Shown here one piece after another: positions 1 through 64,000 of a stretch of DNA of 64,000 nt. Position numbers and translations under genes: made by a program. Origin of the DNA: a virus; IMG/VR virus record IMGVR_UViG_3300029985_000017, positions 99,230-163,229 of that record, one strand, 5' to 3'. The notes beneath the pieces were generated by a model, which saw only the letters and a program-made list of their open reading frames with translations, had not been told where the DNA came from and made no database searches. How positions within the stretch are numbered: the stretch's first letter is position 1; each line of letters opens with the position of its first letter.

Positions 1-1566
1 AAGAGGAGAACGCTGCCATGCTGTGCCATTATAGATGGCAAAGTCGCCAGCATAGAACTGTTCGCCGGTAACTGCACCATTGCCAGCAACAGCAATGCCG
101 TCTGCAGAAGCTCTGTATACATCACCATTAAGAGGCGTTGGATCAAGAGCAGTTAGGGTATTAACGGCATCTGTCGGATTCCATGCGCCTTTATAGGTCA
201 TCAATGCGCTAGGCAATTGACTATATGGAACCTTACCAGAAGAATCTAGGGAGGCAACGCCATTATTTTGGCCAAGCATCCCGGTATTAAGAGCGGAACC
301 AGTATAGGTACCATCACTCAAACCAGTGATGTTATTGGACCCCATAGCGATATTGCCGGACATCGTTCCACCAGCAAGTGGTAGATAGAGACCGTCATTA
401 CCAGCCAATTTCTCAATAGCTGAAAGGATGCTGTCCGCAGAGGTGACAGTACCAGGAGCAGCGGAGAAGCCGGTCAATACTTTAGCAATAACCGCAGCAT
501 TGCTTAGAGTAATAGCTCCAGATGCAACGATCGATGCTTCACCAGACATTGCAACGTCAGCTGCAAGATTGGAAGCATTACCAACCAAGATGTGGTTCTG
601 AGTTAACGCAATTGAACTAGGCGTAATCGAAGGAGTCGCCCAAACTGGCAGCCCACCAGATACGGTCAATACTTGACCAGTCGTACCAACAGCAAGGTTA
701 GAATAGGTATTTGATGCGCTTGCATAGATCAAACCACCAGTAGAGGAGGCTGGAGCAAGAGCATTAAATGCAGCAGCTGCGGTCGTTTGACCAGTACCAC
801 CATGAGCGATGGCAACTGTAGTGCCATTCCAAGTACCTGACGTGATCGTACCAACACTAGACAAGCTAGAGGCGGTAGTCAGAGCAGATAGGGTGGCCAA
901 CGTTGCATTGCTTGTAGCAACTAAGCTAGTAGCAAGGCTACCGGCGCTAGTTGTAACATCGCCGGTAAGAGCCGGGAATTGCGAGGCTTGGAGAGTTCCA
1001 GTCAACTGAGTGGCTGGTAAACTCAAAGATGACAACGTAGTCAACGTAGAGTTGCTAGTAGCCGTAATGTTAGCAGCGGTTCCGCTGGTATTCGACGTAA
1101 TGGTCGAAGGAAGATCAGCAGCAACCATTGCTCTAAAGGTAGGAGCTGCGGCAGATCCTGAACCTGGGCCAGCAAAGATGCTATTAGCCGCTTGGGTCTG
1201 GAATACAGCCGTCAAATTACCCGAAGAGGTAATTGGGGAGACCGTAACATTGAATACGCTAGAAGGAAGGGTTAAGCCAACGCTGGTAACTGAACCAGAT
1301 GAAGGATTAGTCCAACTTAATACGCCAGTTCCGTCATTGGTAAGAACATAGCCGGAAGAAGCAGCCTGAGCAGGTGGTAAAGTTAAGGTATAAGTGCTCG
1401 TAGTGGCTGACGCATTTAAAATGACGTAACCAGACGTTGCACCATTAATTTCTAAATTCCCCGATAGGTCCAACCCGCCATTAAGGAGTAGGGTATTGGA
1501 AGCGCTGGAGAAATCAACGGTTCTAGGTACGCCGTTGATTAAACTTAATAGTTTTGAATAATTCAT
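1..1566 (-). CDS. Tail fibre protein, C-terminus outside the window
   Basis: Reads leftward from ATG 1566 (AAGGAAATAAT just upstream supplies the ribosome site) with no stop before base 1, so 522 residues are visible and the C-terminus is missing. The protein is rich in Ser/Thr/Ala/Gly and looks like repeated beta structure. Near residue 253 it carries HGGTGQTTAAAAF, and further on GQVLTVSGGLPVW; both phrases are typical of phage tail fibres. The last visible part (GDFAIYNGTAWQR) resembles fibre-tip or chaperone-anchor segments. It is the last gene of the leftward fibre group and probably contributes to host recognition. Family assignment is by motif only. Confidence 0.8.
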   Translation of the reverse strand, partial: MNYSKLLSLINGVPRTVDFSSASNTLLLNGGLDLSGNLEINGATSGYVILNASATTSTYTLTLPPAQAASSGYVLTNDGTGVLSWTNPSSGSVTSVGLTLPSSVFNVTVSPITSSGNLTAVFQTQAANSIFAGPGSGSAAAPTFRAMVAADLPSTITSNTSGTAANITATSNSTLTTLSSLSLPATQLTGTLQASQFPALTGDVTTSAGSLATSLVATSNATLATLSALTTASSLSSVGTITSGTWNGTTVAIAHGGTGQTTAAAAFNALAPASSTGGLIYASASNTYSNLAVGTTGQVLTVSGGLPVWATPSITPSSIALTQNHILVGNASNLAADVAMSGEASIVASGAITLSNAAVIAKVLTGFSAAPGTVTSADSILSAIEKLAGNDGLYLPLAGGTMSGNIAMGSNNITGLSDGTYTGSALNTGMLGQNNGVASLDSSGKVPYSQLPSALMTYKGAWNPTDAVNTLTALDPTPLNGDVYRASADGIAVAGNGAVTGEQFYAGDFAIYNGTAWQRSPL

Positions 1567-1674
1567 ATTATTTCCTTTTTACGTTTTTGATACGTCGGTT
1601 ATTAATTATCGGCCAATCCGATACGTTAATTTTGTCCTTAGTTTATTTAAATTAAAGATTGTTTTTCTCTATTG

Positions 1675-1683
1675 TTATATCTT
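1675..1683 (-). promoter_or_regulatory. Late-type promoter element upstream of tail fibre gene
   Basis: On the minus strand this reads AAGATATAA, a variant of the TATGATATA element found upstream of other late genes. It lies about 110 bases before the fibre start codon, with AATCTTTA (1653-1660) shortly downstream, the same pair of motifs seen in front of other structural genes. The 1567-1705 gap otherwise holds no gene. Confidence 0.4.
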
Positions 1684-1705
1684 GTAAATACCTGAAATTA
1701 AAAGA

Positions 1706-2167
1706 TTATAATATTCCGAAGTTCTGTGTGAATATCTGTAGATCTTGATTTAATGGATTATTTTCCCCTTTAACGATCACTCCACAAAAAACCATACTGT
1801 CTCCGGAGGTAAAAGGGGCTACAGGATTCCCATTAATATCCACGGGTTTAATGTTCTGTAAGGAACCACCAACACTCATATAGATTGCATCTCCAATGGA
1901 AAAAGAGTACCCGCTCAAATTTTCTAGCCTACCGGTAGAAATTATAGGTCCTAGAGTGGCTGTGGGTATTCTAACATTAGCATAGCCTACAAAAGCTTGA
2001 ACCGATGCCTGAGAGGTAACGTCGGTTAAACCTATGGATCCATCATTTTGGGTAGAGCAAGGGGCACCTTGAGGAATAGCTAAACCAGTGTTATTATAAT
2101 AATTAGTTATAAGGGATACGCTTGATCCCGTAGACTGCCTTCCTGTAAAAATTGGGTTATAGCTCAT
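1706..2167 (-). CDS. Small virion protein, decoration/fibre-associated (putative)
   Basis: 153 residues between two fibre genes. The sequence is all-beta in character, with a phrase pattern (GDAIYMSVGG, then a GD..VFCGVIVKG block and a final QDLQIFTQNFGIL strand) like small beta-barrel capsid or fibre-associated proteins of large phages. No catalytic motif is visible. Its place between the fibre genes suggests it coats or joins fibres, but that is inference from position. Confidence 0.55.
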   Translation of the reverse strand: MSYNPIFTGRQSTGSSVSLITNYYNNTGLAIPQGAPCSTQNDGSIGLTDVTSQASVQAFVGYANVRIPTATLGPIISTGRLENLSGYSFSIGDAIYMSVGGSLQNIKPVDINGNPVAPFTSGDSMVFCGVIVKGENNPLNQDLQIFTQNFGIL

Positions 2168-2179
2168 TTTTTGACTCCA

Positions 2180-5100
2180 TTAGAATATAAACCAGGAGGA
2201 ACCGTTTGAGACTAAAGAAAACGATTCATATTGAACATTGGTAGTAAGAGTATTAAAACCATCAATTAAATCGGATCCAGCGCCCATAATAATCATGCTA
2301 TTGGTGGTGGAATCTGTTTTCTTAAAATAAAACACTCTACTATTAGAACTTACAGCCGTTGGCAAGGTAAAAACGATATTGCCAGCAGTACAGTCTGCCA
2401 ACAAGAACCCATCTGTGCCTAATACAGTGTAGGAACTAGTTTTAGTAGAAATATTGATTGGGCCATTTAGAGCATCTGCGCCAGTAGCTCCAGTTGGGCC
2501 TGCTGGACCGGTTGGACCTGGAGGGCCTTCTCCGCCACCACCGCCACCGCCGCCGCCGCCGCCAAATCTGAGTTCTAGTTCATCGCCAACGACTAAGCCG
2601 CCGCCTGGCAATGTTAGAATTTCAATTTGATTAGAAGGAGTTCCAGCAACTCCAACTTCAGAATATGCGCCACTCTCAACGTCTAAAAACTGGCCATTTA
2701 AAAATACTTGTAGAGTTCCTTTGCCTACCGTATAATAAGAAACAACATCGCTTTCTCTAGAATTAAGAGGTAAGGTAATAATCGTACTATTAGCAACTGG
2801 ACCATTTAAAGAAGAAGGAGGGGTAGCTCCAGAAGCAACAATTTCTATAGTTTCATCATAAGTTGGTGAATCTAAACTGGCTTCTAGATTACCAAGAGAT
2901 AAATCCAGCTTTTTGATGGCTAAAGTTAAATTATCTCCATCGTTAACTATGAAGTTACCTTGGCCAGTTCCTGCTTGGGTAGTTGCAAATGTAAATGGAG
3001 TGGTACCATTTGATATACCATTTGAAACACCGGACGAATTATTTGTTATTGTAACTACATCTCCGGTAGCACTAGCAGCAAAATCGGCAAAAGGAAGATT
3101 ATTATTCAAAGCAGCGGCTAACTTAGTAGCTACTTGAGCTGCTGTATCGCTAGTTAAAACATCTACTTCTATAGCATCGTTAGTATTTGCAACTAAAGGC
3201 AATGAACCAGAACCATTTACTTTAAACCAAACTACATAATTTCGTGCATCTGCAGAAGAACTGGCCAAGAAATAATGTGAGGGAGTTATTGTAGAACCGG
3301 CTGTGGTAGTGGTGGTACTAATTTGTGGCAATACTGCTTGACTAGTACCTTGATAGATATTATATGTAGAAACGTATTCTGGAGTAGTGGAAGAATCAGT
3401 TGGGCTACCGATATAAGATAAGACGTTTTGAATTTGAGGTCCTGAAACATTTTCAGAAACACCATAAGACAAATCTAATCCAAGCCAACGAACATACACT
3501 CTTGGGAGTGATCCACCATCATCGTTTCTTGCTAGCAACCACGAGGTATTTGGATTGATGGGTACAGCACCACGAGCTACAATATGAATTTGTCTTGCAC
3601 TTGCTCCTACGCCCGGTAAGGTATATTCACCAAATGAATATTGGGAAGGGGCGCCGCCAGCACCGGTAGAAGTGCCGCTAAATGCACCGGTTAATGTTAC
3701 TTGAGACGTAGAATTAACTGTCTGAATTTCATAATATCCAGCGTGAGTCCCACTTGATAGTTTAATCCAGTCGCCAGCTTCAAGTCCCGTAGTCCAAGTA
3801 ACGCTGCCAACTGAAGAAACAATAGCGCTACTATTAGTCCAAATAAGATCTGGGGTAATAGCAGCATCACGAGTCAAAGTAATATAAGCTACTTGACCAT
3901 CTGAAAGAGTTACCGAACTACCCGTTGGATTAGCCGCGATTTGATAATCAATATTTGAGCCAATCACTTTAAAATTTAATACATTAGACCAATTAATTTG
4001 ACCTGGTTGGGTGGCAACCGGATTAATAAATGAAACCGTAGTGCTGCTAGAGACAGGAGAAAAAGCTATTGTAGAATCACCGGTACCACTAGATAGTGCG
4101 AGTGTTCCAGAAGATAGAGGGGCTCCAGTTCCTATAGCTAAAAGAGTTGCTCCAGTAACAATAGTGTTTTGAACCGTGAAATTAAATCCGTTATTGGTAT
4201 AAATTGCACCTGCTGTAGCATTTGCTGACGAGACAGTAAAAGTATAGTACGTATTATCTTGAGACTCATTGCTCATCGTAACCGTAGAACCAGTAACTGA
4301 CAAGACAGTAGTTCCACCAGTAAAGGCTTCGCCGCTAATATATTGACCGCTTGCAATTCCTACGGTAGAAGCCAATGAAGTAATTTGATTGCTACCTAAT
4401 GTAACATTACCAGTAGTCGTTAAAATAGGAGTAGTGTCTGGAATAACACCATGACTGATGTTGCCGTTACTAGTGAGGATGGTGTTGACTGCGTCTTCTC
4501 TTAGTTGAGCGATGGAGCCGCTAGGACCTACGCCGATAGCAGAATACCAATAAGGACCACCGCCAATATAAAGCAATTCGGTCTCTACAGCATCAATCCA
4601 ATCCTTAAGATCGGTAATAGCCTTATCACCACCGTAGAACGGGTTTGAAGAGTTAGTAAAAGTGGTGGGAGGATTCTCGGTCGTGCCCTCTGACCACGGG
4701 TACACATAATATGGATTAGGACTTGATCCACCGGTACCCAAACGAAACAACAGCGGCCTAGAATCGGTAATAGAAACTACATTGTTTCCAGAATCGGTTA
4801 GAACTACTGCTAGATGCAATATATTTGAAGCCCAAGTTGTGGAGCTAATAACGAATTCATAATTCATTACGATTGAAGCTGGAGCAATGGTGGAGTCTTC
4901 TTGATTCGTAGAAGGATCCCAAAGTTCGCGTTGAACGTCTGTGGTAGGATCTTGAAATCTGTAATAATCTATACCGACATAGTTATTGGTTCCTGGTACG
5001 AAAGCACCAGAAACGTTAGAGACCGTGGCAGCATTCAGGGTCACATTAGGGGTTCCAGCAGGAACCAGGTAAATAGTACCCGATTGGGAAGCCGTGGTAT

Positions 5101-5332
5101 GCATTAAGGCGCCATTAGACACTATAACCTGGAGATTAGAAGCGGCGCCACCAATTGGATTGGAGGCCATGTTGAGGGTGAATCCGTTAATAATATACGG
5201 ATTGCCCGCACCAGTAACAAAGGCCTCAAAAGATGCATCAAAATCAGCACTTACAGCAGATTCTATCGCCCTCATATCGGGCGTATCTACTCTCATTTGG
5301 GAGAGCCAATTAACTCGGCGTTGGATGGACAT
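2180..5332 (-). CDS. Large tail fibre / baseplate-attached fibre protein with collagen-like segment
   Basis: 1050 residues. The N-terminus (MSIQRRVNWLSQMRVD...) looks like a baseplate-attachment segment. The body is repetitive Ser/Thr/Gly beta structure. Near residues 364-429 it has a domain (ANATAGAIYTNN... to ...GDSTIAF) also present in the baseplate J protein. A run of 11 glycines is followed by GPPGPTGPAGPTGATG, a collagen-like triple-helix spacer, before the C-terminal knob (about 120 residues), which probably contacts the host. The gene follows a late-type promoter element and a GGAATCTTTA motif in its leader. Confidence 0.8.
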   Translation of the reverse strand: MSIQRRVNWLSQMRVDTPDMRAIESAVSADFDASFEAFVTGAGNPYIINGFTLNMASNPIGGAASNLQVIVSNGALMHTTASQSGTIYLVPAGTPNVTLNAATVSNVSGAFVPGTNNYVGIDYYRFQDPTTDVQRELWDPSTNQEDSTIAPASIVMNYEFVISSTTWASNILHLAVVLTDSGNNVVSITDSRPLLFRLGTGGSSPNPYYVYPWSEGTTENPPTTFTNSSNPFYGGDKAITDLKDWIDAVETELLYIGGGPYWYSAIGVGPSGSIAQLREDAVNTILTSNGNISHGVIPDTTPILTTTGNVTLGSNQITSLASTVGIASGQYISGEAFTGGTTVLSVTGSTVTMSNESQDNTYYTFTVSSANATAGAIYTNNGFNFTVQNTIVTGATLLAIGTGAPLSSGTLALSSGTGDSTIAFSPVSSSTTVSFINPVATQPGQINWSNVLNFKVIGSNIDYQIAANPTGSSVTLSDGQVAYITLTRDAAITPDLIWTNSSAIVSSVGSVTWTTGLEAGDWIKLSSGTHAGYYEIQTVNSTSQVTLTGAFSGTSTGAGGAPSQYSFGEYTLPGVGASARQIHIVARGAVPINPNTSWLLARNDDGGSLPRVYVRWLGLDLSYGVSENVSGPQIQNVLSYIGSPTDSSTTPEYVSTYNIYQGTSQAVLPQISTTTTTAGSTITPSHYFLASSSADARNYVVWFKVNGSGSLPLVANTNDAIEVDVLTSDTAAQVATKLAAALNNNLPFADFAASATGDVVTITNNSSGVSNGISNGTTPFTFATTQAGTGQGNFIVNDGDNLTLAIKKLDLSLGNLEASLDSPTYDETIEIVASGATPPSSLNGPVANSTIITLPLNSRESDVVSYYTVGKGTLQVFLNGQFLDVESGAYSEVGVAGTPSNQIEILTLPGGGLVVGDELELRFGGGGGGGGGGGEGPPGPTGPAGPTGATGADALNGPINISTKTSSYTVLGTDGFLLADCTAGNIVFTLPTAVSSNSRVFYFKKTDSTTNSMIIMGAGSDLIDGFNTLTTNVQYESFSLVSNGSSWFIF

Positions 5333-5360
5333 GTACTACCCTCTGGAATGGACCTTAAAG

Positions 5361-5370
5361 TAAAGATTCC
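5361..5370 (-). promoter_or_regulatory. GGAATCTTTA leader motif
   Basis: Minus-strand GGAATCTTTA, about 30 bases before the fibre start and just downstream of the late-type element at 5381-5390. The same ten bases recur at 39273-39282 (minus), 26298-26307 (minus) and 5419-5428 (plus), with one-base variants at 17831-17840 and 1653-1662. It falls at the predicted 5' end of late transcripts. Confidence 0.45.
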
Positions 5371-5380
5371 TACCTTTTCT

Positions 5381-5390
5381 TATATCATTT
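5381..5390 (-). promoter_or_regulatory. Late-type promoter element AAATGATATA
   Basis: Minus strand reads AAATGATATA, matching the TATGATATA consensus. With the 8-base spacing seen at the RNA elements, transcription would begin near 5372, giving a leader of about 40 bases for the fibre gene. Confidence 0.45.
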
Positions 5391-5411
5391 AACCCTATTT
5401 ATCTTAATAAC

Positions 5412-5441
5412 TTGACACGGAATCTTTACCTATGATAGTAT
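5412..5441 (+). promoter_or_regulatory. Sigma70-like promoter TTGACA-N18-TAGTAT
   Basis: TTGACA at 5412-5417 and TAGTAT at 5436-5441. Only six bases separate the -10 from ATG 5448, so the transcript would start at or next to the start codon (leaderless). The spacer contains GGAATCTTTA (5419-5428). Confidence 0.55.
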
Positions 5442-5447
5442 ATAGGC

Positions 5448-5852
5448 ATGAGGGACATCATTTTGGGTAAGTCTAGAACGAATCGTCATGGTTTGACCAA
5501 AGAACAAGAGCTTGTTAAAGAAAATCAAGGACTTAAACGCGAAAATAGTAGGCTCCGGAAGCTTTTAGCTAGGGCAGATCTAAATCGTTATGAAAATGTT
5601 AAGGAAGCTGTAGAAGATCATGAACGAAATCTTGGACTTCCTACCACTCAGGATCTATTGGAATCATTGAAGAAAGAGTGGAAATGCCGAGAATGTACTG
5701 AAGGCTATCTAGAAATCATCGTTTATACGAAAATAGGAGATCCTTGGTACTTTAGAAAATGCTCAGATTTTGGTTGCAAAAATCGTACCAAGAGCCAAAA
5801 ATATGACTCCAAATCCGTTCGTGGGATCATTAAGAAATCAACTGAAGAATAA
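5448..5852 (+). CDS. Coiled-coil protein with C-terminal zinc ribbon
   Basis: 134 residues, function unknown. Residues 18-60 form a heptad-rich coiled coil (KEQELVKENQGLKREN...). Residues about 83-115 hold CREC...CSDFGC, four cysteines spaced as in a zinc ribbon. There is no Shine-Dalgarno sequence before ATG 5448 and no better internal start; the promoter position suggests a leaderless mRNA. It opens a rightward four-gene island inside the leftward structural block. Confidence 0.7.
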   Translation: MRDIILGKSRTNRHGLTKEQELVKENQGLKRENSRLRKLLARADLNRYENVKEAVEDHERNLGLPTTQDLLESLKKEWKCRECTEGYLEIIVYTKIGDPWYFRKCSDFGCKNRTKSQKYDSKSVRGIIKKSTEE

Positions 5853-5857
5853 ATAGC

Positions 5858-5886
5858 TTGACTTTTCGAATATTCCTTGTTAGACT
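5858..5886 (+). promoter_or_regulatory. Sigma70-like promoter TTGACT-N17-TAGACT
   Basis: TTGACT 5858-5863 and TAGACT 5881-5886, spacer exactly 17. It begins directly after the stop of the upstream gene and is followed by AGGAG (5893-5897) and ATG 5907. Confidence 0.7.
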
Positions 5887-5906
5887 GATAGCAGGAGAAT
5901 ATAAGA

Positions 5907-6353
5907 ATGACTTATTTATCTATTATAACTTCTGCCGCAAAAGCAGCTAAAGTCAGTGCTGTCCTTCTCTATGCTATTTGTGCCCACGAAAGTCGTGATT
6001 TCACCTTAGACTATGCGCTGTATGACAATGGATCTCCAAGCTACGGCGTGTGTCAAGTTAAGGAAAATACAGCTAGGATGCTAGGATTCAAGGGCGATGC
6101 GATTGAATTGAGAAATGCCGTGGTGTCTACAAAATATGCCGCTCTTTATCTTAAGTATGAACAAGATAGGTATGGAGAAAATGATTGGGTTGTTTTGACC
6201 GCTAGCTATAATGCGGGTAGCTATATTGAATCCGCAAAAAAGCCCGGTTTTCCAAAGAACTTAAAGTACGTTAAGCTAGTTCAAGCTAAGTTGCCAGATG
6301 AATACAAAGACCGTCTAAATGGAACAAACAAAGGGGGAGTCCCATGGAAGTAA
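5907..6353 (+). CDS. Lytic transglycosylase (SLT domain), probable endolysin
   Basis: 148 residues, a single soluble lytic transglycosylase domain that cleaves the glycan strand of peptidoglycan. The catalytic glutamate is E28 in AICAHES, followed by SYGVCQVKENTA (the G-hxQh motif), ALYLKYEQDRYG and the TASYNAG motif that closes the active site. No signal peptide or membrane segment is seen, so export would need a holin or the enzyme is virion-borne. It has its own promoter and AGGAG ribosome site. The first in the 5.4-7.3 kb island, perhaps a lysis unit, though no holin was recognised. Confidence 0.88.
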   Translation: MTYLSIITSAAKAAKVSAVLLYAICAHESRDFTLDYALYDNGSPSYGVCQVKENTARMLGFKGDAIELRNAVVSTKYAALYLKYEQDRYGENDWVVLTASYNAGSYIESAKKPGFPKNLKYVKLVQAKLPDEYKDRLNGTNKGGVPWK

Positions 6354-6658
6354 TTAAATTGACCAAAAAAATGCTTAAGATGCATCCTGCTGATCTACTG
6401 ATTAAGTTAGGTGCTGCTGATTTGAAGAAAAAAGTTGCATATCCACAACATGTCTATTTTTCAAGGGAAGACTATAAAGAATTAGGAAATAATCTAAAAG
6501 CTTATGCTAAAAAAACAGCTCCATACACTTCCTCTAGGATAGTAAATTATTCTGTAGGCATGGACCTTCTCAACTTTGGTCCTAATGAAACACTTAAGGA
6601 TGCCGTTCGTCCTGGTTGGGCATTGGTGGATAAAAAGGGAATTGCTAAGGAACAATAA
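6344..6658 (+). CDS. Unknown protein
   Basis: 104 residues, no recognised family. It is basic and predicted alpha-rich (repeated Lys pairs in the first 30 residues). The start overlaps the end of the transglycosylase gene by ten bases, so the two are translationally coupled; GGGGGAG precedes ATG 6344. A role in lysis is possible from position only. Confidence 0.7.
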   Translation: MEVIKLTKKMLKMHPADLLIKLGAADLKKKVAYPQHVYFSREDYKELGNNLKAYAKKTAPYTSSRIVNYSVGMDLLNFGPNETLKDAVRPGWALVDKKGIAKEQ

Positions 6659-7282
6659 ATGGAACGCAAAGGCATCTTTTTTTGGTCAGATTTACATATT
6701 GGTCACGCCAATGTTTTGAAATTTGATAATAGGCCATTTAAAGATTTGGATCATATGCATGAGGTTCTAATAAATAACTATAATTCCACCGTAAAAGATG
6801 GGGTGTGTTATTTTTTAGGAGATATTGGACTTGGTAAATCAGATATAGTCCAAAAAGTCATTTCTAGAATGATTGGAGTTAAAATCTGTATTCTTGGAAA
6901 TCATGATAAGGGTGTTGAAGCCATGTATAAGGCTGGATTTGACGCTGTACTTTATGGAGCAACTATGCAAATTGCTGGGGAACGTGTAACGCTTTCTCAT
7001 TGCCCCTTGTTAGGCGTTTATCGTGAGCAATGCGAAGGTATGAATGGAACTAAGACAGGCGAAAATTGGCATGGTGAGAGTCGTGAAAAAACAAAAATTT
7101 ATACCATTAAAGATGAGGGCCAGTACCACCTTCATGGTCACATTCACAGTCCCAATGGTGGAAAAAGTCAAAAGATATCGGGAAGACAATACGATGTGGG
7201 AGTTGCGGCCAATGGGTATAAGCCTATTAGTATTTCGGTAATAGAGAGTTGGATTGCGAAAACAAAGGAAGAAAAGAAGTAA
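6659..7282 (+). CDS. Calcineurin-like metallophosphoesterase
   Basis: 207 residues. All the metal-binding blocks of the family are present in order: SDLHIGH (D11, H13), GDIGLG (D55), LGNHDKG (N81, H82), the SHCP block, and HLHGHIHS. This is the short single-domain type common in phages, which hydrolyses phosphomono- or diesters; the substrate cannot be told. It starts one base after the previous stop (TAAATG). It ends flush against the convergent 7283 gene. Confidence 0.88.
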   Translation: MERKGIFFWSDLHIGHANVLKFDNRPFKDLDHMHEVLINNYNSTVKDGVCYFLGDIGLGKSDIVQKVISRMIGVKICILGNHDKGVEAMYKAGFDAVLYGATMQIAGERVTLSHCPLLGVYREQCEGMNGTKTGENWHGESREKTKIYTIKDEGQYHLHGHIHSPNGGKSQKISGRQYDVGVAANGYKPISISVIESWIAKTKEEKK

Positions 7283-7711
7283 TCAGCTACGATCTAGAGC
7301 CCACAAAGGTACCATACCCTTAAAACTAAAATTAAGTTTGTAGGTTCCTTTAGTTGGAATAGAATGAGATTCACTTGTAACCTTTGCTTGTGGAATAAAA
7401 ATAATATCTTCAGATGTTGAGCGATCAGTTACACGTAATGATACATAAGGATTCGCTGATTGATCGGTAAACAATGGTCTAAGATTTTTAGCTTGCAAGC
7501 CGCCCGAATTCTTAAGACGGAACCCATTTACCTGGCCTGAAATAGTAACTTTATTTCCTGCAATTTCTTGTGGATATGGAGAATCAATACCATAAATCTC
7601 TTCTTCTCCGTAATCAACGGTAAATGAGATATCTGCAACTTCCTTATACTGTTGATTATTCCAGAAAATTTCTATTTGAGCACCTGTGATGGTTACTGGG
7701 ATTGAAGACAT
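7283..7711 (-). CDS. Tail tube-like / baseplate structural protein
   Basis: 142 residues from ATG 7711, chosen because GGAGGTACATAAA sits in front of it; a longer reading frame to 7732 lacks this. The all-beta pattern (ISFTVDYGEEEIYGID..., NKVTISGQVNGFRL, GTYKLNFSFKGMVPLWAL) is like the tube-protein fold used by tail tubes and tube initiators. The start overlaps the stop of the upstream baseplate gene. The role is inferred from fold-like pattern and position. Confidence 0.6.
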   Translation of the reverse strand: MSSIPVTITGAQIEIFWNNQQYKEVADISFTVDYGEEEIYGIDSPYPQEIAGNKVTISGQVNGFRLKNSGGLQAKNLRPLFTDQSANPYVSLRVTDRSTSEDIIFIPQAKVTSESHSIPTKGTYKLNFSFKGMVPLWALDRS

Positions 7712-7712
7712 T

Positions 7713-9641
7713 TTATGTACCTCCCAGATCATTTACTGGATATTGGACTGATGTTGGGTTTGGACCATAGACATATTTTATTTCTGAGTGAGAAGTTCCT
7801 GCGCCCCCCAAACCAATGTCGTTGGGATAAAGTATAACAAAATTAATTGTAATCCCAGCTGCTATTACTTGATTAATCAAATCTTGGCAGTAAATACGGC
7901 CACCAACCACATCGGTTATTACGAAATCATAATCGCTACCATTAGTATTCACTACTACTGGTGCTTTGTTTAACACAACCCTAATCGATTGTCCTACAGG
8001 ATGATCAAATTGTAAATTGTTTACTGGACTTAACAAAATCGTCGTACTAGACGGAACTGCAATAACATTAGCAATCTCCTGTGTAGATCCCCCATAATCG
8101 AAGACTACATATCCGGTGCCATTAGGAAATCCAGTGCTATCTACTACAAATACTACATCACCCGTAGTAGCGTTAACATCTTGCGTAAGAGTCGTAGCAA
8201 CCCCACCAACCGTAAAAGGTTGTGTGGTATCAAACATATTTGGGCCAGGCTGATTAGGTTCTAATGATATATTATAGCCCTGTGGGCCGCTACCTATGAT
8301 ATTAGCTGATCCTGTATAAGAAATGGTCAAAGTATTAGCTAAACTATTATTATAAATAGAAACGATATTATCACTATTCACAATAGCGGTCAAATTGTTC
8401 GGAAGGGCATTTATAGCAGCAACCATATTTGTAACGGTTTCAAGAATAGTTCCACCAATTACAAAGTTAGCTCCTGCAACTAAAGTAATTCCAGAAGTAA
8501 GGCTAAAGGAATCGCCATTATTGGGTTGTGCGTTAAAAGTAAACGCCCCAAGTGGCGGATCATGTAAGTGGGCTGAACCCTCCCTACCCCTAGAAACGAC
8601 TTGGGTGGTGGCAGGCATATAGATCTGAACAACATTGGTAGTAGTTTGATAAAGTGCGGCGTAGTACCCTTTAGATGCTATGGTTTGTTTATCTGGATAG
8701 AAAAATAGTACTGATGTATCCGTACCTTGTGTTACAACGCCTGTAGTTCCAATTGGATTATAAATCTGAAAATAAGAACTTCCTGCTAATCCGCCTACAG
8801 CTGCTGTAATGGTATAAGTCCCTATATTAGCTGAAGAAGCAAATCCACCGCCATAAATATTTACATAATCTCCAACGGTAAGCTTTCCTAAATTAGGGTT
8901 TGCGCCACCAGACCATGTAAATCTAATCTGTCCATCCGATTGGGTTGTTAAAGTCCATTGAGTAGAAGAATTCCCTCCGGCATTAACAGTAGAAGGGAAT
9001 AAAAGAATATTCTGAGCACTACCACCTAAAACTGTTACCGAAGATCTTGGCCCAATGGTGCTGCTAACAAGTTCAACGTAATTACCAAGACCATTATTTT
9101 TAATGGTTGCTAATCCAGAAAGTCCTTGGCTATTTAAATAAGCTACAATTACATCTGCAACTTCTATCGCCTTAGCATTGGTTATATCGGTAAAATTGGC
9201 TGCTTGAAATGGAATAGTTACAGGTGCGCCACCGTCAAAGCTAACTATTAATGTGTCTCCACTTTGTAAGTTATATGGTTCTACAACAGTAGAAGAGTCT
9301 GTAGCTTTACAGTATTCATCTCCAAAAATTGCATCAAGTAGATTGTTAATTAGATCTCTTACCTGCTTACGATTTTTTATTTGAAGTCCAATTTCTCTAA
9401 AAGAAGAATCAGAGATACCAATTTGAGGGGGGCGTGTAACTCCATATTGAGAAAGTAACAGATCGAGATATTGGGCTGATGCTGTAGTAATAAAAAGCTG
9501 AGCATTTACTTGCTGCACAGAATTAACAAGATATGACGATCCCGTTGCTAAGGCATTTAAGACTGCATCAACATTTTTGCCTTTAAGTGCGGGATTAAGA
9601 TAGGATCTTAAACGTTTATATTCTGTTATATTATTTGCCAT
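7713..9641 (-). CDS. Baseplate wedge-like structural protein
   Basis: 642 residues, starting five bases after the baseplate J stop. The N-terminal 110 residues (LNPALKGKNVDAVLNALATG... to ...RDLINNLLDAIFG) are helical and resemble the N-terminal arm of J/wedge proteins; the rest is Ser/Thr/Gly-rich beta structure with repeated small domains. It probably joins the J protein in the baseplate wedge. Confidence 0.65.
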   Translation of the reverse strand: MANNITEYKRLRSYLNPALKGKNVDAVLNALATGSSYLVNSVQQVNAQLFITTASAQYLDLLLSQYGVTRPPQIGISDSSFREIGLQIKNRKQVRDLINNLLDAIFGDEYCKATDSSTVVEPYNLQSGDTLIVSFDGGAPVTIPFQAANFTDITNAKAIEVADVIVAYLNSQGLSGLATIKNNGLGNYVELVSSTIGPRSSVTVLGGSAQNILLFPSTVNAGGNSSTQWTLTTQSDGQIRFTWSGGANPNLGKLTVGDYVNIYGGGFASSANIGTYTITAAVGGLAGSSYFQIYNPIGTTGVVTQGTDTSVLFFYPDKQTIASKGYYAALYQTTTNVVQIYMPATTQVVSRGREGSAHLHDPPLGAFTFNAQPNNGDSFSLTSGITLVAGANFVIGGTILETVTNMVAAINALPNNLTAIVNSDNIVSIYNNSLANTLTISYTGSANIIGSGPQGYNISLEPNQPGPNMFDTTQPFTVGGVATTLTQDVNATTGDVVFVVDSTGFPNGTGYVVFDYGGSTQEIANVIAVPSSTTILLSPVNNLQFDHPVGQSIRVVLNKAPVVVNTNGSDYDFVITDVVGGRIYCQDLINQVIAAGITINFVILYPNDIGLGGAGTSHSEIKYVYGPNPTSVQYPVNDLGGT

Positions 9642-9645
9642 ATAA

Positions 9646-12600
9646 TTAGCTTATCAAAGATACAGAAATATTAGAAGGTTGTAAAACATATGTCTGCTCA
9701 TTAGGCTGAACAGCAATCAAATCATGTGTAGGACTATAGAGAGGAGAACTAATTGCGACAGAAACTACTCCAGCTACAGTAGTACAGACTGCAACAATAC
9801 TAGAAATTGCTATACTTTTTCCAACTGGATTTGAGTTTACCAGAGCTGCTACATTAGATTGTATTTGTTGTGCTACAGAACTAAAGGGTGCTCCCGTTTG
9901 CAAACGAACATCAATGGCTAAGGTAACAACCAGTGGCAAAGGTACGTCAACAAAAATATCGCTACCTGCTGCGGCTACGCCAGGAAATGTCAAAGGATCT
10001 GTTGGATCTCCATAAATAATTCTGTTGGCTTCTTGGATCAAACCGGTATTATATTTGTATCCATCAAGTCCTTCGTTAATTGTCGTTGGGAAGTTTAATT
10101 TATTAAGTGCAGTAACTTCTACTCCTGCTGCCTGATTAATCTTTTCATACTGTTGATAAGTATCAAAAAGAATTTCATTTAAGTTAGTAGTTCCTGGTTG
10201 TGGTCCAACCAAATAAACATGCTTATAGCCCGTATACGCCACACCTTCGTCTACATAAATGGAAGACAATAATCCGTTCAAATTAAATGAAGGGGTGCTA
10301 TAAGCAGAGAAAGTAATGGTAGCATCGCCTATACCGCTGGTCAAGGTTAAAGTTCCAGAAGACAATGGATTGCCATTGCCGGTAGTAGACAGCGTAGTTC
10401 CGCCCGAAATGGTGCTGCTCACAGTAAAAAGTTGACCGTTATTTGTATAGGTAGCTCCGGTAGTGGCATTAGCAGCAGTAACAGTAAAGATATAAACCGT
10501 GCTTAAAACGCCATTAATTACGATTTGATTTTGATTAGGAACTTGGGTAATAGTATAGCTACCCGCATTTGCAGCTCCAAAAGCCGTACTTGAAAGTACC
10601 AAAACATCCCCTGGAATCGTAGCTTCATATTCATAGAAAGTTAATGAACTAGAAGTTAAAGTCTTTTCTTCTTCTATGTAATCTGTATTTTTAATCCAAA
10701 AGCTATCGTTAAAGGTCCTAATAACTCTATAAGTTCCTTGATTTGGAGCGGAGAAAGGAGCGCCAATAATAACCGAATCACCTTCTTGCACACCTGTACT
10801 AGCTAAAAAGGTTGACCCAGCAGTAACAGCAAAGCTAGCTACTGTGGTAGCGTTAACATTGGTGACCTGTAGGGTGGTGGCAGTGCTGCCAGTTACCATG
10901 AACGTGCCGCTATTGGCTGGCGATCCAGTAACCATGATAGTCACTAAATTACCAATCGGTACCCCACTAAAATTGGTGGTTCCACTTAAAACGGTATAAA
11001 TAGAGTCATTTGTTTCAGAAACCAGTCCAATGCTTACCGTATCTCCTGTAGTACTTGCAAAATTAATGCTTTGTGTTAGATACTGAGGACTAGAAGTGCT
11101 ATTTACATAACTAAAACAAACTAGTTCACCTTGCGCTTCTACTCTAAAAGTAAGACTACTTAGACCACTAATAGCTCTGGGGGTGCCAAAATATCTTTGG
11201 GTAGAAAGTCCATTTGACAAAGTTACCGTACTTAAACCGGCTGAAGGGGAATTGGGAGTAAATACTACGTTAGTGTTATCACCTAATTCAGTCTGTTTTT
11301 GTTGTACGTTTGCAGCCTGCAAATAAAACCACTGTCCGCTTATTACATTGGATGAAGCAATAGTAGAAGCTGAAATAGCCGCATACTGATTATTAATGTT
11401 CAAAGCAGAATCAATTACAGGGAACGAATATCCATTTGCTGCTCCGCCTACAACTTCTATGTATCCTGCAGAACCGTATGTTTCCGAAGAAATTTCAAGT
11501 TCAGAATCCCTATTAGCAGTGTTAATAACACTAGCAGTAGACAATCCAGTTACAGCTTGGGTATTAATAAACTTATTTACTTGATCAATCGTAGTAGGAC
11601 TAAAAATGAGAGGTTCGCCGTTATTAAAAGAGTACCCTACATCTGAAGGCAATGCCAAAGGATTTTTAAGAACAAATTGTGGAGAACCTGAAATATTGCT
11701 TGACAATAACCAGTTAACGCCATCTACAAGTTGCGTATTGGTGCTAGCAGTAATTATACCTGTGCCAGGTGTTCCACCTGAACCATCATTAACTACCGTA
11801 GCAGAGATGTAAGAAGATAGATTTGCATTAACATAAGCTGCTACCGTCGTTGCCGTAGTCGCTGGTGGAATCGTGATAGTAAGATTAACCGTGTTACCAA
11901 CAGTAACTGAGTAATTCAAAGCACTTGCACTAGGAGAATAAACATAACTAATTATAGTTTGCTGTCCACTTGATCCCCACACCACAGAGCGGTAAAGAAT
12001 AGAGCTTTGTGAAGTAGTGCTACTCAAAGTTTTCTTAGCTTGCATCAATACTTTATAGTTATTAAAGCTAAAAGTAGAACCAAAGGACGTTACAAAACTA
12101 CCAGTTGGAGCTAGATCGGTATCATATGCATTAAAATCGTTAGAATTAACTCCATAAGTGGCGTTAGTTAAAGCATGCCTATAAAGAGGTACTTGAAAGG
12201 TATTATTAACTGGATTATTGTCAATAATAGCAACCAAAGTATCTTTAGCGCCAAAAGAAAGTGGGCTTGAGGTAAAGAATCTATCATTGGTCCTAAGTCT
12301 TCTAACATCAGGATCTTGTGTAATTCCCACTACAGTTGCCGCAACAGTAGTTTCTTGTACCACTTCATTTGCGGGCTGTTCGTCATCAATTCCACCATAA
12401 GGATTAATAAAGGTAATGATCTCGTCGGGTTCTCTTCCGACAAGACTAATGGTAGAATTAAAACTGGACACAAAAGTATCTGGTGGAAATGCATGGGTTC
12501 CAGAAGAAATAGTGCTATGGAAAAATGATGGCAGATAAGCACTAGCAGTATCTTGATGGGCTAAAATAGGATAACTACTTTGATTTGTTTGTCCAGCTGT

Positions 12601-15132
12601 AAAATTCAACAGCTGTCCAACTTCATCAAAAGTAATGACTGTTATAGCACCACTAGTATTAATGGTATTGGTTTTAATGGCTAAGTATTCTTCTATAACA
12701 ACTGAAAAAGTAAGAGAATCTGTTTGAGCTTGTAGATAAATAGAAATGGCATCTAGAGTTTGTATGCCAGTAGGGACGTTAAATTTTTGAGGAGCATCAG
12801 CCATTCTAGCAACTATAAAACTCGCTTCTTTAATTACAACATCAGATTGTGGTGCAACAGCTGCGGCTTCTGCTGGAGTAACCAAAATATTTAGGGTATC
12901 TTTAGTTGTAGTGGTGGTAGTAATTGAATGAACTCTGCCCTCAAGTCTATTGGTAGCATTAAGTTCTGGAGACCATATAATTACATAGTCGCCTGGCAAA
13001 ATATTAGAAAAGGCTGAAACAGTGTTACATGCATAACTAACTAAGCTACCAGAAACGCTAACGGTTATAAAGCTACCAGGAGTCGCACCAGTAGGAATAA
13101 TAGCTACCGGTTCATCAATGGCTAACCAAACATATCCTTCTGATGGAAAATTGATAGATCCACCGCTAATCGCAGTACTAGTAATGGTTCCTTTTGTATT
13201 TTGAGTTCCGGCAGTTAGAGTGTCTCCGGCAACTAAAGGTACAGCAAGTTCAAATTGTGCAGTATTGCGATCTAGAGTGTAATCTGAGGTGAGGCCCTTA
13301 GAAGACAAACCTTCAGCTGATGTAAACATTCCTTTAGTTACTAAGGTAGATGATGAGCTTATTACTACTTGAGCACGAGTTTCTGCTCCTAAATTACTTG
13401 TAAGTTCTATCTGTGAACCTGAAATAGTGGCCGTTATGCCTGTAATTTTGTTATTAAATACTTCTACCCAAGATTGTAGGGAGTTTGTAGGACTTACAGT
13501 AGAATATAGGCCTGTAGCTAGAAAATCAGAATTTAGAATGGTATAAGTAATCGAATTCGTTCCATCAACTGAAATGATTAGTGTATCGCCATTAGCAATA
13601 CTGCTTGACCAATTGGCTTGTTGTGCTGAAAAAACAGAAGCTGTATCTCCATCTTCGCTTAGCAATTTACCGTCTTTGTAAAGTCTTAGGGTTTCATTAA
13701 GTGTAGTAGGGAATCCTAAATAATTATTGGCGTCTGTTAATGATGGAGAAGATGGCGTAGTTACTTGAATAGATTCATGAGTTTCTGCAATAGCGTTAAG
13801 TACCACATAGGTTCCGCCTCCAGAGGTTGAGGCTTGAAAATTTACTAAAGTGTCGGCATTAATACTTGCGCAAATTTCATAAGCTGTAGCTGCGCCTGGA
13901 GCTTGGAAATCAGAGTTTAGAAAAGCATGCTGGGTAGTAACACCGCCAACTGTAACGGCTAGTACATATCCACCCTGAATTGCGAATGGAGATGCGTTTG
14001 TTGATTGAACAAAAGCTTTAGAAATTGGAGCTTGAGTGCCTCCAGTTGCCAATTGAAAGTACTGCTCTCCACCAATAGCAGAATCTACGATATGCTCAAT
14101 AGCAACTCCTGAAGTTTTAGCTTCATATGGAGTGGATCCACCGGTAGAAATGTAAATAGTTGATGTGCCGTTTAAATTATTAACTAAAATGTCAGAAGAA
14201 ATAGTGGCAGCTTCATCAGTTGCTGTAGCTCCAATCAAAGAGTTTTCTAACGCTGTAGCCGTACCCAATCCAATAGAAGAGAGTTGGTTTTGAATTTGTG
14301 TTCTTAATTGATCGTCAGTAGTAGGATCTGTTCCTCCGCTAGTAGGCGAAGGATTTGTAACTGTAGCATTGGGAAAGGGGGAGCTAGCAAATTGTGTAAT
14401 AGCTCCAATGGGTATATTGCTAGCTGAGCCTGGCAAAAGAGCTGTAATAGGCACATTAGTTACAGTATTAGCACCGTCTAAAAGAACTCCTTGCTGGGTT
14501 ACCACGTATTGATTGTTAGGGGTTATTCCATTTGATGGGGAAAGTACGATTGTGTTTACAGGAACAATTCTATTTCCGCCTTGACTAAGGATAATAGACT
14601 CATTGATATTATGAAATTTAGTAGTAGCAGAAGTTAAATTGAACTGATAATAATTTCCAATTGAAACTATAGAGGAATATCCAATTGGACCCTCACTATT
14701 ATTGGTGCCCCTACCAAGATATATGTTTCCTGTAGCAGGAAATCCTATGTTAGAGCTAGCGTAAACTATAATAGAACCTGCATTAGTTGCATTTTGGCCG
14801 GGATAAACGGAGGTAGAAACAACTTGGAAAGAGGTATCGGTTACAGTTATAGAACCAGTACTAACAGCTGATTCTACAGGCGTAATCCCAAATTCTGCAG
14901 CGATTGCCTGCAAACTTGAGCCACTAGCGTATTGTAAACTTGAATTTAATAGTGTAGTAAATACATCCCCTGAAGCGCGGGCAATTGCTAAAGCTACAAC
15001 TTGAAAAAAACTTAAATTGGCAGAGCCCACAAATGGTGAAGAAATTCCAGTACTTGTGGCATAACTGGATAGCATGTCCGAAGTAATCTGGGAATAACTC
15101 TCTGGTTGCGGAACTGTTGGTAGTGTAGCCAT
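9646..15132 (-). CDS. Baseplate J-like protein, very long
   Basis: 1828 residues, far longer than the usual 350-500 for Mu gp47/P2 J-type proteins. The N-terminal third carries the family signature: helical start (QITSDMLSSYATSTG), SSLQAIAAEFGITP, the beta core with LPGSASNIPIGAI, then GGTDPTTDDQLRTQIQNQL. The C-terminal end (VPLPLVVTLAIDVRLQTGAPFSSVAQQIQ...) returns to J-like sequence, so about 1000 residues of beta-rich domains appear inserted between. One inserted domain near residues 1547-1610 is also in the 2180-5332 fibre. Confidence 0.85.
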   Translation of the reverse strand: MATLPTVPQPESYSQITSDMLSSYATSTGISSPFVGSANLSFFQVVALAIARASGDVFTTLLNSSLQYASGSSLQAIAAEFGITPVESAVSTGSITVTDTSFQVVSTSVYPGQNATNAGSIIVYASSNIGFPATGNIYLGRGTNNSEGPIGYSSIVSIGNYYQFNLTSATTKFHNINESIILSQGGNRIVPVNTIVLSPSNGITPNNQYVVTQQGVLLDGANTVTNVPITALLPGSASNIPIGAITQFASSPFPNATVTNPSPTSGGTDPTTDDQLRTQIQNQLSSIGLGTATALENSLIGATATDEAATISSDILVNNLNGTSTIYISTGGSTPYEAKTSGVAIEHIVDSAIGGEQYFQLATGGTQAPISKAFVQSTNASPFAIQGGYVLAVTVGGVTTQHAFLNSDFQAPGAATAYEICASINADTLVNFQASTSGGGTYVVLNAIAETHESIQVTTPSSPSLTDANNYLGFPTTLNETLRLYKDGKLLSEDGDTASVFSAQQANWSSSIANGDTLIISVDGTNSITYTILNSDFLATGLYSTVSPTNSLQSWVEVFNNKITGITATISGSQIELTSNLGAETRAQVVISSSSTLVTKGMFTSAEGLSSKGLTSDYTLDRNTAQFELAVPLVAGDTLTAGTQNTKGTITSTAISGGSINFPSEGYVWLAIDEPVAIIPTGATPGSFITVSVSGSLVSYACNTVSAFSNILPGDYVIIWSPELNATNRLEGRVHSITTTTTTKDTLNILVTPAEAAAVAPQSDVVIKEASFIVARMADAPQKFNVPTGIQTLDAISIYLQAQTDSLTFSVVIEEYLAIKTNTINTSGAITVITFDEVGQLLNFTAGQTNQSSYPILAHQDTASAYLPSFFHSTISSGTHAFPPDTFVSSFNSTISLVGREPDEIITFINPYGGIDDEQPANEVVQETTVAATVVGITQDPDVRRLRTNDRFFTSSPLSFGAKDTLVAIIDNNPVNNTFQVPLYRHALTNATYGVNSNDFNAYDTDLAPTGSFVTSFGSTFSFNNYKVLMQAKKTLSSTTSQSSILYRSVVWGSSGQQTIISYVYSPSASALNYSVTVGNTVNLTITIPPATTATTVAAYVNANLSSYISATVVNDGSGGTPGTGIITASTNTQLVDGVNWLLSSNISGSPQFVLKNPLALPSDVGYSFNNGEPLIFSPTTIDQVNKFINTQAVTGLSTASVINTANRDSELEISSETYGSAGYIEVVGGAANGYSFPVIDSALNINNQYAAISASTIASSNVISGQWFYLQAANVQQKQTELGDNTNVVFTPNSPSAGLSTVTLSNGLSTQRYFGTPRAISGLSSLTFRVEAQGELVCFSYVNSTSSPQYLTQSINFASTTGDTVSIGLVSETNDSIYTVLSGTTNFSGVPIGNLVTIMVTGSPANSGTFMVTGSTATTLQVTNVNATTVASFAVTAGSTFLASTGVQEGDSVIIGAPFSAPNQGTYRVIRTFNDSFWIKNTDYIEEEKTLTSSSLTFYEYEATIPGDVLVLSSTAFGAANAGSYTITQVPNQNQIVINGVLSTVYIFTVTAANATTGATYTNNGQLFTVSSTISGGTTLSTTGNGNPLSSGTLTLTSGIGDATITFSAYSTPSFNLNGLLSSIYVDEGVAYTGYKHVYLVGPQPGTTNLNEILFDTYQQYEKINQAAGVEVTALNKLNFPTTINEGLDGYKYNTGLIQEANRIIYGDPTDPLTFPGVAAAGSDIFVDVPLPLVVTLAIDVRLQTGAPFSSVAQQIQSNVAALVNSNPVGKSIAISSIVAVCTTVAGVVSVAISSPLYSPTHDLIAVQPNEQTYVLQPSNISVSLIS

Positions 15133-15153
15133 TTTATTTTATACCTTTATACT

Positions 15154-15164
15154 TTTATATCACA
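15154..15164 (-). promoter_or_regulatory. Late-type promoter element TGTGATATAAA
   Basis: Minus strand TGTGATATAAA, 22 bases before the J-gene start, in a 41-base gap. It matches the TGATATA core seen upstream of other late genes. Predicted transcript start near 15147. Confidence 0.45.
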
Positions 15165-15173
15165 ACTCTATAT

Positions 15174-17825
15174 TTATGCTGCTAACTCAAAATTAACAGG
15201 GAAAACTCCGGTTTGGCCTGCAATTTGCACGCCCACGCTAATGGTTAAAGTCGGCGGAGTTGCAGCAATTTGCAAACCTGTAACACCATCAAATCTAGGG
15301 TCAGCCTGAATTTGCATATTGATTTGTTTAGCTAAATCTTGTATATTAAGATCGGCGACACTGGTTCCAGGAATAACTCCTAGACCATATTGTGGCTCCA
15401 ACATAAAACTATTAATCGTAGTAGTAAATAAAATTCTAAGAGCCTGTACAATATTGGTCATTCCATAGGACAATAAAAAATTACCGTATTGGTCTATAAT
15501 AATATCACCATTATCATCTAATAGCCAATCTACGCCTGAAATATCTGCCAAAGGATCTCCGCTTAAGCTAACTAAAGGAGGTAATGGAATATTAACTTGT
15601 CCTTGTAATTGAGCTACTGGTAAATCGCTTGGAATATAAATTTTTTGCATTGCATTTACTGTATTAGGAAGATAGGCCTGTATATATGCTTTGTTCGCTG
15701 TAGTAAAATTGCCAAGATTTGGTTCGCCATCTAAAGTGATAAGATACCCACCATTATTTGGCAATGGAGTAATATTAGTAATACTTCTTGATTGTTGGAT
15801 TTGTCCTGCAGCCATAAAAGTAACGGTTTGGCCTAAATATAAATCCACATTACTTGTAACAACGGCCTGTCTACCAATTGCATTGGTCACTAACGGCAAT
15901 TGGAAGCCCAGGTAATCTAAGTATGGTTCTTCAAGGCTATTCAAAGTGGCTATTTCTAACCAACGATTAGGATCTCCTAAGTAACGGGCTGCGATACCTT
16001 CTATGGTAGTATTAAAAGGTACGGGCACTATAATTTTACTAGTAGGAACATCGAATGGTATTCCTGATTGGGTGGCCAATCCAGCCACATAATCTAAAGA
16101 ACTTTGAATGTTGAGGTCGGTAATTTGCGTGGTGGCAGTTAAAATGTTTACAGATTGAATAAACTCATATAAAGTATCTAAAATCAAAAATTGAGGTATA
16201 CTCATTGGCTGATTGCGTACTGGAGGGGGTGTTAAATTGTAAAGTTCATTGTATAGCGGGGCTCCTGCACCAAAATATCCTTCTAGTTGGACCGCTAGAG
16301 ATAAAATTGAGTTCGCATTATTTTTAAGTTGTTGTACAGTCAAAGTAGTATTGTTGAGAATGTTGTTCAGCTTATTTTGTTGAGCAGTATTTAAAACTAA
16401 CTGACTTGTAGGGACTTGGTCCATTAAATCTACGAAGGCGTTAGGGTTATTAAAAATATTTGCAGCAGGATTGGTCTGTTGCGCATTAGCTACACTATTA
16501 CCCAGTTGGCCATTAGATGCGGCGGTTTGACTAATACCATTTCTAGCAGTTTGCGCCGCAGCTATAGCCGCGACAGCTGCAACTCCAGCAGTGGTTGTAA
16601 CAGCGGTAGCTATAGCATTAGAATTTATAGAGGCATAATTTTGTATTGCAGAACTAAAATCTTTTTGAATAGACGCGGGAAGATCCGAAGCTGCGGTCCC
16701 AACTCCCATTAGGTCTTTAACGAATAAAGCTGTTTGACTAAGAACATTAAAGACGCCATTTACATCTGAAGTAACCGCACCAATTACGGCGATTGCAGAG
16801 CTACAAGTTAAGCGCGCTTCTGTTATACCATTCAAAATTCTTTGCAGAATTCCTGGCGTGATTTTATAAACATTTGCTGGAACAACTTTGCTGGATTCGC
16901 TTAGAGTAATCCTCCTCCAAGCCTTAAATTGCAACTGATACATTATTTCCATCGGCTTTTGTGCCGATTGCTGCCAAACATACTGCATTGGAGTTACGAC
17001 ATAGGAGGTATTTTGTTTTGGAATATCAAAAACTAAACGCCATCCGGCATTATCGGGATTTTTCTTAGCTTCAGCATACTGCTCAATAAACTGCTGAAGA
17101 TACAAAGCCTGATAGTAGCCAGTACTAGTTGGACCAAAAGTAGCGCCAGCGCTAGTTGGACCAATAGTATTGGGCTTTTGATTTGGATTATTAGTTGTAA
17201 AAGTATTAACAGTGGTGGCTACCTGATTGATTAGACCCGTAATAGCCGTTAAAGTGCCCCCAAATACTGATTGTAAGATGGAGGGGCTTCCTGGAGGCTT
17301 TGAGACGCTCTCTCTATAAGGCCAAACACCCATAGATCCTGAGGCGTTAATTAATTTAAACTTAATCCCATTATGTTCTTCTAAAACACCCCTTAAAGTA
17401 GCCGAAGTATTAATAGCATATTGATCAGTAATACTAAGCTGTTGAGGTGTAATGGGAAGATTAAATTCCCATTTAGTCGTCGTAAGAGCATTGAAAGTTA
17501 AAGTGGGCGTACCCTGTTGAACGCCCGTCACAGTGCCTTTATAATCTCCAAAACCGCTTACAATACTGTTATTATTGGTCACATCTATTACAACTAATCT
17601 GTAAGGAAACAGCTGGTTCCAGCGAGAAGCGTCTAAAGCTATAGGAGGATAAAAGGCACTTAGATAGTTCGCTCCCGCTTGTGGATCCCAAGGAGTGACT
17701 AAAGGTGTATTGGCGATCGAAGCATTGCCCGAATTAAGTCCAAAGGCTGCCGCAGCTGCATTACTAAGGCCGCTGATAGCACTTCCAATGCCTAAATTAC
17801 CGGTACCGTTAGAAAATACATCCAT
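15174..17825 (-). CDS. Baseplate protein with LysM-like and gp25-like domains
   Basis: 883 residues. Residues about 600-640 (PFNTTIEGIAARYLGDP, RWLEIATLNSL) form a LysM-type fold as in baseplate proteins of the XkdP/gp53 type. The last 110 residues (ALRILFTTTINSFML, EPQYGLGVIPGTSV, IQADPRFDGVTG) match the gp25/gpW-like wedge lysozyme-fold family. The N-terminal 600 residues are unassigned and contain an Ala-rich helical stretch near 400-450. The fusion of hub-adjacent LysM and wedge gp25-like parts in one chain is unusual. Confidence 0.75.
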   Translation of the reverse strand: MDVFSNGTGNLGIGSAISGLSNAAAAAFGLNSGNASIANTPLVTPWDPQAGANYLSAFYPPIALDASRWNQLFPYRLVVIDVTNNNSIVSGFGDYKGTVTGVQQGTPTLTFNALTTTKWEFNLPITPQQLSITDQYAINTSATLRGVLEEHNGIKFKLINASGSMGVWPYRESVSKPPGSPSILQSVFGGTLTAITGLINQVATTVNTFTTNNPNQKPNTIGPTSAGATFGPTSTGYYQALYLQQFIEQYAEAKKNPDNAGWRLVFDIPKQNTSYVVTPMQYVWQQSAQKPMEIMYQLQFKAWRRITLSESSKVVPANVYKITPGILQRILNGITEARLTCSSAIAVIGAVTSDVNGVFNVLSQTALFVKDLMGVGTAASDLPASIQKDFSSAIQNYASINSNAIATAVTTTAGVAAVAAIAAAQTARNGISQTAASNGQLGNSVANAQQTNPAANIFNNPNAFVDLMDQVPTSQLVLNTAQQNKLNNILNNTTLTVQQLKNNANSILSLAVQLEGYFGAGAPLYNELYNLTPPPVRNQPMSIPQFLILDTLYEFIQSVNILTATTQITDLNIQSSLDYVAGLATQSGIPFDVPTSKIIVPVPFNTTIEGIAARYLGDPNRWLEIATLNSLEEPYLDYLGFQLPLVTNAIGRQAVVTSNVDLYLGQTVTFMAAGQIQQSRSITNITPLPNNGGYLITLDGEPNLGNFTTANKAYIQAYLPNTVNAMQKIYIPSDLPVAQLQGQVNIPLPPLVSLSGDPLADISGVDWLLDDNGDIIIDQYGNFLLSYGMTNIVQALRILFTTTINSFMLEPQYGLGVIPGTSVADLNIQDLAKQINMQIQADPRFDGVTGLQIAATPPTLTISVGVQIAGQTGVFPVNFELAA

Positions 17826-17830
17826 TGAGT

Positions 17831-17860
17831 TAAAGATTACAGTTACAAGTATATCTTATT
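17831..17860 (-). promoter_or_regulatory. Late-type element AAGATATAC plus GTAATCTTTA leader motif
   Basis: Minus strand has AATAAGATATAC (17849-17860) and, at the predicted transcript start, GTAATCTTTA (17831-17840), immediately before the start codon at 17825. A TATAAATA sequence lies just upstream of it (minus strand), which could be an alternative T4-like late promoter. Confidence 0.4.
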
Positions 17861-17907
17861 TATAAAGATAAGTCCCTGATTTTATTAGTCAATATAGATA
17901 TCTATGA

Positions 17908-18735
17908 TTATCTTACTTCTATTCCTAGTTCTTTTAACTTATTTCTATCCCAAAGCTCGGAGTTTGGGTGTATAGATTTAAACCAATCCCATTTAATTTG
18001 TGCATCTGGGCGCATCAAACCCTTTATTTCTACCCATAAATTACAGTCCGGAAGAAATAGGTCTGGTCTGTAGCTAGTTGACTTCCCAGTAGGATTACAT
18101 ATAACGTCAGTGGGTATTTCAAAAGTTTTTGGTTGCCACTCAAAATTAATTTTATGGAAATTTAGATAATCTACAGTTTTCGCCTCATAAGATCCTTGAC
18201 AAACGAGTTCTTCATTTGTTTTCCAGTGGAACTTAACTGTTGATTTATTGGATGATTTAGCCACTTTTAAAGAAATGCCTGTGTTTTTGTTGGGGTTACA
18301 GAAACCGTATCTTTCTATGCAAGTTTCCCTTATTTTCTCTTTAACTTCTTCGCTTTGAAAAGGATTTTCTACTCCCCGCTTATTCAGACATGTTTTTTTC
18401 TTTTTTTCTTTTATAAGTTCATTTTGACCTGGATAATCTACCCCATAATTTTTATTTGAAGTTATTTTTTTCTTATTCTTGATTTCTGAAGATTGAGAAA
18501 CGTTTTCGACACCATACACCTTTAATGTAGTTTGTTTTCTCTTTAAAATAGCTCTAGTAGGATGGCTGCCACCCTTCAACACACTTTTCACGACAGCTTC
18601 CCAGCTTCCAAAAATATTGTCCATAAAAATAGCAGATCTACGACTAGAAATATAACTTTCTTTCATTATTGTTACGGTATCGCCATGAACTAATTTTAGT
18701 CTAGTTTCTACCTGTTTTATTGTAAGCTTTCTCAT
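17908..18735 (-). CDS. Free-standing homing endonuclease, PD-(D/E)XK/Vsr-like
   Basis: 275 residues. The middle carries three repeats of the type YGVENVSQSSEIK / YGVDYPGQNELIK / RGVENPFQSEEVK, which occur in phage mobile endonucleases and probably bind DNA. The C-terminal part (YEAKTVDYLNF, then YRPDLFLPDCNLWVEIKG near 218-238) has the D-x(n)-ExK pattern of PD-(D/E)XK nucleases. It sits between structural genes, has its own promoter, and uses no Shine-Dalgarno. The nuclease fold assignment is by motif. Confidence 0.75.
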   Translation of the reverse strand: MRKLTIKQVETRLKLVHGDTVTIMKESYISSRRSAIFMDNIFGSWEAVVKSVLKGGSHPTRAILKRKQTTLKVYGVENVSQSSEIKNKKKITSNKNYGVDYPGQNELIKEKKKKTCLNKRGVENPFQSEEVKEKIRETCIERYGFCNPNKNTGISLKVAKSSNKSTVKFHWKTNEELVCQGSYEAKTVDYLNFHKINFEWQPKTFEIPTDVICNPTGKSTSYRPDLFLPDCNLWVEIKGLMRPDAQIKWDWFKSIHPNSELWDRNKLKELGIEVR

Positions 18736-18742
18736 AATCTAT

Positions 18743-18770
18743 AGTTTACACAAATGGATAGATTTGTCAA
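18743..18770 (-). promoter_or_regulatory. Sigma70-like promoter TTGACA-N16-TAAACT
   Basis: Minus strand TTGACA (18765-18770) and TAAACT (18743-18748), with seven bases to ATG 18735 of the endonuclease gene. There is no room for a ribosome-binding leader, so a leaderless transcript is expected. Confidence 0.5.
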
Positions 18771-18816
18771 TAAAAATGTTTCCTACTCTATATTTTATAA
18801 ATAGCGATTTTATAGT

Positions 18817-18825
18817 TATGATATA
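18817..18825 (+). promoter_or_regulatory. Late-type promoter element TATGATATA
   Basis: Exact TATGATATA on the plus strand. Eight bases later is 18834, the base before ATG 18835, so with the spacing seen at the RNA elements the metallopeptidase mRNA would be leaderless. A TATAAATA-type sequence also lies at about 18795. Confidence 0.45.
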
Positions 18826-18834
18826 AATAAGGGT

Positions 18835-19398
18835 ATGAGAACAAAAACTAAGACTTTACTACTTGTTTTTATTGGACTTTTCTTTTGTGCTAAGATAATG
18901 TCTTGCTCTTCAGTTCATATAAAGCCCGCTCCTGAGTATAAAGGGGTCGATCCTAAACTTCAATCACTAGTAGATGAATATAAAGAATTAGCAAAATTTC
19001 AAAATATAACTTTCAAACATGAAGTGACTATGGGTTTTACGGATATAAATAACAATAATATCATAGGTTTATGTACTTATGGTAGAGGGTGGAGAGAAAT
19101 TGATATAGACGCTAATTACTATAACAATGCTACCTCTATATCTAAATTAGTCTTGATGTTCCATGAGTTGAGCCACTGCTATTGTGGGCGAGATCATGAC
19201 TATGGTAATGGAATAAAATACAAAGATGCTAGCGAAATGCAAAAAGTAATAACTATCTTTGATACGGACATGGATGGTTTCTATCCTGATTACTGTCCTT
19301 TAAGCTTGCTTTATCCCATAGTTGTAAGTAATATATGTCTAATGAGGCACTACGGGGACTATATTGTAGAAATGTTTAATCGTTGCAATCCATATTAA
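18835..19398 (+). CDS. Lipoprotein zinc metallopeptidase (HExxH)
   Basis: 187 residues. N-terminal basic patch and hydrophobic stretch (residues 6-22) end in IMSC, a lipobox with the lipidated Cys at 24, so the product should be exported and anchored in the envelope. The zincin motif is H110-E-L-S-H114, and H121 (CGRDHD) is a likely third metal ligand. The substrate is unknown; it may cut an envelope protein during lysis or alter the cell surface. It is rightward, opposed to the surrounding tail genes, with a late-type promoter. Confidence 0.78.
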   Translation: MRTKTKTLLLVFIGLFFCAKIMSCSSVHIKPAPEYKGVDPKLQSLVDEYKELAKFQNITFKHEVTMGFTDINNNNIIGLCTYGRGWREIDIDANYYNNATSISKLVLMFHELSHCYCGRDHDYGNGIKYKDASEMQKVITIFDTDMDGFYPDYCPLSLLYPIVVSNICLMRHYGDYIVEMFNRCNPY

Positions 19399-19399
19399 T

Positions 19400-19762
19400 A
19401 TGCTAACTTCAGAACAAGCTAAAAATATTATCTATGTCTATAGTTTCCTAATGGAAACTGAAACAAATGGTTGGGATAGATTGGACAATCATTTAGAAAT
19501 GCTAGAATGGTTAGATGATTTGCAATTGTATAGAGAAGCCGAAGTACTCTATAGTTACCATAGAAATAAGACTATGGGCTGTGGGAAAACTCATAAGCCT
19601 GGTGTTGGGTGCACCGTAAAATTTATTATGGAAGCAGTAGATTCTATTATACAACTTTACGAAGAAACAGATAATCTACATCCAAAAAATAAGTATATAC
19701 TTTCATACTATATAGCTTTATGTAAAGAAGGCCATATATGCGAAATGGAAGAACGTCACTGA
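19400..19762 (+). CDS. Unknown protein paired with metallopeptidase
   Basis: 120 residues, starting one base after the metallopeptidase stop, so co-transcribed. Helical, with a central CGKTHKPGVGC stretch (two Cys and a His) that could bind metal. No family recognised. Its end overlaps the convergent gene at 19756 by seven bases. Confidence 0.65.
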   Translation: MLTSEQAKNIIYVYSFLMETETNGWDRLDNHLEMLEWLDDLQLYREAEVLYSYHRNKTMGCGKTHKPGVGCTVKFIMEAVDSIIQLYEETDNLHPKNKYILSYYIALCKEGHICEMEERH

Positions 19763-20007
19763 ACTCTAAATGGCAATATTTTAAGATTAGTTAAACATTT
19801 CATAGCTATATCTCTTTGCTTACTAGTTCCATTTTTTAGGGTATGAGATATATTATCTAAAAGAGTACTATAATATTTTTCTGCTTGTGATGCCGTAAAA
19901 GTATAAGTTCCATTTTTAATATACATATCATTAGCAATTAAAATATTATAGGAATTGGATTCCATTTTTTTAATTTCTTTTTCTGTAAGACTTTTTCTTT
20001 TGCTCAT
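19756..20007 (-). CDS. Unknown small protein
   Basis: 83 residues from ATG 20007. A start upstream (TTG 20034) would overlap the previous gene and has no ribosome site. The sequence is basic and helical (KSLTEKEIKKMESNSYNILIAND). No family recognised. Confidence 0.6.
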   Translation of the reverse strand: MSKRKSLTEKEIKKMESNSYNILIANDMYIKNGTYTFTASQAEKYYSTLLDNISHTLKNGTSKQRDIAMKCLTNLKILPFRVQ

Positions 20008-20011
20008 AAAA

Positions 20012-20272
20012 TTATGATATGGTTCCCGTACCAACCCCAGTACCAGCGCTTGGACTTCCAGCCGATGCCGTTACAGGGATAATTACAACATCCGTAGTAT
20101 TAACCACGGTATTGGCTACCAAAAAAGGAATTATGGCGTTGGCTATGCCTTGAGATAGGGCATCTATATATTCTGGCGTGCCTATTAGACCACCAAATTT
20201 GGCCTCAACTGCAGCTGTAATGGCTGAGGTTAAAGATGCTGTTAAAACTGATTCTTGTCCCGTGATTGGCAT
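20012..20272 (-). CDS. Small tail-associated protein (putative)
   Basis: 86 residues: an Ala/Thr/Ser-rich helical first half and a Thr/Gly/Ser-rich tail ending GVGTGTIS. It lies between the spike and LysM/gp25 genes of the baseplate group, so it is probably a small baseplate or tail component. The start lies inside the 3' end of the HNH endonuclease gene (31-base overlap). Confidence 0.6.
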   Translation of the reverse strand: MPITGQESVLTASLTSAITAAVEAKFGGLIGTPEYIDALSQGIANAIIPFLVANTVVNTTDVVIIPVTASAGSPSAGTGVGTGTIS

Positions 20273-21078
20273 AGCTTATCTCCTTTTTTTATATTTTCTG
20301 AGCCCCATAAAGGTTGTAAATTAGTGTAGTGACAAGCCTTTAAAAATTGATCCCTATCTGTTAAATCAAAACTTGACAATGGAATAATATGGTCTATATG
20401 CCACTTACCATCACCTCTTCCCCAATTCCCCCACGTCATCTGGGGTTGAAAAAGAGATTCTAGATGTAATTTTAATTCTTCTATGGAACAACCCAAATCG
20501 GAAACTGCAGAACCGCCTTTTTGTCCATTTTTAATGGCTTGATTTAGCCTTGTTCTAAGATTTCCTGATAGTTTATGGTTTAAATCTGTTTCTCTAAGAA
20601 GTTTTTCGTACTCACGTCTTTCTTTTCTATGTGTTCTCTGATAGGCTCTTTTCTGTTCATTCAATTCTTCTCTATGTTTTTCTTGATATACTCTATCGTA
20701 TTCTGCTTTCTCATCTTTACGATTATCAGAATAAATCTTACGTTTGATCGCTATTTCTTCTTTATTTTCTTCGCGATATATTTTATCGTATTCAGCTTTT
20801 TGCTCTTTGGTAGCATCTCTATAAATCTTTGATTTTACTGAAATGACTTCTTTATTTTCTTCGTAATAATCTTTTTTATCTTTAGTTAATTTTTCTTTAT
20901 TGTTTTCTCGCCATTCGCGCTGTCTAATGCGTATCTTTTCCTTGTTTTTTAAAACATATTCTTTTATGCAGTCTTTGCACTGACTACTCAGGCCGCTTTT
21001 GGCTCTCTTGTCTTTATCAAATTGAGTTGAGTCTTTTTCAATTTTGCATTTAGAGCATGGTTTCATAATTGTGACCAT
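20242..21078 (-). CDS. Free-standing HNH homing endonuclease
   Basis: 278 residues. N-terminal zinc ribbon (CSKCK... CKDC), a long charged Glu/Lys/Arg-rich helical middle (residues 45-170) with repeats around Y/K-EENKE, and a C-terminal HNH nuclease: WHIDHIIPLSSFDL, then CHYTNLQPLWGSENIKKGDK. The family nicks or cuts phage DNA and spreads itself. It sits between spike and baseplate genes and overlaps the next gene. ATG 21078 or ATG 21066 could be the start; neither has a good ribosome site. Confidence 0.88.
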   Translation of the reverse strand: MVTIMKPCSKCKIEKDSTQFDKDKRAKSGLSSQCKDCIKEYVLKNKEKIRIRQREWRENNKEKLTKDKKDYYEENKEVISVKSKIYRDATKEQKAEYDKIYREENKEEIAIKRKIYSDNRKDEKAEYDRVYQEKHREELNEQKRAYQRTHRKERREYEKLLRETDLNHKLSGNLRTRLNQAIKNGQKGGSAVSDLGCSIEELKLHLESLFQPQMTWGNWGRGDGKWHIDHIIPLSSFDLTDRDQFLKACHYTNLQPLWGSENIKKGDKLCQSRDKNQF

Positions 21079-21081
21079 AAA

Positions 21082-22041
21082 TTATTTTGTGAACACTAGG
21101 GTGCTTAAAGACGAGTCCATTGGTTCCAAAGGGGGGCTAGTGGGTAGTCCCAAATTCCCGTAATGTACGTGATTATCAAAAATTAAAGCAAAATCGTTGC
21201 CTCTAATAACAGATTGCACAGCATCAACACCCAACTTAATGGTGCTCCCATCTACAGTAGTAGTTCCCTGTGCAATTATGTTTGCAGTTCCTTGGGTATT
21301 TATATTTGTGTCGCCTTGCGTAGTAATATTGGTATTACCCTGAATATTTACAGTCCAATTACCGCTAGTAGCCATGTTTATTTCTTTAGCGGTATTATCT
21401 ATCTTAACTGTAGCGGTATTATTGGTTACACTAAATGTTCCATCAGTTCCTATAGCTAAAATAGTTGTTCCATTTGAAGAATCTATTACATCGCCATTAT
21501 TGTCTGTGGCGCTATTCCAAGTAAGGGAGGTAGATCCGTCAGCCAAAATATTTACTGCAACTCCATTATACTCTCCAAAAAGCATTGGGGCTGTGGAAGT
21601 AAGGTTGGTGGGGCGATCTGGATGGTTAAGACCTCCAAGAATAACACCTTTCCCCATTGTGGAATCTATACACAATACTAATACGGTTGCTCCATTTTGT
21701 CCTTTAGTTAAGGGAAGAGCCTGATTTTCAGTTTGAGTTTGAACCCTAAAATTCTTTTCAAAATAATCTGCAATAGAACCCAATCCATCTACAGAGAGAC
21801 AGTTTTTATAGGTTATTGGAGCCATACCTCTATTCATATCCTGTTCTATAACATCCACATCGTATTCTGTGGATAATTTACTTATATTGCCTGGATCATT
21901 TACGGAATAAATCTGTGTAACAATACCAAACCTTAGGGCCGTATTAGAATAAGTCTTATTTAGCCCACGATTAAAGTCTGATGGGTCACATGAAAGCAGA
22001 CCATGGGGCATTACCGTTCCATTATCTAAGAAATTATTCAT
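21082..22041 (-). CDS. Baseplate spike protein (gp5/gpV-like)
   Basis: 319 residues. The N-terminal region (RFGIVTQIYSVNDPG...) fits the OB-fold of baseplate spikes; the centre has GATVLVLCIDSTMGKGVILGG, and residues about 225-275 are a run of NITTQGDTNINTQGTANI repeats, as in the triple-stranded beta-helix of the membrane-piercing needle. The end contains NHVHYGNLG, a His-rich tip pattern. It overlaps the hub gene by four bases (ATGA). Confidence 0.8.
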   Translation of the reverse strand: MNNFLDNGTVMPHGLLSCDPSDFNRGLNKTYSNTALRFGIVTQIYSVNDPGNISKLSTEYDVDVIEQDMNRGMAPITYKNCLSVDGLGSIADYFEKNFRVQTQTENQALPLTKGQNGATVLVLCIDSTMGKGVILGGLNHPDRPTNLTSTAPMLFGEYNGVAVNILADGSTSLTWNSATDNNGDVIDSSNGTTILAIGTDGTFSVTNNTATVKIDNTAKEINMATSGNWTVNIQGNTNITTQGDTNINTQGTANIIAQGTTTVDGSTIKLGVDAVQSVIRGNDFALIFDNHVHYGNLGLPTSPPLEPMDSSLSTLVFTK

Positions 22042-23999
22042 AAGTTCCCACTATTGTTAGTGTTTGTAGGATTAGGTTGATTTGGGAATATACCGGTTTG
22101 TTTTGGTTGTGGCATCATAGTATTTGGTTGAGTAAGAGGATTGTTGGTATCATCAATACTAGGGGTACGATAAGGTACATTCTGACTTTCCGAAACGCCA
22201 GGCAAGATTTGGTCTATCTTATAGTCCCAAGCTCTTTCTGCGTAAGCATTTGTGTAGTCCATTTCTGGATATATAACACCGTACTGAGAGCTGCTGCGAA
22301 CAGAAAGTCCATTAGAAACACTTATAATAGTTCTAAAACTTTTAACACCATTACTTGGGCTTATAGAACATTGATGAACTATTTGTTCTATATGATAAAC
22401 AACGCCTTCAAATTCAAAATTGTCGCCAATGGCGATTGGATCAGGTATTCCAGCACATACGAAGGTGCCATTGAGCTTTAGGTGCCCTCCAATTAAAGCG
22501 TCGGCATGGATCCTAGCCCAAATAGGGCTGTTAAAGGCCGTTCTAGATACAGCGCCGTAAATGTCGAACATGCTGGAACTTACAGCAGGTCTAAGTCCGC
22601 TTCTTTGAATGTCATTTGCGTCATATTGATAATTATGATTAGCACTTTCTAAGGTATAATCCGATCCAAGTGCCCCTCCCTGAAGAAGTCTAGCAAAAAC
22701 TTGAACATAATTGATTCTTAAGGCTTCGTCTCTACCAATATCCTGTGAAATTACCAAGGCGGGTGAAACTTTCCATCTTGGCAAGTTCATAAATTTAGTT
22801 GTAGAAACACCACTTACTGCAGTTCCATTATTTGCTTCAAAATCTTCATTCGTAAATGGTATTTGTCTTAAAACTACAGTGGGAATAATAGTACCATCAT
22901 CTGGATCTGCTCTAAAACAAGTAAAAAATTCATTTAAAGGTTTATTTACATATTGATTTAAAATATCCCAGGCTTTTACCTGATTCCAATATTCAGGGGA
23001 TAAAATAGCTCTACCGGCAACAGGAATGGGCGTGTAATAAAATCCATCTGAAGACAAACCATCAGACATGGTTGGATTTAACCCTACTTTGGGACTTACA
23101 TTAGAACTGGTATTATTGTATTGTTGAAGTCCAAACCAATAATTATATAAATCTGCTGCAGTTGTAACTACACCTGGGTCATAACCGAGTAATTGTCCAA
23201 CGATTCCGGGCATAAAAAATTGATCGTTAGGTGTCTGAAAGGCTTGCCCAGTAATATTATTACCGGCTGCTCTAGGCGAACTTGAACCAATAAAAGTGGT
23301 TATTAAAGTTTTGATTAAATCTTGAAGACTTTGGTTTTTATTAGCACTAACAAGTTGCTGCCATTTAGTATTAATTTGGGATGCAAAAATTAAAGCTCCA
23401 CCACTATTCTGCAAGGCAACTGATGGATCAAAATAAAGCATGTTATTGAATTCAGTAAAAGCATATCCTGTAATTTTAAATATAACGCCTTTTTTACCAG
23501 TCTCTTGATCTATTACGGCTACAGTTCTTCTAACTGACTGTACCTTAAAAAGACCTTTAAACCCATCATTAAAGTTATTTATGGCTCCTACTTTACCACC
23601 GGTCACTCTAGAATAAAGCGTATCTACTTGAGAATCCCAATTAAGCATATTAACTAATACGAAATCTCCGGGAGCTATTGCAGTAAGATAATTAACATCG
23701 GTTTGAACTAAAGTCGCTTCCATGCTAGGGGTAAAGGAATTTTTATTGCTGCTAACAGAAACACTTATACAATCATTGATTACTACTAGAGGATCTAGCG
23801 TGGCTTTTAATGCAGCTAAGGCTCCTGCGTTTTTAGCAGGGTTATCATTTATTGTTTCATCAATCCTATAAGTATCTCTATATTTCCACCTTACAAAAGT
23901 AAGCATCCAAGATGGACTAGTAATATTAACGAAATGGTTCTCATTTTGTCCAGATCCCTTTGGGTTTATATAATAAGTATAAGCTTTAGAATCCGACAT
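22038..23999 (-). CDS. Baseplate hub protein (gp27/gpD-like)
   Basis: 653 residues between the spike and tape measure genes, the conserved place of the hub. Mixed alpha/beta sequence with phrases typical of hubs (APGDFVLVNMLNWDSQVDTLYSRVTGGKVG; FKVQSVRRTVAVIDQETGKKG; FEFEGVVYHIEQIVHQCSI). The C-terminal 60 residues are Pro/Asn/Gln-rich and probably flexible. It overlaps the tape measure stop by one base. Confidence 0.72.
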   Translation of the reverse strand: MSDSKAYTYYINPKGSGQNENHFVNITSPSWMLTFVRWKYRDTYRIDETINDNPAKNAGALAALKATLDPLVVINDCISVSVSSNKNSFTPSMEATLVQTDVNYLTAIAPGDFVLVNMLNWDSQVDTLYSRVTGGKVGAINNFNDGFKGLFKVQSVRRTVAVIDQETGKKGVIFKITGYAFTEFNNMLYFDPSVALQNSGGALIFASQINTKWQQLVSANKNQSLQDLIKTLITTFIGSSSPRAAGNNITGQAFQTPNDQFFMPGIVGQLLGYDPGVVTTAADLYNYWFGLQQYNNTSSNVSPKVGLNPTMSDGLSSDGFYYTPIPVAGRAILSPEYWNQVKAWDILNQYVNKPLNEFFTCFRADPDDGTIIPTVVLRQIPFTNEDFEANNGTAVSGVSTTKFMNLPRWKVSPALVISQDIGRDEALRINYVQVFARLLQGGALGSDYTLESANHNYQYDANDIQRSGLRPAVSSSMFDIYGAVSRTAFNSPIWARIHADALIGGHLKLNGTFVCAGIPDPIAIGDNFEFEGVVYHIEQIVHQCSISPSNGVKSFRTIISVSNGLSVRSSSQYGVIYPEMDYTNAYAERAWDYKIDQILPGVSESQNVPYRTPSIDDTNNPLTQPNTMMPQPKQTGIFPNQPNPTNTNNSGNL

Positions 24000-26248
24000 T
24001 ATTGGGCAATACCCGCTTGCTGCTGTTTATTCTGTGCATTCTTTTTAGCCGCATCCAGGGCATCTTTAGCTCTCCAGGCATCGTCCAGGTTACTAGATCC
24101 GGGATTTCTAGTCATTGCATCGTATTTTGCTTGTGCGGTATTTACGTCGCCCTGAGCTTTTTGCAGTCCAGGCATATCTGCATGCAACATCTTTGCCGCT
24201 TCTAAGGCATCCTTAGCAAACTGATTAATGCTATCGCTTAGGGTTGAAAGTGAATTTTGGGCATTTAGAGAAGATGCTTGAATCATTTTGTCACCAGCCA
24301 AACCGGTTTGGCCTTCCATTTTCTTTTCATTCTGGCCAAACAATTCCTTTATTTTGGCATCTCTTTCAGAACCTTCCGGCATATTTAATATTTGAGCATA
24401 AGACTTTGTTTCAGCAGCACCCATACCAGGATTTAAAGTACCTATCATGCCCCTTACATCATAGCCAGTGCCACTACGACCACCCATAGCAGTCTTCATA
24501 TTATCTATTGAGCGCCCTCTCAATTTTTTAGCCAATTCTGGGCCACTTAATCCTATTTTCTTTGCAGAATTTATAAAACCCTCATCGGTTTCATCAATTT
24601 CATTGGGTTTTAATTTTAACAATGCTTGAAGTTCTGCCGGATCCTTTATTTGGGATAAATCTTTATCCTGCATAGCAGAAGAAATATTGATTCCGCCTAA
24701 ATATCCAGAGGTTTCGGTTGCATTAGACTGAAAAGCTTCAAAAGCTGATTTTCCAGCTTCAATATTTCTAGTAGTAGGAGCACCGCCAATAGCCGCTTTC
24801 ATTAGATCTGCGATATTAGAGGCTGATTCTGTAGAAGTAGAACCCCCTTTAAAAATTTGTTCCGTGACACCCTGGAGAAATTTTCTGTTTTCTTCAGCAT
24901 ATTTAGAGTTATCAAAACCACGAGAAAAGATGTCAATTAAAGTTTTTCTGCTGGTTTCAGGAATGCTTTGTGTACCGCTGATCTGCCCTAAAAGTTGGTT
25001 TGCATTTGTTAATCCAAGGCCCCTTTCGGCCTTAAGGGCCATACTGGATTGTCCTGCCATAGCGGTAGATCCACCGGCACCTAAGATGCCTTGGGATGCT
25101 CCTACAACTTGTTGGTCGGTAAAATTACCGCCCATTTGACCCTGTAGATATCCTCCTTTAGAAAAATAATGGAGATCATTCATTCCCAAGGTCCTTTGCA
25201 TTCCTATATCTCTTTGGGAAGTATCTCTGAGTCTATCAATAGAGGCCTTTCTAAGGGGATCCATTTCATGAGCACTGTCTAACATTGTTGAAAAATCTTG
25301 AGTATATTGTTGTGCTTGATAGGCTCCGTATTTTCCTCTGTCTAGTACACCATGGCTAGTGGCTAATGCCCCAACACCTGCAGCACCTACTACTCCCAAT
25401 CCAGCGGCCATAGAAAGGCCTCCAGTAGGTATGGCTAAAAGTGCTCCAGCAGCAACAGCAGCCCCTGCACCTATTTTAACCCAATCAGAAACTTCGCCTT
25501 CTTTTTTTGCTTTAGTTGCAGCATCAGCCGCTTTTTTTCTATCGCCACCAAACATGCTTTGATAGGTATATTCACCACTACGACTTTCGGAAAACTGTCT
25601 CCCAGTTAAACCGGCAACAGCAGATCCTTGCATGCTAGCGATTTCAATAGGTCTTCTAGCCATATACTCTACAGCTTGGGCTACAACGCCTGCAATGGCT
25701 CCTGCACTAGTAGCAGTCATACCGGCCTTTTCCATGCCGCTCATGCCTCCCCAGGCTTGCTGGAGGCCACCCATACCACCCATCTTAAACTCTCTTTCCA
25801 TGGTTTGGAGGAGTTCCTTATAGGTCCTAGTTCTTTTTTCGGTAGCTACCGTGAGCATACCTTCATTCTTAAGTTTCTTATCGCTCCATTCACCTATGAC
25901 CTTTTCGGTATCTTTTATATCCTTACCGGCCTTAAGTTGAGCTTCTTTAAACTTGTTTAAGCGTTCTTCATTCTTAAGAATTTTTTCTTGATTTTTAATT
26001 AAATCTGCGACGTAAGTCTTTTGTTCAGTTTCGGTCTTCTTTCTCTCTCTTACAACTTTTTCGTAATCAGGAGAACCGGGCAAGCCGCCATAGCCCATAG
26101 ATTTAAGTCTTTGATCTAATTGCATTTGCATTTGACCTTGACCTGGCGCTTGATTAAGCTGTTTAAGCTTGTCCATAGCCGCTTTGATGCCTTGCTGAAA
26201 ATTCCTATCATCAAAATCTAAACTTATCTTGAGCTTTTTTTCAGACAT
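23999..26248 (-). CDS. Tape measure protein (short)
   Basis: 749 residues. N-terminal coiled coil (about 90-150), a hydrophobic block near residues 250-300 (GAGAAVAAGALLAI, MAAGLGVVGAAGVGALA) that could insert in the inner membrane, then Gln/Met/Gly-rich helical sequence. This is the usual composition of tape measure proteins. It is downstream of a hairpin-containing leader and directly upstream of hub and spike. It is short for a large myovirus, so the tail may be short or a second gene may lie outside the window. Confidence 0.72.
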   Translation of the reverse strand: MSEKKLKISLDFDDRNFQQGIKAAMDKLKQLNQAPGQGQMQMQLDQRLKSMGYGGLPGSPDYEKVVRERKKTETEQKTYVADLIKNQEKILKNEERLNKFKEAQLKAGKDIKDTEKVIGEWSDKKLKNEGMLTVATEKRTRTYKELLQTMEREFKMGGMGGLQQAWGGMSGMEKAGMTATSAGAIAGVVAQAVEYMARRPIEIASMQGSAVAGLTGRQFSESRSGEYTYQSMFGGDRKKAADAATKAKKEGEVSDWVKIGAGAAVAAGALLAIPTGGLSMAAGLGVVGAAGVGALATSHGVLDRGKYGAYQAQQYTQDFSTMLDSAHEMDPLRKASIDRLRDTSQRDIGMQRTLGMNDLHYFSKGGYLQGQMGGNFTDQQVVGASQGILGAGGSTAMAGQSSMALKAERGLGLTNANQLLGQISGTQSIPETSRKTLIDIFSRGFDNSKYAEENRKFLQGVTEQIFKGGSTSTESASNIADLMKAAIGGAPTTRNIEAGKSAFEAFQSNATETSGYLGGINISSAMQDKDLSQIKDPAELQALLKLKPNEIDETDEGFINSAKKIGLSGPELAKKLRGRSIDNMKTAMGGRSGTGYDVRGMIGTLNPGMGAAETKSYAQILNMPEGSERDAKIKELFGQNEKKMEGQTGLAGDKMIQASSLNAQNSLSTLSDSINQFAKDALEAAKMLHADMPGLQKAQGDVNTAQAKYDAMTRNPGSSNLDDAWRAKDALDAAKKNAQNKQQQAGIAQ

Positions 26249-26285
26249 TACAATACCTTATGAATTTGAGCGTTTAAACGCAAAA

Positions 26286-26339
26286 AAGCGTATAGATTAA
26301 AGATTCCAGTTTTTGCTGGATATCTAGAACCTATACGCT
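26286..26339 (-). terminator. Terminator-like hairpin in tape measure leader
   Basis: A 10-bp perfect stem (AAGCGTATAG 26330-26339 on the minus strand, with CTATACGCTT 26286-26295) encloses an inner hairpin (CCAG...CTGG), and is followed on the minus strand by a T-run (TTTTTTG). It should stop transcription coming from the 26382 gene. GGAATCTTTA lies inside it. Confidence 0.65.
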
Positions 26340-26342
26340 TCC

Positions 26343-26351
26343 TATATCATA
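26343..26351 (-). promoter_or_regulatory. Late-type promoter element TATGATATA
   Basis: Exact TATGATATA on the minus strand, ahead of the tape measure gene. Predicted transcription start near 26334, inside the left arm of the adjacent terminator hairpin. Confidence 0.5.
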
Positions 26352-26381
26352 GGATATGAATATCTTAGATAAAACGAGGAC

Positions 26382-26585
26382 TTAGCGCAAACGATTGCGT
26401 TCCCTCAATTGAATGAGTTGAGTTTCCAAGTTCTTGAAACTAGTACGAAAGTCATCCAAAGTCTTATTGGTCTGTTCAATATGGGCATTTAATTTAACCA
26501 CAAGATCATCAAAAATTCTAGGAGCTGATGCATGAGTAGTTACATAGCCAATAACTGGGGGATCCACTTTCTTCTTCTTAGCCAT
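26382..26585 (-). CDS. Unknown small basic protein with coiled coil
   Basis: 67 residues from ATG 26585, which overlaps the stop of the Fis-like gene (ATGGCTAA). Lys-rich start (AKKKKVDPP), then a coiled coil (residues 30-67). A longer start at 26597 has no ribosome site. Last gene of the ParB/Fis operon before the tape measure terminator. Confidence 0.65.
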   Translation of the reverse strand: MAKKKKVDPPVIGYVTTHASAPRIFDDLVVKLNAHIEQTNKTLDDFRTSFKNLETQLIQLRERNRLR

Positions 26586-26832
26586 TCTGTTCACCATCTT
26601 TTTCGTTTTTTATGGATTCAATATTAACACTATAGGCCTTTTCGATTTTCTTATAGACGGTAAGATTACAAACACCTAAAATCTTAGCAGCTTTAGATTT
26701 ATTCCCTTTAGTCATTTTAAGAACTTTAAATAGATAAAGTCTTTCCACTTCTTCTAGAGTGGGCCAATTTGTAATATCTATATATTCTCCATGTCCTTCG
26801 CTGCCTTCGGCTTCGATTTCCGTTTCTCCCAT
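26578..26832 (-). CDS. Fis-type helix-turn-helix DNA-binding protein
   Basis: 84 residues from ATG 26832 (GGGAG upstream). Residues 27-68 (LEEVERLYLFKVLKMTKGNKSKAAKILGV...TVYKKIEKAY, written in parts) match the Fis/NtrC C-terminal HTH: the GNKSKAAKILG turn is diagnostic. An acidic N-terminus precedes it. It follows the ParB-like gene by 13 bases, so it is likely a regulator or chromatin-type protein made with it. Confidence 0.82.
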   Translation of the reverse strand: MGETEIEAEGSEGHGEYIDITNWPTLEEVERLYLFKVLKMTKGNKSKAAKILGVCNLTVYKKIEKAYSVNIESIKNEKDGEQNG

Positions 26833-26845
26833 ATGAATCTCCCTA

Positions 26846-27880
26846 TTAAAATTCAAGGCTGTTGTCGTTTCGTACATAACCTTGTTTTGTCCTAGCGATA
26901 GCGTAAATCTTTTCTTCAAAACTATTGAAATCTTTCGAACCCAAAGCATTAATAGCATCTTTGATCAATTGGCCATCTTTAACCATCAAAGCCCTGCCCA
27001 AATTATCGGATTTAATCTTAGTTACTTCACCTTCAACTAACTTATTCCATACTAGATAAGTAAAAAGATATCCACTTGAAATGAATTTAGAAGCCCTATC
27101 GTTTAGAATAGCATTTGCTCTAGAACCTTTATTGGAATCTCCTTCTTTAATAACATATTTCAATACATCCAAGGCATAATTCATTGCTTCTACAAATTGT
27201 GCTTTTTTTGTATAACCCAACTTAAGAGTAAACTTACTATCGCCTGTGGGAATCTTGGAAAGTTGCTTCACTTTTTGTGCAATATTACCAGACAATACTT
27301 TTTCTACTGAAAAGTCATTATAATCATGAAAAGTCATACAATAAAGAATCGAAGCGATTTGCTTATATTGTTTAACAGTAATAAGTTTAACTCCAAAATA
27401 AAGGGAAGTATCAACAAGTCCAATACAATCCCTAATCAAACTTGCGAAAGCCAAGTCAGGATTGATTAGAAGATCCTTAATCTTAAGCCCAACAGCGCTG
27501 CCTTCAGCAAGATAAATAGAAAGAGCTTCTTGTGTTGGAAACACGTATAGAGTCGCATTGCAACTTCCATCAGTTCCAAGTCCTCCATCCCTTTTATGAA
27601 CCAAATTTAGAGCGGCCATACGATGGTGACCACCACGTCGTTCTAGTGTATATCCACCATTTCTTTTTACGGGTACAGCTAGAATAACACCAAAATGGTC
27701 TGGATTAAAGTTATCTGCATACGACTGTACTCTATTTTCATCAAGAGCCCTATTGTTATTATAGGCAACCATATCTTTTACTACAAATTCTGCATCCCAC
27801 AATTGGTCTAGGGTTGCGGTATAAGAAGTACCATTTCGGCCTACTTGTCCATTGCTTTTAAATCTTTTCAAGATATCCAT
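26846..27880 (-). CDS. ParB-like domain protein
   Basis: 344 residues from ATG 27880 (AAGGAG upstream; the upstream gene ends TAATATG). Residues about 45-95 have the ParB N-terminal pattern: NNRALDENRVQSYADNF, GVILAVPVKRNG, then RRGGHHRMAAL, equivalent to the CTPase/nuclease box GxxR/HR of the fold. The C-terminal 230 residues are helical and unassigned. ParB-like phage proteins act in DNA segregation, transcription or as nucleases; which applies here is not visible. Confidence 0.75.
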   Translation of the reverse strand: MDILKRFKSNGQVGRNGTSYTATLDQLWDAEFVVKDMVAYNNNRALDENRVQSYADNFNPDHFGVILAVPVKRNGGYTLERRGGHHRMAALNLVHKRDGGLGTDGSCNATLYVFPTQEALSIYLAEGSAVGLKIKDLLINPDLAFASLIRDCIGLVDTSLYFGVKLITVKQYKQIASILYCMTFHDYNDFSVEKVLSGNIAQKVKQLSKIPTGDSKFTLKLGYTKKAQFVEAMNYALDVLKYVIKEGDSNKGSRANAILNDRASKFISSGYLFTYLVWNKLVEGEVTKIKSDNLGRALMVKDGQLIKDAINALGSKDFNSFEEKIYAIARTKQGYVRNDNSLEF

Positions 27881-27881
27881 A

Positions 27882-28025
27882 TTATTCTCCTTGAGTCTCG
27901 GTCGTAGCAGTCTTAGGCTTATTCTTAGAGCCCTTTGGTCGTCCTCGGCCACGCTTTACAGCGGGAGCAGCATTAACAGTCGTTGAGGTCGTAGTGGTAA
28001 CAGAATCAGTATTAGTAGTAGTCAT
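27882..28025 (-). CDS. AT-hook DNA-binding peptide
   Basis: 47 residues. After a Thr-rich N-terminus it has KRGRGRPKGSKNKP, a textbook AT-hook that inserts in the minor groove of AT-rich DNA. ATG 28025 has AAGGAG in front and a strong promoter 24 bases further up. It heads the operon AT-hook, ParB-like, Fis-like, coiled-coil: three different DNA-binding types in a row. Confidence 0.82.
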   Translation of the reverse strand: MTTTNTDSVTTTTSTTVNAAPAVKRGRGRPKGSKNKPKTATTETQGE

Positions 28026-28048
28026 ATTTATCTCCTTGTTTAATTAAA

Positions 28049-28077
28049 AGTCTAACCGGTTTATTTACAAAAGTCAA
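28049..28077 (-). promoter_or_regulatory. Sigma70-like promoter TTGACT-N17-TAGACT
   Basis: Minus strand TTGACT (28072-28077), 17-base spacer, TAGACT (28049-28054). It begins four bases after the stop of the upstream gene and drives the AT-hook/ParB operon. Confidence 0.75.
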
Positions 28078-28080
28078 GCT

Positions 28081-28266
28081 TTATTTTTGTAAATTCTTTA
28101 TTTTATTTCTTAAGGTCTCTGCTTGATTTTTAAAAAATTGATCAAGAGTAGAATCATCATTTTTGATGTTTCTAACTGTATATTTAATAAGAGTATTTAG
28201 GAATTCAATTTGAGGATTCATGGATTTTTTCTTTGTCTTAATTTTTTTAGTCTTCTTTTTGGCCAC
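28081..28266 (-). CDS. Unknown lysine-rich small protein
   Basis: 61 residues: Lys-rich first 15 residues (AKKKTKKIKTKKK) that could bind nucleic acid, then a helical region. No family recognised. It precedes the AT-hook promoter. Confidence 0.6.
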   Translation of the reverse strand: MAKKKTKKIKTKKKSMNPQIEFLNTLIKYTVRNIKNDDSTLDQFFKNQAETLRNKIKNLQK

Positions 28267-28280
28267 ACATCACCGTTTCT

Positions 28281-28871
28281 TTAAAATGGAAATTTAATAC
28301 CTAAGCCCATGAAATCTTTGCCTTGGTTTGGCATTTCTAAACCAGCACTAGAAAAATGATTGTATGTAATTCCAATACTGTCGTGTTGTTTGTCCACAAT
28401 ACCAAAAAAGATGGTCTCATTGAACTGAAATGGACCTCCAAGAGCAGAATCTGGAGTTGATATTAGGGTAGGGCCACTAAAAATACTTGCTTGAACTACG
28501 TCATTTGTGACTTCAAAGCCCAATTGATACCCTGCAAATGTACTATTATGTCTACCATCACCCCTAGCATCTAACCATGCACCGCCGTTAAGTCTTTGCT
28601 TTAGTGTATACCAAAGATCCTCCTGAATACCCATTTCAAGCATTTTCACTTGAGAAATGCTATGTCCCTCAGTACTAAATACTCCCAATCCAGAATTAAT
28701 TAAAAACTTGTCATCTTCAGCTTTAGCATAATTAGTCGCAAATATAATTAAAGCAATTGCCAACCAACTCAATATAACTACTATCTTTATAAAATTATTC
28801 TCTGTTTTGTGTGGTTCATTTTTTACAACTCTTAAATTACTTCTGCGCTTCTTATAGCTTTTTGTAGTCAT
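28281..28871 (-). CDS. pagL: PagL-like outer-membrane lipid A deacylase
   Basis: 196 residues. Residues 28-51 are a signal/anchor segment ending AKA before EDDK. The rest has the alternating pattern of a small outer-membrane beta-barrel. The C-terminus (SIGITYNHFSSAGL, MPNQGKDF, LGIKFPF) lines up with PagL's H-x-S-x-A-G-L-x-x-P-N-x-G block: His and Ser of the PagL triad are present, and Asp stands where PagL has Glu (14 residues after the His). PagL removes the 3-O acyl chain of lipid A. Function is inferred from this motif. The N-terminal 25 residues are unusually long and basic for a signal peptide. Confidence 0.65.
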   Translation of the reverse strand: MTTKSYKKRRSNLRVVKNEPHKTENNFIKIVVILSWLAIALIIFATNYAKAEDDKFLINSGLGVFSTEGHSISQVKMLEMGIQEDLWYTLKQRLNGGAWLDARGDGRHNSTFAGYQLGFEVTNDVVQASIFSGPTLISTPDSALGGPFQFNETIFFGIVDKQHDSIGITYNHFSSAGLEMPNQGKDFMGLGIKFPF

Positions 28872-29227
28872 TTGTTGCCTTTCTTCAAAAGACCATCTAA
28901 AATAAAAGATTTAAACAAAATCTTATCTATTCTCTTGGGCTGGCATCTTTCTTGCCATTCTACAAGTTGAAGTTTTTGAGACTTGCACATTACTTGAGCC
29001 TTGCAAACATGATAATTTGGCATAGAATCTGATTCAATCGTAATCTTATAACAATAGAATGAAGGAATTGGATTCCATATATTAATACCATACTTATCTT
29101 TAAGGCCAAAAAGAATTTGTTCTACAGGTCTTTGGCACACAAAATGCGTGGGATCTCCATAAAAAATATCGCCTTTCTTTGGTGGCTTAAAATAAAGGTG
29201 TAATTTGCGGAAAAAACGCTGCACCAT
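28868..29227 (-). CDS. Unknown protein
   Basis: 119 residues, basic, with four scattered Cys. Overlaps the PagL-like gene by four bases (ATGA), so co-translated with it. No signal peptide, no family recognised. Confidence 0.65.
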   Translation of the reverse strand: MVQRFFRKLHLYFKPPKKGDIFYGDPTHFVCQRPVEQILFGLKDKYGINIWNPIPSFYCYKITIESDSMPNYHVCKAQVMCKSQKLQLVEWQERCQPKRIDKILFKSFILDGLLKKGNK

Positions 29228-29236
29228 CTTTATACC

Positions 29237-29641
29237 CTATACCTTCTTTTTTAGAATGTCAAGCGCTTTCTTGGTGTCCGCCGAAGTTAAACCGATAAAT
29301 GGGTTTGTTTGGACCAAACGGTCTCTAACGCTATCCATGTCATTATTATCGTCCAATATAACGAAGTACTTGGGCTTATATTCGGCAATCCACCTTAGGA
29401 TGTGCTTTCCACGATCTCCAGTTTTAAGATCCGTTCTGTCAATCACTCTAGTTGAGTTAACACCATTTTCCTTTAGGGCTTCTTTGCAGAACTTAACACC
29501 TTTGTGTCGCCAAGAAGAGCTGATAACGATCTTTAGGTCCGGTTCGGCATCTAGAAGCTTATTTAAATTCTTACAGGCAGCTTCAGAAAATTTACCTGCA
29601 ATGTGGACAACTCCATCAAAATCCAAAAAAAGTACCCTCAT
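29237..29641 (-). CDS. HAD-family phosphatase (RNA-repair-type HAD)
   Basis: 134 residues from ATG 29641, chosen because the HAD strand MRVLFLDFDGVVH starts there. Motif I DFDGV, motif II ISSSW, a Lys-bearing segment, and motif III/IV ILDDNNDMD are all present. The SSSWR context matches the small HAD family found in RNA-repair ('Swiss army knife') proteins and many phages. The start overlaps the GMP reductase stop. Confidence 0.75.
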   Translation of the reverse strand: MRVLFLDFDGVVHIAGKFSEAACKNLNKLLDAEPDLKIVISSSWRHKGVKFCKEALKENGVNSTRVIDRTDLKTGDRGKHILRWIAEYKPKYFVILDDNNDMDSVRDRLVQTNPFIGLTSADTKKALDILKKKV

Positions 29642-29642
29642 A

Positions 29643-30746
29643 CTATTTCCTAACCCCATTCTCAATTACCGTATTCGAACTAACTCTTACGAATTCGCAC
29701 TTCTTGTGAAACTCTTTTAGGTTCCGGGCGCCAACGTAAGAAAATGCCGAACGTAAACCGCCCTCAATGTCTTGAAGAATATCTTTTACGGGTCCTTTGT
29801 ACGGAACCAAGATAGATTCGCCCTCAGCGGTGCGCCATGAAGCATCTTTGCCTTGTACTGCGTAAGATTCTTTAGAGGCAGACCCACGATATTTTTTAAA
29901 TACTTTAACGTTAGATGGATGACTCACCCACTCATCAACTTCAATAGTTCCATCTTTCAAGAATTCTAGCTTCATACCTAGGTGGTTAACTAGATCTCCT
30001 GGGGACTCTAGGGTTCCAGCGAAGAAGCTTCCGGACATTACCATTGAAGCCCCGGCTCCCAAAGCCTTGGCGACATCAGCGGGCTTGGACATTCCTCCGT
30101 CAGCAATAACTGGAATACCAGTCTTTTTGATTGCGGCAACAACATCCATAATTGCAGATAGTTGGGGATACCCGCAACCAGTTTTAATGCGAGTAGTACA
30201 AACCGCCGAAGGCCCAATCCCAATTTTAAATCCATCTACAGAATAGGGCGTGTATTCTAGAAAATCCAATACACTTTGTCCAGTGGCGAAGTTGCCAACA
30301 ACAATAGTACCATTTTCACGTAGAATAGACCTGAGTTTATTGGCTTGCTTTACAGCGCCCATACTAGCCCCGTGAGCTAAATCAATTATAAAGCAAACCG
30401 CGCCGGCGTCCCTTAGGGCTTCTGCCCTTTCGAGTTCCTTGTCTCCAAGGCCAATAGAAACCATCGGAATCCTGGTTAGGCCAGTTTCCCTTAGGGAGCT
30501 TTCGTGGAACATTTTAACATTGTCTTCGATACTCTGAAATCTAGGTAAACAAGCTTGGGCTCCATTCAAAACCATGTGTTGGGCAAGCGTTGCGTTCGTA
30601 ACAGTATCCATGTTCGCCGAGATAATGGGTAGACTCATATAAGGAAATCCTGAACCATTAAAACTCAAATCAACGTCTTTCCTTGACTCAACAGTAGAAA
30701 ACTTTGGAATAACCAGCACGTCGTCAAATGTAAAAGCTTCCTTCAT
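29643..30746 (-). CDS. guaC: GMP reductase (IMPDH/GMPR family)
   Basis: 367 residues, a TIM barrel without CBS domains. The catalytic loop reads GIGPSAVCTTRIKTGCGYPQLSA (given here in two halves: GIGPSAVCTTR and IKTGCGYPQLSA), which is closer to GMP reductase than IMP dehydrogenase. VIADGGMSKPADVAKALGAGA is the phosphate-binding segment, and the C-terminal VPYKGPV...GGLRSAFSYVGA block is also GMPR-like. The enzyme turns GMP into IMP with NADPH and would feed adenine nucleotide synthesis. AAGGAAG precedes the ATG. Confidence 0.88.
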   Translation of the reverse strand: MKEAFTFDDVLVIPKFSTVESRKDVDLSFNGSGFPYMSLPIISANMDTVTNATLAQHMVLNGAQACLPRFQSIEDNVKMFHESSLRETGLTRIPMVSIGLGDKELERAEALRDAGAVCFIIDLAHGASMGAVKQANKLRSILRENGTIVVGNFATGQSVLDFLEYTPYSVDGFKIGIGPSAVCTTRIKTGCGYPQLSAIMDVVAAIKKTGIPVIADGGMSKPADVAKALGAGASMVMSGSFFAGTLESPGDLVNHLGMKLEFLKDGTIEVDEWVSHPSNVKVFKKYRGSASKESYAVQGKDASWRTAEGESILVPYKGPVKDILQDIEGGLRSAFSYVGARNLKEFHKKCEFVRVSSNTVIENGVRK

Positions 30747-30755
30747 TTTTCTTCC

Positions 30756-31109
30756 TTATTTCAACCAGTTTAATTCCCACTTCATATGTAAAGCATACGA
30801 ATTGGGCGTTATATCATTACTTACAGAGTTACAGATCCCCATATTAGGCAGATTGAACTTTAAAGTCTTAGTCCTAAACGTGCGGTAGGCGTAAACCGTT
30901 GCTCCAACTGCTGATACTGATTCATCGCCCAAATGATAACTGGCCTCATTTTCGGTATAACTTATCGTCTTAGTCTCGTAAGAATCCAGTAGTTGATAGG
31001 TTCCGGTCTGTTTTGTGCCGGCTTCTACAGCCTTATTACATGCCTGATCGTACTGTGAACCAGTAGTCAAGGTGCTGCAAAGACTTAATATAGCAGACTG
31101 CATCAACAT
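30756..31109 (-). CDS. Unknown protein
   Basis: 117 residues upstream of guaC. Short hydrophobic N-terminus (LMQSAILSLCSTL) that may be a signal segment, three further Cys, then beta-type sequence ending NSYALHMKWELNWLK. An internal Met (third codon) is an equally good start. No family recognised. Confidence 0.6.
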   Translation of the reverse strand: MLMQSAILSLCSTLTTGSQYDQACNKAVEAGTKQTGTYQLLDSYETKTISYTENEASYHLGDESVSAVGATVYAYRTFRTKTLKFNLPNMGICNSVSNDITPNSYALHMKWELNWLK

Positions 31110-31114
31110 TAGAT

Positions 31115-31327
31115 TTAATCCGTTTCAAATGGCTCAGGATCTACTTCGTCTAAATACCCAGTATCCGCATCCGAATCCCAGTTACTAAACGGCTCTTCCT
31201 TTTCCATTATCTTTTCTGCCAATCCAAATAAATGTTCAGATTTTTCTTCGTCACGCTCATCCCTAAGCATTTCACTCAAAGCTCTCATGGCTTCTTTTGA
31301 GGTTAACTTACCCTTTTGATATTCCAA
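31115..31327 (-). CDS. Unknown acidic small protein
   Basis: 70 residues, highly acidic C-terminus (DSDADTGYLDEVDPEPFETD). The reading frame has TTG at 31327 as the nearest start, while the AGGAGG ribosome site lies about 20 bases further upstream, so the exact start is unsure. Confidence 0.55.
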   Translation of the reverse strand: MEYQKGKLTSKEAMRALSEMLRDERDEEKSEHLFGLAEKIMEKEEPFSNWDSDADTGYLDEVDPEPFETD

Positions 31328-31351
31328 GCAGATGATACAGATAACTGCCTC

Positions 31352-31534
31352 CTATTTCTTCACAAAAGGTGGTGAGCCTTCATAATAATCAATTTTTTCT
31401 TTTGAAGCATCCCTAATGATTAGGTCCCTACCACCGCACTTAATACAACTAATCTTATCATTTGAATCATAGCTATAAATGAATTTATTCCATTTATTGT
31501 CGCAGTATTTACAAGTGAATTCTAGTTCTGGCAT
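31352..31534 (-). CDS. Zinc-ribbon peptide
   Basis: 60 residues with CKYC at 8-11 and CIKC near 30-33, spaced as a two-knuckle zinc ribbon. Small phage zinc ribbons often bind nucleic acid or RNA polymerase, but nothing here shows the partner. Confidence 0.65.
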   Translation of the reverse strand: MPELEFTCKYCDNKWNKFIYSYDSNDKISCIKCGGRDLIIRDASKEKIDYYEGSPPFVKK

Positions 31535-31537
31535 ATA

Positions 31538-31858
31538 TTAATCCAGTATAACACTTTTGGCGACACTTACAATGATTTTTCTTAGATTTTGAACCAAGTA
31601 CTCAAAGTCTGGATCTGACTCGATATATTTACTTATTTGATTTTTAAAGTACCCAGGACAAGCCTTTTCAGCTCTCTCCAGTAGTTCAGCGCCTTTTTCG
31701 TCCAAGCCAACCTCATAATAGTCGTGAGCCAAACAAACGTATCCGGTAGCAACATCTGCGGGCGGAAAGAAACCCTCCTTTTCTTTAAAGGAGGCTTCCA
31801 TCTCAATGAGATTCTTTACCAATTCTCTGTCCTGTTCAGGAACGTCCCCGTAAAGCAT
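31538..31858 (-). CDS. Unknown helical protein
   Basis: 106 residues, helical, with a TPR-like phrase (YVCLAHDYYEVGLDEKGAELLERAEKACPGY). Its start codon overlaps the stop of the next upstream gene by one base. Confidence 0.6.
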   Translation of the reverse strand: MLYGDVPEQDRELVKNLIEMEASFKEKEGFFPPADVATGYVCLAHDYYEVGLDEKGAELLERAEKACPGYFKNQISKYIESDPDFEYLVQNLRKIIVSVAKSVILD

Positions 31859-32175
31859 TATTCTACTGCCTGTTCTAGTTTGTAAACTCCGCCTTCTGTA
31901 CGAAAAGTAACAGCGCTTTCAGTCGTATCCAAAACTTCTACAACTGGGCTTGTACGAATGTACTTATATACACTAGCATGATCCCACACCCTAACTCCAT
32001 AACTTTCTGCAACCGGAAAGATTGTTACAGGTCCTACAACAAAATCGCCTGTAGATACCCAATTAGGTGGTCTTAGGGCTTCTATTTTAGTCAATTTATA
32101 AGTTGTGTCCTCAAGATTCTTGAAGCTATCTGAAACCTGATCTACAACTGTTTCATCGATCTTAACGGTTTTCAT
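31858..32175 (-). CDS. Unknown protein
   Basis: 105 residues. First 30 residues helical, remainder beta-rich (VSTGDFVVGPVTIFPVAESYGVRVWD). One-base overlaps at both ends with neighbours. No family recognised. Confidence 0.6.
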   Translation of the reverse strand: MKTVKIDETVVDQVSDSFKNLEDTTYKLTKIEALRPPNWVSTGDFVVGPVTIFPVAESYGVRVWDHASVYKYIRTSPVVEVLDTTESAVTFRTEGGVYKLEQAVE

Positions 32176-32429
32176 TAGTTATTCTCGATTTCAACATTAT
32201 CAAAAAGCGTAACTTCTCCTTGGATATCTGAAACTACTAGATCTACCCAATAGCCGTCATTTGGGTTTCCTTGAGTGTCCCTAAAATTATTAGCAAATTC
32301 AAGGGCTTCCTTAGCGGTGGAAAAATTTGCAATCCTTGGTGTGGAGTTGTCTACAAAGAAAACAAGATTCTTTACTTTTTTAGCCTTAGCCTTAGCCTTT
32401 GTTTTTTTTGGACTTTTTGCTTTTGCCAT
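32175..32429 (-). CDS. Unknown protein with Lys/Ala-rich N-terminus
   Basis: 84 residues. The first 20 are Lys/Ala repeats (KAKSPKKTKAKAKAKK), histone-tail-like; the rest is an alpha/beta domain (VFFVDNSTPRIANFSTAKEALEFANNF). CAAGGAG lies before the ATG. Confidence 0.6.
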   Translation of the reverse strand: MAKAKSPKKTKAKAKAKKVKNLVFFVDNSTPRIANFSTAKEALEFANNFRDTQGNPNDGYWVDLVVSDIQGEVTLFDNVEIENN

Positions 32430-32598
32430 TTTTAGTCTCCTTGTTAAGGGGAATTAACTTTTTATTTTTATCGTAGAACTTTAAGGTTACAATACCGTTC
32501 TTTTCTCTTAGAGCATAATAGACTACTTGGGAAATGTCAAGCAAATTTTTAAAGTGATCTAGAGGGACAAAACCGTCTTCTTGTACAGTAATAATCAT
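32392..32598 (-). CDS. Unknown small protein coupled to ribonucleotide reductase
   Basis: 68 residues from ATG 32598, which overlaps the reductase stop (ATGA). Alpha/beta sequence with a Lys/Ser-rich tail (NGKSKKSKKNKG). No thioredoxin-like CxxC, so not an obvious reductase partner. Confidence 0.6.
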   Translation of the reverse strand: MIITVQEDGFVPLDHFKNLLDISQVVYYALREKNGIVTLKFYDKNKKLIPLNKETKNGKSKKSKKNKG

Positions 32599-34220
32599 AG
32601 TCCACATACCCCGTTAATACATTCACGTTCTTGTTCTTCAAAGACTTTTCCTTCGTCTGCTAGCGCTTCGTCTAGACTAACTCTGGTAAGGGGTTGTCCA
32701 CCACGAGCACCGTCTGGATAAACCGTAAAGCCCCTCAAACGTTTGGCATACTTAAGCAATGTAGCAGCGTTCTTCTCATAATTGCCTTCATTGTTTGATT
32801 CAGATCCCCAACTATCCATATTACAGGTGCTAGAGATAGCCATATCAACATAATTCTGAACATCTGCTTGAAACTTAACTCGTTGTTTGAACGTTAAGTC
32901 ACCTGCATCTTTAATGTTTTCCACTTTAACGCCTTGTTCTAACAATCTCTTAACAGATCCATCTACTACATATTGATACATCCACTTACCATCTTTAAAG
33001 TATCGTCTTTTATAGGCTTTACAGAACAAAGGTTCGACACCAGTAGTACTTTCTGCAATTATGCCTATCGTTCCTGTGGGCGCGATGGCCCTTACACCTT
33101 TAGGTACAGATACTCCTAGCTGTTTGGCCCCAATAAAGGCAGCTGAATCGCTTTCTTGTTCATATACAGAAAGTAATTTATGAAGTTCTGGAGTTACTTC
33201 ATATGGTTGACCTTTAGACATCAACCATTCGTGAATACCACCTAAGCCCAATCCAATCCTATTATTCTTAGAGCCTACTTCTTTAATCTTTTGAGTAGGA
33301 ACATCGCTATAAATACTGCCACAAAGAAGAAAAAGGGTAGCATATTTAGTGGCTTCTTGTAAATCTTTTTTGTCTTTCATTCTATTAAGCCAAAGTGTTC
33401 CTAGGTTACATTTATCAGAATCGTCTTCACTTACCACTTCTGTACAAGCATTTCTTAGTGATTCAGCATCTTTACGAAAGTTAAAACTCATTCCAGGTTC
33501 TGCGGTAGAAAAAGCTTGTTTACAATTTTGTAGCCAAATACTTTTGGCTATTTCGTTTTTAGGATGTGATTCATTTTCAATGGCTATAAAAAATTCTGTA
33601 TCATAAATAATAGAAATATTAGTCAGTTCCATTGGAAGAGGAAAATTAAGATCGGCTAATTTTGTTGTCTTGAGTTGATCAGAATAATCCTTAAGAGTCA
33701 TAAAAGTTTTAATATCTGGGTGAGACCAATTAAGCCCTGCCCAAATAGCACTTCTTCGTTGTCCACCTTGCATGATATAGCGTCCTGATTCATTTACCAT
33801 TTTCATGAGAGCGATCGGACCTGTAGAAGTTCCGCCAGTCCTAGAAATCTTGGCGCCTTCATGTCTAAGTTTAGAATAGTCAACTCCAATTCCACCACCT
33901 GTCATCAAAGACGCGGTAATCTTGTGCATAGTATCTGCCCAAGACTCGCGGCTATCTTCAGCTCTAAAAAGAAAACAATTATTAACTTGATGGAATTCTC
34001 TACCAGCAGAATATAGATATCTACCGCCAGGAATAAACTTTCGTTCTAGTATAATATTGTAGATCTTTTCTTTAGTCTTAGTATCTAAAAGCTGAGAACA
34101 AACAGCTTCCGTGACACGCTTAGCTGTATGAGCCCAACTTTCTACTCCATCTTTAGAATATTTTTGAAGATAAATGTCATGAGAAAACTTAGATGAAAAA
34201 ACGTCAAACTGATTCTTCAC
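32595..34220 (-). CDS. nrdJ: Adenosylcobalamin-dependent (class II) ribonucleotide reductase
   Basis: 541 residues. The catalytic set is visible: C82 (NNCFLF), N257-x-C259-x-E261 (NACTEV), C271 (KCNLGT), the barrel phrase PTGTIGIIAESTTGVEPLF, and a C-terminal redox pair C534/C539 (ECINGVCGL). No partner radical subunit gene is next to it and the length suits the B12 class, which makes deoxyribonucleotides in or out of oxygen. The start is GTG 34220 with AGAGGT upstream. Class II versus another class is inferred from size, motifs and lack of a beta subunit. Confidence 0.85.
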   Translation of the reverse strand: MKNQFDVFSSKFSHDIYLQKYSKDGVESWAHTAKRVTEAVCSQLLDTKTKEKIYNIILERKFIPGGRYLYSAGREFHQVNNCFLFRAEDSRESWADTMHKITASLMTGGGIGVDYSKLRHEGAKISRTGGTSTGPIALMKMVNESGRYIMQGGQRRSAIWAGLNWSHPDIKTFMTLKDYSDQLKTTKLADLNFPLPMELTNISIIYDTEFFIAIENESHPKNEIAKSIWLQNCKQAFSTAEPGMSFNFRKDAESLRNACTEVVSEDDSDKCNLGTLWLNRMKDKKDLQEATKYATLFLLCGSIYSDVPTQKIKEVGSKNNRIGLGLGGIHEWLMSKGQPYEVTPELHKLLSVYEQESDSAAFIGAKQLGVSVPKGVRAIAPTGTIGIIAESTTGVEPLFCKAYKRRYFKDGKWMYQYVVDGSVKRLLEQGVKVENIKDAGDLTFKQRVKFQADVQNYVDMAISSTCNMDSWGSESNNEGNYEKNAATLLKYAKRLRGFTVYPDGARGGQPLTRVSLDEALADEGKVFEEQERECINGVCGL

Positions 34221-34256
34221 TGATTTCTACCTCTTGTTGTAATTATTAATTAAGAT

Positions 34257-34910
34257 TTAGTCCCAAAGTCTATCTGCATGTTTAATCAAAAGTTCAGCCA
34301 TTCTATTAATATCCTTAACCCTATCGGCTTCACCATTCTCATAAAGGGCTAGTGTTTCTTGTCTTTCTTGGGCTTTGACTTCATCTGAAGCATTTAATGT
34401 ACCAGCGCGCCAGGATTCCCACCGATAATACTTTACCTTACCGTCTTTATCTGGTTCAGGAATGGTCTTAGACTCTATTTTGCCCCACTTCTTGTCATGG
34501 GCGCGATAGTATTTTCGTTCATAATCTCCTCTTGAGAGTCTTTTAGTGACCTTAATCAACTCTTTAAGGCCTTTCATGTCTTCATCTTCTTGATAAGCAT
34601 GGCCATTCTTAAGGCATTTATAGACACGCTTCATCTTAAAGTTCATTAGACCGTAAACACAATGAAAGTCAAAGTCATAGTTAAGCCAAGCAAACTTAGC
34701 AAATGCCCAAGCCCTACGAGTTCTTTCGTCTAGACATTGGTATTCACCTACGATTCCCCAAACAATCTTTTCCTTAAACTTATACCACCACTTAGCAAAG
34801 AAGGAAAGCTCGTCTTCGTCTGTATACCTAGAATAGGGGAAAAGCTTCCTAAGCAAAGGAAACCTGGGTGGGCGTTCATCTGGATCTTTTAGTGCTTTTG
34901 AGTTAAACAT
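34257..34910 (-). CDS. Unknown protein
   Basis: 217 residues, Trp/Tyr/Lys-rich and helical (FFAKWWYKFKEKIVWGIVG, RRAWAFAKFAWLNYDFDF). No motif of a known enzyme seen. Located directly upstream of the reductase gene. Confidence 0.65.
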   Translation of the reverse strand: MFNSKALKDPDERPPRFPLLRKLFPYSRYTDEDELSFFAKWWYKFKEKIVWGIVGEYQCLDERTRRAWAFAKFAWLNYDFDFHCVYGLMNFKMKRVYKCLKNGHAYQEDEDMKGLKELIKVTKRLSRGDYERKYYRAHDKKWGKIESKTIPEPDKDGKVKYYRWESWRAGTLNASDEVKAQERQETLALYENGEADRVKDINRMAELLIKHADRLWD

Positions 34911-35181
34911 CTTCTTCTACCATCCTTACTTTAATCCAATTACCCGCCATGGGCTTATCATCTGGATAATACGCCCAACAAATGCCGTGCTCTGCTATGG
35001 GATTGCCATTCTTAGGGTCAATTTCAATCCAATAAGCTGGGGCTTTATTACATGAGCAGCTTTTATCAGAACACTTAGTCTTTTTCTTTTCAATCATTTT
35101 ATAAAAATCGAACCAAAAATTAGACAGAATTCTAATTGCATTTTCTGCTTTTCTCAAAGATTTACTCTCATTTTCATTCAT
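34903..35181 (-). CDS. Unknown protein with Cys cluster
   Basis: 92 residues. Helical N-terminus followed by CSDKSCSCNKAPAYW and a later Cys/His (HGICWAYY), a possible metal site. Its ATG overlaps the stop of the small gene at 35178 (ATGA). Confidence 0.6.
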   Translation of the reverse strand: MNENESKSLRKAENAIRILSNFWFDFYKMIEKKKTKCSDKSCSCNKAPAYWIEIDPKNGNPIAEHGICWAYYPDDKPMAGNWIKVRMVEEDV

Positions 35182-35357
35182 TTCTTTTCTATCCTTTTAA
35201 TGATCTTATCGATAACAAAAGCAATATCAACTGGATCTACCTTTTCTAGAATCATCAACTCCATAAACCGAGTTGCAGCTTCTTCTGGATCTTTTTCATC
35301 TAGATGTTCGAGTAAAAAGTTGACTTGTTTTCTTGTAAGTTTAATTCTGTCTGACAA
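35178..35357 (-). CDS. Unknown small helical protein, TTG start
   Basis: 59 residues starting at TTG 35357 (TGAGGTTAT just upstream is the ribosome site; no ATG is available). Helical and charged (SDRIKLTRKQVNFLLEHLDEKD..., ending IIKRIEKK). Its stop overlaps the next start, and it fills what would otherwise be a gap in a tightly packed operon. Confidence 0.6.
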   Translation of the reverse strand: MSDRIKLTRKQVNFLLEHLDEKDPEEAATRFMELMILEKVDPVDIAFVIDKIIKRIEKK

Positions 35358-35386
35358 AATAACCTCAGTTCTTGGAGATTAATAGT

Positions 35387-35590
35387 TTATGTAGTTTCTT
35401 CTGATTCCCAAGTGTGTTCTGTGATTAGAAGGACAGGACATCTCTTAGTAACTGGAGGTTTCATTCCGTATTCTTCTAGAACATTCAAAATATTATTGGC
35501 GTTATCTAACTGTTCTTCTGGATGCTTATCAGTTTCATACATAGTACTAAGCAAACCGGCCAATAAATATTGCATTTCAGACCTTTTCAT
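35387..35590 (-). CDS. Unknown protein, MKRSEM family (paralogue of 44032-44226)
   Basis: 67 residues from ATG 35590 (AAAGGAGAATCAA upstream). Begins MKRSEMQYLLAGL and contains LNVLEEYGMKPPV; the 44032-44226 product begins MKRSEMLLKLQ and contains LQLVEELGMRPPY. The two are diverged copies in the same genome. Function unknown. Confidence 0.65.
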   Translation of the reverse strand: MKRSEMQYLLAGLLSTMYETDKHPEEQLDNANNILNVLEEYGMKPPVTKRCPVLLITEHTWESEETT

Positions 35591-35828
35591 TTGATTCTCC
35601 TTTATGAGCTTCCCAAAAATTGGATAGGGCTTCAATTATTTCTTTTTCAAGACGATCTCTTGGGCAGTCTGGGAATCCTAAGTGTTGGTGTTCATAGAAT
35701 TCTTCGCTCCATTCTTCTCGGAATTCAATTCGAATCATCCCGTTGAAATCTCCACAGAATTGAACATGATAATCCAATTGAGAAATATTATGAAGCAGGT
35801 CTACAATTTTAAGTCCTACTTTTTCCAT
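35577..35828 (-). CDS. Unknown protein
   Basis: 83 residues, acidic, alpha/beta (YHVQFCGDFNGMIRIEFREEWSEEFYEH). Overlaps both neighbours. No family recognised. Confidence 0.6.
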   Translation of the reverse strand: MEKVGLKIVDLLHNISQLDYHVQFCGDFNGMIRIEFREEWSEEFYEHQHLGFPDCPRDRLEKEIIEALSNFWEAHKGESNEKV

Positions 35829-36271
35829 TAGTTAGTTCCTGTACTTCCAAAAGCGCTTGTGCCTCTGCTGGTGCTATCTAAACTATCCACAACTTCAAAT
35901 TCAGCTTGTACTACAGGACAAATAACACCTTGAGCAATACGGTCGCCTTTCTTGATTTCAACAATACTATGGCTGGTTTCACTATGCCAATTGCTCATAA
36001 TTACGCATACTTGTCCTCGAAAATCTGCGTCAACCGTCCCTGGTGCATTCGCTATCCGAAGAGGCGTTTTAAGAGAGGTACCCGATCTAGGGCGCACTTG
36101 AAGCTCATAGCCTAAGGGTACTTCAAAAGCCAAACCAGTCTTTACTAACTTTGTGTCTCCTGGCCAGATTTCAGTATCTTCCAATGCATGCAGATCAAAT
36201 CCCGAAGCTCCTGAGGTTTGGTATTGAGGAACTACCGCATCTTCATGCAATTTCTTAATTCTGACTTTCAT
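35828..36271 (-). CDS. dut: dUTP diphosphatase (trimeric dUTPase)
   Basis: 147 residues with all five motifs of the family: SGASGFDL (20-27), RPRSGTS (60-66), GTVDADFRG (78-86), GDRIAQGV (109-116) and the C-terminal RGTSAFGSTG (136-145). It converts dUTP to dUMP and diphosphate, protecting DNA from uracil and giving dUMP for dTTP synthesis. Complete and of normal length. It belongs with the reductase, dCMP deaminase and pyrophosphatase genes as a nucleotide-supply set. Confidence 0.95.
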   Translation of the reverse strand: MKVRIKKLHEDAVVPQYQTSGASGFDLHALEDTEIWPGDTKLVKTGLAFEVPLGYELQVRPRSGTSLKTPLRIANAPGTVDADFRGQVCVIMSNWHSETSHSIVEIKKGDRIAQGVICPVVQAEFEVVDSLDSTSRGTSAFGSTGTN

Positions 36272-36671
36272 CTTTTTCTTCCTCTAAATATAGAACATTA
36301 AAGGTTTCTTTAAAGCTTTCAGAATTACCAATTTTGGCGCCAACGGGTTCTCCGATAGCTGATTTTGAAATATTGCGATTGTCATCGATAAAATTTGAAC
36401 TATGACCCGTAGAGAAGCTGGCTAAATAACTCTGGGCACACACTTTTGAACTATTAATTGTAGGAGCATGAGCATATGATTCATACAGTTTATCTCCCCT
36501 CCAAATATTTTGGGTAAATTCTCCATAAACCCAAACATCAAACTTTCTTTTATCCTTAAAGGTTATTGATATTTTAGTTCTTCCAATATCAAACTCTTCG
36601 GATTTACTAACAAAAGCATTTCTAGATTTCTTAGGTTCTTCTTTTTTCTTCTTCTTCTTAAATGGCCACAT
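36255..36671 (-). CDS. Unknown protein with poly-Lys N-terminus
   Basis: 138 residues from ATG 36671 (GGAGGATTGAT upstream; longer starts lack this). MWPFKKKKKKEEPKK then a beta-type domain. No family recognised. Overlaps dut by 17 bases. Confidence 0.6.
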   Translation of the reverse strand: MWPFKKKKKKEEPKKSRNAFVSKSEEFDIGRTKISITFKDKRKFDVWVYGEFTQNIWRGDKLYESYAHAPTINSSKVCAQSYLASFSTGHSSNFIDDNRNISKSAIGEPVGAKIGNSESFKETFNVLYLEEEKDESQN

Positions 36672-36672
36672 A

Positions 36673-36843
36673 TCAATCCTCCAGTTCCGCTTCTTCTTCA
36701 TCCTCATCTAAGGAAAATTCAAGATCATCATTCTCAACGGCCACTTGGATCATTTCATAGATGCGCTCTTTTAAATCTTCACGATCGTTGGGATCTCCCT
36801 TAACAACCATTGAAAAATTAACTTTAAGAAGTTTGAATGCCAT
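36673..36843 (-). CDS. Unknown acidic small protein
   Basis: 56 residues: MAFKLLKVNFSMVVKGDPNDREDL then a strongly acidic tail ending DEDEEEAELED. AAAGGAG precedes ATG 36843, and it is the first gene after the promoter at 36862-36890. Confidence 0.65.
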   Translation of the reverse strand: MAFKLLKVNFSMVVKGDPNDREDLKERIYEMIQVAVENDDLEFSLDEDEEEAELED

Positions 36844-36861
36844 ATCCGATCTCCTTTATGT

Positions 36862-36890
36862 AGTCTATACAATCTTTTTTGAAAAGTCAA
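36862..36890 (-). promoter_or_regulatory. Sigma70-like promoter TTGACT-N17-TAGACT
   Basis: Minus strand TTGACT (36885-36890), TAGACT (36862-36867), spacer 17: the same hexamers as at 28049-28077. Its -35 overlaps the last codons of the upstream gene. Confidence 0.75.
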
Positions 36891-37129
36891 GAGAATTTTT
36901 TAGTATTGTGTCTACAGGCAGAACACCAATAAGCAGTTTGGATTTCATCGTTTTCCATCCAGTGGGCTCCATATTCGCTTTCTTGGCCGCAAGCACAAAG
37001 GTCATCAAGCATCTTAGAAAGCCCAATCATTGGTGCATTGGGGTCATAATTCTCAACTTTCATCTCTTCATATAGAGTATCAGCTAATTTCAGAAAAGCA
37101 TCCTCAGTCTTTTGAAACGGTACTGGCAT
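36887..37129 (-). CDS. Zinc-binding small protein
   Basis: 80 residues; helical first half, then CACGQESEYGAH ... WCSACRHN, four Cys and two His arranged as a zinc knuckle. Its end overlaps the promoter of the next operon. Confidence 0.6.
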   Translation of the reverse strand: MPVPFQKTEDAFLKLADTLYEEMKVENYDPNAPMIGLSKMLDDLCACGQESEYGAHWMENDEIQTAYWCSACRHNTKKFS

Positions 37130-37358
37130 CTTCTTTTTCCTCTATTAATATATTAAAAAGCTGTTGATCTTTTTCTAATCTCTCAGCAAGCCATGCACAA
37201 GCACCCTCTAGGGAAGAGTAATGCTGGCTTTCAACTCCGACATCATAGCCGCCCTGAGCAGCAATAGTGCCATGACGTATAATAAACCAGGGGGATTTGG
37301 GTTTAGATGGATCGTAGGCTATTTGAGCAACTAGGTATGGTTTAGACTTTTTCTTCAT
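37104..37358 (-). CDS. Unknown protein
   Basis: 84 residues from ATG 37358 (AAGG nine bases upstream). Basic start (MKKKSKPYLVAQIAYD), a WFIIRHG strand and a C-terminal helix. Overlaps the next gene by 26 bases. No family recognised. Confidence 0.55.
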   Translation of the reverse strand: MKKKSKPYLVAQIAYDPSKPKSPWFIIRHGTIAAQGGYDVGVESQHYSSLEGACAWLAERLEKDQQLFNILIEEKEDASTVSKD

Positions 37359-37359
37359 A

Positions 37360-37899
37360 TTAAGCCTTATCACAATACGAACTATGAACACCGCCTACCG
37401 AATCAGCGCCACAAGAACAAGCGGCTGCTTCACCAACGACACTCCAGGAAGCGCCATCGCTTTTAATTACCACACTAGGGTAAACTGTTTGGTAAGATGT
37501 TGGGAGAGTAACCGTGATTGAACCGCCACTTCCGCCATTGCTTCCGCTAGCAACGCCTAAGTTACCCATTCCGACTGGAGGTATAAAATTATACGACACG
37601 CCATTAAAGGGTTGCCCAATTGCTAGTGCTGGCGGATCAATTACAGTAATACCTGCAAAAATAGCCGTTCCAACTCCGGTAGTAGCATTAAAATGTGATT
37701 TATAGCAAGCTACAATCTCTGTTCCATCCACAAAATTATCGTTTTCCATGTCCAAACGAAGAATATTTCTACCCATAACATGGCCAAATCTTATAAATCT
37801 AGTTTCTCCTGGCAAAGAATTCACAATTTGCTGAATAACATCAAAATCTATGCCATTAGTAGTAATAAAAGAACTAAATTCCGTAAATAGTTTACCCAT
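37360..37899 (-). CDS. Virion-type protein with C-terminal Cys/His module
   Basis: 179 residues. The body looks structural (IRFGHVMGRNILRLDME, TTGVGTAIFAGI, Gly/Ser linker GSNGGSGG, then ITVTLPTSYQ). The last 20 residues hold CSCGADSVGGVHSSYC, a compact Cys/His module also ending the 40727-40996 product. Possibly a tail or head decoration, but placed among accessory genes. Confidence 0.55.
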   Translation of the reverse strand: MGKLFTEFSSFITTNGIDFDVIQQIVNSLPGETRFIRFGHVMGRNILRLDMENDNFVDGTEIVACYKSHFNATTGVGTAIFAGITVIDPPALAIGQPFNGVSYNFIPPVGMGNLGVASGSNGGSGGSITVTLPTSYQTVYPSVVIKSDGASWSVVGEAAACSCGADSVGGVHSSYCDKA

Positions 37900-38266
37900 T
37901 CTTAACCTCCATTGCTTTAAGCGAAACTAAAGCTATGGCCTCTGGTGCTTCATCGGCTACAGCAAATTCAAATTTATCAGTACCCCAGAATTCCACTTTA
38001 GCAATCCACTGCATCTTATCTAGCGATTGATCCCAAAGCGTGGCTAAAGAAACAGCGGTGGTCTTATTTCTTAGTTTTTCAACAACTTCCCATGCAGCGG
38101 CTATATCATAACTATAATTAGGGAGTCGATTATACATAATCATTTCTCCATAACTATCATAGTAATCGGCTGGTCCAATACTCCAACCACCTTTTTTATT
38201 CTTAACTACCTCTAATCCCATTACACGTTCAGCGATCAAAGCGTCAAGTTCACGATTGTAAGGCAT
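37892..38266 (-). CDS. Phage ABA-sandwich domain protein
   Basis: 124 residues from ATG 38266 (GGAGGGGTAAT upstream). Opens LDALIAERVMGLEV and later has NYSYDIAAAWEVVEKL, the two phrases that define the phage ABA-sandwich family found in many phages. Function of the family unknown. Confidence 0.7.
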   Translation of the reverse strand: MPYNRELDALIAERVMGLEVVKNKKGGWSIGPADYYDSYGEMIMYNRLPNYSYDIAAAWEVVEKLRNKTTAVSLATLWDQSLDKMQWIAKVEFWGTDKFEFAVADEAPEAIALVSLKAMEVKNG

Positions 38267-38267
38267 A

Positions 38268-38450
38268 TTACCCCTCCACCAAAACAACTATGGGCCTATC
38301 TGGATCAAATTCTGTTTCTAGAGAGGCAAATTTTACCTGAGCCATATGGTATTCGAAAGTTCTAGCTTCAGTATCAAATAGAACTTCAGCGTGACCGTAT
38401 CCACTTTTAACAACTTCTGCTAATTCATAGAACAATTCTTGGGCTGTCAT
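38268..38450 (-). CDS. Unknown small protein
   Basis: 60 residues, alpha/beta, acidic. First gene after the promoter at 38461-38489, which leaves only about four bases of leader before ATG 38450 and no ribosome site. Ends two bases before the next start. Confidence 0.6.
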   Translation of the reverse strand: MTAQELFYELAEVVKSGYGHAEVLFDTEARTFEYHMAQVKFASLETEFDPDRPIVVLVEG

Positions 38451-38460
38451 ATTATTAATC

Positions 38461-38489
38461 AGCTTAGCTCAATCATTTTGGAAAGTCAA
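38461..38489 (-). promoter_or_regulatory. Sigma70-like promoter TTGACT-N17-TAAGCT
   Basis: Minus strand TTGACT (38484-38489), TAAGCT (38461-38466), spacer 17. Drives the 38450 operon. Confidence 0.7.
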
Positions 38490-38493
38490 GCAC

Positions 38494-38529
38494 AAAATAA
38501 AAAAGGCCTCCTTTTTATGGGAAGCCTTT
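38494..38529 (-). terminator. Intrinsic terminator after 38563-39267
   Basis: Minus strand AAAGGC-TTCC, eight-base loop, GGA-GGCCTTT, then TTTTATTTT. Separates the virion gene from the next operon. Confidence 0.75.
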
Positions 38530-38562
38530 GAGAGTATATTTTAATTATACGATTGTATACTA

Positions 38563-39267
38563 TTAGTATGCGTATGGGAAAGGCTGGTATCCAGCGTAAG
38601 GGGTCCAGGTTATCCTTACGCGCCTTGGTAGTCTAGCTGCGACCACTGGATAAGGTTGAGTAAAGTCGTCAAAGCAACCCGGAAAATTTGTGGATGGAAA
38701 ACAAGCATTTGGGAAAGATTCACCATATCCGCCATAGTATACTGAGAATTCTTGGTAGTTATTTGATGGGTACAAGTTTACAACCGTGAAATTTAGATTG
38801 GTAAAGTAATTGTAAACGAAATTAAACGAAACATAATCCCTAAGCTCCATCACCACACTGAACTTACCCATAGAATTGGCATTATTGATCAATTGTTCAG
38901 CGGAAGTAAGAAAAAGCGACTCAAACCTATTAGTTAAGGCTGTGAGACTAGTGGCAGAAGCTTGATTAACGAGCCTTGCAGTCTCTGGGATATCAACAAT
39001 AGACATTATGACGGTACAGACAGTAGTAGTCGAATTGGCCAGCGTGGCGGTCACCGTGAGCGTTGTGGCGGGTGTTAAATTCGTAGGAATACCAGAAAAG
39101 ACACCCGTTGTGGTGTTAAAGGTAATGCCAGCGGGCAAAGTGCCGCCTAAACTATAAGAAGCAGCAGAAAATCCAGGGGTTGGACTTACCAAAAGATTTT
39201 GACCTATTTGCCAAAAACTTGGATTTGAACCATAATAACTAAGAATAGAAAATGGAGCTAAACTCAT
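38563..39267 (-). CDS. Virion protein with N-terminal Ig-like (He_PIG) domain
   Basis: 234 residues. Residues 37-90 hold YSLGGTLPAGITFNTTTGVFSGIP, shown here as the putative-Ig hallmark (LPAGITFN, GVFSGIPT), an adhesive domain common on virions. The C-terminal half is Phe/Tyr/Asn-rich and ends YAGYQPFPYAY. A late-type promoter and GGAATCTTTA sit in front and a terminator behind, so it is a single-gene late unit set in the accessory block. Confidence 0.7.
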   Translation of the reverse strand: MSLAPFSILSYYGSNPSFWQIGQNLLVSPTPGFSAASYSLGGTLPAGITFNTTTGVFSGIPTNLTPATTLTVTATLANSTTTVCTVIMSIVDIPETARLVNQASATSLTALTNRFESLFLTSAEQLINNANSMGKFSVVMELRDYVSFNFVYNYFTNLNFTVVNLYPSNNYQEFSVYYGGYGESFPNACFPSTNFPGCFDDFTQPYPVVAARLPRRVRITWTPYAGYQPFPYAY

Positions 39268-39272
39268 AGATA

Positions 39273-39295
39273 TAAAGATTCCGATTTTATATCGA
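39273..39295 (-). promoter_or_regulatory. Late-type element TCGATATAAA plus GGAATCTTTA
   Basis: Minus strand TCGATATAAA (39286-39295) then GGAATCTTTA (39273-39282) five bases before the start at 39267. The motif pair matches the leader of the 2180-5332 fibre. Confidence 0.45.
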
Positions 39296-39323
39296 AAAAT
39301 ATATAACTATACGATACTATTAA

Positions 39324-39350
39324 ATAAAAAGGCGTCCCCGGAAGACGCCC
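39324..39350 (-). terminator. Intrinsic terminator after hsp20
   Basis: Minus strand GGCGTC, seven-base loop, GACGCC, then TTTTTATTT, directly after the Hsp20 stop. Confidence 0.85.
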
Positions 39351-39359
39351 TTCTATTCT

Positions 39360-39698
39360 CTACTTAATTCTGATCAATTTGGTTTGTTTTTCAACGCTTT
39401 TAGGCAAAGTTAATGTCAATATCCCGTCTTTTAGATCTGCCTCTATAGATTCAGAATCAACTGTATTAGGAATCTTAAAGGTTTTTGAATACTTACGATT
39501 TTTGGTTTTATTCTCACCCTTAACCGTCAATACTCCTTGGTTAAATTCCACGGCTAGGTCTTCTTTAGATATCCCTGGTAAATCCATGGATAGCTTATAG
39601 ACCTTAGAGTCTTCTTCTACATAGTCAGAAGTAAAATGTGGGTTAAATAAGAATCTATTAAAATCATCGAATAAATTAAATGATAAATCATGCTTCAT
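39360..39698 (-). CDS. hsp20: Hsp20 / alpha-crystallin small heat-shock protein
   Basis: 112 residues, one alpha-crystallin domain: YKLSMDLPGISKEDLAVEF, GVLTVKGE, then the conserved LKDGILTLTLPK near the C-terminus. ATP-independent holdase that keeps unfolded proteins soluble; phages of cyanobacteria and others carry it, possibly for virion assembly. It is a one-gene unit with a strong promoter, an AGGAGGTG ribosome site and its own terminator, so high expression is likely. Confidence 0.93.
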   Translation of the reverse strand: MKHDLSFNLFDDFNRFLFNPHFTSDYVEEDSKVYKLSMDLPGISKEDLAVEFNQGVLTVKGENKTKNRKYSKTFKIPNTVDSESIEADLKDGILTLTLPKSVEKQTKLIRIK

Positions 39699-39717
39699 TG
39701 AGCACCTCCTGATTTAA

Positions 39718-39745
39718 AATATAATTTCTATTTTATAGTTGTCAA
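39718..39745 (-). promoter_or_regulatory. Sigma70-like promoter TTGACA-N16-TATATT for hsp20
   Basis: Minus strand TTGACA (39740-39745) and TATATT (39718-39723), consensus except one base, followed by AGGAGGTG eight to twelve bases before ATG 39698. Confidence 0.75.
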
Positions 39746-39748
39746 GTG

Positions 39749-40015
39749 CTACTCTTTAGCGCCAGTATCTACCCATTTAATTAAAATATCCCGTTCTTCC
39801 TGAGGCATATCCTGTCCTTGGGGCATTTCCTTGGTAATCATCTTTAGTTTAATGGTGTCCTTATACTTAAAGGCATCCCCATACTTCTGCCAATTCTTAT
39901 CTTGAACATAATCATGGCATTGAGAACACCTATTCTTAAAGATGGGCTTAGCATCCTTATTGTAAGTAGGGTTTACTGCTGCTAGGGCTACTGAACTAAA
40001 AAATACAAGTATCAT
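39749..40015 (-). CDS. c-type cytochrome domain protein, exported
   Basis: 88 residues. Short hydrophobic signal-like start (MILVFFSSVALAA), then FKNRCSQCHDY: the haem-binding CxxCH (C30, C33, H34). Downstream, Met residues in ITKEMPQGQDMPQEERD and the end LIKWVDTGAKE match the small 'MP...W...GA' cytochrome c type in which Met is the distal haem ligand. Should be periplasmic if exported. A haem protein in a phage is rare. AGAGGT precedes the ATG; it overlaps the upstream gene by four bases. Confidence 0.8.
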   Translation of the reverse strand: MILVFFSSVALAAVNPTYNKDAKPIFKNRCSQCHDYVQDKNWQKYGDAFKYKDTIKLKMITKEMPQGQDMPQEERDILIKWVDTGAKE

Positions 40016-40218
40016 GACTTTAACCTCTTAATTTCTTCTTCTAATTCCAAATTCTTTTTTATTAGAGTTATGTTTTCTATACGCAGTTCATATAGCTCTA
40101 CAGCCCTATCAAGATCTTCTGCTAGACGCCTAACATAACCACGATCTTCTATAGGAGTTTCTCCAGATCGCCTAAATCCTGCTTCAGGACAGTCTACTGA
40201 CCAAGTTACTTTACCCAT
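40012..40218 (-). CDS. Unknown coiled-coil protein
   Basis: 68 residues. N-terminal PEAGFRRSGETPIEDRGYVRRLAEDLDRA then a long coiled coil to the end (LYELRIENITLIKKNLELEEEIKRL). One-base overlap with the upstream gene. Confidence 0.65.
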   Translation of the reverse strand: MGKVTWSVDCPEAGFRRSGETPIEDRGYVRRLAEDLDRAVELYELRIENITLIKKNLELEEEIKRLKS

Positions 40219-40724
40219 TACTTCTTCCTCTCTACAATCACAACTTCTTTGTCGGCTGCCTCTAGTTGATCTTTTAGAGATGGACCTACTTTGGCGTCTA
40301 TTACTTGATCTGTATAAGTAGCCACTAATGGTTCATGCTTTGCTTTTAGCTTATCGTATTCTTCCATCCATTCTAATGCTGCTTTTTCGTATACTTTGGT
40401 ACGATGTTTTTGATCTTTTAGTTCTTTCTTTAGCTCAAAAAGACTGTCTACGGTCTCTCCTAATTGCCTGGAATAATTCTCCAATTTATCGTAAATATAG
40501 TCAACTGTATTACCTCTATGTTCAGAACGACCTATTTCTTTGGATTTATTCTCTAACTGAAATTTAAGACTCTTAATCTCATTCCTAGCCGCATCTAATT
40601 CCTTTTGTAATACCGTAGCCCCATCCAAGAAAAACTGTTCGATCCTAAGAGGGGATACAGTAGAGCCATCCCAATTCTTGGCGGCGTACTCTTTAGCTGC
40701 TTTAGCGATTTGCTTTTTAGTCAT
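40218..40724 (-). CDS. Unknown coiled-coil protein
   Basis: 168 residues, coiled coil over residues 35-140, mixed charge, no enzyme motif. Possibly a scaffold or spanin-like rod but without signal or membrane segment. Confidence 0.65.
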   Translation of the reverse strand: MTKKQIAKAAKEYAAKNWDGSTVSPLRIEQFFLDGATVLQKELDAARNEIKSLKFQLENKSKEIGRSEHRGNTVDYIYDKLENYSRQLGETVDSLFELKKELKDQKHRTKVYEKAALEWMEEYDKLKAKHEPLVATYTDQVIDAKVGPSLKDQLEAADKEVVIVERKK

Positions 40725-40726
40725 AT

Positions 40727-40996
40727 CTAATTCTTATACTTCTTACACCAATTACTATGACTGCTAGAACCGCACTTCTCAGCCCCGCATTCACATTCTA
40801 CTTCTTTAATCTCTGCACTACCTTTTAAAGATTTCAAAACTCTTTTTCTAAACTCTTCATCTGTTTCTTCTGTTATCCCATAAGATGGGTGCCAATAAGC
40901 ATCCCGTCTGATGCCATGTTCTTCGGCTATACGGTCTAAAGCATCTCCATGGGCTACGTCAATCGTCATATAATCGAAATATTCAAAGTCGTTCAT
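40727..40996 (-). CDS. Unknown protein with C-terminal Cys/His module
   Basis: 89 residues. Ends ECECGAEKCGSSSHSNWCKKYKN, matching the CSCGADSVGGVHSSYC end of the 37360-37899 product. The module likely binds zinc. The N-terminal part (FDYMTIDVAHGDALDRIAEEHGI) is helical. Confidence 0.65.
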   Translation of the reverse strand: MNDFEYFDYMTIDVAHGDALDRIAEEHGIRRDAYWHPSYGITEETDEEFRKRVLKSLKGSAEIKEVECECGAEKCGSSSHSNWCKKYKN

Positions 40997-41014
40997 TTTT
41001 GTTCCTTAATAATA

Positions 41015-41923
41015 TTAATTAACGTACTCAAAAGTATATCCACCAGCATAATTAGAATTTTTATTTAAAAATTTTGAAATTTGACACCTACCTATGCCAA
41101 GTTTACGGGCAGCTTCGCTAACAGATTCAAAAACAATGCCTGTTTCTATGCATTTAATCTTTCTTTTAGTTATATTGGCACTTTCCATGTGCTCGTAACA
41201 CTCTTTTAGCCAACCTTCGTATCGTGCAGAGTCATAGGCTCCAGCATATTTTTTCTTAAATTGTGTAGGAGTATTACATTTTCTAGCAGCAGTCATACAA
41301 GCTTTCTTTGTCCAAATCAATTTTCCGCCGCCTAGGCTACCGGCTTTGTTTTTATTTAAAATTGTCCATCCATTACTACGATATTCTTCAATAAGTTTTG
41401 ATTCTTCTTTCCCTACAATTTCTTTTGGATAAAAAATATTAAATTTCTTAAAAATCTGGCCTCCTAACCAGTATTTTTGTTTTAAAATTTTATTATGAGA
41501 CATATGATATATGTGGCGTTCTTGATAATTATATGTCAAGCCTACGTAAACCGTTTTATCTGGATGTTCATAAGCATACAATGCTCTAAAATATCGGCTG
41601 CCAATTTTCTCCATGTGGAAGCAAACGTCTTCGTACCAAGGACTTCTGTAGGCTTTTTGGTGTTCTGCTGGAAATCTTTCCCTAAATTCAGTTTTTGTTT
41701 TACATTTCAAAGCTTTCTCATGGCAATATTCTTTTGTTAGTTCTCCTTTTATAAATCTTAACTTTTTCATATGTTTACAACATATTTCTAACCAGCCATT
41801 TCTCCAAGCGGCTGTGTAACCTCCACTTCTATGCTCATACCATTTGTGTCTTTCGTCATACTTTTTGGCATCAATCTTACATCTTTTTAATGTCCAGTAT
41901 CCTCGCGGTTTGTTTTTTGGCAT
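41015..41923 (-). CDS. GIY-YIG-like homing endonuclease with DNA-binding tail
   Basis: 302 residues from ATG 41923 (weak ribosome site). Residues 114-140 (ALYAYEH, TVYVGLTYNYQERHIYH) fit the GIY-YIG nuclease core with the usual Arg and His. Flanking copies of a W/Y-containing repeat (TAAWRNGWLEICCKHM; KAYRSPWYEDVCFHM; SARYEGWLKECYEHM) probably grip DNA. The end (IKCIETGIVFESVSEAARKLGIG) is a NUMOD1-like helix-turn-helix. Free-standing; its start lies against the 3' end of the nucleotidyltransferase gene. Confidence 0.85.
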   Translation of the reverse strand: MPKNKPRGYWTLKRCKIDAKKYDERHKWYEHRSGGYTAAWRNGWLEICCKHMKKLRFIKGELTKEYCHEKALKCKTKTEFRERFPAEHQKAYRSPWYEDVCFHMEKIGSRYFRALYAYEHPDKTVYVGLTYNYQERHIYHMSHNKILKQKYWLGGQIFKKFNIFYPKEIVGKEESKLIEEYRSNGWTILNKNKAGSLGGGKLIWTKKACMTAARKCNTPTQFKKKYAGAYDSARYEGWLKECYEHMESANITKRKIKCIETGIVFESVSEAARKLGIGRCQISKFLNKNSNYAGGYTFEYVN

Positions 41924-41930
41924 ATTTAAT

Positions 41931-42968
41931 TTAAAATATCCTATCAATAATAGTAGCCAAATAAGAATCTTCAACTTTAAAATTAGGATTACTTTCCATT
42001 TTTGAACGTAAGCCATCAATAAGTTGGAGAAAATAGCTACTGTCAACCCCCACAAGTTGGCTTTCTAAAACATCAATATCACTCAAATCAAGCTGAGAGA
42101 TCTGAAAGCACATCTTTAGATATTGTCCTGCATTAATATTAAAGCCACGCTTAATGAACTTCCTAGTCCTAATTACAGAACAAAGTGGGTATTTAGACCC
42201 AATGTACTTAAGTTCCTTATTTAGAAGACATTCCAAAGCTTCGGCCTTCAATACCAATTGATTAGATCCAAAATCGTAATAATTGGTGCAATGCACAAAA
42301 TCGTAATTTGCATGGATAGCATCTGGTTCCCCATAGAACCTAACAACCAATTGAATCTTATCTGCCAAAGTAATGGCGTTAGTGCTGAGAAATACTGGAC
42401 GATAAGGATCTTTAGGTTCTTCTGCAGACTCCAATAGCTTTTCATCAATTTGGTCTGCATCGTTTAAAGCTTCAACGGCATCTTCAAAGGGTTGTTCTAG
42501 AATTTTATCGTTCTCAGCTGCAACACCATCAGATCTAACAATGATTTTTACCCTATCTGGAGTAGTTCCAGCAATCATCCTGGACAATACCTTTCCTTGA
42601 TTGGAAAATTCTCTAGCCAATTCTGAGTTCCTGTCAATAAAATGATAACTCTTTCCGTCTTTATCTGGAGTAAGTTCTTCGCCATCCAATACATATGCTT
42701 TGGCGCTACCGCCCAATCGATTTTTTTTGTTGGCTTGGCGCTGATTAAACTCGTTTGTATAATACTTGGCTACTAGGTAAGCCGTCTTCTTATCCCTAAA
42801 ATAAAGGTCATAATCCTTGGGTTCTTCACCCATGAGCATCGAGGCAATAGAACCGCCCGTAACTATTGTATTTTTCTTGCAAAGCTTTTGAACTTCTTCG
42901 TCTTTAATAGACTTAACCCAGTCATTTAGCTTCTTGGACAAAACAGACTTAATTATTTTACGGTTCAT
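41931..42968 (-). CDS. Nucleotidyltransferase-like protein
   Basis: 345 residues. Residues 38-57 (TGGSIASMLMGEEPKDYDLYF, in part GGSIASML and DYDLYF) have the GGS-x(n)-DxD signature of the pol-beta nucleotidyltransferase fold, as in poly(A)/CCA-type enzymes and toxin or resistance transferases. The C-terminal 150 residues are unassigned. Substrate unknown. Own promoter with AAAGGAG ribosome site. Confidence 0.72.
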   Translation of the reverse strand: MNRKIIKSVLSKKLNDWVKSIKDEEVQKLCKKNTIVTGGSIASMLMGEEPKDYDLYFRDKKTAYLVAKYYTNEFNQRQANKKNRLGGSAKAYVLDGEELTPDKDGKSYHFIDRNSELAREFSNQGKVLSRMIAGTTPDRVKIIVRSDGVAAENDKILEQPFEDAVEALNDADQIDEKLLESAEEPKDPYRPVFLSTNAITLADKIQLVVRFYGEPDAIHANYDFVHCTNYYDFGSNQLVLKAEALECLLNKELKYIGSKYPLCSVIRTRKFIKRGFNINAGQYLKMCFQISQLDLSDIDVLESQLVGVDSSYFLQLIDGLRSKMESNPNFKVEDSYLATIIDRIF

Positions 42969-42986
42969 ACTAGATCTCCTTTGGTC

Positions 42987-43015
42987 AGATTACGACTAAT
43001 TAAATTAAAAGTCAA
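42987..43015 (-). promoter_or_regulatory. Sigma70-like promoter TTGACT-N17-TAATCT
   Basis: Minus strand TTGACT (43010-43015), TAATCT (42987-42992). Three bases after the stop of the upstream gene. Confidence 0.72.
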
Positions 43016-43018
43016 GGA

Positions 43019-43402
43019 CTATTTAACAACTTTCAAACTAGACTTCTTATCCCAAAGGCCTTTTTCTTGGTTGGCATTAGGTTTATAGTATGTCTTAATA
43101 AATTTTTGAAATCTAAGATAATCAGGCCAACTTAATACCATACCCTTATCATTAAATTGTATAATACTAGCATGGATTTGAGATTTAGTAGAATAATCAA
43201 ATAAAGACTTTGGCCAGCCTTCATGATTCCATTTTCTTTTAGCAAATTCCTGTTTAAATGTCTCAAATGTACCATAATCCCATTTATGGGTGTGTCTAGT
43301 AGTCATTTCTTTATGGGCAGCCCATGGAATCCAATAGGTACCAAAGAATGCCATAGCAAAAAGCCCACCTAAAAATATCAGTACTAATCCATATGTAAAC
43401 AT
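43019..43402 (-). CDS. Unknown membrane-anchored protein
   Basis: 127 residues: one N-terminal membrane segment (residues 3-27, LVLIFLGGLFAMAFFGTYWIPW), then a soluble Lys/Trp-rich domain. Likely inner-membrane anchored. No family recognised. Confidence 0.62.
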   Translation of the reverse strand: MFTYGLVLIFLGGLFAMAFFGTYWIPWAAHKEMTTRHTHKWDYGTFETFKQEFAKRKWNHEGWPKSLFDYSTKSQIHASIIQFNDKGMVLSWPDYLRFQKFIKTYYKPNANQEKGLWDKKSSLKVVK

Positions 43403-43403
43403 C

Positions 43404-43613
43404 CTAAGGCTCCTTCTTTTCTTCTAATTTTTTATCTTCGAACTTCTTATGAAAAGCTTCCAACATCACAAAGTCTATGGTGCATTTAACAATATTTTGT
43501 CCTAATTCTGAGTTCTTTAGCTTATCGATAACATCTAAATTGGTAGGTCTAGAAAGATAGAGGCTCAAATGATTAAAATAACGTGTTTTAACTGATTCGA
43601 AGTCTTCATCCAT
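43404..43613 (-). CDS. Unknown small protein
   Basis: 69 residues, helical, Lys/Glu-rich end (FEDKKLEEKKEP). First gene after the promoter at 43631-43659, with AAAGGG before the ATG. Confidence 0.6.
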   Translation of the reverse strand: MDEDFESVKTRYFNHLSLYLSRPTNLDVIDKLKNSELGQNIVKCTIDFVMLEAFHKKFEDKKLEEKKEP

Positions 43614-43630
43614 ATTCAGCCCTTTTAAAT

Positions 43631-43659
43631 ATCCTACCGTATTGAAAGTAAAAAGTCAA
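43631..43659 (-). promoter_or_regulatory. Sigma70-like promoter TTGACT-N17-TAGGAT (leftward)
   Basis: Minus strand TTGACT (43654-43659), TAGGAT (43631-43636). Back-to-back with a rightward promoter 12 bases away. Confidence 0.72.
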
Positions 43660-43670
43660 GGAAAAAATAC

Positions 43671-43699
43671 TTGACATTTAAGAAAGAGGAGAGTAGGAT
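43671..43699 (+). promoter_or_regulatory. Sigma70-like promoter TTGACA-N17-TAGGAT (rightward)
   Basis: TTGACA 43671-43676, TAGGAT 43694-43699. Six bases then ATG 43706, so the transcript should begin at the start codon. Confidence 0.7.
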
Positions 43700-43705
43700 T
43701 AAGGT

Positions 43706-43816
43706 ATGAATGAAGAATCATGTACAATTCCCACCAGAGACCATAACTGGATTGCCCAAGACGATCACTTTGAATATTGTCCCTATTGTGGGGCTGTTAA
43801 GGCGAAAGAAAAGTAA
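43706..43816 (+). CDS. Zinc-finger micropeptide, probably leaderless
   Basis: 36 residues with C6, H13 and, near the end, CPYCG; the Cys/His set could hold one zinc. It is the only rightward gene in the 26-57 kb block and has its own promoter with no room for a leader. Ends seven bases before the convergent 43823 gene. Confidence 0.65.
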   Translation: MNEESCTIPTRDHNWIAQDDHFEYCPYCGAVKAKEK

Positions 43817-43822
43817 GAAACT

Positions 43823-44032
43823 TTAATAACAAGTTCCATACGGATATTTAATTCCGTGTTCTGTCATTCCTTCTAAATCGAATTTATTACCACAATGCCC
43901 ACAATAGTAGGCATCGCCCGGTGCAAAGTTTTGCAAGCACTTCATGGCCGCTTCTTCTAGACAAAAGGAACAAATAGGCCCAATAGTTCCTTCTTGCTCT
44001 AATGGTTTCCTATGGAATAAGCAAATTGGCAT
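43823..44032 (-). CDS. Zinc-binding small protein
   Basis: 69 residues with CLFH, CSFC, CGHC and a final Cys, enough for two zinc sites (CSFCLEEAAMKC...YYCGHCGNKF). Function unknown; one-base overlap with the next upstream gene. Confidence 0.65.
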   Translation of the reverse strand: MPICLFHRKPLEQEGTIGPICSFCLEEAAMKCLQNFAPGDAYYCGHCGNKFDLEGMTEHGIKYPYGTCY

Positions 44033-44226
44033 TATTCATATTCCCACTCAAAGGTATCTACACCATCATCCTGACTGGCATCATAAGGAGGTCTCATACC
44101 CAATTCTTCCACTAATTGTAGAACACTGTCCATAAACTCATTCGGAGTTATATAACCAGCTTCAACCATACAGTGTTTAATGCCATAATACCTTTGAAGT
44201 TTAAGCAACATTTCTGAACGTTTCAT
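44032..44226 (-). CDS. Unknown protein, MKRSEM family (paralogue of 35387-35590)
   Basis: 64 residues. Shares MKRSEM, the L(Q/N).(V)EE.GM(R/K)PP segment and an acidic end with the 35387-35590 product. Overlaps the next upstream gene by four bases. Confidence 0.65.
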   Translation of the reverse strand: MKRSEMLLKLQRYYGIKHCMVEAGYITPNEFMDSVLQLVEELGMRPPYDASQDDGVDTFEWEYE

Positions 44227-44561
44227 TCTTGAACCCTCAAAACTATATGGCCCCTACTAATAGCTTGTTTAACACAATTTTCGGTTCCAGCACCACCTGG
44301 AAAAGCAACTACAATAGCATTAGGATACTTTTTTAACATCTCTAAATTCCTAATTGGTCCCGCAGCACGGCCATGCTTATCCCATTCTGCTTCTACAAGA
44401 AACGAATTAATTTGATAAAAATCACAATATTTTTGAGCCAATCTATCCGCACCTGAGGCACCACCTTGAATCAAAAGGCCAATATCAAAAAGAGAAAGAA
44501 CCTTTTGCACTTTATCCCAATTATTGTAGTCTCTGCCTCCTGTAACGATAATGTCTTTCAT
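44223..44561 (-). CDS. DUF2493 / SLOG-superfamily nucleotide-binding protein
   Basis: 112 residues with the family's three blocks: VTGGRDYNNW, IQGGASGADRLAQKY and EAEWDKHGRAAGPIRNLEML, then VVAFPGGAGTENCVK. These form a Rossmann-like fold predicted to bind a nucleotide or nucleotide-derived ligand. Role in phages unknown. Confidence 0.85.
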   Translation of the reverse strand: MKDIIVTGGRDYNNWDKVQKVLSLFDIGLLIQGGASGADRLAQKYCDFYQINSFLVEAEWDKHGRAAGPIRNLEMLKKYPNAIVVAFPGGAGTENCVKQAISRGHIVLRVQE

Positions 44562-44562
44562 A

Positions 44563-45117
44563 TCAGTCCTTCTTCTTACATGCTTTTGCTATAGCACAAG
44601 TGCATCCTGGCATGCATATGCCCGTATGGCCCCAGCTCATGGCATCTGGCAATTCACCAAAAGAACAGGTGCCCTGGCTCTTTCCGTGTCTCTCTTTGCA
44701 CTTATCTAAAATAGTTTGTGCTTCTGTGGCGTCTTCATATTTAAGTACTTGAAAACCATCCTTATAATGGGATAAGAATCGTTCAATGCCAATTATTAAG
44801 TACTTTTCGTCTTTAAGTTTCTCATGTTCAATAATATAGGCCACTAGTTTATCGTCTACTTCCCCATTGTCCAAGCATTTAATAACTCCTAGGATTTCTA
44901 CCTTAACCACAGAAAGAGGGATTAGAGGTTCAGTGCTTATAATAAATACATCTAGAGGATCGCCGTCTTCAGCTAAAGTATCTGGGAAGTAGCCATAGTT
45001 CTCTGGATAGTTGTGGAATAGGGGTCTATCCAAAATCAATTGGCCGGTTACTTTATCTACTTCGTATTTATATCTGGATCCTTTTGGGATTTCAACAACT
45101 GCTTTAATTAGACTCAT
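44563..45117 (-). CDS. ppa: Family I inorganic pyrophosphatase with Cys-rich tail
   Basis: 184 residues from ATG 45117 (AAGGA eight bases upstream). Core residues K15-region (PKGSRYKYEVD), YGYFPDT, the signature DGDPLDVF (51-58), and DNGEVDDKLVA (83-93) are present. It hydrolyses pyrophosphate and pulls DNA synthesis forward. After residue 145 it carries an extra tail with CSFG...CMPGCTCAIAKAC, five Cys and a His not found in the standard enzyme. Confidence 0.9.
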   Translation of the reverse strand: MSLIKAVVEIPKGSRYKYEVDKVTGQLILDRPLFHNYPENYGYFPDTLAEDGDPLDVFIISTEPLIPLSVVKVEILGVIKCLDNGEVDDKLVAYIIEHEKLKDEKYLIIGIERFLSHYKDGFQVLKYEDATEAQTILDKCKERHGKSQGTCSFGELPDAMSWGHTGICMPGCTCAIAKACKKKD

Positions 45118-45517
45118 CTTGGTCATCCTTCATCCATAGTGGTTCTGGCATAAATTCTTGGGGTTTAATATCATCAATAATCCATCTAGGCTTAGTAATT
45201 ACTACGTCCACTAGATACTCGATTTTCAAAGCCTTAACGGCAGCTTCTGCCCAATCAAAACCGCCCTGCGACCATACGACCACTGTATGATTTCGCATTT
45301 TATGCTTCTTAATTTGTTCAATATGCTTCCTATGTGAAACTACCCAGGCAGACCAACCACCTACATTAACGACTTCGCCATCTTCATTTACGGTGGTGGA
45401 ATTGGGACAAAAGATCTCAATACCGCGCTCAGCAATTTGTTCTGGAGTAGGGTTCCACATTATGAGAGTGTCGTCCACGTCCACGTACAAAATCTGATCT
45501 CCGGATATTACAATCAT
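45104..45517 (-). CDS. HAD-family hydrolase
   Basis: 137 residues. Motif I LYVDVDDTLIMW, motif II VVVWSQGG, and KPRWIIDDI as motifs III/IV. A small capless HAD phosphatase; unlike the 29237 enzyme it has WSQGG in motif II. Overlaps ppa by 14 bases. Confidence 0.78.
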   Translation of the reverse strand: MIVISGDQILYVDVDDTLIMWNPTPEQIAERGIEIFCPNSTTVNEDGEVVNVGGWSAWVVSHRKHIEQIKKHKMRNHTVVVWSQGGFDWAEAAVKALKIEYLVDVVITKPRWIIDDIKPQEFMPEPLWMKDDQDESN

Positions 45518-45801
45518 ATGACTTCCTTCAAAATCTTGATATACATCTCAGGATATCTTTTCCTAAGCCTACGCTCTCTGCGCCTATCTGGTTTAGCCCT
45601 TTTATTAGAATGCAAGCACTTCTCACTACAAAATAAATCTCCGTAACCCCACGGAATTGAATGATTCCCGACAGCTCGCTTAAATCTAACCCGATCCCCA
45701 CAAGCATAACATCTGGTACATGAAATGATAGACATCAAAGTAGAGTGCATCTCATCCCCAAAAGGATACCAATGTGAGAGGCGTACTGGATAGATGCTCA
45801 T
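45514..45801 (-). CDS. Zinc-binding protein with basic tail
   Basis: 95 residues. CTRCYACGD and CSEKC form a likely zinc site, followed by RAKPDRRRERRLRKR, a strongly basic nucleic-acid-binding type tail. Overlaps both neighbours by four bases. Confidence 0.62.
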   Translation of the reverse strand: MSIYPVRLSHWYPFGDEMHSTLMSIISCTRCYACGDRVRFKRAVGNHSIPWGYGDLFCSEKCLHSNKRAKPDRRRERRLRKRYPEMYIKILKEVI

Positions 45802-46052
45802 TCTTCTATCTCACTAGCACTATAATGTCTCCGAGTTTCAGCATAAACCCTAAATCGTCTTGGAGTATCGTGACCTTCTGACAATAACCAAACATTGTCC
45901 ACATCGGGATACTCTGCTGAGTTACAATGATCTTCTTCACAAATAGATTCGGCAGCATCGTGATAGCCGCGAGTACTTTTAAACGACGAAAGCCATTTGG
46001 TGTCCTCAGGCCATTTATCTTCAAAAGTGTATAAATATTTAAAAGTTTTCAT
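45798..46052 (-). CDS. Unknown protein
   Basis: 84 residues, acidic, alpha/beta (AAESICEEDHCNSAEYPDVDNVWLLSEG). Overlaps the neighbours by four bases each. No family recognised. Confidence 0.6.
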   Translation of the reverse strand: MKTFKYLYTFEDKWPEDTKWLSSFKSTRGYHDAAESICEEDHCNSAEYPDVDNVWLLSEGHDTPRRFRVYAETRRHYSASEIEE

Positions 46053-46411
46053 TTTACCCTCTCCTCTTTAAAATCGCCTTCAAAAGTATAGACTACGTTC
46101 TTGACACCCTGATCCTTCAAATACTTCCAACAAGAATTACAGGGGCGACTCATAGCGGGAGAACCATTTTTTTGTTGTCTAAAGACATACACAGTAGCGC
46201 CACGAACATCAAAGTTGGCGCTCAGAACAGCCATAAATTCAGCGTGGATACTTTTCCAAGAATGGGGCGAAGCCGGATGGGTCTTTAGCGTATTAAATCC
46301 AGTACCTAGAACACGGTTACCTTTAGCTATAACACACCCATGAATATGGGTGTGATGATTGGACTTAAGACTAAGTTTTTTAGCCAATGTCATAAGGCGT
46401 TGTTGTCTCAT
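46049..46411 (-). CDS. Cytidine/deoxycytidylate deaminase family protein
   Basis: 120 residues with the zinc site H56-A-E58 (SIHAEFM) and P-C91-N-S-C94, plus HGCVIAKGNRVLGTGFN in the substrate-binding strand. Most likely deaminates dCMP to dUMP for dTTP synthesis alongside the phage dUTPase. Promoter 46418-46446 puts the start codon six bases past the -10, so the mRNA should be leaderless. Confidence 0.85.
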   Translation of the reverse strand: MRQQRLMTLAKKLSLKSNHHTHIHGCVIAKGNRVLGTGFNTLKTHPASPHSWKSIHAEFMAVLSANFDVRGATVYVFRQQKNGSPAMSRPCNSCWKYLKDQGVKNVVYTFEGDFKEERVK

Positions 46412-46417
46412 ATAGGT

Positions 46418-46446
46418 AATATACTATATACAAAATTACAAGTCAA
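46418..46446 (-). promoter_or_regulatory. Sigma70-like promoter TTGACT-N17-TATATT
   Basis: Minus strand TTGACT (46441-46446), TATATT (46418-46423), spacer 17, six bases to ATG 46411. Confidence 0.75.
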
Positions 46447-46459
46447 CTAAATTTTACAA

Positions 46460-46741
46460 TTATTTACTAGTCTTATTCCAAATTTTATCGTGCCACATCT
46501 TCTTGGTATCATTATAGAATTTCATGGTAGGTGCCATACAGTACCTAAAATGTTCCTGATGGTGCGAGATGTTCTTATCATATTTATTAATTCCCGTTAC
46601 GCACCCATAGAAGAATCCTTTGGCTACATAATTTAGGGAGTTGTTTTCTAGATTAACTGGATTATAAGCTCTAATCATGACTTCTTGTCCTAGAATGAAG
46701 CCTGAACCCATTAGAAATAAAACTTTAATTAGAGTCCACAT
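46460..46741 (-). CDS. Unknown protein with signal/anchor
   Basis: 93 residues; hydrophobic residues 3-18 (TLIKVLFLMGSGFILG) then a basic domain with two Cys (YGCVTG, FRYCMAP). Probably exported or inner-membrane anchored. No family recognised. Confidence 0.6.
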   Translation of the reverse strand: MWTLIKVLFLMGSGFILGQEVMIRAYNPVNLENNSLNYVAKGFFYGCVTGINKYDKNISHHQEHFRYCMAPTMKFYNDTKKMWHDKIWNKTSK

Positions 46742-46992
46742 TTATTTGCCTTAGTGATCTTTTCAAGTTCTTTACGAATTTCAACCACGACATTTAAAAT
46801 CTCTTTTTGGTGACCATACATGCGAGTAAGAGATTCCTTTAAATATTGATTTTCATCTACTACTTCATTATGAACTTCAATTAGTCGCTCTAATTGTTTT
46901 GGATTAGGCACAACTGCCAAAATCTCACTTGAATCATTAAATCTTGTGCATTTGATTTCAGGAAAATCTCTGTCTTTATACCATCTACTCAT
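46729..46992 (-). CDS. Unknown coiled-coil protein
   Basis: 87 residues; coiled coil from residue 30 to 80 (LERLIEVHNEVVDENQYLKESL). Overlaps both neighbours. Confidence 0.6.
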   Translation of the reverse strand: MSRWYKDRDFPEIKCTRFNDSSEILAVVPNPKQLERLIEVHNEVVDENQYLKESLTRMYGHQKEILNVVVEIRKELEKITKANKCGL

Positions 46993-47504
46993 TTGGGGTC
47001 TCCTTCGTCCACGCTGAGAGCGTTTCTAGCAATTCTTTGGTGATCAAAGAAGTGCCTGGCTATGATTTCATTATTTTCTTGGTCACTATTACAAAGCTCA
47101 GTTCCATAGGTAGGTCTCGCAATATTCTCCAGTGCCGCCCGAAGCTTTAAGTTCTCTTCGCCATACTCAAAGCGATCTTGTTCACACTCTTTCAAGACCA
47201 TATTCAAGCCACCGATCTCTTCTCGAAGCCTGCGCACTTCGGCAAGTAAATTGGTAATATCTTCTGGAGCATGGGCTATAAACTCTCCATCATCATCCCC
47301 CGTGGGAAATCCGCCCTTATCACAATCTCCGTGTTTGTCTTCTTTACAGTCATCAGGACTACTGTGATCTTCAAGTATAAAAGTTCTATTTCCAGTGACA
47401 ACCATAGAATATGCGCACCAGTTATCACCTGGAATATGTCTCCATGGGCTTGGGGATGCTTTATTTAATCTATTTTCAATTTCTTTAAGTTGTAATTCAG
47501 TCAT
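46989..47504 (-). CDS. Ead/Ea22-like phage protein
   Basis: 171 residues from ATG 47504 (AAAGGA upstream). Opens IENRLNKASPSPWRH, then an acidic Cys/His-rich stretch (DDCKEDKHGDCDKG), and FIAHAPEDITNLLAEVRRLREEIG, the hallmark of the Ead/Ea22 accessory family of phages. Function unknown. Confidence 0.72.
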   Translation of the reverse strand: MTELQLKEIENRLNKASPSPWRHIPGDNWCAYSMVVTGNRTFILEDHSSPDDCKEDKHGDCDKGGFPTGDDDGEFIAHAPEDITNLLAEVRRLREEIGGLNMVLKECEQDRFEYGEENLKLRAALENIARPTYGTELCNSDQENNEIIARHFFDHQRIARNALSVDEGDPK

Positions 47505-47743
47505 TTTGTGTCCTTTAGATAAGCATCTAGCCAATCCCTAAGCTTCTTAGCCTGTCCTTTATTAAGCTCTATATGAAAATGTTGAAAGTTATCCGTATTA
47601 GGGGTAAACAATAGTACAGGATAGATCTTCTTTCTATCTGGCTTAAACAAATCCTTACTATCATTGGCGTCATAGCTAATTTGCAAATTATTGAACTTGC
47701 TCTTAATTATATCTGTACCACCAAACTTTGATTTGTAGCTCAT
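47501..47743 (-). CDS. Unknown small protein
   Basis: 80 residues from ATG 47743. Beta strands then HFHIELNKGQAKKLRDWLDAYL, a phrase seen in small conserved phage proteins. Overlaps both neighbours by four bases. Confidence 0.6.
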   Translation of the reverse strand: MSYKSKFGGTDIIKSKFNNLQISYDANDSKDLFKPDRKKIYPVLLFTPNTDNFQHFHIELNKGQAKKLRDWLDAYLKDTK

Positions 47744-47973
47744 TTTGTAACCCAATTCGCTTTCTTACTAAATAAAGCTTCCCAAAATCCCATGGTATAA
47801 AAGTCTACCTTGACTCCCCTAGGAAATACATTGCCCATTAGACACATATTTAATAAATTAATTGGTCCTTTTACTCTAACTGTAATATAATAATTTTCGC
47901 AGTCCTCTATTACTTTCCACTTTTGAAAGTTACCTGTAAGATAAAGATTTAGAATAGAGGAAGAAGCACTCAT
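47740..47973 (-). CDS. Unknown protein
   Basis: 77 residues, beta-type start (YYITVRVKGPINLLNM) and aromatic end (YTMGFWEALFSKKANWV). Four-base overlaps at both ends. Confidence 0.58.
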   Translation of the reverse strand: MSASSSILNLYLTGNFQKWKVIEDCENYYITVRVKGPINLLNMCLMGNVFPRGVKVDFYTMGFWEALFSKKANWVTK

Positions 47974-48167
47974 TTAATTTCCTTACCATGATACAAATTT
48001 GGGCTGCAAACGCAGATAGCCCTATCTGGAGATCCAAAGTAGGTGTCCATATCTTTATGGAGGTCATTACAAAGATCTATACAGTTTTGTTTTGTACATT
48101 CTAGTGTACACTTGCCAGCCGTGCTACAAGATGGCAAAAAAAGAAACAATAAAAATAAATATTTCAT
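47970..48167 (-). CDS. Small Cys-rich lipoprotein
   Basis: 65 residues from ATG 48167 (AAGGAAT upstream). MKYLFLLFLFLPSC is a signal peptide with lipobox LPSC, so Cys14 is lipidated. The mature part has seven more Cys (CTLECTKQNCIDLC, CVC), suggesting disulfides in the periplasm. Confidence 0.72.
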   Translation of the reverse strand: MKYLFLLFLFLPSCSTAGKCTLECTKQNCIDLCNDLHKDMDTYFGSPDRAICVCSPNLYHGKEIK

Positions 48168-48175
48168 TTTATTCC

Positions 48176-48460
48176 TTACAAACAATCATCTGGGGGATTA
48201 GAGCCCTTTGGTTCTTCTGCTGGAGCTTCTAGTGCTTTATCATGATTATCCGCATCTTTACCGATCCAGGGCTCAATGGTGTTAGTTTGATATTGCATAT
48301 TTAGTTCTGGCTTAGAGAACTCAAAACTTTCTGGGCTTTCTAACTTGGACCATTCACTTACCATACTCCTGGTATCTAATTCATAAATATAACCGTCGTC
48401 CCCAAGAGCATAGAGGCCATTTGGAGTAGATGAAATTGCATTAAATCTAACTTTTGCCAT
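48176..48460 (-). CDS. Unknown protein
   Basis: 94 residues from ATG 48460 (AGGAAG upstream). A short beta-propeller-like blade (ISSTPNGLYALGDDGYIYELDTRS) followed by an acidic tail (APAEEPKGSNPPDD). Overlaps the upstream gene by 14 bases. Confidence 0.58.
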   Translation of the reverse strand: MAKVRFNAISSTPNGLYALGDDGYIYELDTRSMVSEWSKLESPESFEFSKPELNMQYQTNTIEPWIGKDADNHDKALEAPAEEPKGSNPPDDCL

Positions 48461-48752
48461 GATCTTCTTCCTTCCTAAGTTTAATCGTTCTATATCTCTT
48501 TGCCTTATTGTACGCATCGCCCTCATCATAGGCATAAACGGTCGTATCCAGTTTACTTACCGTATCAGAGCCTGTAATTTCGGCTGTAACCCTGTAATAT
48601 CCCGGTTTAGAAGGATTCTCATTTGGGCCATTATGGGGCTGTGATTTAAGTGCTTCTTGGATAGTTTCAGGTTTTTTAGTAAAAATGATATAAAGAATCA
48701 TTCCCATCGCAATGACTATGCCGCCTATAAAACCGTAAAAATCTGGTTCCAT
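48447..48752 (-). CDS. Unknown membrane protein
   Basis: 101 residues: one membrane segment near residues 6-25 (YGFIGGIVIAMGMILYIIF), then a soluble domain. Start overlaps the previous stop (TAATG). Confidence 0.62.
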   Translation of the reverse strand: MEPDFYGFIGGIVIAMGMILYIIFTKKPETIQEALKSQPHNGPNENPSKPGYYRVTAEITGSDTVSKLDTTVYAYDEGDAYNKAKRYRTIKLRKEEDHGKS

Positions 48753-48916
48753 TACTCTTTGTCCTTCTTAGCTTTATGCTCAATTCTTTTGGCGGCAGCT
48801 CTTTCCTTACCTTTAGTAATTTGCTTACCAATCTTACCTGGAGGGAAACATGACCCAGGACGTTTTGACCAAGTCTCGAATCCCGGTCCCTTTGCACCTT
48901 TCTTAGTTCTACTCAT
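48752..48916 (-). CDS. Unknown basic small protein
   Basis: 54 residues starting MSRTKKGAKGPGFETW and ending in a Lys-rich helix (AAAKRIEHKAKKDKE). Short but fits exactly between its neighbours, with a TAATG overlap downstream. No family recognised. Confidence 0.6.
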   Translation of the reverse strand: MSRTKKGAKGPGFETWSKRPGSCFPPGKIGKQITKGKERAAAKRIEHKAKKDKE

Positions 48917-48917
48917 G

Positions 48918-49400
48918 CTATGTTTTCTTTACATCACATTTCGTGCAATAATCAAATGAATCATAAAAACCTTGGTAAGTCTCCCAAGAATGATGGCATT
49001 CTAGGGGTGACCGTTTCATAAAAGAGTCCCATAACTCTTGTTCCAGTTTGACAGCTCCGGCTTTAATGGCAGTGTTGATATCAACCCATTCTGGCACTCC
49101 CGCTCCATTCGAAATAAGAACTTGGCCGTTTTCTCCAGACGCTATATATCTCAAAACGTCATAGATATGATCAGTATGATCTTTAACTAATGTTAAATCT
49201 GATTCAAAACATCTAAAATACATGGTTTTCGTGTCTTTTGTCTCTATCATTCCCCAATACTCTCTTAATGGGCCTGTATAATTTTCTACGGCTATATCAC
49301 AGAGACCATTAGGACTTGCTTCTGTAACAGTAGCAACAACTGCTTCCTCTACTCCCCACAAATTAATCCAAACTTTATCGCCTACATTGAACTTATTCAT
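48918..49400 (-). CDS. Unknown protein with fibre-like phrase
   Basis: 160 residues from ATG 49400, four bases from the previous stop (TGATATG). N-terminal SH3-like strand (FNVGDKVWINLWGVEEA), a middle phrase ENGQVLISNGAGVPEW that resembles tail-fibre repeats, and a Cys/His end (CHHSW...CTKC) likely binding zinc. Mixed make-up; function unclear. Confidence 0.6.
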   Translation of the reverse strand: MNKFNVGDKVWINLWGVEEAVVATVTEASPNGLCDIAVENYTGPLREYWGMIETKDTKTMYFRCFESDLTLVKDHTDHIYDVLRYIASGENGQVLISNGAGVPEWVDINTAIKAGAVKLEQELWDSFMKRSPLECHHSWETYQGFYDSFDYCTKCDVKKT

Positions 49401-49401
49401 A

Positions 49402-49515
49402 TCAAGCCACATCCAAAAATAGTACAAAAGCTGCAAATCCACACAAAGCGGAATTAAAATGAAAAGCAAAATATGTAAAAGCTAAACATAACAACATTCT
49501 AGGTACTTTATCCAT
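49402..49515 (-). CDS. Small membrane peptide
   Basis: 37 residues, almost entirely hydrophobic after MDKVPRM (LLCLAFTYFAFHFNSALCGF...), one or two membrane spans. TGGAGG lies in front of ATG 49515 and a consensus promoter 20 bases upstream. Size and character would suit a holin-like or membrane-targeted peptide, but this is only a possibility. Confidence 0.6.
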   Translation of the reverse strand: MDKVPRMLLCLAFTYFAFHFNSALCGFAAFVLFLDVA

Positions 49516-49535
49516 TTTTGCCTCCAATAATAATC

Positions 49536-49564
49536 AATATACCTGTTCTATTTTAGAATGTCAA
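49536..49564 (-). promoter_or_regulatory. Sigma70-like promoter TTGACA-N17-TATATT
   Basis: Minus strand TTGACA (49559-49564), TATATT (49536-49541): the closest match to consensus in the window. Overlaps the end of the upstream gene. Confidence 0.8.
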
Positions 49565-50052
49565 GCAGAAAGTGCAATGGGCAGATACCAATCAGGGGGT
49601 TGTCTATTTGTCCATTTAGGGGCGCGTTTGTCATTTTTCCACTTTTCATTCAAATAGAGTCTATAGGCTTGAGTAGTATCTTCTATATGTTTAAAGGTTG
49701 TACAGTTAGGAAAAGGAGTCCGTTCTGTAGTAGCGTAGTTCAACTTGGTAGAATTATTTATAAAAACAGTTTGGTATTGCTCACATTTATGAATCTTACC
49801 AAACCTATAAGTATACTCCTCGCAAAGAAACATAAAATGTCCAAAAAGCCAGAAGTAATTGGCATGAGAAGTTCTAGTCCAAATCGCGCATGGATGATTT
49901 TGATGTGTAGTCTTATAAGGACCTTTAATGCCATTTAAGTTTAGATTTGTGGAGAGCATCTGTGCGCTCTCTAAAATCATTTTTATAAGACGTTTGTCAT
50001 CAAGAGCTTGAGCTGATTCTTTGGTACTAACAGATGAGGCAAAGATGTTCAC
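49561..50052 (-). CDS. Pyrimidine-dimer DNA glycosylase family protein
   Basis: 163 residues, GTG start at 50052 with AGGAG ten bases upstream. ALDDKRLIKMILESAQML, then NHPCAIWTRTSHANYFWLFGHF and EEYTYRFGKIHKCEQY follow the pattern of the Pyr_excise family. Named after a UV-dimer glycosylase, the family is widespread in phages and mostly untested; a DNA-repair role is inference. Confidence 0.75.
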   Translation of the reverse strand: MNIFASSVSTKESAQALDDKRLIKMILESAQMLSTNLNLNGIKGPYKTTHQNHPCAIWTRTSHANYFWLFGHFMFLCEEYTYRFGKIHKCEQYQTVFINNSTKLNYATTERTPFPNCTTFKHIEDTTQAYRLYLNEKWKNDKRAPKWTNRQPPDWYLPIALSA

Positions 50053-50093
50053 TACTTCTGACTCCTAGCCAAATATTTGTTATATACCTTACC

Positions 50094-50345
50094 TCAATAA
50101 TATCCAACATCCGTATATCCATAGAATGCCATAAGCATAGCTATTTTGTCAAGCAAAATCTGATTGTATCCTATATCTTCAGCAATATAATGTGCAATGG
50201 CAACACATGGACAATGGGTTGCAACTGCATACGCTGCAATTGCTTTGCTTAGAGCTTCAGGATCTTGTGTTAATTCTTTGTCTTTTCTCCACCACGATTG
50301 TACAATCGGGCGATTTAAAACGTATTGGTTTAGATTGATTTTCAT
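50094..50345 (-). CDS. Unknown protein
   Basis: 83 residues, helical (DPEALSKAIAAYAVATHCPCVAIAHYIAEDIG). Ends GYTDVGYY. Start abuts the stop of the next upstream gene. No family recognised. Confidence 0.6.
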   Translation of the reverse strand: MKINLNQYVLNRPIVQSWWRKDKELTQDPEALSKAIAAYAVATHCPCVAIAHYIAEDIGYNQILLDKIAMLMAFYGYTDVGYY

Positions 50346-50615
50346 TTAAATAACTAGTTCTTTTAAGAACTGCTTAGTTCCCCATGGTGATTGAACAATC
50401 TCGGTTCCTTCTTGTTTACCAATAAGTATATACCCGTGCATTGGGTCTAGACTGTCATCTCCCAAGTGTAATCCGTAGAGGTATAGTCCGCATTTAGATT
50501 TACGGACCCACTTATACATATAATGTTTTTTACGTCTAACTCCAACGTAATGAAATACTTTCAATACATCAAATTCATGTATTTCTTTGCCGTTTTTGTC
50601 AAAGGCTTGTTTCAT
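50346..50615 (-). CDS. Unknown protein downstream of RNA element A
   Basis: 89 residues, small beta domain (FDVLKVFHYVGVRRKKHYMYKWV). It is the first gene after structured element A; TTTTAAAGGA follows the element and supplies the ribosome site. Confidence 0.62.
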   Translation of the reverse strand: MKQAFDKNGKEIHEFDVLKVFHYVGVRRKKHYMYKWVRKSKCGLYLYGLHLGDDSLDPMHGYILIGKQEGTEIVQSPWGTKQFLKELVI

Positions 50616-50632
50616 AATTTTCCTTTAAAATT

Positions 50633-50782
50633 AGGTGGGTCAGTTCGCCATTCTGACTTCTTGGTTTTAACCTATGCAGTATCTACCCTGCATTCGTACA
50701 ATACGACGGAATCCACTCGCGTAAAGAAAATAAGGCCCAAGCCTAGGAATTATAGACACGTTAGGGCTACGTGTGTCCACCT
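50633..50782 (-). ncRNA. Structured RNA element A
   Basis: About 150 nt with no gene. Minus strand closes with AGGTGG (50777-50782) against CCACCT (50633-50638). The 3' hairpin next to it (50639-50657) has a 5-bp stem GTCAG/CTGAC and the loop AATGGCGAA. A sigma70-like promoter ends seven bases upstream, so transcription would begin on the first base of the closing stem. Followed by AATTTTAAAGGA. Member of a six-copy family (B, C, D1, D2, E). Confidence 0.6.
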
Positions 50783-50788
50783 TTAATC

Positions 50789-50817
50789 AGACTAATCTAT
50801 GTATTTGGGAAAGTCAA
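50789..50817 (-). promoter_or_regulatory. Promoter TTGACT-N17-TAGTCT of RNA element A
   Basis: Minus strand TTGACT (50812-50817), TAGTCT (50789-50794). Predicted start A50782, the base of the element's closing stem. Confidence 0.7.
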
Positions 50818-51080
50818 GAGTTATTTTTTTGAGAGTATTCTGTAACAGAAATAAGCATATCTAGAAAGTTTTTAGCACCAAGATTGTAAACTTCGAGTTG
50901 TTCATGAGGAATAACCCCTCCATGATGATCTTGGATCCATCGGGCTTCAGCGTCATACATACACATAGCAATATTGGATTGCCACGTATGATAATAGCTT
51001 CCTGGGGCTTTTCCTTCTGCTTTTAACGCTTCCACTAAAATATCCATAGCTTGTCTAGTCTTCATAATAGATGGTGTCAT
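50814..51080 (-). CDS. Unknown protein
   Basis: 88 residues, helical (TRQAMDILVEALKAEGKAPGSYYHTWQSNIAMCMYD). Its last codons overlap the -35 of the RNA element A promoter. No family recognised. Confidence 0.62.
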   Translation of the reverse strand: MTPSIMKTRQAMDILVEALKAEGKAPGSYYHTWQSNIAMCMYDAEARWIQDHHGGVIPHEQLEVYNLGAKNFLDMLISVTEYSQKNNS

Positions 51081-51083
51081 ATT

Positions 51084-51770
51084 TTAATACTCCGGCCAGT
51101 ATTTAGCCAACGGATGGTCTGCGCCAAATTGCATGACAGCTACATCAGTCATACCATTAAGATAATCCTTGAACAATCTTCGTTTCCAGAGTTTGGCGGC
51201 CATGCGACACATCCAAGACTTGGGGGCTGCAACTTGAATCAATAACCATGCCAAGGCTCTGGCATCCGTATTGCTGGTTGGAGTGGGCAAACTAGCATAC
51301 AAAATAACCATCGCAGTATAGAATCTAAATGGAAAAAGTGGGGTCTTCCCAGCCGCCCATACGTAAGCGGAGTATAGTTGTAATTGACGCCATAGGAATG
51401 CTTGGTCTGTCCAGGTTCCATCAACGTTATTGAATGCTCCGTAGTGTTTATAGCCATAGGTAAGGGTGTCTTGGGCTAAGCTTTTATCTTGGAGGAATGA
51501 AGCTGCTGAAGCTACACCAAAATTATCGTCTGGAGCTTCTTGCCCCCCAGCATTAATAGGATTACGCATTAGGAGTCCGGGGACCTTAAAACAAGACTCT
51601 ATAATAGCCTTATAATTCATTTGATCTACAAGAGTAGCTTGGCCTAGGCGATTTAGAATAACGAAGTATTCGGATAAATAAAGAACCCCATTATTGGAAC
51701 CGGTGTTTAGTCTGGGTTGAACTAGACCATATTGATCTAGATAGGGAACGATTTCGTCTTTGAGGGACAT
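51084..51770 (-). CDS. Unknown conserved phage protein
   Basis: 228 residues, mostly helical, Trp/Tyr/Leu-rich (NNGVLYLSEYFVILNRLGQ, DNFGVASAASFLQD, FPFRFYTAMVILYASL). The pattern recalls a helical-barrel protein seen in other large phages, but I cannot name the family. Confidence 0.65.
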   Translation of the reverse strand: MSLKDEIVPYLDQYGLVQPRLNTGSNNGVLYLSEYFVILNRLGQATLVDQMNYKAIIESCFKVPGLLMRNPINAGGQEAPDDNFGVASAASFLQDKSLAQDTLTYGYKHYGAFNNVDGTWTDQAFLWRQLQLYSAYVWAAGKTPLFPFRFYTAMVILYASLPTPTSNTDARALAWLLIQVAAPKSWMCRMAAKLWKRRLFKDYLNGMTDVAVMQFGADHPLAKYWPEY

Positions 51771-51771
51771 A

Positions 51772-52095
51772 TTATTCCTTATCTAATTCTTCGGCCACAA
51801 AAGCAGGGAAAGGACTGGAAAGTGTATATAAATTAACCGGTTTCCCGTTAGAAACATAGTCGGTAGAAGTAGGTTCAGATTTTTCCAATTCAGTATCAAT
51901 TTCAAGATCAAAATCACCATACATTACCATAGTAACCTTCGCCATAGATCCGGCTTCTACTTCAAACCTAAGAGACTTAACAAATTTAAGAGGAACGTCG
52001 TCCAGAAATACTTGGCAGTTAAAACCGGATGTTAGTTCACCTGAATCTGGTCTTTTGCAAACTTTAATTTTTTGAGTTTTAGTTTTATTTTCCAT
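51772..52095 (-). CDS. Unknown protein
   Basis: 107 residues, beta-sandwich-like (CQVFLDDVPLKFVKSLRFEVEAGSMAKVTMVMYG), which recalls small phage proteins with a jelly-roll or Ig pattern. No family recognised. Confidence 0.58.
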   Translation of the reverse strand: MENKTKTQKIKVCKRPDSGELTSGFNCQVFLDDVPLKFVKSLRFEVEAGSMAKVTMVMYGDFDLEIDTELEKSEPTSTDYVSNGKPVNLYTLSSPFPAFVAEELDKE

Positions 52096-52374
52096 TTAAA
52101 ATCCCATCGCTTTTTCGACAGCTAGATCTTCATGACAAAGCCATACAGCGTCCTTTAAATAATTTTTAGTTACCTTCGCATGATATTGATGAATTTTACA
52201 ATTCCCTTTATATTTATCGTCTATTTGCACTTCAATGTCCGCTTCCGCTCCTTGATATGGGCCACTAACCACTTTTACATGGTCCGCCCACCTATAGGGC
52301 TCTATTTGGGAGACGTATTTAGAACAACCAGTAAGAGCCCATATAGTCAAAACCAAAACCAAATACCTTTTCAT
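52096..52374 (-). CDS. Small lipoprotein downstream of RNA element B
   Basis: 92 residues with signal peptide YLVLVLTIWALTGC (lipobox LTGC, Cys17). The mature part begins SKYVSQIEPYRW and has a KOW-like phrase KVVSGPYQGAEADI. Envelope-located; function unknown. AAGGAG follows RNA element B. Confidence 0.7.
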   Translation of the reverse strand: MKRYLVLVLTIWALTGCSKYVSQIEPYRWADHVKVVSGPYQGAEADIEVQIDDKYKGNCKIHQYHAKVTKNYLKDAVWLCHEDLAVEKAMGF

Positions 52375-52391
52375 AAATACTCCTTAAAATT

Positions 52392-52606
52392 GTTGGCGGG
52401 GCTTTCGCCGTGCTCGCGCTAGAGGTTCACCGGATGATCCCTCCCAATCTAGTAGCAAGCTAGATCTCCGCGCCTATGTGCTTCATGGTTTATGCACACA
52501 TACAAACCACTCTCAACTGCTTTTACCCTCGAATTACTGCTTTTACTCCCGTTTAAGGGCACCGCAGAGTACAGGGGTTATTGCAGCCCACACACCTACC
52601 GCCAAC
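52392..52606 (-). ncRNA. Structured RNA element B
   Basis: 215 nt without a gene. Minus strand closes with GTTGGCGG (52599-52606) against CCGCCAAC (52392-52399), 8 bp. Internal hairpins include GGC-GAAA-GCC next to the 3' closing strand, AATCTAG/CTAGATT-type and ATGTGC/GCACAT stems, and a CCCTTAAACGGG motif shared with other members. TATGATATA stands exactly eight bases upstream; AATTTTAAGGAG follows. Confidence 0.6.
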
Positions 52607-52614
52607 GTATTGTT

Positions 52615-52623
52615 TATATCATA
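52615..52623 (-). promoter_or_regulatory. Late-type element TATGATATA of RNA element B
   Basis: Minus-strand TATGATATA, eight bases before the closing stem of element B. Confidence 0.5.
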
Positions 52624-52655
52624 ATTACGTTTAATCCAAGACCTCTCGGTACAAG

Positions 52656-52790
52656 TTAACTAGCTATCCGTCCAGGACAGCTTTTGTTCTCATTTTTAAG
52701 AATTAACTTTTTCAACTGTTTCTTCGGTTTTTTAACCTCAGAAACTGTGCCTCTCAAACGAACTCGATCGCCTAAATTGAATTGCGTCAT
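52656..52790 (-). CDS. Unknown basic small protein
   Basis: 44 residues: an SH3-like start (TQFNLGDRVRLRGTVSEV) then Lys-rich sequence (KKPKKQLKKLILKNENK). AAGGAGTAAAC precedes the ATG. Lies between the 52800 gene and element B. Confidence 0.6.
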   Translation of the reverse strand: MTQFNLGDRVRLRGTVSEVKKPKKQLKKLILKNENKSCPGRIAS

Positions 52791-52799
52791 GTTTACTCC

Positions 52800-52991
52800 T
52801 TATTTACAATTACCATTAATAAACTTTTTAATGGCTTCTAGATCTTCATCAAAATGAACTTGTTGACCCTTGCGTTCAGCTTCATAGACAGCCAAATCAA
52901 ACAAAGGACTCATCAATTTAGAGCACTCTATGGGTGATCTATGTACATGGGGATGGGTTAAAGCAAAAATTAAAATCATTACGTTGGTCAT
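52800..52991 (-). CDS. Unknown exported small protein
   Basis: 63 residues from ATG 52991 (GGGGGAAAG upstream). Hydrophobic start (TNVMILIFALTHPHVH) may be a signal segment; two Cys in the rest. No family recognised. Confidence 0.58.
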   Translation of the reverse strand: MTNVMILIFALTHPHVHRSPIECSKLMSPLFDLAVYEAERKGQQVHFDEDLEAIKKFINGNCK

Positions 52992-52992
52992 T

Positions 52993-53205
52993 TTACTTTC
53001 CCCCAAAATATGTTAAATAGTGTGTATGCGCCTGACTTGAAAAAAGACTTAGGATAGCAGAAGTTATAAAAGCTACTTTAAATAATGGCTTAATATCTTC
53101 AAACTTCTCTATGCCGTTATTATAGAAGTGCGTACCGAACATAAGGCTAATCCAGCCGCTAAAATGAATGATGTAGGCATGAAACCAAGTAGTTAGATAA
53201 TTCAT
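52993..53205 (-). CDS. Unknown small membrane protein
   Basis: 70 residues with two likely membrane segments (AYIIHFSGWISLMFG; VAFITSAILSLFSS). Overlaps the upstream gene by four bases. Confidence 0.6.
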   Translation of the reverse strand: MNYLTTWFHAYIIHFSGWISLMFGTHFYNNGIEKFEDIKPLFKVAFITSAILSLFSSQAHTHYLTYFGGK

Positions 53206-53696
53206 TTAATAAAAGTAGCTGTATAAATAGTTTCGCCATCATGATCGTATCTGTAGTCAGGAATCACCCTATACTTTCCGGGGCCGTCCCAAACCAAACT
53301 ATAGTTATAATAGTATGAGTACCTCTTCAGAGCTAAAGTCAACGCTTCAGCTTGTTCTTTACTGGTAAATGTAGCACATCCTTCTTTGCCTTCAACCCCC
53401 ATTGCGGGATAGTAGCACTCCTCAAAACTGGTTTCTTTTATAAGTCTATTTTTATTATCTTCAAACGCTTTATTTTTTATTTTCATGTCAAGTATGTTAA
53501 ATTGGTGATATAATTTATCATGTTCGTCTACTGAAGGTTTTAGTAGATCCATTTTAATTTTCATTTGTTCAAGTCGTCTTTCATCGGTCCATATATAATT
53601 GGGATCTGTAAAATTAGGGCATTTGGGACATAAATAGTCTATGCCATAATCAACCATTTGAGTACCGCAGTCTGTACAAAGAAATAGAGTAGTCAT
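53202..53696 (-). CDS. Zinc-ribbon protein
   Basis: 164 residues. N-terminal zinc ribbon CTDCG...CPKCP (residues 7-29), a helical middle, then a beta domain ending DHDGETIYTATFIK. Function unknown. Confidence 0.65.
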   Translation of the reverse strand: MTTLFLCTDCGTQMVDYGIDYLCPKCPNFTDPNYIWTDERRLEQMKIKMDLLKPSVDEHDKLYHQFNILDMKIKNKAFEDNKNRLIKETSFEECYYPAMGVEGKEGCATFTSKEQAEALTLALKRYSYYYNYSLVWDGPGKYRVIPDYRYDHDGETIYTATFIK

Positions 53697-53698
53697 AA

Positions 53699-53899
53699 TT
53701 AATTCTCGCCTTTATTGTGAGCATCAGATATATAGTAAATTCCTAAACTAGCGATAATAAGTATTGGTAGAGATGCTCCCACCAAACCAAAATATGAGCT
53801 AATGTTTGCCGATGCCCAACCAACTAAAAGGCAATACCCTACAATGCCAAGCATAATCAACCAAAAATAGGCCACTTCTTTAAGAGCTTGCTTATTCAT
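53699..53899 (-). CDS. Small membrane protein, two spans
   Basis: 66 residues from ATG 53899 (GAGAGGG upstream). Two hydrophobic segments (VAYFWLIMLGIVGYCLLVGWA; SLPILIIASLGIYYI). Could be a holin by shape, but the setting among accessory genes gives no support. Confidence 0.6.
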   Translation of the reverse strand: MNKQALKEVAYFWLIMLGIVGYCLLVGWASANISSYFGLVGASLPILIIASLGIYYISDAHNKGEN

Positions 53900-54098
53900 A
53901 TTTAAATCCCTCTCTAACAATTTCAACATTCTCCCATTTTGTCTCACCAGTAGTTCTACATAAAAGCTGCTGTTGAAGGGTGTCTTTATAAATAGGACGA
54001 ATACTGGGATTGTTAATATACCTACGAATTCTAAAGTTATTGGTCTTTTCCCAGAAATATACTACTACGGGTGGAACTCCTTCTGTGCCTATGTCCAT
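53892..54098 (-). CDS. Unknown small protein
   Basis: 68 residues from ATG 54098 (GGAGGGC upstream). Basic beta-type sequence (VVVYFWEKTNNFRIRRYINN). Overlaps the next gene by eight bases. Confidence 0.58.
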   Translation of the reverse strand: MDIGTEGVPPVVVYFWEKTNNFRIRRYINNPSIRPIYKDTLQQQLLCRTTGETKWENVEIVREGFKYE

Positions 54099-54102
54099 TC
54101 TA

Positions 54103-54474
54103 TTAGCCCTCCACAATTTCAACAGCTTCTATTTCAGAAACTGGAAAATATACACCATCAGAGGTGTCAAATCTTCCAAATTTAAATATACTCTCTATAT
54201 AAGCTTGGGCTCTTTCTTTGGAAGTCCATTTAAAGATAGTATATCTAAAACCTGCGATCTGAGCTTTAGGTTCAAAATATTCAGAATACATAGGGGCATC
54301 GAGACCTTTTACATGAACACAAACCCTAGACTTAGGAAGTGCGTTTTGCTCTTTTAGCCAGGTATCGTATTCTTGTTCTGCTGCAGCTTCACGAAGTTGG
54401 TTATCTTTTTTGTCAGCTTTATATGCCCAGATGCCAAAAGCTATGAATGATAAGAATATGAGTAGGGCTATCAT
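54103..54474 (-). CDS. Unknown membrane-anchored protein
   Basis: 123 residues from ATG 54474 (TTAGGAGTCCTT upstream). One N-terminal membrane span (ALLIFLSFIAFGIWAYKA) and a cytoplasmic or periplasmic domain. Its ribosome-site region is a perfect 26-base copy of that of the 54494 gene. Confidence 0.62.
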   Translation of the reverse strand: MIALLIFLSFIAFGIWAYKADKKDNQLREAAAEQEYDTWLKEQNALPKSRVCVHVKGLDAPMYSEYFEPKAQIAGFRYTIFKWTSKERAQAYIESIFKFGRFDTSDGVYFPVSEIEAVEIVEG

Positions 54475-54494
54475 AAGGACTCCTAACAATTAAC
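54469..54494. repeat. 26-bp direct repeat, copy 1 (ribosome-site region)
   Basis: Identical to 54941-54966. Covers the end of the upstream gene, the AGGAG and the first codons of the 54103-54474 gene. Confidence 0.85.
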
Positions 54495-54946
54495 TATTTG
54501 CTTTTATTCATTTGATCTACTTGTTTTTGAAGATCTTTTACTTTTTCATCGTGTTCTGGAGTCCATTCATAATTGGTTATTTCACCAAAAATACCATAGG
54601 AACGGATGTAGTCAAAATCGTTTTCTGTAGAGTTTTTAGTCCTTAGATTAAATTGATAAATTTGACTATTACAATAGCCAATTAATTTGGTCATATAAGG
54701 CAGTTTGGGCATATTGTTTACATCTAAAACTACAGTACCTGAAATAACATTATCAAGACATTCCTTCATAATCTTTGTGTCTTCTTTAGCGCCATCAGAA
54801 ATATGATAGGACTCAAATTCTTTTACTTTAGCCCACGTCTCTTCATCTAGATCGCCTTGAATATCTATAACAGAAAAGGTACCTAGAGGACGACCCCATC
54901 GATCGGAATCCTCAATAATATATGGTAATTTGGCTATTCGTATCAT
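54494..54946 (-). CDS. Unknown protein
   Basis: 150 residues from ATG 54946 (TTAGGAGTCCTT upstream). Alpha/beta; ends with a coiled-coil tail (EHDEKVKDLQKQVDQMNKSK). No family recognised. Confidence 0.62.
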   Translation of the reverse strand: MIRIAKLPYIIEDSDRWGRPLGTFSVIDIQGDLDEETWAKVKEFESYHISDGAKEDTKIMKECLDNVISGTVVLDVNNMPKLPYMTKLIGYCNSQIYQFNLRTKNSTENDFDYIRSYGIFGEITNYEWTPEHDEKVKDLQKQVDQMNKSK

Positions 54947-54966
54947 AAGGACTCCTAACAATTAAC
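54941..54966. repeat. 26-bp direct repeat, copy 2 (ribosome-site region)
   Basis: Identical to 54469-54494, in the same position relative to the next gene. Confidence 0.85.
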
Positions 54967-55242
54967 CGTGGTAAAGGGATACCCTATCCCAACTATAGCG
55001 CCTGGTATACCTTGGGTTCCACCAATAGTCTGGCCGGTTGGCTGAGTGGTTGGCTGAGCGCCTTTATGGACATCGCTCAAAACTTTTTGATGAGCAGCGT
55101 CTCCATGTGAAGGGTCGATTTCGTGCTTAAAGACCATATTCAAATGGTTTCTAATGACTTCGACTTGTTTTTCAGTTAGATTCGTTGAGCCAGAAATCTC
55201 AAAATGTCCTTGAAGCCAATAACAAAAATCTCGTGAAGTCAT
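54955..55242 (-). CDS. Conserved small phage protein downstream of RNA element C
   Basis: 95 residues. N-terminal SRDFCYWLQGHFEI, LTEKQVEVIRNHLNMVFKHEIDP is a phrase shared by many phage small proteins of unknown function; the C-terminal 40 residues are Thr/Gln/Gly-rich. AAAGGAG follows RNA element C. Confidence 0.7.
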   Translation of the reverse strand: MTSRDFCYWLQGHFEISGSTNLTEKQVEVIRNHLNMVFKHEIDPSHGDAAHQKVLSDVHKGAQPTTQPTGQTIGGTQGIPGAIVGIGYPFTTVNC

Positions 55243-55260
55243 AAAGTCTCCTTTAAAAAA

Positions 55261-55453
55261 TACCCCGAATCTCGCATCGGGATAACCGCGCTTGTTGCTA
55301 CCTATTGGACTTGAGACGCCCTAGACCTTGGGTAGCTCAGGGATTGCGCATACGATTCCACGTTACGCTTTCGTGACCTCTCTAGGGCTACAACTCCACC
55401 GGAGAAGTAGCTTACCTGGGTGTTTTACAACCCATTTAAGGAATCGGGTCAGC
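55261..55453 (-). ncRNA. Structured RNA element C
   Basis: About 190 nt between a promoter and the 55242 gene. The 3' hairpin (55264-55281) has the family geometry: 5-bp stem CCCGA/TCGGG and 8-nt loop TGCGAGAT, followed by GGTATTTTTTAAAGGAG. The 5' end (GCTGACCCGATT) could compete for the same TCGGGGT strand, which would open the terminator-like hairpin. Also contains CCTTAAATGGG and CCTAGAGAGGTCACG, shared with D2 and E. The long closing stem is not clear in this copy. Confidence 0.5.
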
Positions 55454-55459
55454 TATACA

Positions 55460-55488
55460 ACCTTACCAAAGGATTTTAAAGAAGTCAA
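55460..55488 (-). promoter_or_regulatory. Promoter TTGACT-N17-TAAGGT of RNA element C
   Basis: Minus strand TTGACT (55483-55488), TAAGGT (55460-55465). Predicted start near 55453. Confidence 0.68.
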
Positions 55489-55497
55489 GAAAATAAT

Positions 55498-55554
55498 AAA
55501 GTGTATCTTATAATGATCATAATACCCATTTTTGTATATTATACGATACACTTT
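55498..55554. terminator. Long inverted repeat upstream of element C promoter
   Basis: AAAGTGTATC (55498-55507) pairs perfectly with GATACACTTT (55545-55554), and inside it TATAAT pairs with ATTATA: a stem of about 16 bp with one mismatch. The T-rich flank suggests a terminator for transcripts leaving D1. Confidence 0.55.
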
Positions 55555-55846
55555 GGCCAAAAATACCCTATTCTGATGGCGCAGCCCCAATAGACCTAAA
55601 ATATGTTTAAACACATTAGAAAGATATGTTTAAATATATTTGGCGGCGGTTTAATATTATTCCTATAGCACAACAATAGGTTGTGTATTGGGAGTTAAAA
55701 TAAACTAAGGATTGTCACTTTTGAGGGTTTATTGACGATCCTTAGGAATAAAAATGGGCAGGTCTTCACAAGGTGTCCTAAACACCGAGAATTTATCGGG
55801 ACCTGCTTAGCCCCTAAGCCTTTACACTTAGAAGTACCCTTAAAAA
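55555..55846. other. Non-coding region with several hairpins
   Basis: No gene found. Contains two copies of ATATGTTTAAA (about 55602 and 55622), an inverted repeat TAAGGAT-TGTCA / TTGAC-GATCCTTA around 55707-55745, and a compact foldable stretch near 55758-55815 (GCAGGTC...GACCTGC closing stem with inner GGTGT/ACACC hairpin). A 10-base string AGGTGTCCTA occurs here and again near 56664. Confidence 0.45.
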
Positions 55847-56026
55847 GTTGACGGGTGGGTCGCGACTCCCACAATGAGGCCCCTTGCAGTCAGGATTGCA
55901 CTCAGTTTTAGCCTGCTCTGCAAGATGCGTGTTCTAGTGGGCTGACCATTTACTTTCGTCGCATGTCGCAGTTACCGTCTACCGCAGCACTTGTAGACCC
56001 CACGCGTCTTCCACGCCTCCGTCAAC
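55847..56026 (-). ncRNA. Structured RNA element D1
   Basis: 180 nt. Minus strand GTTGACGG (56019-56026) pairs with CCGTCAAC (55847-55854). The 3' hairpin (55855-55872) is GTGGG-AGTCGCGA-CCCAC. Other stems: GTCTAC/GTAGAC and CTTGCAG/CTGCAAG. Contains GGCGTGGAAG and ACTAGAACACGCA, conserved in D2 and E. TATGATATA stands exactly eight bases upstream; TTTTTAAGGG follows. No gene lies directly downstream, so it is likely a free RNA. Confidence 0.65.
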
Positions 56027-56034
56027 GTACCGTA

Positions 56035-56043
56035 TATATCATA
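56035..56043 (-). promoter_or_regulatory. Late-type element TATGATATA of RNA element D1
   Basis: Minus strand TATGATATA in the 23-base spacer between D2 and D1, eight bases before the D1 stem. Confidence 0.5.
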
Positions 56044-56049
56044 AAACTT

Positions 56050-56217
56050 GTTGACGGGCCGGTCGCGACACCGGCTTCGGGCTTAAATGTAACGATACTG
56101 GCCCATTTAAGGGTAGCGTACCCGACCACTCGTCTGATGTGCGTGTCTCTAGCGGTAGCCATCCGTTGTCATATGACCTCAACGACCCTCGCCGCAGCTT
56201 TCCACGCCTCCGTCAAC
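56050..56217 (-). ncRNA. Structured RNA element D2
   Basis: 168 nt. Closing stem GTTGACGG (56210-56217) with CCGTCAAC (56050-56057). 3' hairpin (56058-56075) GCCGG-TGTCGCGA-CCGGC: compared with D1 all five pairs are kept while bases change. Contains AGGCGTGGAAAGCTG, CTAGAGACACGCA and CCCTTAAATGGG. A sigma70-like promoter places the start on G56217, the first base of the stem. Confidence 0.68.
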
Positions 56218-56223
56218 TATTAC

Positions 56224-56252
56224 AGGCTAACCTAAAGAACTGGGAAAGTCAA
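56224..56252 (-). promoter_or_regulatory. Promoter TTGACT-N17-TAGCCT of RNA element D2
   Basis: Minus strand TTGACT (56247-56252), TAGCCT (56224-56229). The TGA stop codon of the upstream gene lies inside the -35. Predicted start seven bases past the -10 at 56217. Confidence 0.72.
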
Positions 56253-56593
56253 GAACTGTTTTTAGCTATTTCAATAAAAGTTTTTAAATTAATATTCGCT
56301 TGCTTGATTTGATTTTCTAAATATTCAATAAGAACATTAAAATCAGACTTCTTTGCCAATCTGACATTATCCGGATGTGTCCAGCCCTCATAATACATGA
56401 GGCCGTCTCGAGGGTCTCTTACAGCATAACAATAGTCCACTTCCAGTTCTTTGGCTTCTTTCTCAGAACACTCGAAAAAATGCAAGCCAGATATCAGGGG
56501 ACTATAATAACCGTATTTACCGTCTTCTTCTAATTGAACAGGATATTTATTATATTCAGTTATAATCCAATCGCCCTTTTTATATTTTTTCAT
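56249..56593 (-). CDS. Unknown protein between RNA elements
   Basis: 114 residues, Lys/Tyr-rich N-terminus (KKYKKGDWIITEYNKYPVQLEEDGKYGYYSP), helical end. The only gene between RNA elements D and E. Promoter 56600-56628 leaves six bases to ATG 56593, so a leaderless mRNA is expected. Confidence 0.7.
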   Translation of the reverse strand: MKKYKKGDWIITEYNKYPVQLEEDGKYGYYSPLISGLHFFECSEKEAKELEVDYCYAVRDPRDGLMYYEGWTHPDNVRLAKKSDFNVLIEYLENQIKQANINLKTFIEIAKNSS

Positions 56594-56599
56594 TGAGTT

Positions 56600-56628
56600 A
56601 ATTTAACAAGGAATTTGGAGGAAGTCAA
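56600..56628 (-). promoter_or_regulatory. Sigma70-like promoter TTGACT-N17-TAAATT
   Basis: Minus strand TTGACT (56623-56628), TAAATT (56600-56605), six bases to the start codon. Confidence 0.72.
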
Positions 56629-56639
56629 GAACTATTTTC

Positions 56640-56814
56640 CATTATCCGGTTGGCGAAGCTCGCTAGGTGTCCTAGAAGGCCTTCACGATCCCTAGGCCCT
56701 CAGTTGCCCTCGGGCTCCTATAAAGCCAGGTAAAGCGTAAAAGCTATTAATAGGCGGTAAGGGGCCAAGCCTTTATAAAAACGCGCTATAAGTCAACTGG
56801 GGGCGGTTTAAAGT
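56640..56814. other. Hairpin-rich non-coding spacer
   Basis: No gene. Several short stems (GCGAAGCTCGC, CTAGG-TGT-CCTAG, GCCCTCGGGC). It may be a decayed member of the RNA family: minus strand runs from GTTGACTT to CGCCAACC, but the closing stem is only four pairs. Confidence 0.35.
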
Positions 56815-56982
56815 GGAACTGGCAGGGTAGGGCGCGACTCCTACTCTGCGAATGCTCGCAGTCCACCATAACGTGTCTCTAGTGATCAGGATCGGTACCA
56901 AGCCGATTTAAGCAGCGCCCCTACCGTCTGCACCCTATAATCGAATATTAGATCCACAGCTTTCCACGTCGCCGCCAGTTCC
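56815..56982 (-). ncRNA. Structured RNA element E
   Basis: 168 nt. Closing stem GGAACTGGC (56974-56982) with GCCAGTTCC (56815-56823), 9 bp. 3' hairpin (56827-56844) GTAGG-AGTCGCGC-CCTAC. Contains ACGTGGAAAGCTG, GCTTAAATCGG and CACTAGAGACACG. GTGATATA lies exactly eight bases upstream. No gene directly downstream. Confidence 0.65.
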
Positions 56983-56990
56983 TAAAGGGA

Positions 56991-56998
56991 TATATCAC
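56991..56998 (-). promoter_or_regulatory. Late-type element GTGATATA of RNA element E
   Basis: Minus strand GTGATATA, eight bases before the closing stem, as at B and D1. Confidence 0.45.
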
Positions 56999-57009
56999 GA
57001 CTCCAAAGG

Positions 57010-57777
57010 ACCCTGGGTTCAGGGAGCCCTTTTAAGAGAGAATTTTTCGGAAATTTTTTAATGAAGTCATATAGTTAGGAGTGTTTAAAAATGGGGGTTT
57101 TGCGTAAAACTCTAAAAAAGACAAATATATGAAATTATTAAAGAAATGTGTATTTAATAGCTTATTGGGGGAGAGGCAGTTTATAGGGAAAAATTCTGGA
57201 AAAATTTTTTTAATCGTGATTGCACGTCTATATAGAATAGACTATAGAGTTGTAATCATTGGAAACCCCGAAAACACTATATTATCAATGACTTATCTCC
57301 ATGTCACCTATGACACACGTTGATTTCATTAGGGTTTATGCGCCTAGACTTTGGGCATAGACTGTTATTGACACACTTACACTATCCTGATGCTTGACAC
57401 AGCCTAACACCATTGACGAATGACCGCGCCGCTGTTAACAATTGACTTTATGGAATCGGAGACTAACTCCGACTCATTGATATCATTGACTTATATTGAT
57501 TTAACAAACTTGATTAAACATTTTGCTATTTTGTGCAGTGCTGTAACTCACATATAGACGACTTGACACACTTGACCGATCGACCATGACCATGCCGCCA
57601 TTGACCTATAGGACGCACGAATGCCTGGCTCCCGGTGGGTGCCAGGCTTGACTCAGGGTATATAATTTTGTGGTATATAACTTGCATTTTGAATGCTATT
57701 AGGTGGGTCAATGACGACTCACTATAGACTTACTTTAGAATGCAAGATACACTACATAGTAAAGATTAGGCGACTAG
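57010..57777. other. Divergent junction with strand-biased TGAC repeats
   Basis: Separates the leftward blocks from the rightward arm and holds no convincing gene. From 57289 to 57860 I count about 20 TGAC on the plus strand against three GTCA. Also two clean hairpins, TCGGAG-ACTAA-CTCCGA (57456-57472) and GCCTGGC/GCCAGGC (57623-57647), and a T7-promoter-like core (57714-57727). Candidates are a replication origin or control region; the sequence alone does not decide. Confidence 0.5.
57714..57727 (+). promoter_or_regulatory. Exact match to T7-class promoter core
   Basis: ACGACTCACTATAG, identical to T7 promoter positions -13 to +1; the four bases upstream are AATG instead of TAAT. It points toward the rightward arm. 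Whether it works is unknown, as no T7-like polymerase is in this window. Confidence 0.35.
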
Positions 57778-57886
57778 TGACATTCTATGACATAGCCATG
57801 GTGACAATATACGTCAAAGTGACAATATTTGGTACATTAGCCCTATACGATTCAATGACTTACATTGGCATTCCATATGCATTACT
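57778..57886 (+). promoter_or_regulatory. Operator triad and promoter block, locus 0
   Basis: TGAC sites at 57778, 57802 and 57820 (spacing 24, 18); the middle one is a full dyad TGAC-N7-GTCA. Then TTGGC at 57865 and TGC at 57878 (offset 13), 57 bp from the last site. ATG 57894 follows at the position where a leaderless start would fall. Confidence 0.6.
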
Positions 57887-57893
57887 TATAACC

Positions 57894-58295
57894 ATGATTA
57901 GTTATATTAACCGTATTATTTTAACCCAAGCTTCTAAACTCAAGTATACGGTAGCCGATCACGCGCCGGGTACTGAAAAAGGGTTATTCAATCAAGCTAG
58001 TTTAGTTATATGGTCTGGCGCTTCTGACGATACCATATTTGACGATTGTAGGGTTAACTGGGCATTCCGGGCATTGCACGATTCATTGCATTTAAAAACG
58101 GGTTTAGGTTTTAGTATTGCAGAAGAGATTTATTTAGGTAGGTTACAGGCTAATCAGTATTCAGGTATATTAGCTGATTTAGTTTATAGCGAGGTAGCGG
58201 AACAAGCTGAATACTATAGAATTAATGGTGTATTTGTACCTAATCAAAAAACCTTTGCTATTGACTCTCTTAAATCGAAAGGATTGTTAAAATGA
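57894..58295 (+). CDS. Conserved phage protein, unknown function
   Basis: 133 residues from ATG 57894. This start fits the promoter block, which is aligned base for base with that of the 59817 gene; upstream in-frame starts would run through the operator sites. Contains LKYTVADHAPGTEKGLFNQ, SGASDDTIFDDCRVNWAFRALHD and a helical C-terminus. A family shared by large phages as far as I recall, without known role. The stop overlaps the next start. Confidence 0.65.
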   Translation: MISYINRIILTQASKLKYTVADHAPGTEKGLFNQASLVIWSGASDDTIFDDCRVNWAFRALHDSLHLKTGLGFSIAEEIYLGRLQANQYSGILADLVYSEVAEQAEYYRINGVFVPNQKTFAIDSLKSKGLLK

Positions 58296-58741
58296 TTAAA
58301 TATATACTAATTCTATTTATATCTCAGTTAGCCTATAGCGGCGATTTTAACACGATTCAAGGGTTAGCTCATTCTAATGGTTTTAACCCGTCTAATAGGG
58401 TTGTCAAGGCTATATACCATGCGGCGCGGCTATACCATATCCCTGTAAAGGAATTGACTGCTATAGCTATCCTCGAAACGGGTATAGGCTTCAATGCCAA
58501 AGTTAGGCATAACTCCAATGGTACACTAGATATAGGTTTATTTCAGATTAACACTGTAAACCAGTCTAGTTGCAAGGAATTCAATTTGACTTCAATTGAA
58601 GGAAATGCGTTATGCGCGGCGAAGCTATTGCATAGGATAGCCCATAGGCATTCCGACTATTTAGGCCGTTATCACTCTAAAACACCTAGTCATAAAATCA
58701 AATATATCCGCGCTATTAAACATATCTTGGCCATTGAGTGA
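58292..58741 (+). CDS. Exported lytic transglycosylase
   Basis: 149 residues. Signal peptide (YILILFISQLAYSG), then an SLT domain: catalytic E62 in AIAILETGIGFNAK, followed by GTLDIGLFQINTVN. The C-terminal AxYNxG-type motif is replaced by RYHSKTPSHK. Acts on peptidoglycan from the periplasmic side; resembles transfer-system or entry transglycosylases (VirB1-like). Second such enzyme in the window. Overlaps the previous gene by four bases. Confidence 0.85.
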   Translation: MIKYILILFISQLAYSGDFNTIQGLAHSNGFNPSNRVVKAIYHAARLYHIPVKELTAIAILETGIGFNAKVRHNSNGTLDIGLFQINTVNQSSCKEFNLTSIEGNALCAAKLLHRIAHRHSDYLGRYHSKTPSHKIKYIRAIKHILAIE

Positions 58742-58850
58742 CAATTATTGTCCCGATTAGGTGACAATTTTTGTTATTGGGACAATTATTGTCCCGATTA
58801 GGATTGAAATGATTAGATTATTTCTGGCATTAGGGTTGCAATAGATAGTG
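58739..58850 (+). promoter_or_regulatory. Operator triad and promoter block, locus 1
   Basis: Sites start at 58739, 58762 and 58780 (spacing 23, 18). The outer two lie in a 22-base perfect direct repeat (GACAATTATTGTC palindrome plus CCGATTAGG). CTGGC at 58824, TGC at 58837 (offset 13). The first TGAC overlaps the stop codon of the transglycosylase. Confidence 0.65.
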
Positions 58851-58869
58851 TTATAGGAGATTTATTAAC

Positions 58870-58995
58870 ATGGCTGAAATTGTTCAAGTTAAAAACGGTT
58901 TTCAAGTGATTTATAAAGGCAGAATTAGTGTTAAATTTGATAGCATTCTTGATGCTATTCGGTATTCCTATAAAATGAAACGATTATACCTATAA
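58870..58995 (+). CDS. Unknown small protein
   Basis: 41 residues (MAEIVQVKNGFQVIYKGR...), alpha/beta. ATAGGAG lies eleven bases before ATG 58870. Downstream of promoter block 1. Confidence 0.6.
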   Translation: MAEIVQVKNGFQVIYKGRISVKFDSILDAIRYSYKMKRLYL

Positions 58996-59009
58996 TGGGG
59001 GAGTGAATT

Positions 59010-59129
59010 ATGCGAGTGTATTTCAAAGAGTCTAATAGTGATAAGTTATCTTTTACTGAAGTCTATACCCAAACTATGTATTTAATTGGAGTATTGACGA
59101 TTTTACTTGCAACGTGGTTTTATAACTAA
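59010..59129 (+). CDS. Small membrane peptide
   Basis: 39 residues: soluble first 20, then one membrane span (MYLIGVLTILLATWFYN). GGGGGAG precedes ATG 59010. Confidence 0.6.
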   Translation: MRVYFKESNSDKLSFTEVYTQTMYLIGVLTILLATWFYN

Positions 59130-59149
59130 ACTAGATTGATTAATGCTTT

Positions 59150-59186
59150 AGCCTGGTATAATTCTTGATTGAATTGTACCGGGCTT
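59150..59186 (+). terminator. Hairpin between small genes
   Basis: AGCC-T-GGTA-T-AATT pairs with AATT-G-TACC-G-GGCT around a 7-nt loop, ending in GGGCTTTAGC. Terminator or processing site; the T-run is short. Confidence 0.45.
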
Positions 59187-59207
59187 TAGCAATTGAAAGG
59201 TATTAAT

Positions 59208-59297
59208 ATGGGCATTAAAAAAACTGAATTGAAATGCTATGTTATGGTTCCGGCTAACAAAGTTAATCAAATCAATAGAAATTATGTATTTGATTAA
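59208..59297 (+). CDS. Unknown micropeptide, possibly 5' part of a broken gene
   Basis: 29 residues (MGIKKTELKCYVMVPANK... NRNYVFD). GAAAGG nine bases upstream. It overlaps the 59284 frame by 14 bases; reading across with a one-base shift would give a smooth 66-residue protein, so the two may be one gene split by frameshift. Confidence 0.45.
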   Translation: MGIKKTELKCYVMVPANKVNQINRNYVFD

Positions 59298-59403
59298 CTT
59301 TGACGATGCTAAAGTATTTTTTGAGTATTATTTAACTAAGGGTTATAAGGGTTTAAGTATAGAATCGGCTTTTATAATTGAAGGAGTATTATCAAATGAA
59401 TAG
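59284..59403 (+). CDS. Unknown small protein, overlapping frame
   Basis: 39 residues (MYLINFDDAKVFFEYYLTKG... IIEGVLSNE). No ribosome site of its own before ATG 59284, so it depends on coupling or frameshift from the 59208 frame. Stop overlaps the next start (ATGAATAG). Confidence 0.45.
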   Translation: MYLINFDDAKVFFEYYLTKGYKGLSIESAFIIEGVLSNE

Positions 59404-59617
59404 TTGTAGGTTATGCAATGATCGTGATTTATTGACTAATGGCCTATGCTTCCCATGCCACTATATGGATACCATTGTTTATAAAATGGGTTCCGATATC
59501 CTCTATGCCGATTATGATCACTTAATTGAAAAAGCGGATAGATATAACTCAATAGGCTTTTTGACTAGTAAATCGGTTAGGTTTATTGGCAATGTAAATC
59601 AATTGGGTTATAACTAA
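59396..59617 (+). CDS. Zinc-binding small protein
   Basis: 73 residues from ATG 59396 (AAGGAG ten bases upstream). CRLCND and CFPCH at residues 4-23 form a likely zinc finger; the rest is helical. Confidence 0.65.
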   Translation: MNSCRLCNDRDLLTNGLCFPCHYMDTIVYKMGSDILYADYDHLIEKADRYNSIGFLTSKSVRFIGNVNQLGYN

Positions 59618-59649
59618 TAGCTATTAATATCCTCTAATATCACCTATAA

Positions 59650-59686
59650 TAGCCCGGCTTATTCCTTCAGGGGATAGATCGGGCTA
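59650..59686 (+). terminator. Terminator-like hairpin
   Basis: TAGCCCG (59650-59656) pairs with CGGGCTA (59680-59686), with an inner ATTCC/GGGAT stem. It follows the 59617 stop and lies before operator locus 2. Confidence 0.5.
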
Positions 59687-59701
59687 TGTTATTTGGTATT
59701 A

Positions 59702-59815
59702 TGACCATAATTGTCAGTATTGAGTGACATTTTTGAGTATTATGACCATAATTGTCACTATTATATATTGATTTTATTAAATTTTATTTGGCCTACTGGT
59801 TGCAATAACTAATAT
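59702..59815 (+). promoter_or_regulatory. Operator triad and promoter block, locus 2
   Basis: TGAC at 59702, 59725 and 59743 (spacing 23, 18), the outer two within TGACCATAATTGTCA, a near-perfect dyad that is repeated exactly. TTGGC at 59788, TGC at 59801 (offset 13). ATG 59817 follows. Confidence 0.65.
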
Positions 59816-59816
59816 C

Positions 59817-59972
59817 ATGAGAGTATTTCAAATTAAATACAAGTTGAGATGCGGAACTATGGTAGAATGCTTTAAGGCTTATACCTGTACACTTGCGGTA
59901 GAAAAACTTTTAAAAGGTTTGACTCCGCGTGATAAGATGTATTTTAATATAGTTTCTATTAACATGCTTTGA
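59817..59972 (+). CDS. Unknown small protein, possibly leaderless
   Basis: 51 residues (MRVFQIKYKLRCGTMVECFKAY...). No ribosome site; the start sits at the same distance from the TGC block as in locus 0. N-terminal MRVFQIK resembles MKFQIKN of the pentapeptide protein at 63504, so a short N-terminal module may be shared. Confidence 0.6.
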   Translation: MRVFQIKYKLRCGTMVECFKAYTCTLAVEKLLKGLTPRDKMYFNIVSINML

Positions 59973-59981
59973 GGTATACCT

Positions 59982-60209
59982 ATGACACCGATGAAGTTTA
60001 AAGACGCAATCGATTTACTTGAGTCAAATGGCTTTGTGTTCATTCGTGCTAATGGTCATCAGATATATGGCAAGGGAAGCGTTAGGATTGCCCTAGCGCA
60101 TCAAAGGATTGTATCGGTAGGGGTTGTTAGGTCAATCCTCAGAGCTATTAAACAAGCCAATAGCCAAGAGCCTTTGACGCCATTTTTCGTCACATTGCCT
60201 AGCCGTTAA
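59982..60209 (+). CDS. hicA: HicA-like mRNA interferase fold protein
   Basis: 75 residues. IDLLESNGFVFIRANGHQIY-GKG...IALAHQRIVSVGVVRSILRAI follows HicA: the catalytic His is in NGHQIY (GSH in classical HicA), and the G..R.IL.. end is kept. HicA toxins cut mRNA; their antitoxin HicB is normally encoded next door, but the downstream gene is an amidoligase. So it may be a solitary toxin or an RNA-binding protein. GAGGT seven bases before ATG 59982. Confidence 0.75.
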   Translation: MTPMKFKDAIDLLESNGFVFIRANGHQIYGKGSVRIALAHQRIVSVGVVRSILRAIKQANSQEPLTPFFVTLPSR

Positions 60210-60291
60210 TTGTCATATTGCCCTAAATTGTCACTCGGTTTATTGATCTCATTAAGTTTTATTTGGTACGTTCATTGCTTTATACTATAGC
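60175..60291 (+). promoter_or_regulatory. Operator triad and promoter block, locus 3
   Basis: GTCA half-sites at 60189, 60212 and 60230 (spacing 23, 18), the first inside the hicA-like gene. TTGGT at 60263 and TGC at 60276 (offset 13); the last GTCA corresponds to a TGAC slot 56 bp before the TGC block. Drives the amidoligase gene. Confidence 0.6.
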
Positions 60292-60302
60292 AAGGAGTCA
60301 TT

Positions 60303-61670
60303 ATGCTGAAACATATTAGAATTCAGATTGACGGAAATAAAAGCTACCTGATTTATCAACGTGGTTTATTTCATGCCATTGAATTGATTAAGCCTATTGA
60401 AAATCATAGCTATTATGGTAATAGCACTACAGGAGGATTAAAAGGGGCATTTACCTATCTCAAAGTGGAAATCGGAAGTCAACGAGAAGCATTGAGAAAT
60501 GTTGATAAACTCACTTCAAAGGGTTCCGAATCAATTCTAAAGATTTTAAATAGAAAACGCGAACGAGTATGGCGCGAGTGTCTCAATTCAAAAAAGCCCG
60601 TTACCTTGCATAAGCACGTAGGGGTTGAAATTGAATTCGTTTCAGAGTCAACTAGGGAAGCTATAGCCAAGAGCCTTGCGCTAGCGGGTTTAGCTTCATT
60701 CACTGAATTAAAGTCAGATGGATCAGTACACGGCGGAAGTAGCGGCATTGACGGGGATTGTGATGGATCATGCCGTAGCGAATGCGAGTGTTATGAATGC
60801 GGCGAATATCACTATTGCGATGAAGAAACGGAATGCACTAGACAACGGCGAAGGATTGGCACAGTTAGTGACGGCGAATGGGAATATCGCGATGGCTGTA
60901 CCGAATGCAATGAAACTGAAACGATTGAAGATTGTGAATGCGGCGGCCAAAATGAACAAGGCGAAAATGTATGCAATGGCGCGCACGTAGTTTGTTCCGG
61001 CCATTGCCCAGGACATTATTGCCAAGGCTATGATGATCATGACAATAATAATTGTGAATGCGACCATAATGACTACTGTGGCGGCAATGATGGGAATAGT
61101 GGTCATGAGCTGGCTATAGTCGCAAAGTCTACTCAAATAGCTTCTGTGATTTCAAAAGCTTGTAAAGTGTTAGCTGATCACAAAGCAGAAGTAAATTCTA
61201 CATGCGGGTTACACGTTCACATTGACATGCGTAACCGTGACGAAAAACAAGCTTTTGCTAACTTAGTTAAATCTCAAAAGCTTTTATATAGCATGGTTCC
61301 ACGTTCAAGGTACGAAAACACTTATTGTAAACCAAACGATAAGGGTTTAAAAATGGATAGTTATCAAGGCAGGTACTTAGGCATTAACCCTAGTTCATAT
61401 GGTGAACACGGTACTATTGAAGTTAGATTGCATTCTGGTACGGTTAACGCTGAAAAAATCAATAATTGGATTAAATTACTACAGGCAATTGCATATTCAA
61501 AACGTGTACCAAAGATCGTAAAACTATCTGATTTAGTTAATAATGTTAAATTGCCTAGTACCTTAATTGAATACATTGAAAAACGATTGGCTACCTTTGC
61601 CAATAAACACCAAAGCTATTCGGTTGAAAATGATCTCAATATACAAATTGAATTGCCATTGGCCGCCTAA
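60303..61670 (+). CDS. Putative amidoligase (COOH-NH2 ligase) with Cys-rich insertion
   Basis: 455 residues. GVEIEF (107-112), STCGLHVHIDMR (299-310), and RYLGINPSSYGEHGTIEVRLHSGT (357-380, given in parts) are the core motifs of the glutamine-synthetase-like amidoligase family that joins amines to carboxylates using ATP. Residues about 150-265 are an insertion with 18 Cys plus many Asp/Glu/Gly/His, probably a metal-binding domain. The next gene is a class II glutamine amidotransferase, the expected ammonia donor. AAGGAG precedes ATG 60303. Confidence 0.82.
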   Translation: MLKHIRIQIDGNKSYLIYQRGLFHAIELIKPIENHSYYGNSTTGGLKGAFTYLKVEIGSQREALRNVDKLTSKGSESILKILNRKRERVWRECLNSKKPVTLHKHVGVEIEFVSESTREAIAKSLALAGLASFTELKSDGSVHGGSSGIDGDCDGSCRSECECYECGEYHYCDEETECTRQRRRIGTVSDGEWEYRDGCTECNETETIEDCECGGQNEQGENVCNGAHVVCSGHCPGHYCQGYDDHDNNNCECDHNDYCGGNDGNSGHELAIVAKSTQIASVISKACKVLADHKAEVNSTCGLHVHIDMRNRDEKQAFANLVKSQKLLYSMVPRSRYENTYCKPNDKGLKMDSYQGRYLGINPSSYGEHGTIEVRLHSGTVNAEKINNWIKLLQAIAYSKRVPKIVKLSDLVNNVKLPSTLIEYIEKRLATFANKHQSYSVENDLNIQIELPLAA

Positions 61671-61688
61671 CTTTGAAAGGATATGCCC

Positions 61689-62642
61689 TTGTGTAAAATA
61701 TTCGCCTTAACTAATGCCTCAAAAGTGAATTTTGATAGTAAGTTTATTAACATTGTCAAAAGTCAAGTATGTAAAACGAATGACCGCGATGGTTTTGGCT
61801 ATGCTGTACTCCGTGACTCAGGCTTAATACATGGTGAACGTACTACTAATCCCGAATTGTTTGAACCTTTGCGAGTGTCAGGGGTTACAGCGGCATTGCC
61901 TTGCATCGAAGTTACGCGCAATTCATTTGGTTCAATTGATGATACTAAACTAAAATCATTTATCGGACATGGGAGATTTTCGACTAATACCCGTAGCATT
62001 GAAAATACGCATCCATTTTTTGACGGCAATGCGGCATTAATTCACAATGGGGTTGTTAGGCATATTGGCCCTAAGATTGAGTCACTCAAAACCGATTGTG
62101 ATACTGAACTACTGGCCCATCACTGGGGTCAAAGTCAAATGCAAGGCATTGAGGATAGTATTACAGGTTATTATGCAATGGCTATACTTGAACACGGCAT
62201 GTTGCATATTGTTAAAGACTCAATTGCTTCACTTTATGTCGCATGGTCTCCTAGTATTGAAAGTTTTATTATTGCCACTACTCAAGACATTATTCAAGGG
62301 GTTGCTAAGGAAATGGGATGGGTTATTGAACCTTGTGAAGCTATTGCGGACAATTCTCATACGGTTTTTGACGGCAATAGCGTTGTGTCATGTGATGAAA
62401 TTTATCCCCTTGAAATCGACAATGGTCCTATTGATTCAAAAACTAGGGTTGCGTTAGGTATGGGCAGAGATTATGACGAACCATTGCCTGGCGATTCTGA
62501 AGAGTATTTTTCGGATGCGAATACTTTGGGCTATGAACGCGAATCAATTAGGTACAGCGATTTAAATGACGACGATGGGCCAGCTTATAGAGAAGACTAT
62601 TCGGCTGTTAGGGAATACATGAAAAGCAGAAAAGTAGGGTAA
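61689..62642 (+). CDS. Class II glutamine amidotransferase (Ntn hydrolase)
   Basis: 317 residues from TTG 61689. The in-frame ATG at 61683 is one base after the AAAGGA ribosome site, too close, whereas TTG is seven bases away and makes the protein begin Met-Cys, giving the Cys2 nucleophile that the family needs after Met removal. Further motifs: GHGRFSTN, ALIHNGVV, SLKTDCDTELL. The C-terminal 80 residues are acidic and unassigned. Supplies ammonia from glutamine, probably to the amidoligase upstream (12-18 bases away). Confidence 0.85.
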   Translation: MCKIFALTNASKVNFDSKFINIVKSQVCKTNDRDGFGYAVLRDSGLIHGERTTNPELFEPLRVSGVTAALPCIEVTRNSFGSIDDTKLKSFIGHGRFSTNTRSIENTHPFFDGNAALIHNGVVRHIGPKIESLKTDCDTELLAHHWGQSQMQGIEDSITGYYAMAILEHGMLHIVKDSIASLYVAWSPSIESFIIATTQDIIQGVAKEMGWVIEPCEAIADNSHTVFDGNSVVSCDEIYPLEIDNGPIDSKTRVALGMGRDYDEPLPGDSEEYFSDANTLGYERESIRYSDLNDDDGPAYREDYSAVREYMKSRKVG

Positions 62643-62646
62643 ACTA

Positions 62647-62793
62647 ATGATTTGGTTTATTTACTTCAATGGTGATTTTTACTATCCGAGTCAAGATAAC
62701 CACTATAAACATGGTCGATCGGTAGCATGGGAAGGATCGGAAAACGATGCACGTAGGGTATGTGATGAGTTTAATGCAAAGATAGGTGTATAG
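62647..62793 (+). CDS. Unknown small protein
   Basis: 48 residues (MIWFIYFNGDFYYPSQDNHY...), aromatic N-terminus and a charged helix. Starts four bases after the amidotransferase stop, so in the same operon. Confidence 0.6.
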   Translation: MIWFIYFNGDFYYPSQDNHYKHGRSVAWEGSENDARRVCDEFNAKIGV

Positions 62794-62854
62794 GTCATTT
62801 TTGATATATAGGGTTGTTTTGACCAAAAAGTGTTTTTTAACTGAAAGGATTGAT

Positions 62855-63070
62855 ATGACTAAGCTAGAATATGGAATTATACAGGCATCAATTGATTTGA
62901 TTAAAGCAATGCGTAAAGAAAACCTAGCTATGCCAAAATCATTTTGTGCGCCATTAACGGTTAATGCGGCAGGTATTCTATTGGCCAGATTGCAAGATGC
63001 TGGCCATGTATTTGAGCCTATTAAAGAAAAGCCTAAAACTGATTTTACTATGGATGACGTGCCATTTTAA
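62855..63070 (+). CDS. Small protein with SSB-like C-terminal tip
   Basis: 71 residues from ATG 62855 (AAAGGATTGAT upstream; earlier in-frame starts lack a ribosome site). Helical body and a C-terminus TDFTMDDVPF, closely like the DDDIPF tip by which single-stranded DNA-binding proteins recruit repair and replication proteins. No OB-fold is seen, so it may mimic the SSB tail. Function inferred only from the tip. Confidence 0.62.
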   Translation: MTKLEYGIIQASIDLIKAMRKENLAMPKSFCAPLTVNAAGILLARLQDAGHVFEPIKEKPKTDFTMDDVPF

Positions 63071-63098
63071 TTAAATTAAACTAACTGAAAGGATTAAT

Positions 63099-63299
63099 AT
63101 GAATTCATTTACAACTATCTATTTGACTGAAGACTATCAACCCGATGCTAGTGAGATCTCGCATCTAGAATATGCCGTCGAGCGTGAGATTGCCGTAGGT
63201 GAAGGGTTTATTAATGTATACAGCCGAGATAAGGAATTGATTAAAGATCTTGTGGATATTATAGGTGAGTTCTATGTTAAAGAAATTGCATGGGGATAG
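63099..63299 (+). CDS. Unknown acidic small protein
   Basis: 66 residues, acidic alpha/beta (FTTIYLTEDYQPDASEISHLEYAVE). GAAAGGATTAAT precedes the ATG. End of the amidoligase operon. Confidence 0.6.
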   Translation: MNSFTTIYLTEDYQPDASEISHLEYAVEREIAVGEGFINVYSRDKELIKDLVDIIGEFYVKEIAWG

Positions 63300-63442
63300 G
63301 TCAAATAGGGGATAGGTCAATTTCTATCTCCAAAAGTGTTTTCTCCCAAGAGTATTTTTTATGATGACAATAAACGTCAACCCAAAATTGTTACTTGCTT
63401 ATGTCTTAGACAGTATGTTTATTGATATCATTGGACTTTGTC

Positions 63443-63471
63443 TTGGCCTAACGCTTGCTATATAGTATGTC
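63443..63471 (+). promoter_or_regulatory. TTGGC-N8-TGC promoter block, locus 4
   Basis: TTGGCC at 63443 and TGC-TATATA from 63456 (offset 13 as at loci 0-3). A dyad TGAC-AATAAAC-GTCA (63365-63379) lies upstream, but the three-site spacing of the other loci is not kept here. Confidence 0.45.
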
Positions 63472-63503
63472 ATAACTGGGCAATAGCCCAAAGGGAATAT
63501 CAA

Positions 63504-64000
63504 ATGAAGTTTCAAATTAAAAATCGTTTTGATTCATCGGTTATCTTTGAATGTGAAGCAGAATCTTTTGGCATTGCTGTTGAACTAGCTATTAAAGCTG
63601 GGGCGAATCTCTCTGGGGCGAATCTCTCTAGGGCGAATCTCTATGGGGCGAATCTCTCTAGGGCGGATCTCTCTAGGGCGGATCTCTATGGGGCGAATCT
63701 CTCTGGGGCGAATCTCTCTAGGGCGAATCTCTCTGGGGCGGATCTCTATGGGGCGAATCTCTCTGGGGCGGATCTCTCTAGGGCGGATCTCTCTGGGGCG
63801 GATCTCTCTAGGGCGAATCTCTCTGGGGCGAATCTCTCTAGGGCGAATCTCTCTGGGGCGGATCTCTCTGGGGCGAATCTCTCTGGGGCGGATCTCTCTA
63901 GGGCGGATCTCTCTGGGGCGGATCTCTCTTTTACTTGTATCTTTGGATTATACTTAGGGAAACATTTTGTATTCGGATGGAAAAAGACCAAAGAAATCGT
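63504..64000 (+). CDS. Pentapeptide-repeat protein, C-terminus outside the window
   Basis: 165 residues visible, open at the window end. The N-terminus ([23 protein letters not shown]) is a short phage module; from residue 33 about 22 repeats of A(N/D)L(S/Y)(G/R) form a right-handed beta-helix, whose shape can mimic DNA in some family members. It ends in a hydrophobic stretch ([15 protein letters not shown]). AAAGGGA precedes ATG 63504. Confidence 0.85.
63600..63929 (+). repeat. Tandem 15-bp repeats (about 22 units)
   Basis: Units of the form GGGGCGAATCTCTCT with a few alternating changes (A/G in AAT/GAT, TCT/TAT, GGG/AGG). Near-identical at the DNA level, so recently expanded or kept alike by recombination; the copy number probably varies between isolates. 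Confidence 0.9.

Follow-up and report, generated by a model that had tools for sequence, protein, structure and literature searches.

Covarying three-way-junction RNAs in phages of very different size point to an unrecognized class of virus-made RNA

The 64,000-nt stretch of viral DNA analyzed here (the window; positions 99,230 to 163,229 of IMG/VR record IMGVR_UViG_3300029985_000017) contains three copies, D1, D2, and E, of a structured RNA family that pattern scans and a covariance model from the D1/D2/E core recovered 85 times (84 distinct copies), the sources being two bacterial MAGs and about 68 phage records of IMG/VR. Members are 104 to 231 nt long (median, 178), and the phage genomes that hold them number in the dozens and are of very different sizes. 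These results point to an unrecognized class of virus-made RNA; newness is claimed for the RNA class and not for any biochemical principle behind it.

All three window copies lie on the minus strand, with D1 situated 23 nt behind D2, and each carries a closing stem P1, an arm P2 with the GAAAGCU/UGGAGA loop, a helix P3, and a hairpin P4 with a GU(A/C)GCG loop abutting P1'. Covariance model R1 was built from 27 sequences, D1, D2, and E among them, and the scores below are thus those of sequences that also belong to the building set.

56815..56982, minus strand: RNA copy E, P1 to P1'; R1 54.8 bits, E = 1.4e-11, filters off; closing stem GGAACTGGC/GCCAGTTCC
56962..56968, minus strand: E, 5' strand of the conserved P2/internal loop, CGTGGAA, invariant in alignment A5
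56872..56882, minus strand: E, conserved internal loop with P2', 3' strand, CTAGAGACACG
56827..56844, minus strand: E, hairpin P4, GTAGG-AGTCGCGC-CCTAC
56050..56217, minus strand: RNA copy D2, full element; R1 61.4 bits, E = 4e-13; closing stem GTTGACGG/CCGTCAAC
56200..56206, minus strand: D2, conserved core 5' strand, CGTGGAA
56142..56152, minus strand: D2, conserved core 3' strand, CTAGAGACACG
56058..56075, minus strand: D2, hairpin P4, GCCGG-TGTCGCGA-CCGGC, directly abutting P1'
55847..56026, minus strand: RNA copy D1, full element; R1 41.8 bits, E = 1.5e-8; closing stem as in D2
56009..56015, minus strand: D1, conserved core 5' strand, CGTGGAA
55928..55937, minus strand: D1, conserved core 3' strand, CTAGAACACG, one base short
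55855..55872, minus strand: D1, hairpin P4, GTGGG-AGTCGCGA-CCCAC, directly abutting P1'

The fold that emerges from the family alignment is a three-way junction. P1, of 6 bp or more and free in sequence, closes the molecule, and a 2-nt CG linker leads from it into the P2 arm (GCGUG/CACGC). Within this arm, the invariant internal loop GAAAGCU/UGGAGA separates P2 from P3 (GUGG/CCAC), which is capped by a hypervariable loop; a second hypervariable region lies beyond the arm, followed by P4, whose 5-bp stem bears the loop A-GU(A/C)GCG-N and directly adjoins the 3' strand of P1. Across the 84 distinct copies, 96.2% of cells are paired and 20 of 22 pairs covary, with 455 double-sided changes, compared with 124 ± 14 in shuffles and 51 to 94 in slid controls. 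An unguided mutual-information scan ranked the same helices first. The wider alignment thereby bears out an earlier reading of the window, made from the sequence alone, that had proposed a structured RNA family with covarying stems; of the outcomes that reading had named as refuting it, neither a lack of covariation nor an Rfam match was observed. In family alignment A5, most unpaired core columns are 91 to 100% conserved while P1 varies freely, and the invariant portion of the family consists of the internal loop and the P4 loop. The hexamer UUAAAU is enriched, yet it was rejected as a motif of the whole family because only about 1 in 10 copies carry it.

Folding energies of single elements are unremarkable (z of -0.9 to -2.2); the case for structure is one of covariation across phages. 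Such unexceptional energies speak for a fold that arose by chance or for a mobile DNA repeat that does nothing as RNA, but the two-sided changes lie far above both shuffles and slid controls, and the promoter and U-tract described below are strand specific. The covariation already refutes this explanation, leaving it a probability close to nil.

The sequence-only reading had assembled six elements into the family, which proved too broad: only D1, D2, and E are homologous (41.8, 61.4, and 54.8 bits, respectively), and R1 returned no match to the remaining elements, A, B, and C, at E values up to 10 with filters off. By sequence comparison, these three fall outside the core family.

50633..50782, minus strand: element A; P1, 2-nt linker, hairpin, P4 with a UGGCG loop abutting P1', promoter; conserved core absent
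52392..52606, minus strand: element B; 8-bp closing stem, TGATATAAA promoter, CTTAAACGGG; conserved core absent
55261..55453, minus strand: element C; leader in which CTTAAATGGG, CTAGAGA, and CGTGGAA follow a rotated order; closing stem absent

The closing stems reported for A, B, D1, D2, and E are present at their coordinates, as are the inner strings CGTGGAA, CTAGAGACACG, and CTTAAAYSGG. The hairpin said to lie beside the 3' strand holds for A, D1, D2, and E and fails for the other two: that of B is GGC-GAAA-GCC, unlike the family type, and the CCCGA/TCGGG hairpin of C resembles an intrinsic terminator and is followed by TTTTTT. Element C does have the three motif strings assigned to it, but their order differs and the closing stem is missing, so that judged on sequence it is strictly not a family member. 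Only layout and promoter class are common to A and B and the D1/D2/E group, and each of the two is possibly a diverged relative. The geometry of A (6-bp P1 plus an abutting 5-bp hairpin) arises by chance 0 to 4 times per simulated 64-kb sequence, whereas the 8-bp P1 plus abutting hairpin of D1 and D2 never does. For CTTAAAYSGG, the expected count in the window is 0.54 and the observed count is five, which 0 of 100 shuffles reach; four of the five sites fall within B, C, D2, and E. Element C prompted a search for circular permutations of the family that retain the canonical core, and viral contigs contained none. Related phages hold relatives of the genes behind A and C, with no homologous leader in front of them, and protein searches of viral contigs with two window genes close to the elements (56249-56593 and 51084-51770) found no relatives.

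The earlier remark that no named phage RNA was known to have such a layout agrees with the database searches. Rfam 15 at the gathering threshold gave no family match in the window and 15 relative loci, 14 of which have copies; the lone Rfam match at the relative loci is a separate tRNA in L012. A permissive Rfam scan of the region produced one snoRNA-like chance match, located elsewhere. Searches by blastn with the region and three copies against 50,697 phage records yielded short chance matches and nothing convincing, which would explain why the family has been overlooked so far, and the RNA is undescribed in the open-licence literature searched. RNA classes that are widely conserved yet missing from current libraries are uncommon finds.

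Several known RNAs invite comparison. GOLLD and ROOL are hundreds of nucleotides longer than the present copies. Identity with either was rejected, since the copies span only 104 to 231 nt and lack an Rfam match. The likeness is that GOLLD and ROOL are large structured RNAs, known from bacteria and phages, that comparative work turned up ahead of any function, and both form RNA-only complexes (PMC12286853). They differ in having their own folds and Rfam models, none of which matches the window or the relative loci. The vrRNAs of VIPR resemble the present family in that a phage genome may encode several small RNAs with variable and constant parts, but vrRNAs contain 9 to 16 YNNGG repeats (PMC13142463), and the longest YNNGG run was 1 in 65 and 2 in 19 of the 84 copies, leading to rejection of this identity. 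A closing stem, 2-nt linker, and 5-bp hairpin abutting the 3' strand recall the acceptor stem and T-arm of tRNA and tmRNA, from which the family differs in its variable P1 length and its lack of a T-loop consensus and CCA end; ARAGORN found no tRNA or tmRNA genes in the window. Spread of the family through prophages was also rejected, as the 1 genome of 274 with a copy in the class of one copy-bearing MAG was that MAG itself.

Promoter positions match the claim that transcripts start on the closing stem: in all six window elements, a -10-like hexamer occurs exactly 6 nt upstream of the first base. Predicted promoters of A, C, and D2 take the form TTGACT-17 nt-TAnnnT and those of B, D1, and E contain TGATATA.

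56224..56252, minus strand: predicted D2 promoter, TTGACT-17-TAGCCT, 6 nt before D2
56033..56041, minus strand: predicted phage-type D1 promoter, TGATATATA, 6 nt before D1
56989..56996, minus strand: predicted phage-type E promoter, TGATATAT(C), 6 nt before E

The D1 promoter motif recurs before copies in G007 and L032. Across the family, 24 of 83 upstream regions have a predicted sigma70-type promoter of at least 7 bits with its start set in P1; shuffles give 6.0, with a maximum of 13, and a shifted position gives 5. This enrichment is clear but involves a minority of copies, and some, such as that in L093 and the second of those in L008, lie inside operons with no obvious promoter. Of 82 copies, 38 have a run of four or more U's in the 12 nt behind P1', compared with 4 of 81 in the control, and such runs occur at similar frequencies with (16/30) and without (21/51) a following gene. 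These counts give statistical support to a predicted transcription start in the first pairs of P1 for many copies and to a U-tract behind the 3' strand of that stem.

For most copies, the gene that follows is co-directional. The genes behind copies include those for RecA, a chaperonin, a phosphoesterase, a nucleotidyltransferase-NUDIX protein, and an aminotransferase, and because they are of such different kinds, the family is tied to no single pathway. A ribosome site and start codon follow 30 of 81 copies (~37%) at a distance of 13 to 74 nt (median, 20), an arrangement that is also compatible with a role in cis. The other 51 have no ribosome site within 75 nt, and 17 copies face a convergent gene, in some cases at 0 to 8 nt. 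Together with the promoter at the start and the U-tract, this suggests a small RNA that stands on its own and can double as a leader, and it supports the predicted existence of free RNAs, rather than leaders only, put forward by the sequence-only reading.

A generic 5' module acting in cis would account for the predicted starts at P1, for the third or so of copies shortly ahead of a gene, and for the unrelated following genes, as expected of a general booster: the mRNA would begin in P1 with a double-stranded 5' end, and the fold would shield any gene's message from 5'-dependent decay or aid the ribosome. We consider it unlikely, given the copies with a convergent gene behind them and those with no ribosome site nearby; moreover, a paired 5' end alone needs no ~20 near-invariant loop bases.

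An improbable alternative is an RNA-only antiterminator, in which the nascent RNA would bind RNA polymerase from the start of an operon so that terminators are passed. Copies do sit at predicted transcript starts, several per genome are possible, and in the window the leftward gene block opens with E. Antitermination would be purposeless for copies with a convergent gene a few bases away, however, and a U-tract right behind P1 resembles ending rather than anti-ending. The fold and size of putRNA from phage HK022 are unlike those of the present family, which is further distinguished by the closing stem P1, the invariant internal loop, and the copies facing convergent genes. As a precedent, putRNA is a structured phage element that acts through its transcript alone, in cis on early transcripts (PMC9378689).

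Invariant loop bases in a free scaffold are typical of aptamers, and P1 plus the U-tract could combine an aptamer stem and a terminator, such that a ligand on the loops would set P1 formation before the U-tract and hence downstream transcription. A riboswitch or attenuator of this type is nevertheless distinctly improbable, as the downstream genes lack a common pathway and many copies control no gene. A self-cleaving ribozyme or other catalytic phage RNA is very improbable: the few invariant loop bases, freely covarying stems, and tolerated insertions are reminiscent of known small ribozymes, but there are no Rfam ribozyme matches, and the promoter and U-tract positions suit a finished transcript and not processing.

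We tentatively favor a self-ending RNA that binds a conserved factor through a composite loop site and acts in trans as a free RNA, serving as a leader in some phages. Closure of P1 before the U-tract would end transcription, as the U-tract suggests, and release a free, end-protected RNA; with read-through, in some phages, the RNA would become the 5' leader of the neighboring gene. The internal loop and the P4 loop may join into one site for a conserved cellular or phage factor, through which the RNA would work in trans; candidates are the transcription or translation machinery or a defense component to be titrated. No partner protein was found, and CsrA failed as a candidate on co-occurrence: a CsrA-binding sponge of the CsrB type, prompted by csrA beside the copy in L081, was rejected because just 2 of 41 records have CsrA, and one of these 2 is a bacterial genome.

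That phages differing widely in size carry this RNA class implies a common target in the cell. It is conceivable, and we hold this view loosely, that unrelated tailed phages, including a myovirus lineage of 115 to 180 kb, share a class of trans-acting RNAs that bind a single conserved component of the host (polymerase, ribosome, or defense factor), the variable loops serving to tune the interaction or to target it. Since the core is nearly invariant, pull-down and structural work can aim directly at the partner. The composite loop site itself is supported by mutual information, the next signal after the helices being the coupling of internal-loop position 20 with position 269 beside P4.

A 17-base pattern taken from the 5' half of the core, the conserved strands of the P2 stem and its internal loop (GGMGTGGAAAGCTGYGG), matched 37 stretches among viral contigs. 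In most of these, the other half of the core, CCACTGGAGACACGC, comes next at a variable distance, followed by a hairpin with the loop GTCGCG or GTAGCG (P4) and then by the perfect complement of the bases preceding the core, which forms the closing stem (P1). Because the second half of the core, the hairpin and the closing stem were all absent from the query, they provide independent confirmation of the element. Gapped and one-sided patterns were scanned next, and then came a covariance-model search of the kind that the sequence-only reading of the window had proposed; together they yielded 85 matches (84 distinct), spread over about 68 viral records, each with one to three copies, and two bacterial MAGs, each with a single copy. 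The model (R1) was built from 27 copies, with variable loops mostly trimmed; the choice of patterns limits the sample, so more copies exist than were counted.

Of the 18 larger records tested, 11 share the window phage's baseplate protein (25 to 66% identity), indicating that one large-myovirus lineage widely carries the RNA. Other carriers are contigs of about 4 to 60 kb and a phage-like gene block in a Gammaproteobacteria MAG, whose repressor-, ERF- and Gp157-like ORFs were judged by eye. In a prophage-like region of a Gammaproteobacteria MAG (L081, 7376-7600), the RNA copy is immediately preceded by a csrA-like gene. The RNA was not seen by blastn, which is weak for so short a core, in 50,697 phage records. 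It matches no family in Rfam, a comparison that the sequence-only reading had also suggested, and no description was found in the searchable literature; closed-access papers or other preprints may hold one.

The fold is conserved, and the covarying stems first claimed from the window alone persist in the wider alignment. Among 84 sequences, fitted to the model and hence biased towards the structure, 96.2% of cells are paired, with 455 two-sided changes versus 124 in column shuffles and 51 to 94 when partners were slid by 1 to 3 columns; covariation extends to every pair of P1 (eight) and of P4 (five). The 27-copy alignment, made by sequence alone, agrees (96.2% paired; 121 versus 34). When the fitted alignment was scanned for mutual information with no pairs supplied, these same pairs ranked first, and next came a contact between internal-loop position 20 and position 269 before P4. 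Unpaired bases are conserved in the linker (CG), the internal loop (GAAAGCU/UGGAGA), the A immediately preceding P4 and the P4 loop (A-GU(A/C)GCG), the family having an invariant two-part loop site.

Two parts are hypervariable, the P3 loop and the region linking P2 to P4. Two phages share the beginning of the P3 loop, GAGTGTTACAGCACTTTTGAGCG, and differ in P1 (L014, 9892-10111; L041, 784-983), so the variable loops may fall into subtypes. At another locus (L017, 5901-6103), this loop contains sequence resembling a tRNA (GGGAGTAGCTCAG ... GTGGGTTCGAGTCCCACC), which looks like an inserted tRNA remnant.

Copies are placed as discrete transcripts. Promoter-like sequences set for a start in P1 and scoring at least 7 bits precede 24 of 83 copies versus 6.0 in shuffled upstream DNA, a fourfold enrichment, and 5 of 83 when the position was shifted by 40 nt. 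Over the eight bases that follow P1, thymine constitutes 37 to 68%, declining to background thereafter, and U-runs of at least 4 follow P1 in 38 of 82 copies versus 4 of 81 control stretches. These runs are about equally common with and without a following gene, indicating that they belong to the RNA; closure of P1 ahead of the U-tract would end the transcript, and the RNA would act in trans through its loop site. The rival explanations are a cis-acting 5' shield, a put-like antiterminator, a riboswitch and a ribozyme. Thirty of 81 copies precede, by 13 to 74 nt, a ribosome site and start codon, and the proteins encoded there include RecA, Cpn60, a metallophosphoesterase, a nucleotidyltransferase-NUDIX protein and an aminotransferase. 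By simple ORF calling, 17 copies face a convergent gene, for which a leader-only reading cannot account. Apart from the copies with no gene behind them, the evidence does not discriminate between action in trans and action in cis.

Within the window (bases 99230-163229 of the 163,229-base IMG/VR virus record), inspection bore out the minus-strand orientation of all six elements originally described (A, B, C, D1, D2 and E), the closing stems of all but C, and the shared strings. Exactly 6 nt separate the end of a -10-like hexamer from the first base of every element, the promoters being of the type TTGACT-17-TAnnnT in A, C and D2 and TGATATA in B, D1 and E. Folded one at a time, the elements have modest energies (z, -0.9 to -2.2), so one genome by itself is no proof of structure. 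The proposed six-member family holds for half of its members: with all filters off, R1 matched D2 (61.4 bits), E (54.8 bits) and D1 (41.8 bits) but not A, B or C, and no further copy was found in the remainder of the 163-kb record. Element A has the family layout and a UGGCG loop, in a geometry expected by chance about 2 times per 64 kb. The string CTTAAAYSGG, present in B and C, occurs 5 times in the window versus 0.54 expected. The remaining strings of C are arranged as follows:

Window 55261-55453, minus strand: leader C, whose strings CTTAAATGGG, CTAGAGA and CGTGGAA are rotated in order relative to E.

The terminator-like hairpin ending this leader is the clearest in the region. Since a search elsewhere turned up no permuted version of the canonical core, C may be either a patchwork or a relative that was permuted or rearranged.

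Divergence is evident in a relative, G007, with 66% identity in the baseplate protein:

L161 (G007:74600-76200), minus strand: a row of three RNA elements in tandem, with a TGATATAWW-type motif preceding each.

R1 matches the middle element fully, the third in its 3' part only and the first not at all, UAAACAAU standing there in place of the consensus P4 loop. Strongly diverged copies therefore exist, and the tandem of D2 and D1 in the window is a repeated arrangement.

The window has other repeats. E and D1 are each followed by a copy of TAGGACACCT (56665-56674 and 55771-55780, minus strand), and the stretches holding it could form further stems. Eight copies of CTAGAGA, spaced by multiples of 15 bases, form a tandem repeat at 63625-63901 (minus strand) that overlaps predicted ORFs. 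The gene-poor stretch at 57000-57700, between divergent gene blocks, contains many repeated GTCAA/TCAATGA words and is possibly an origin or control region.
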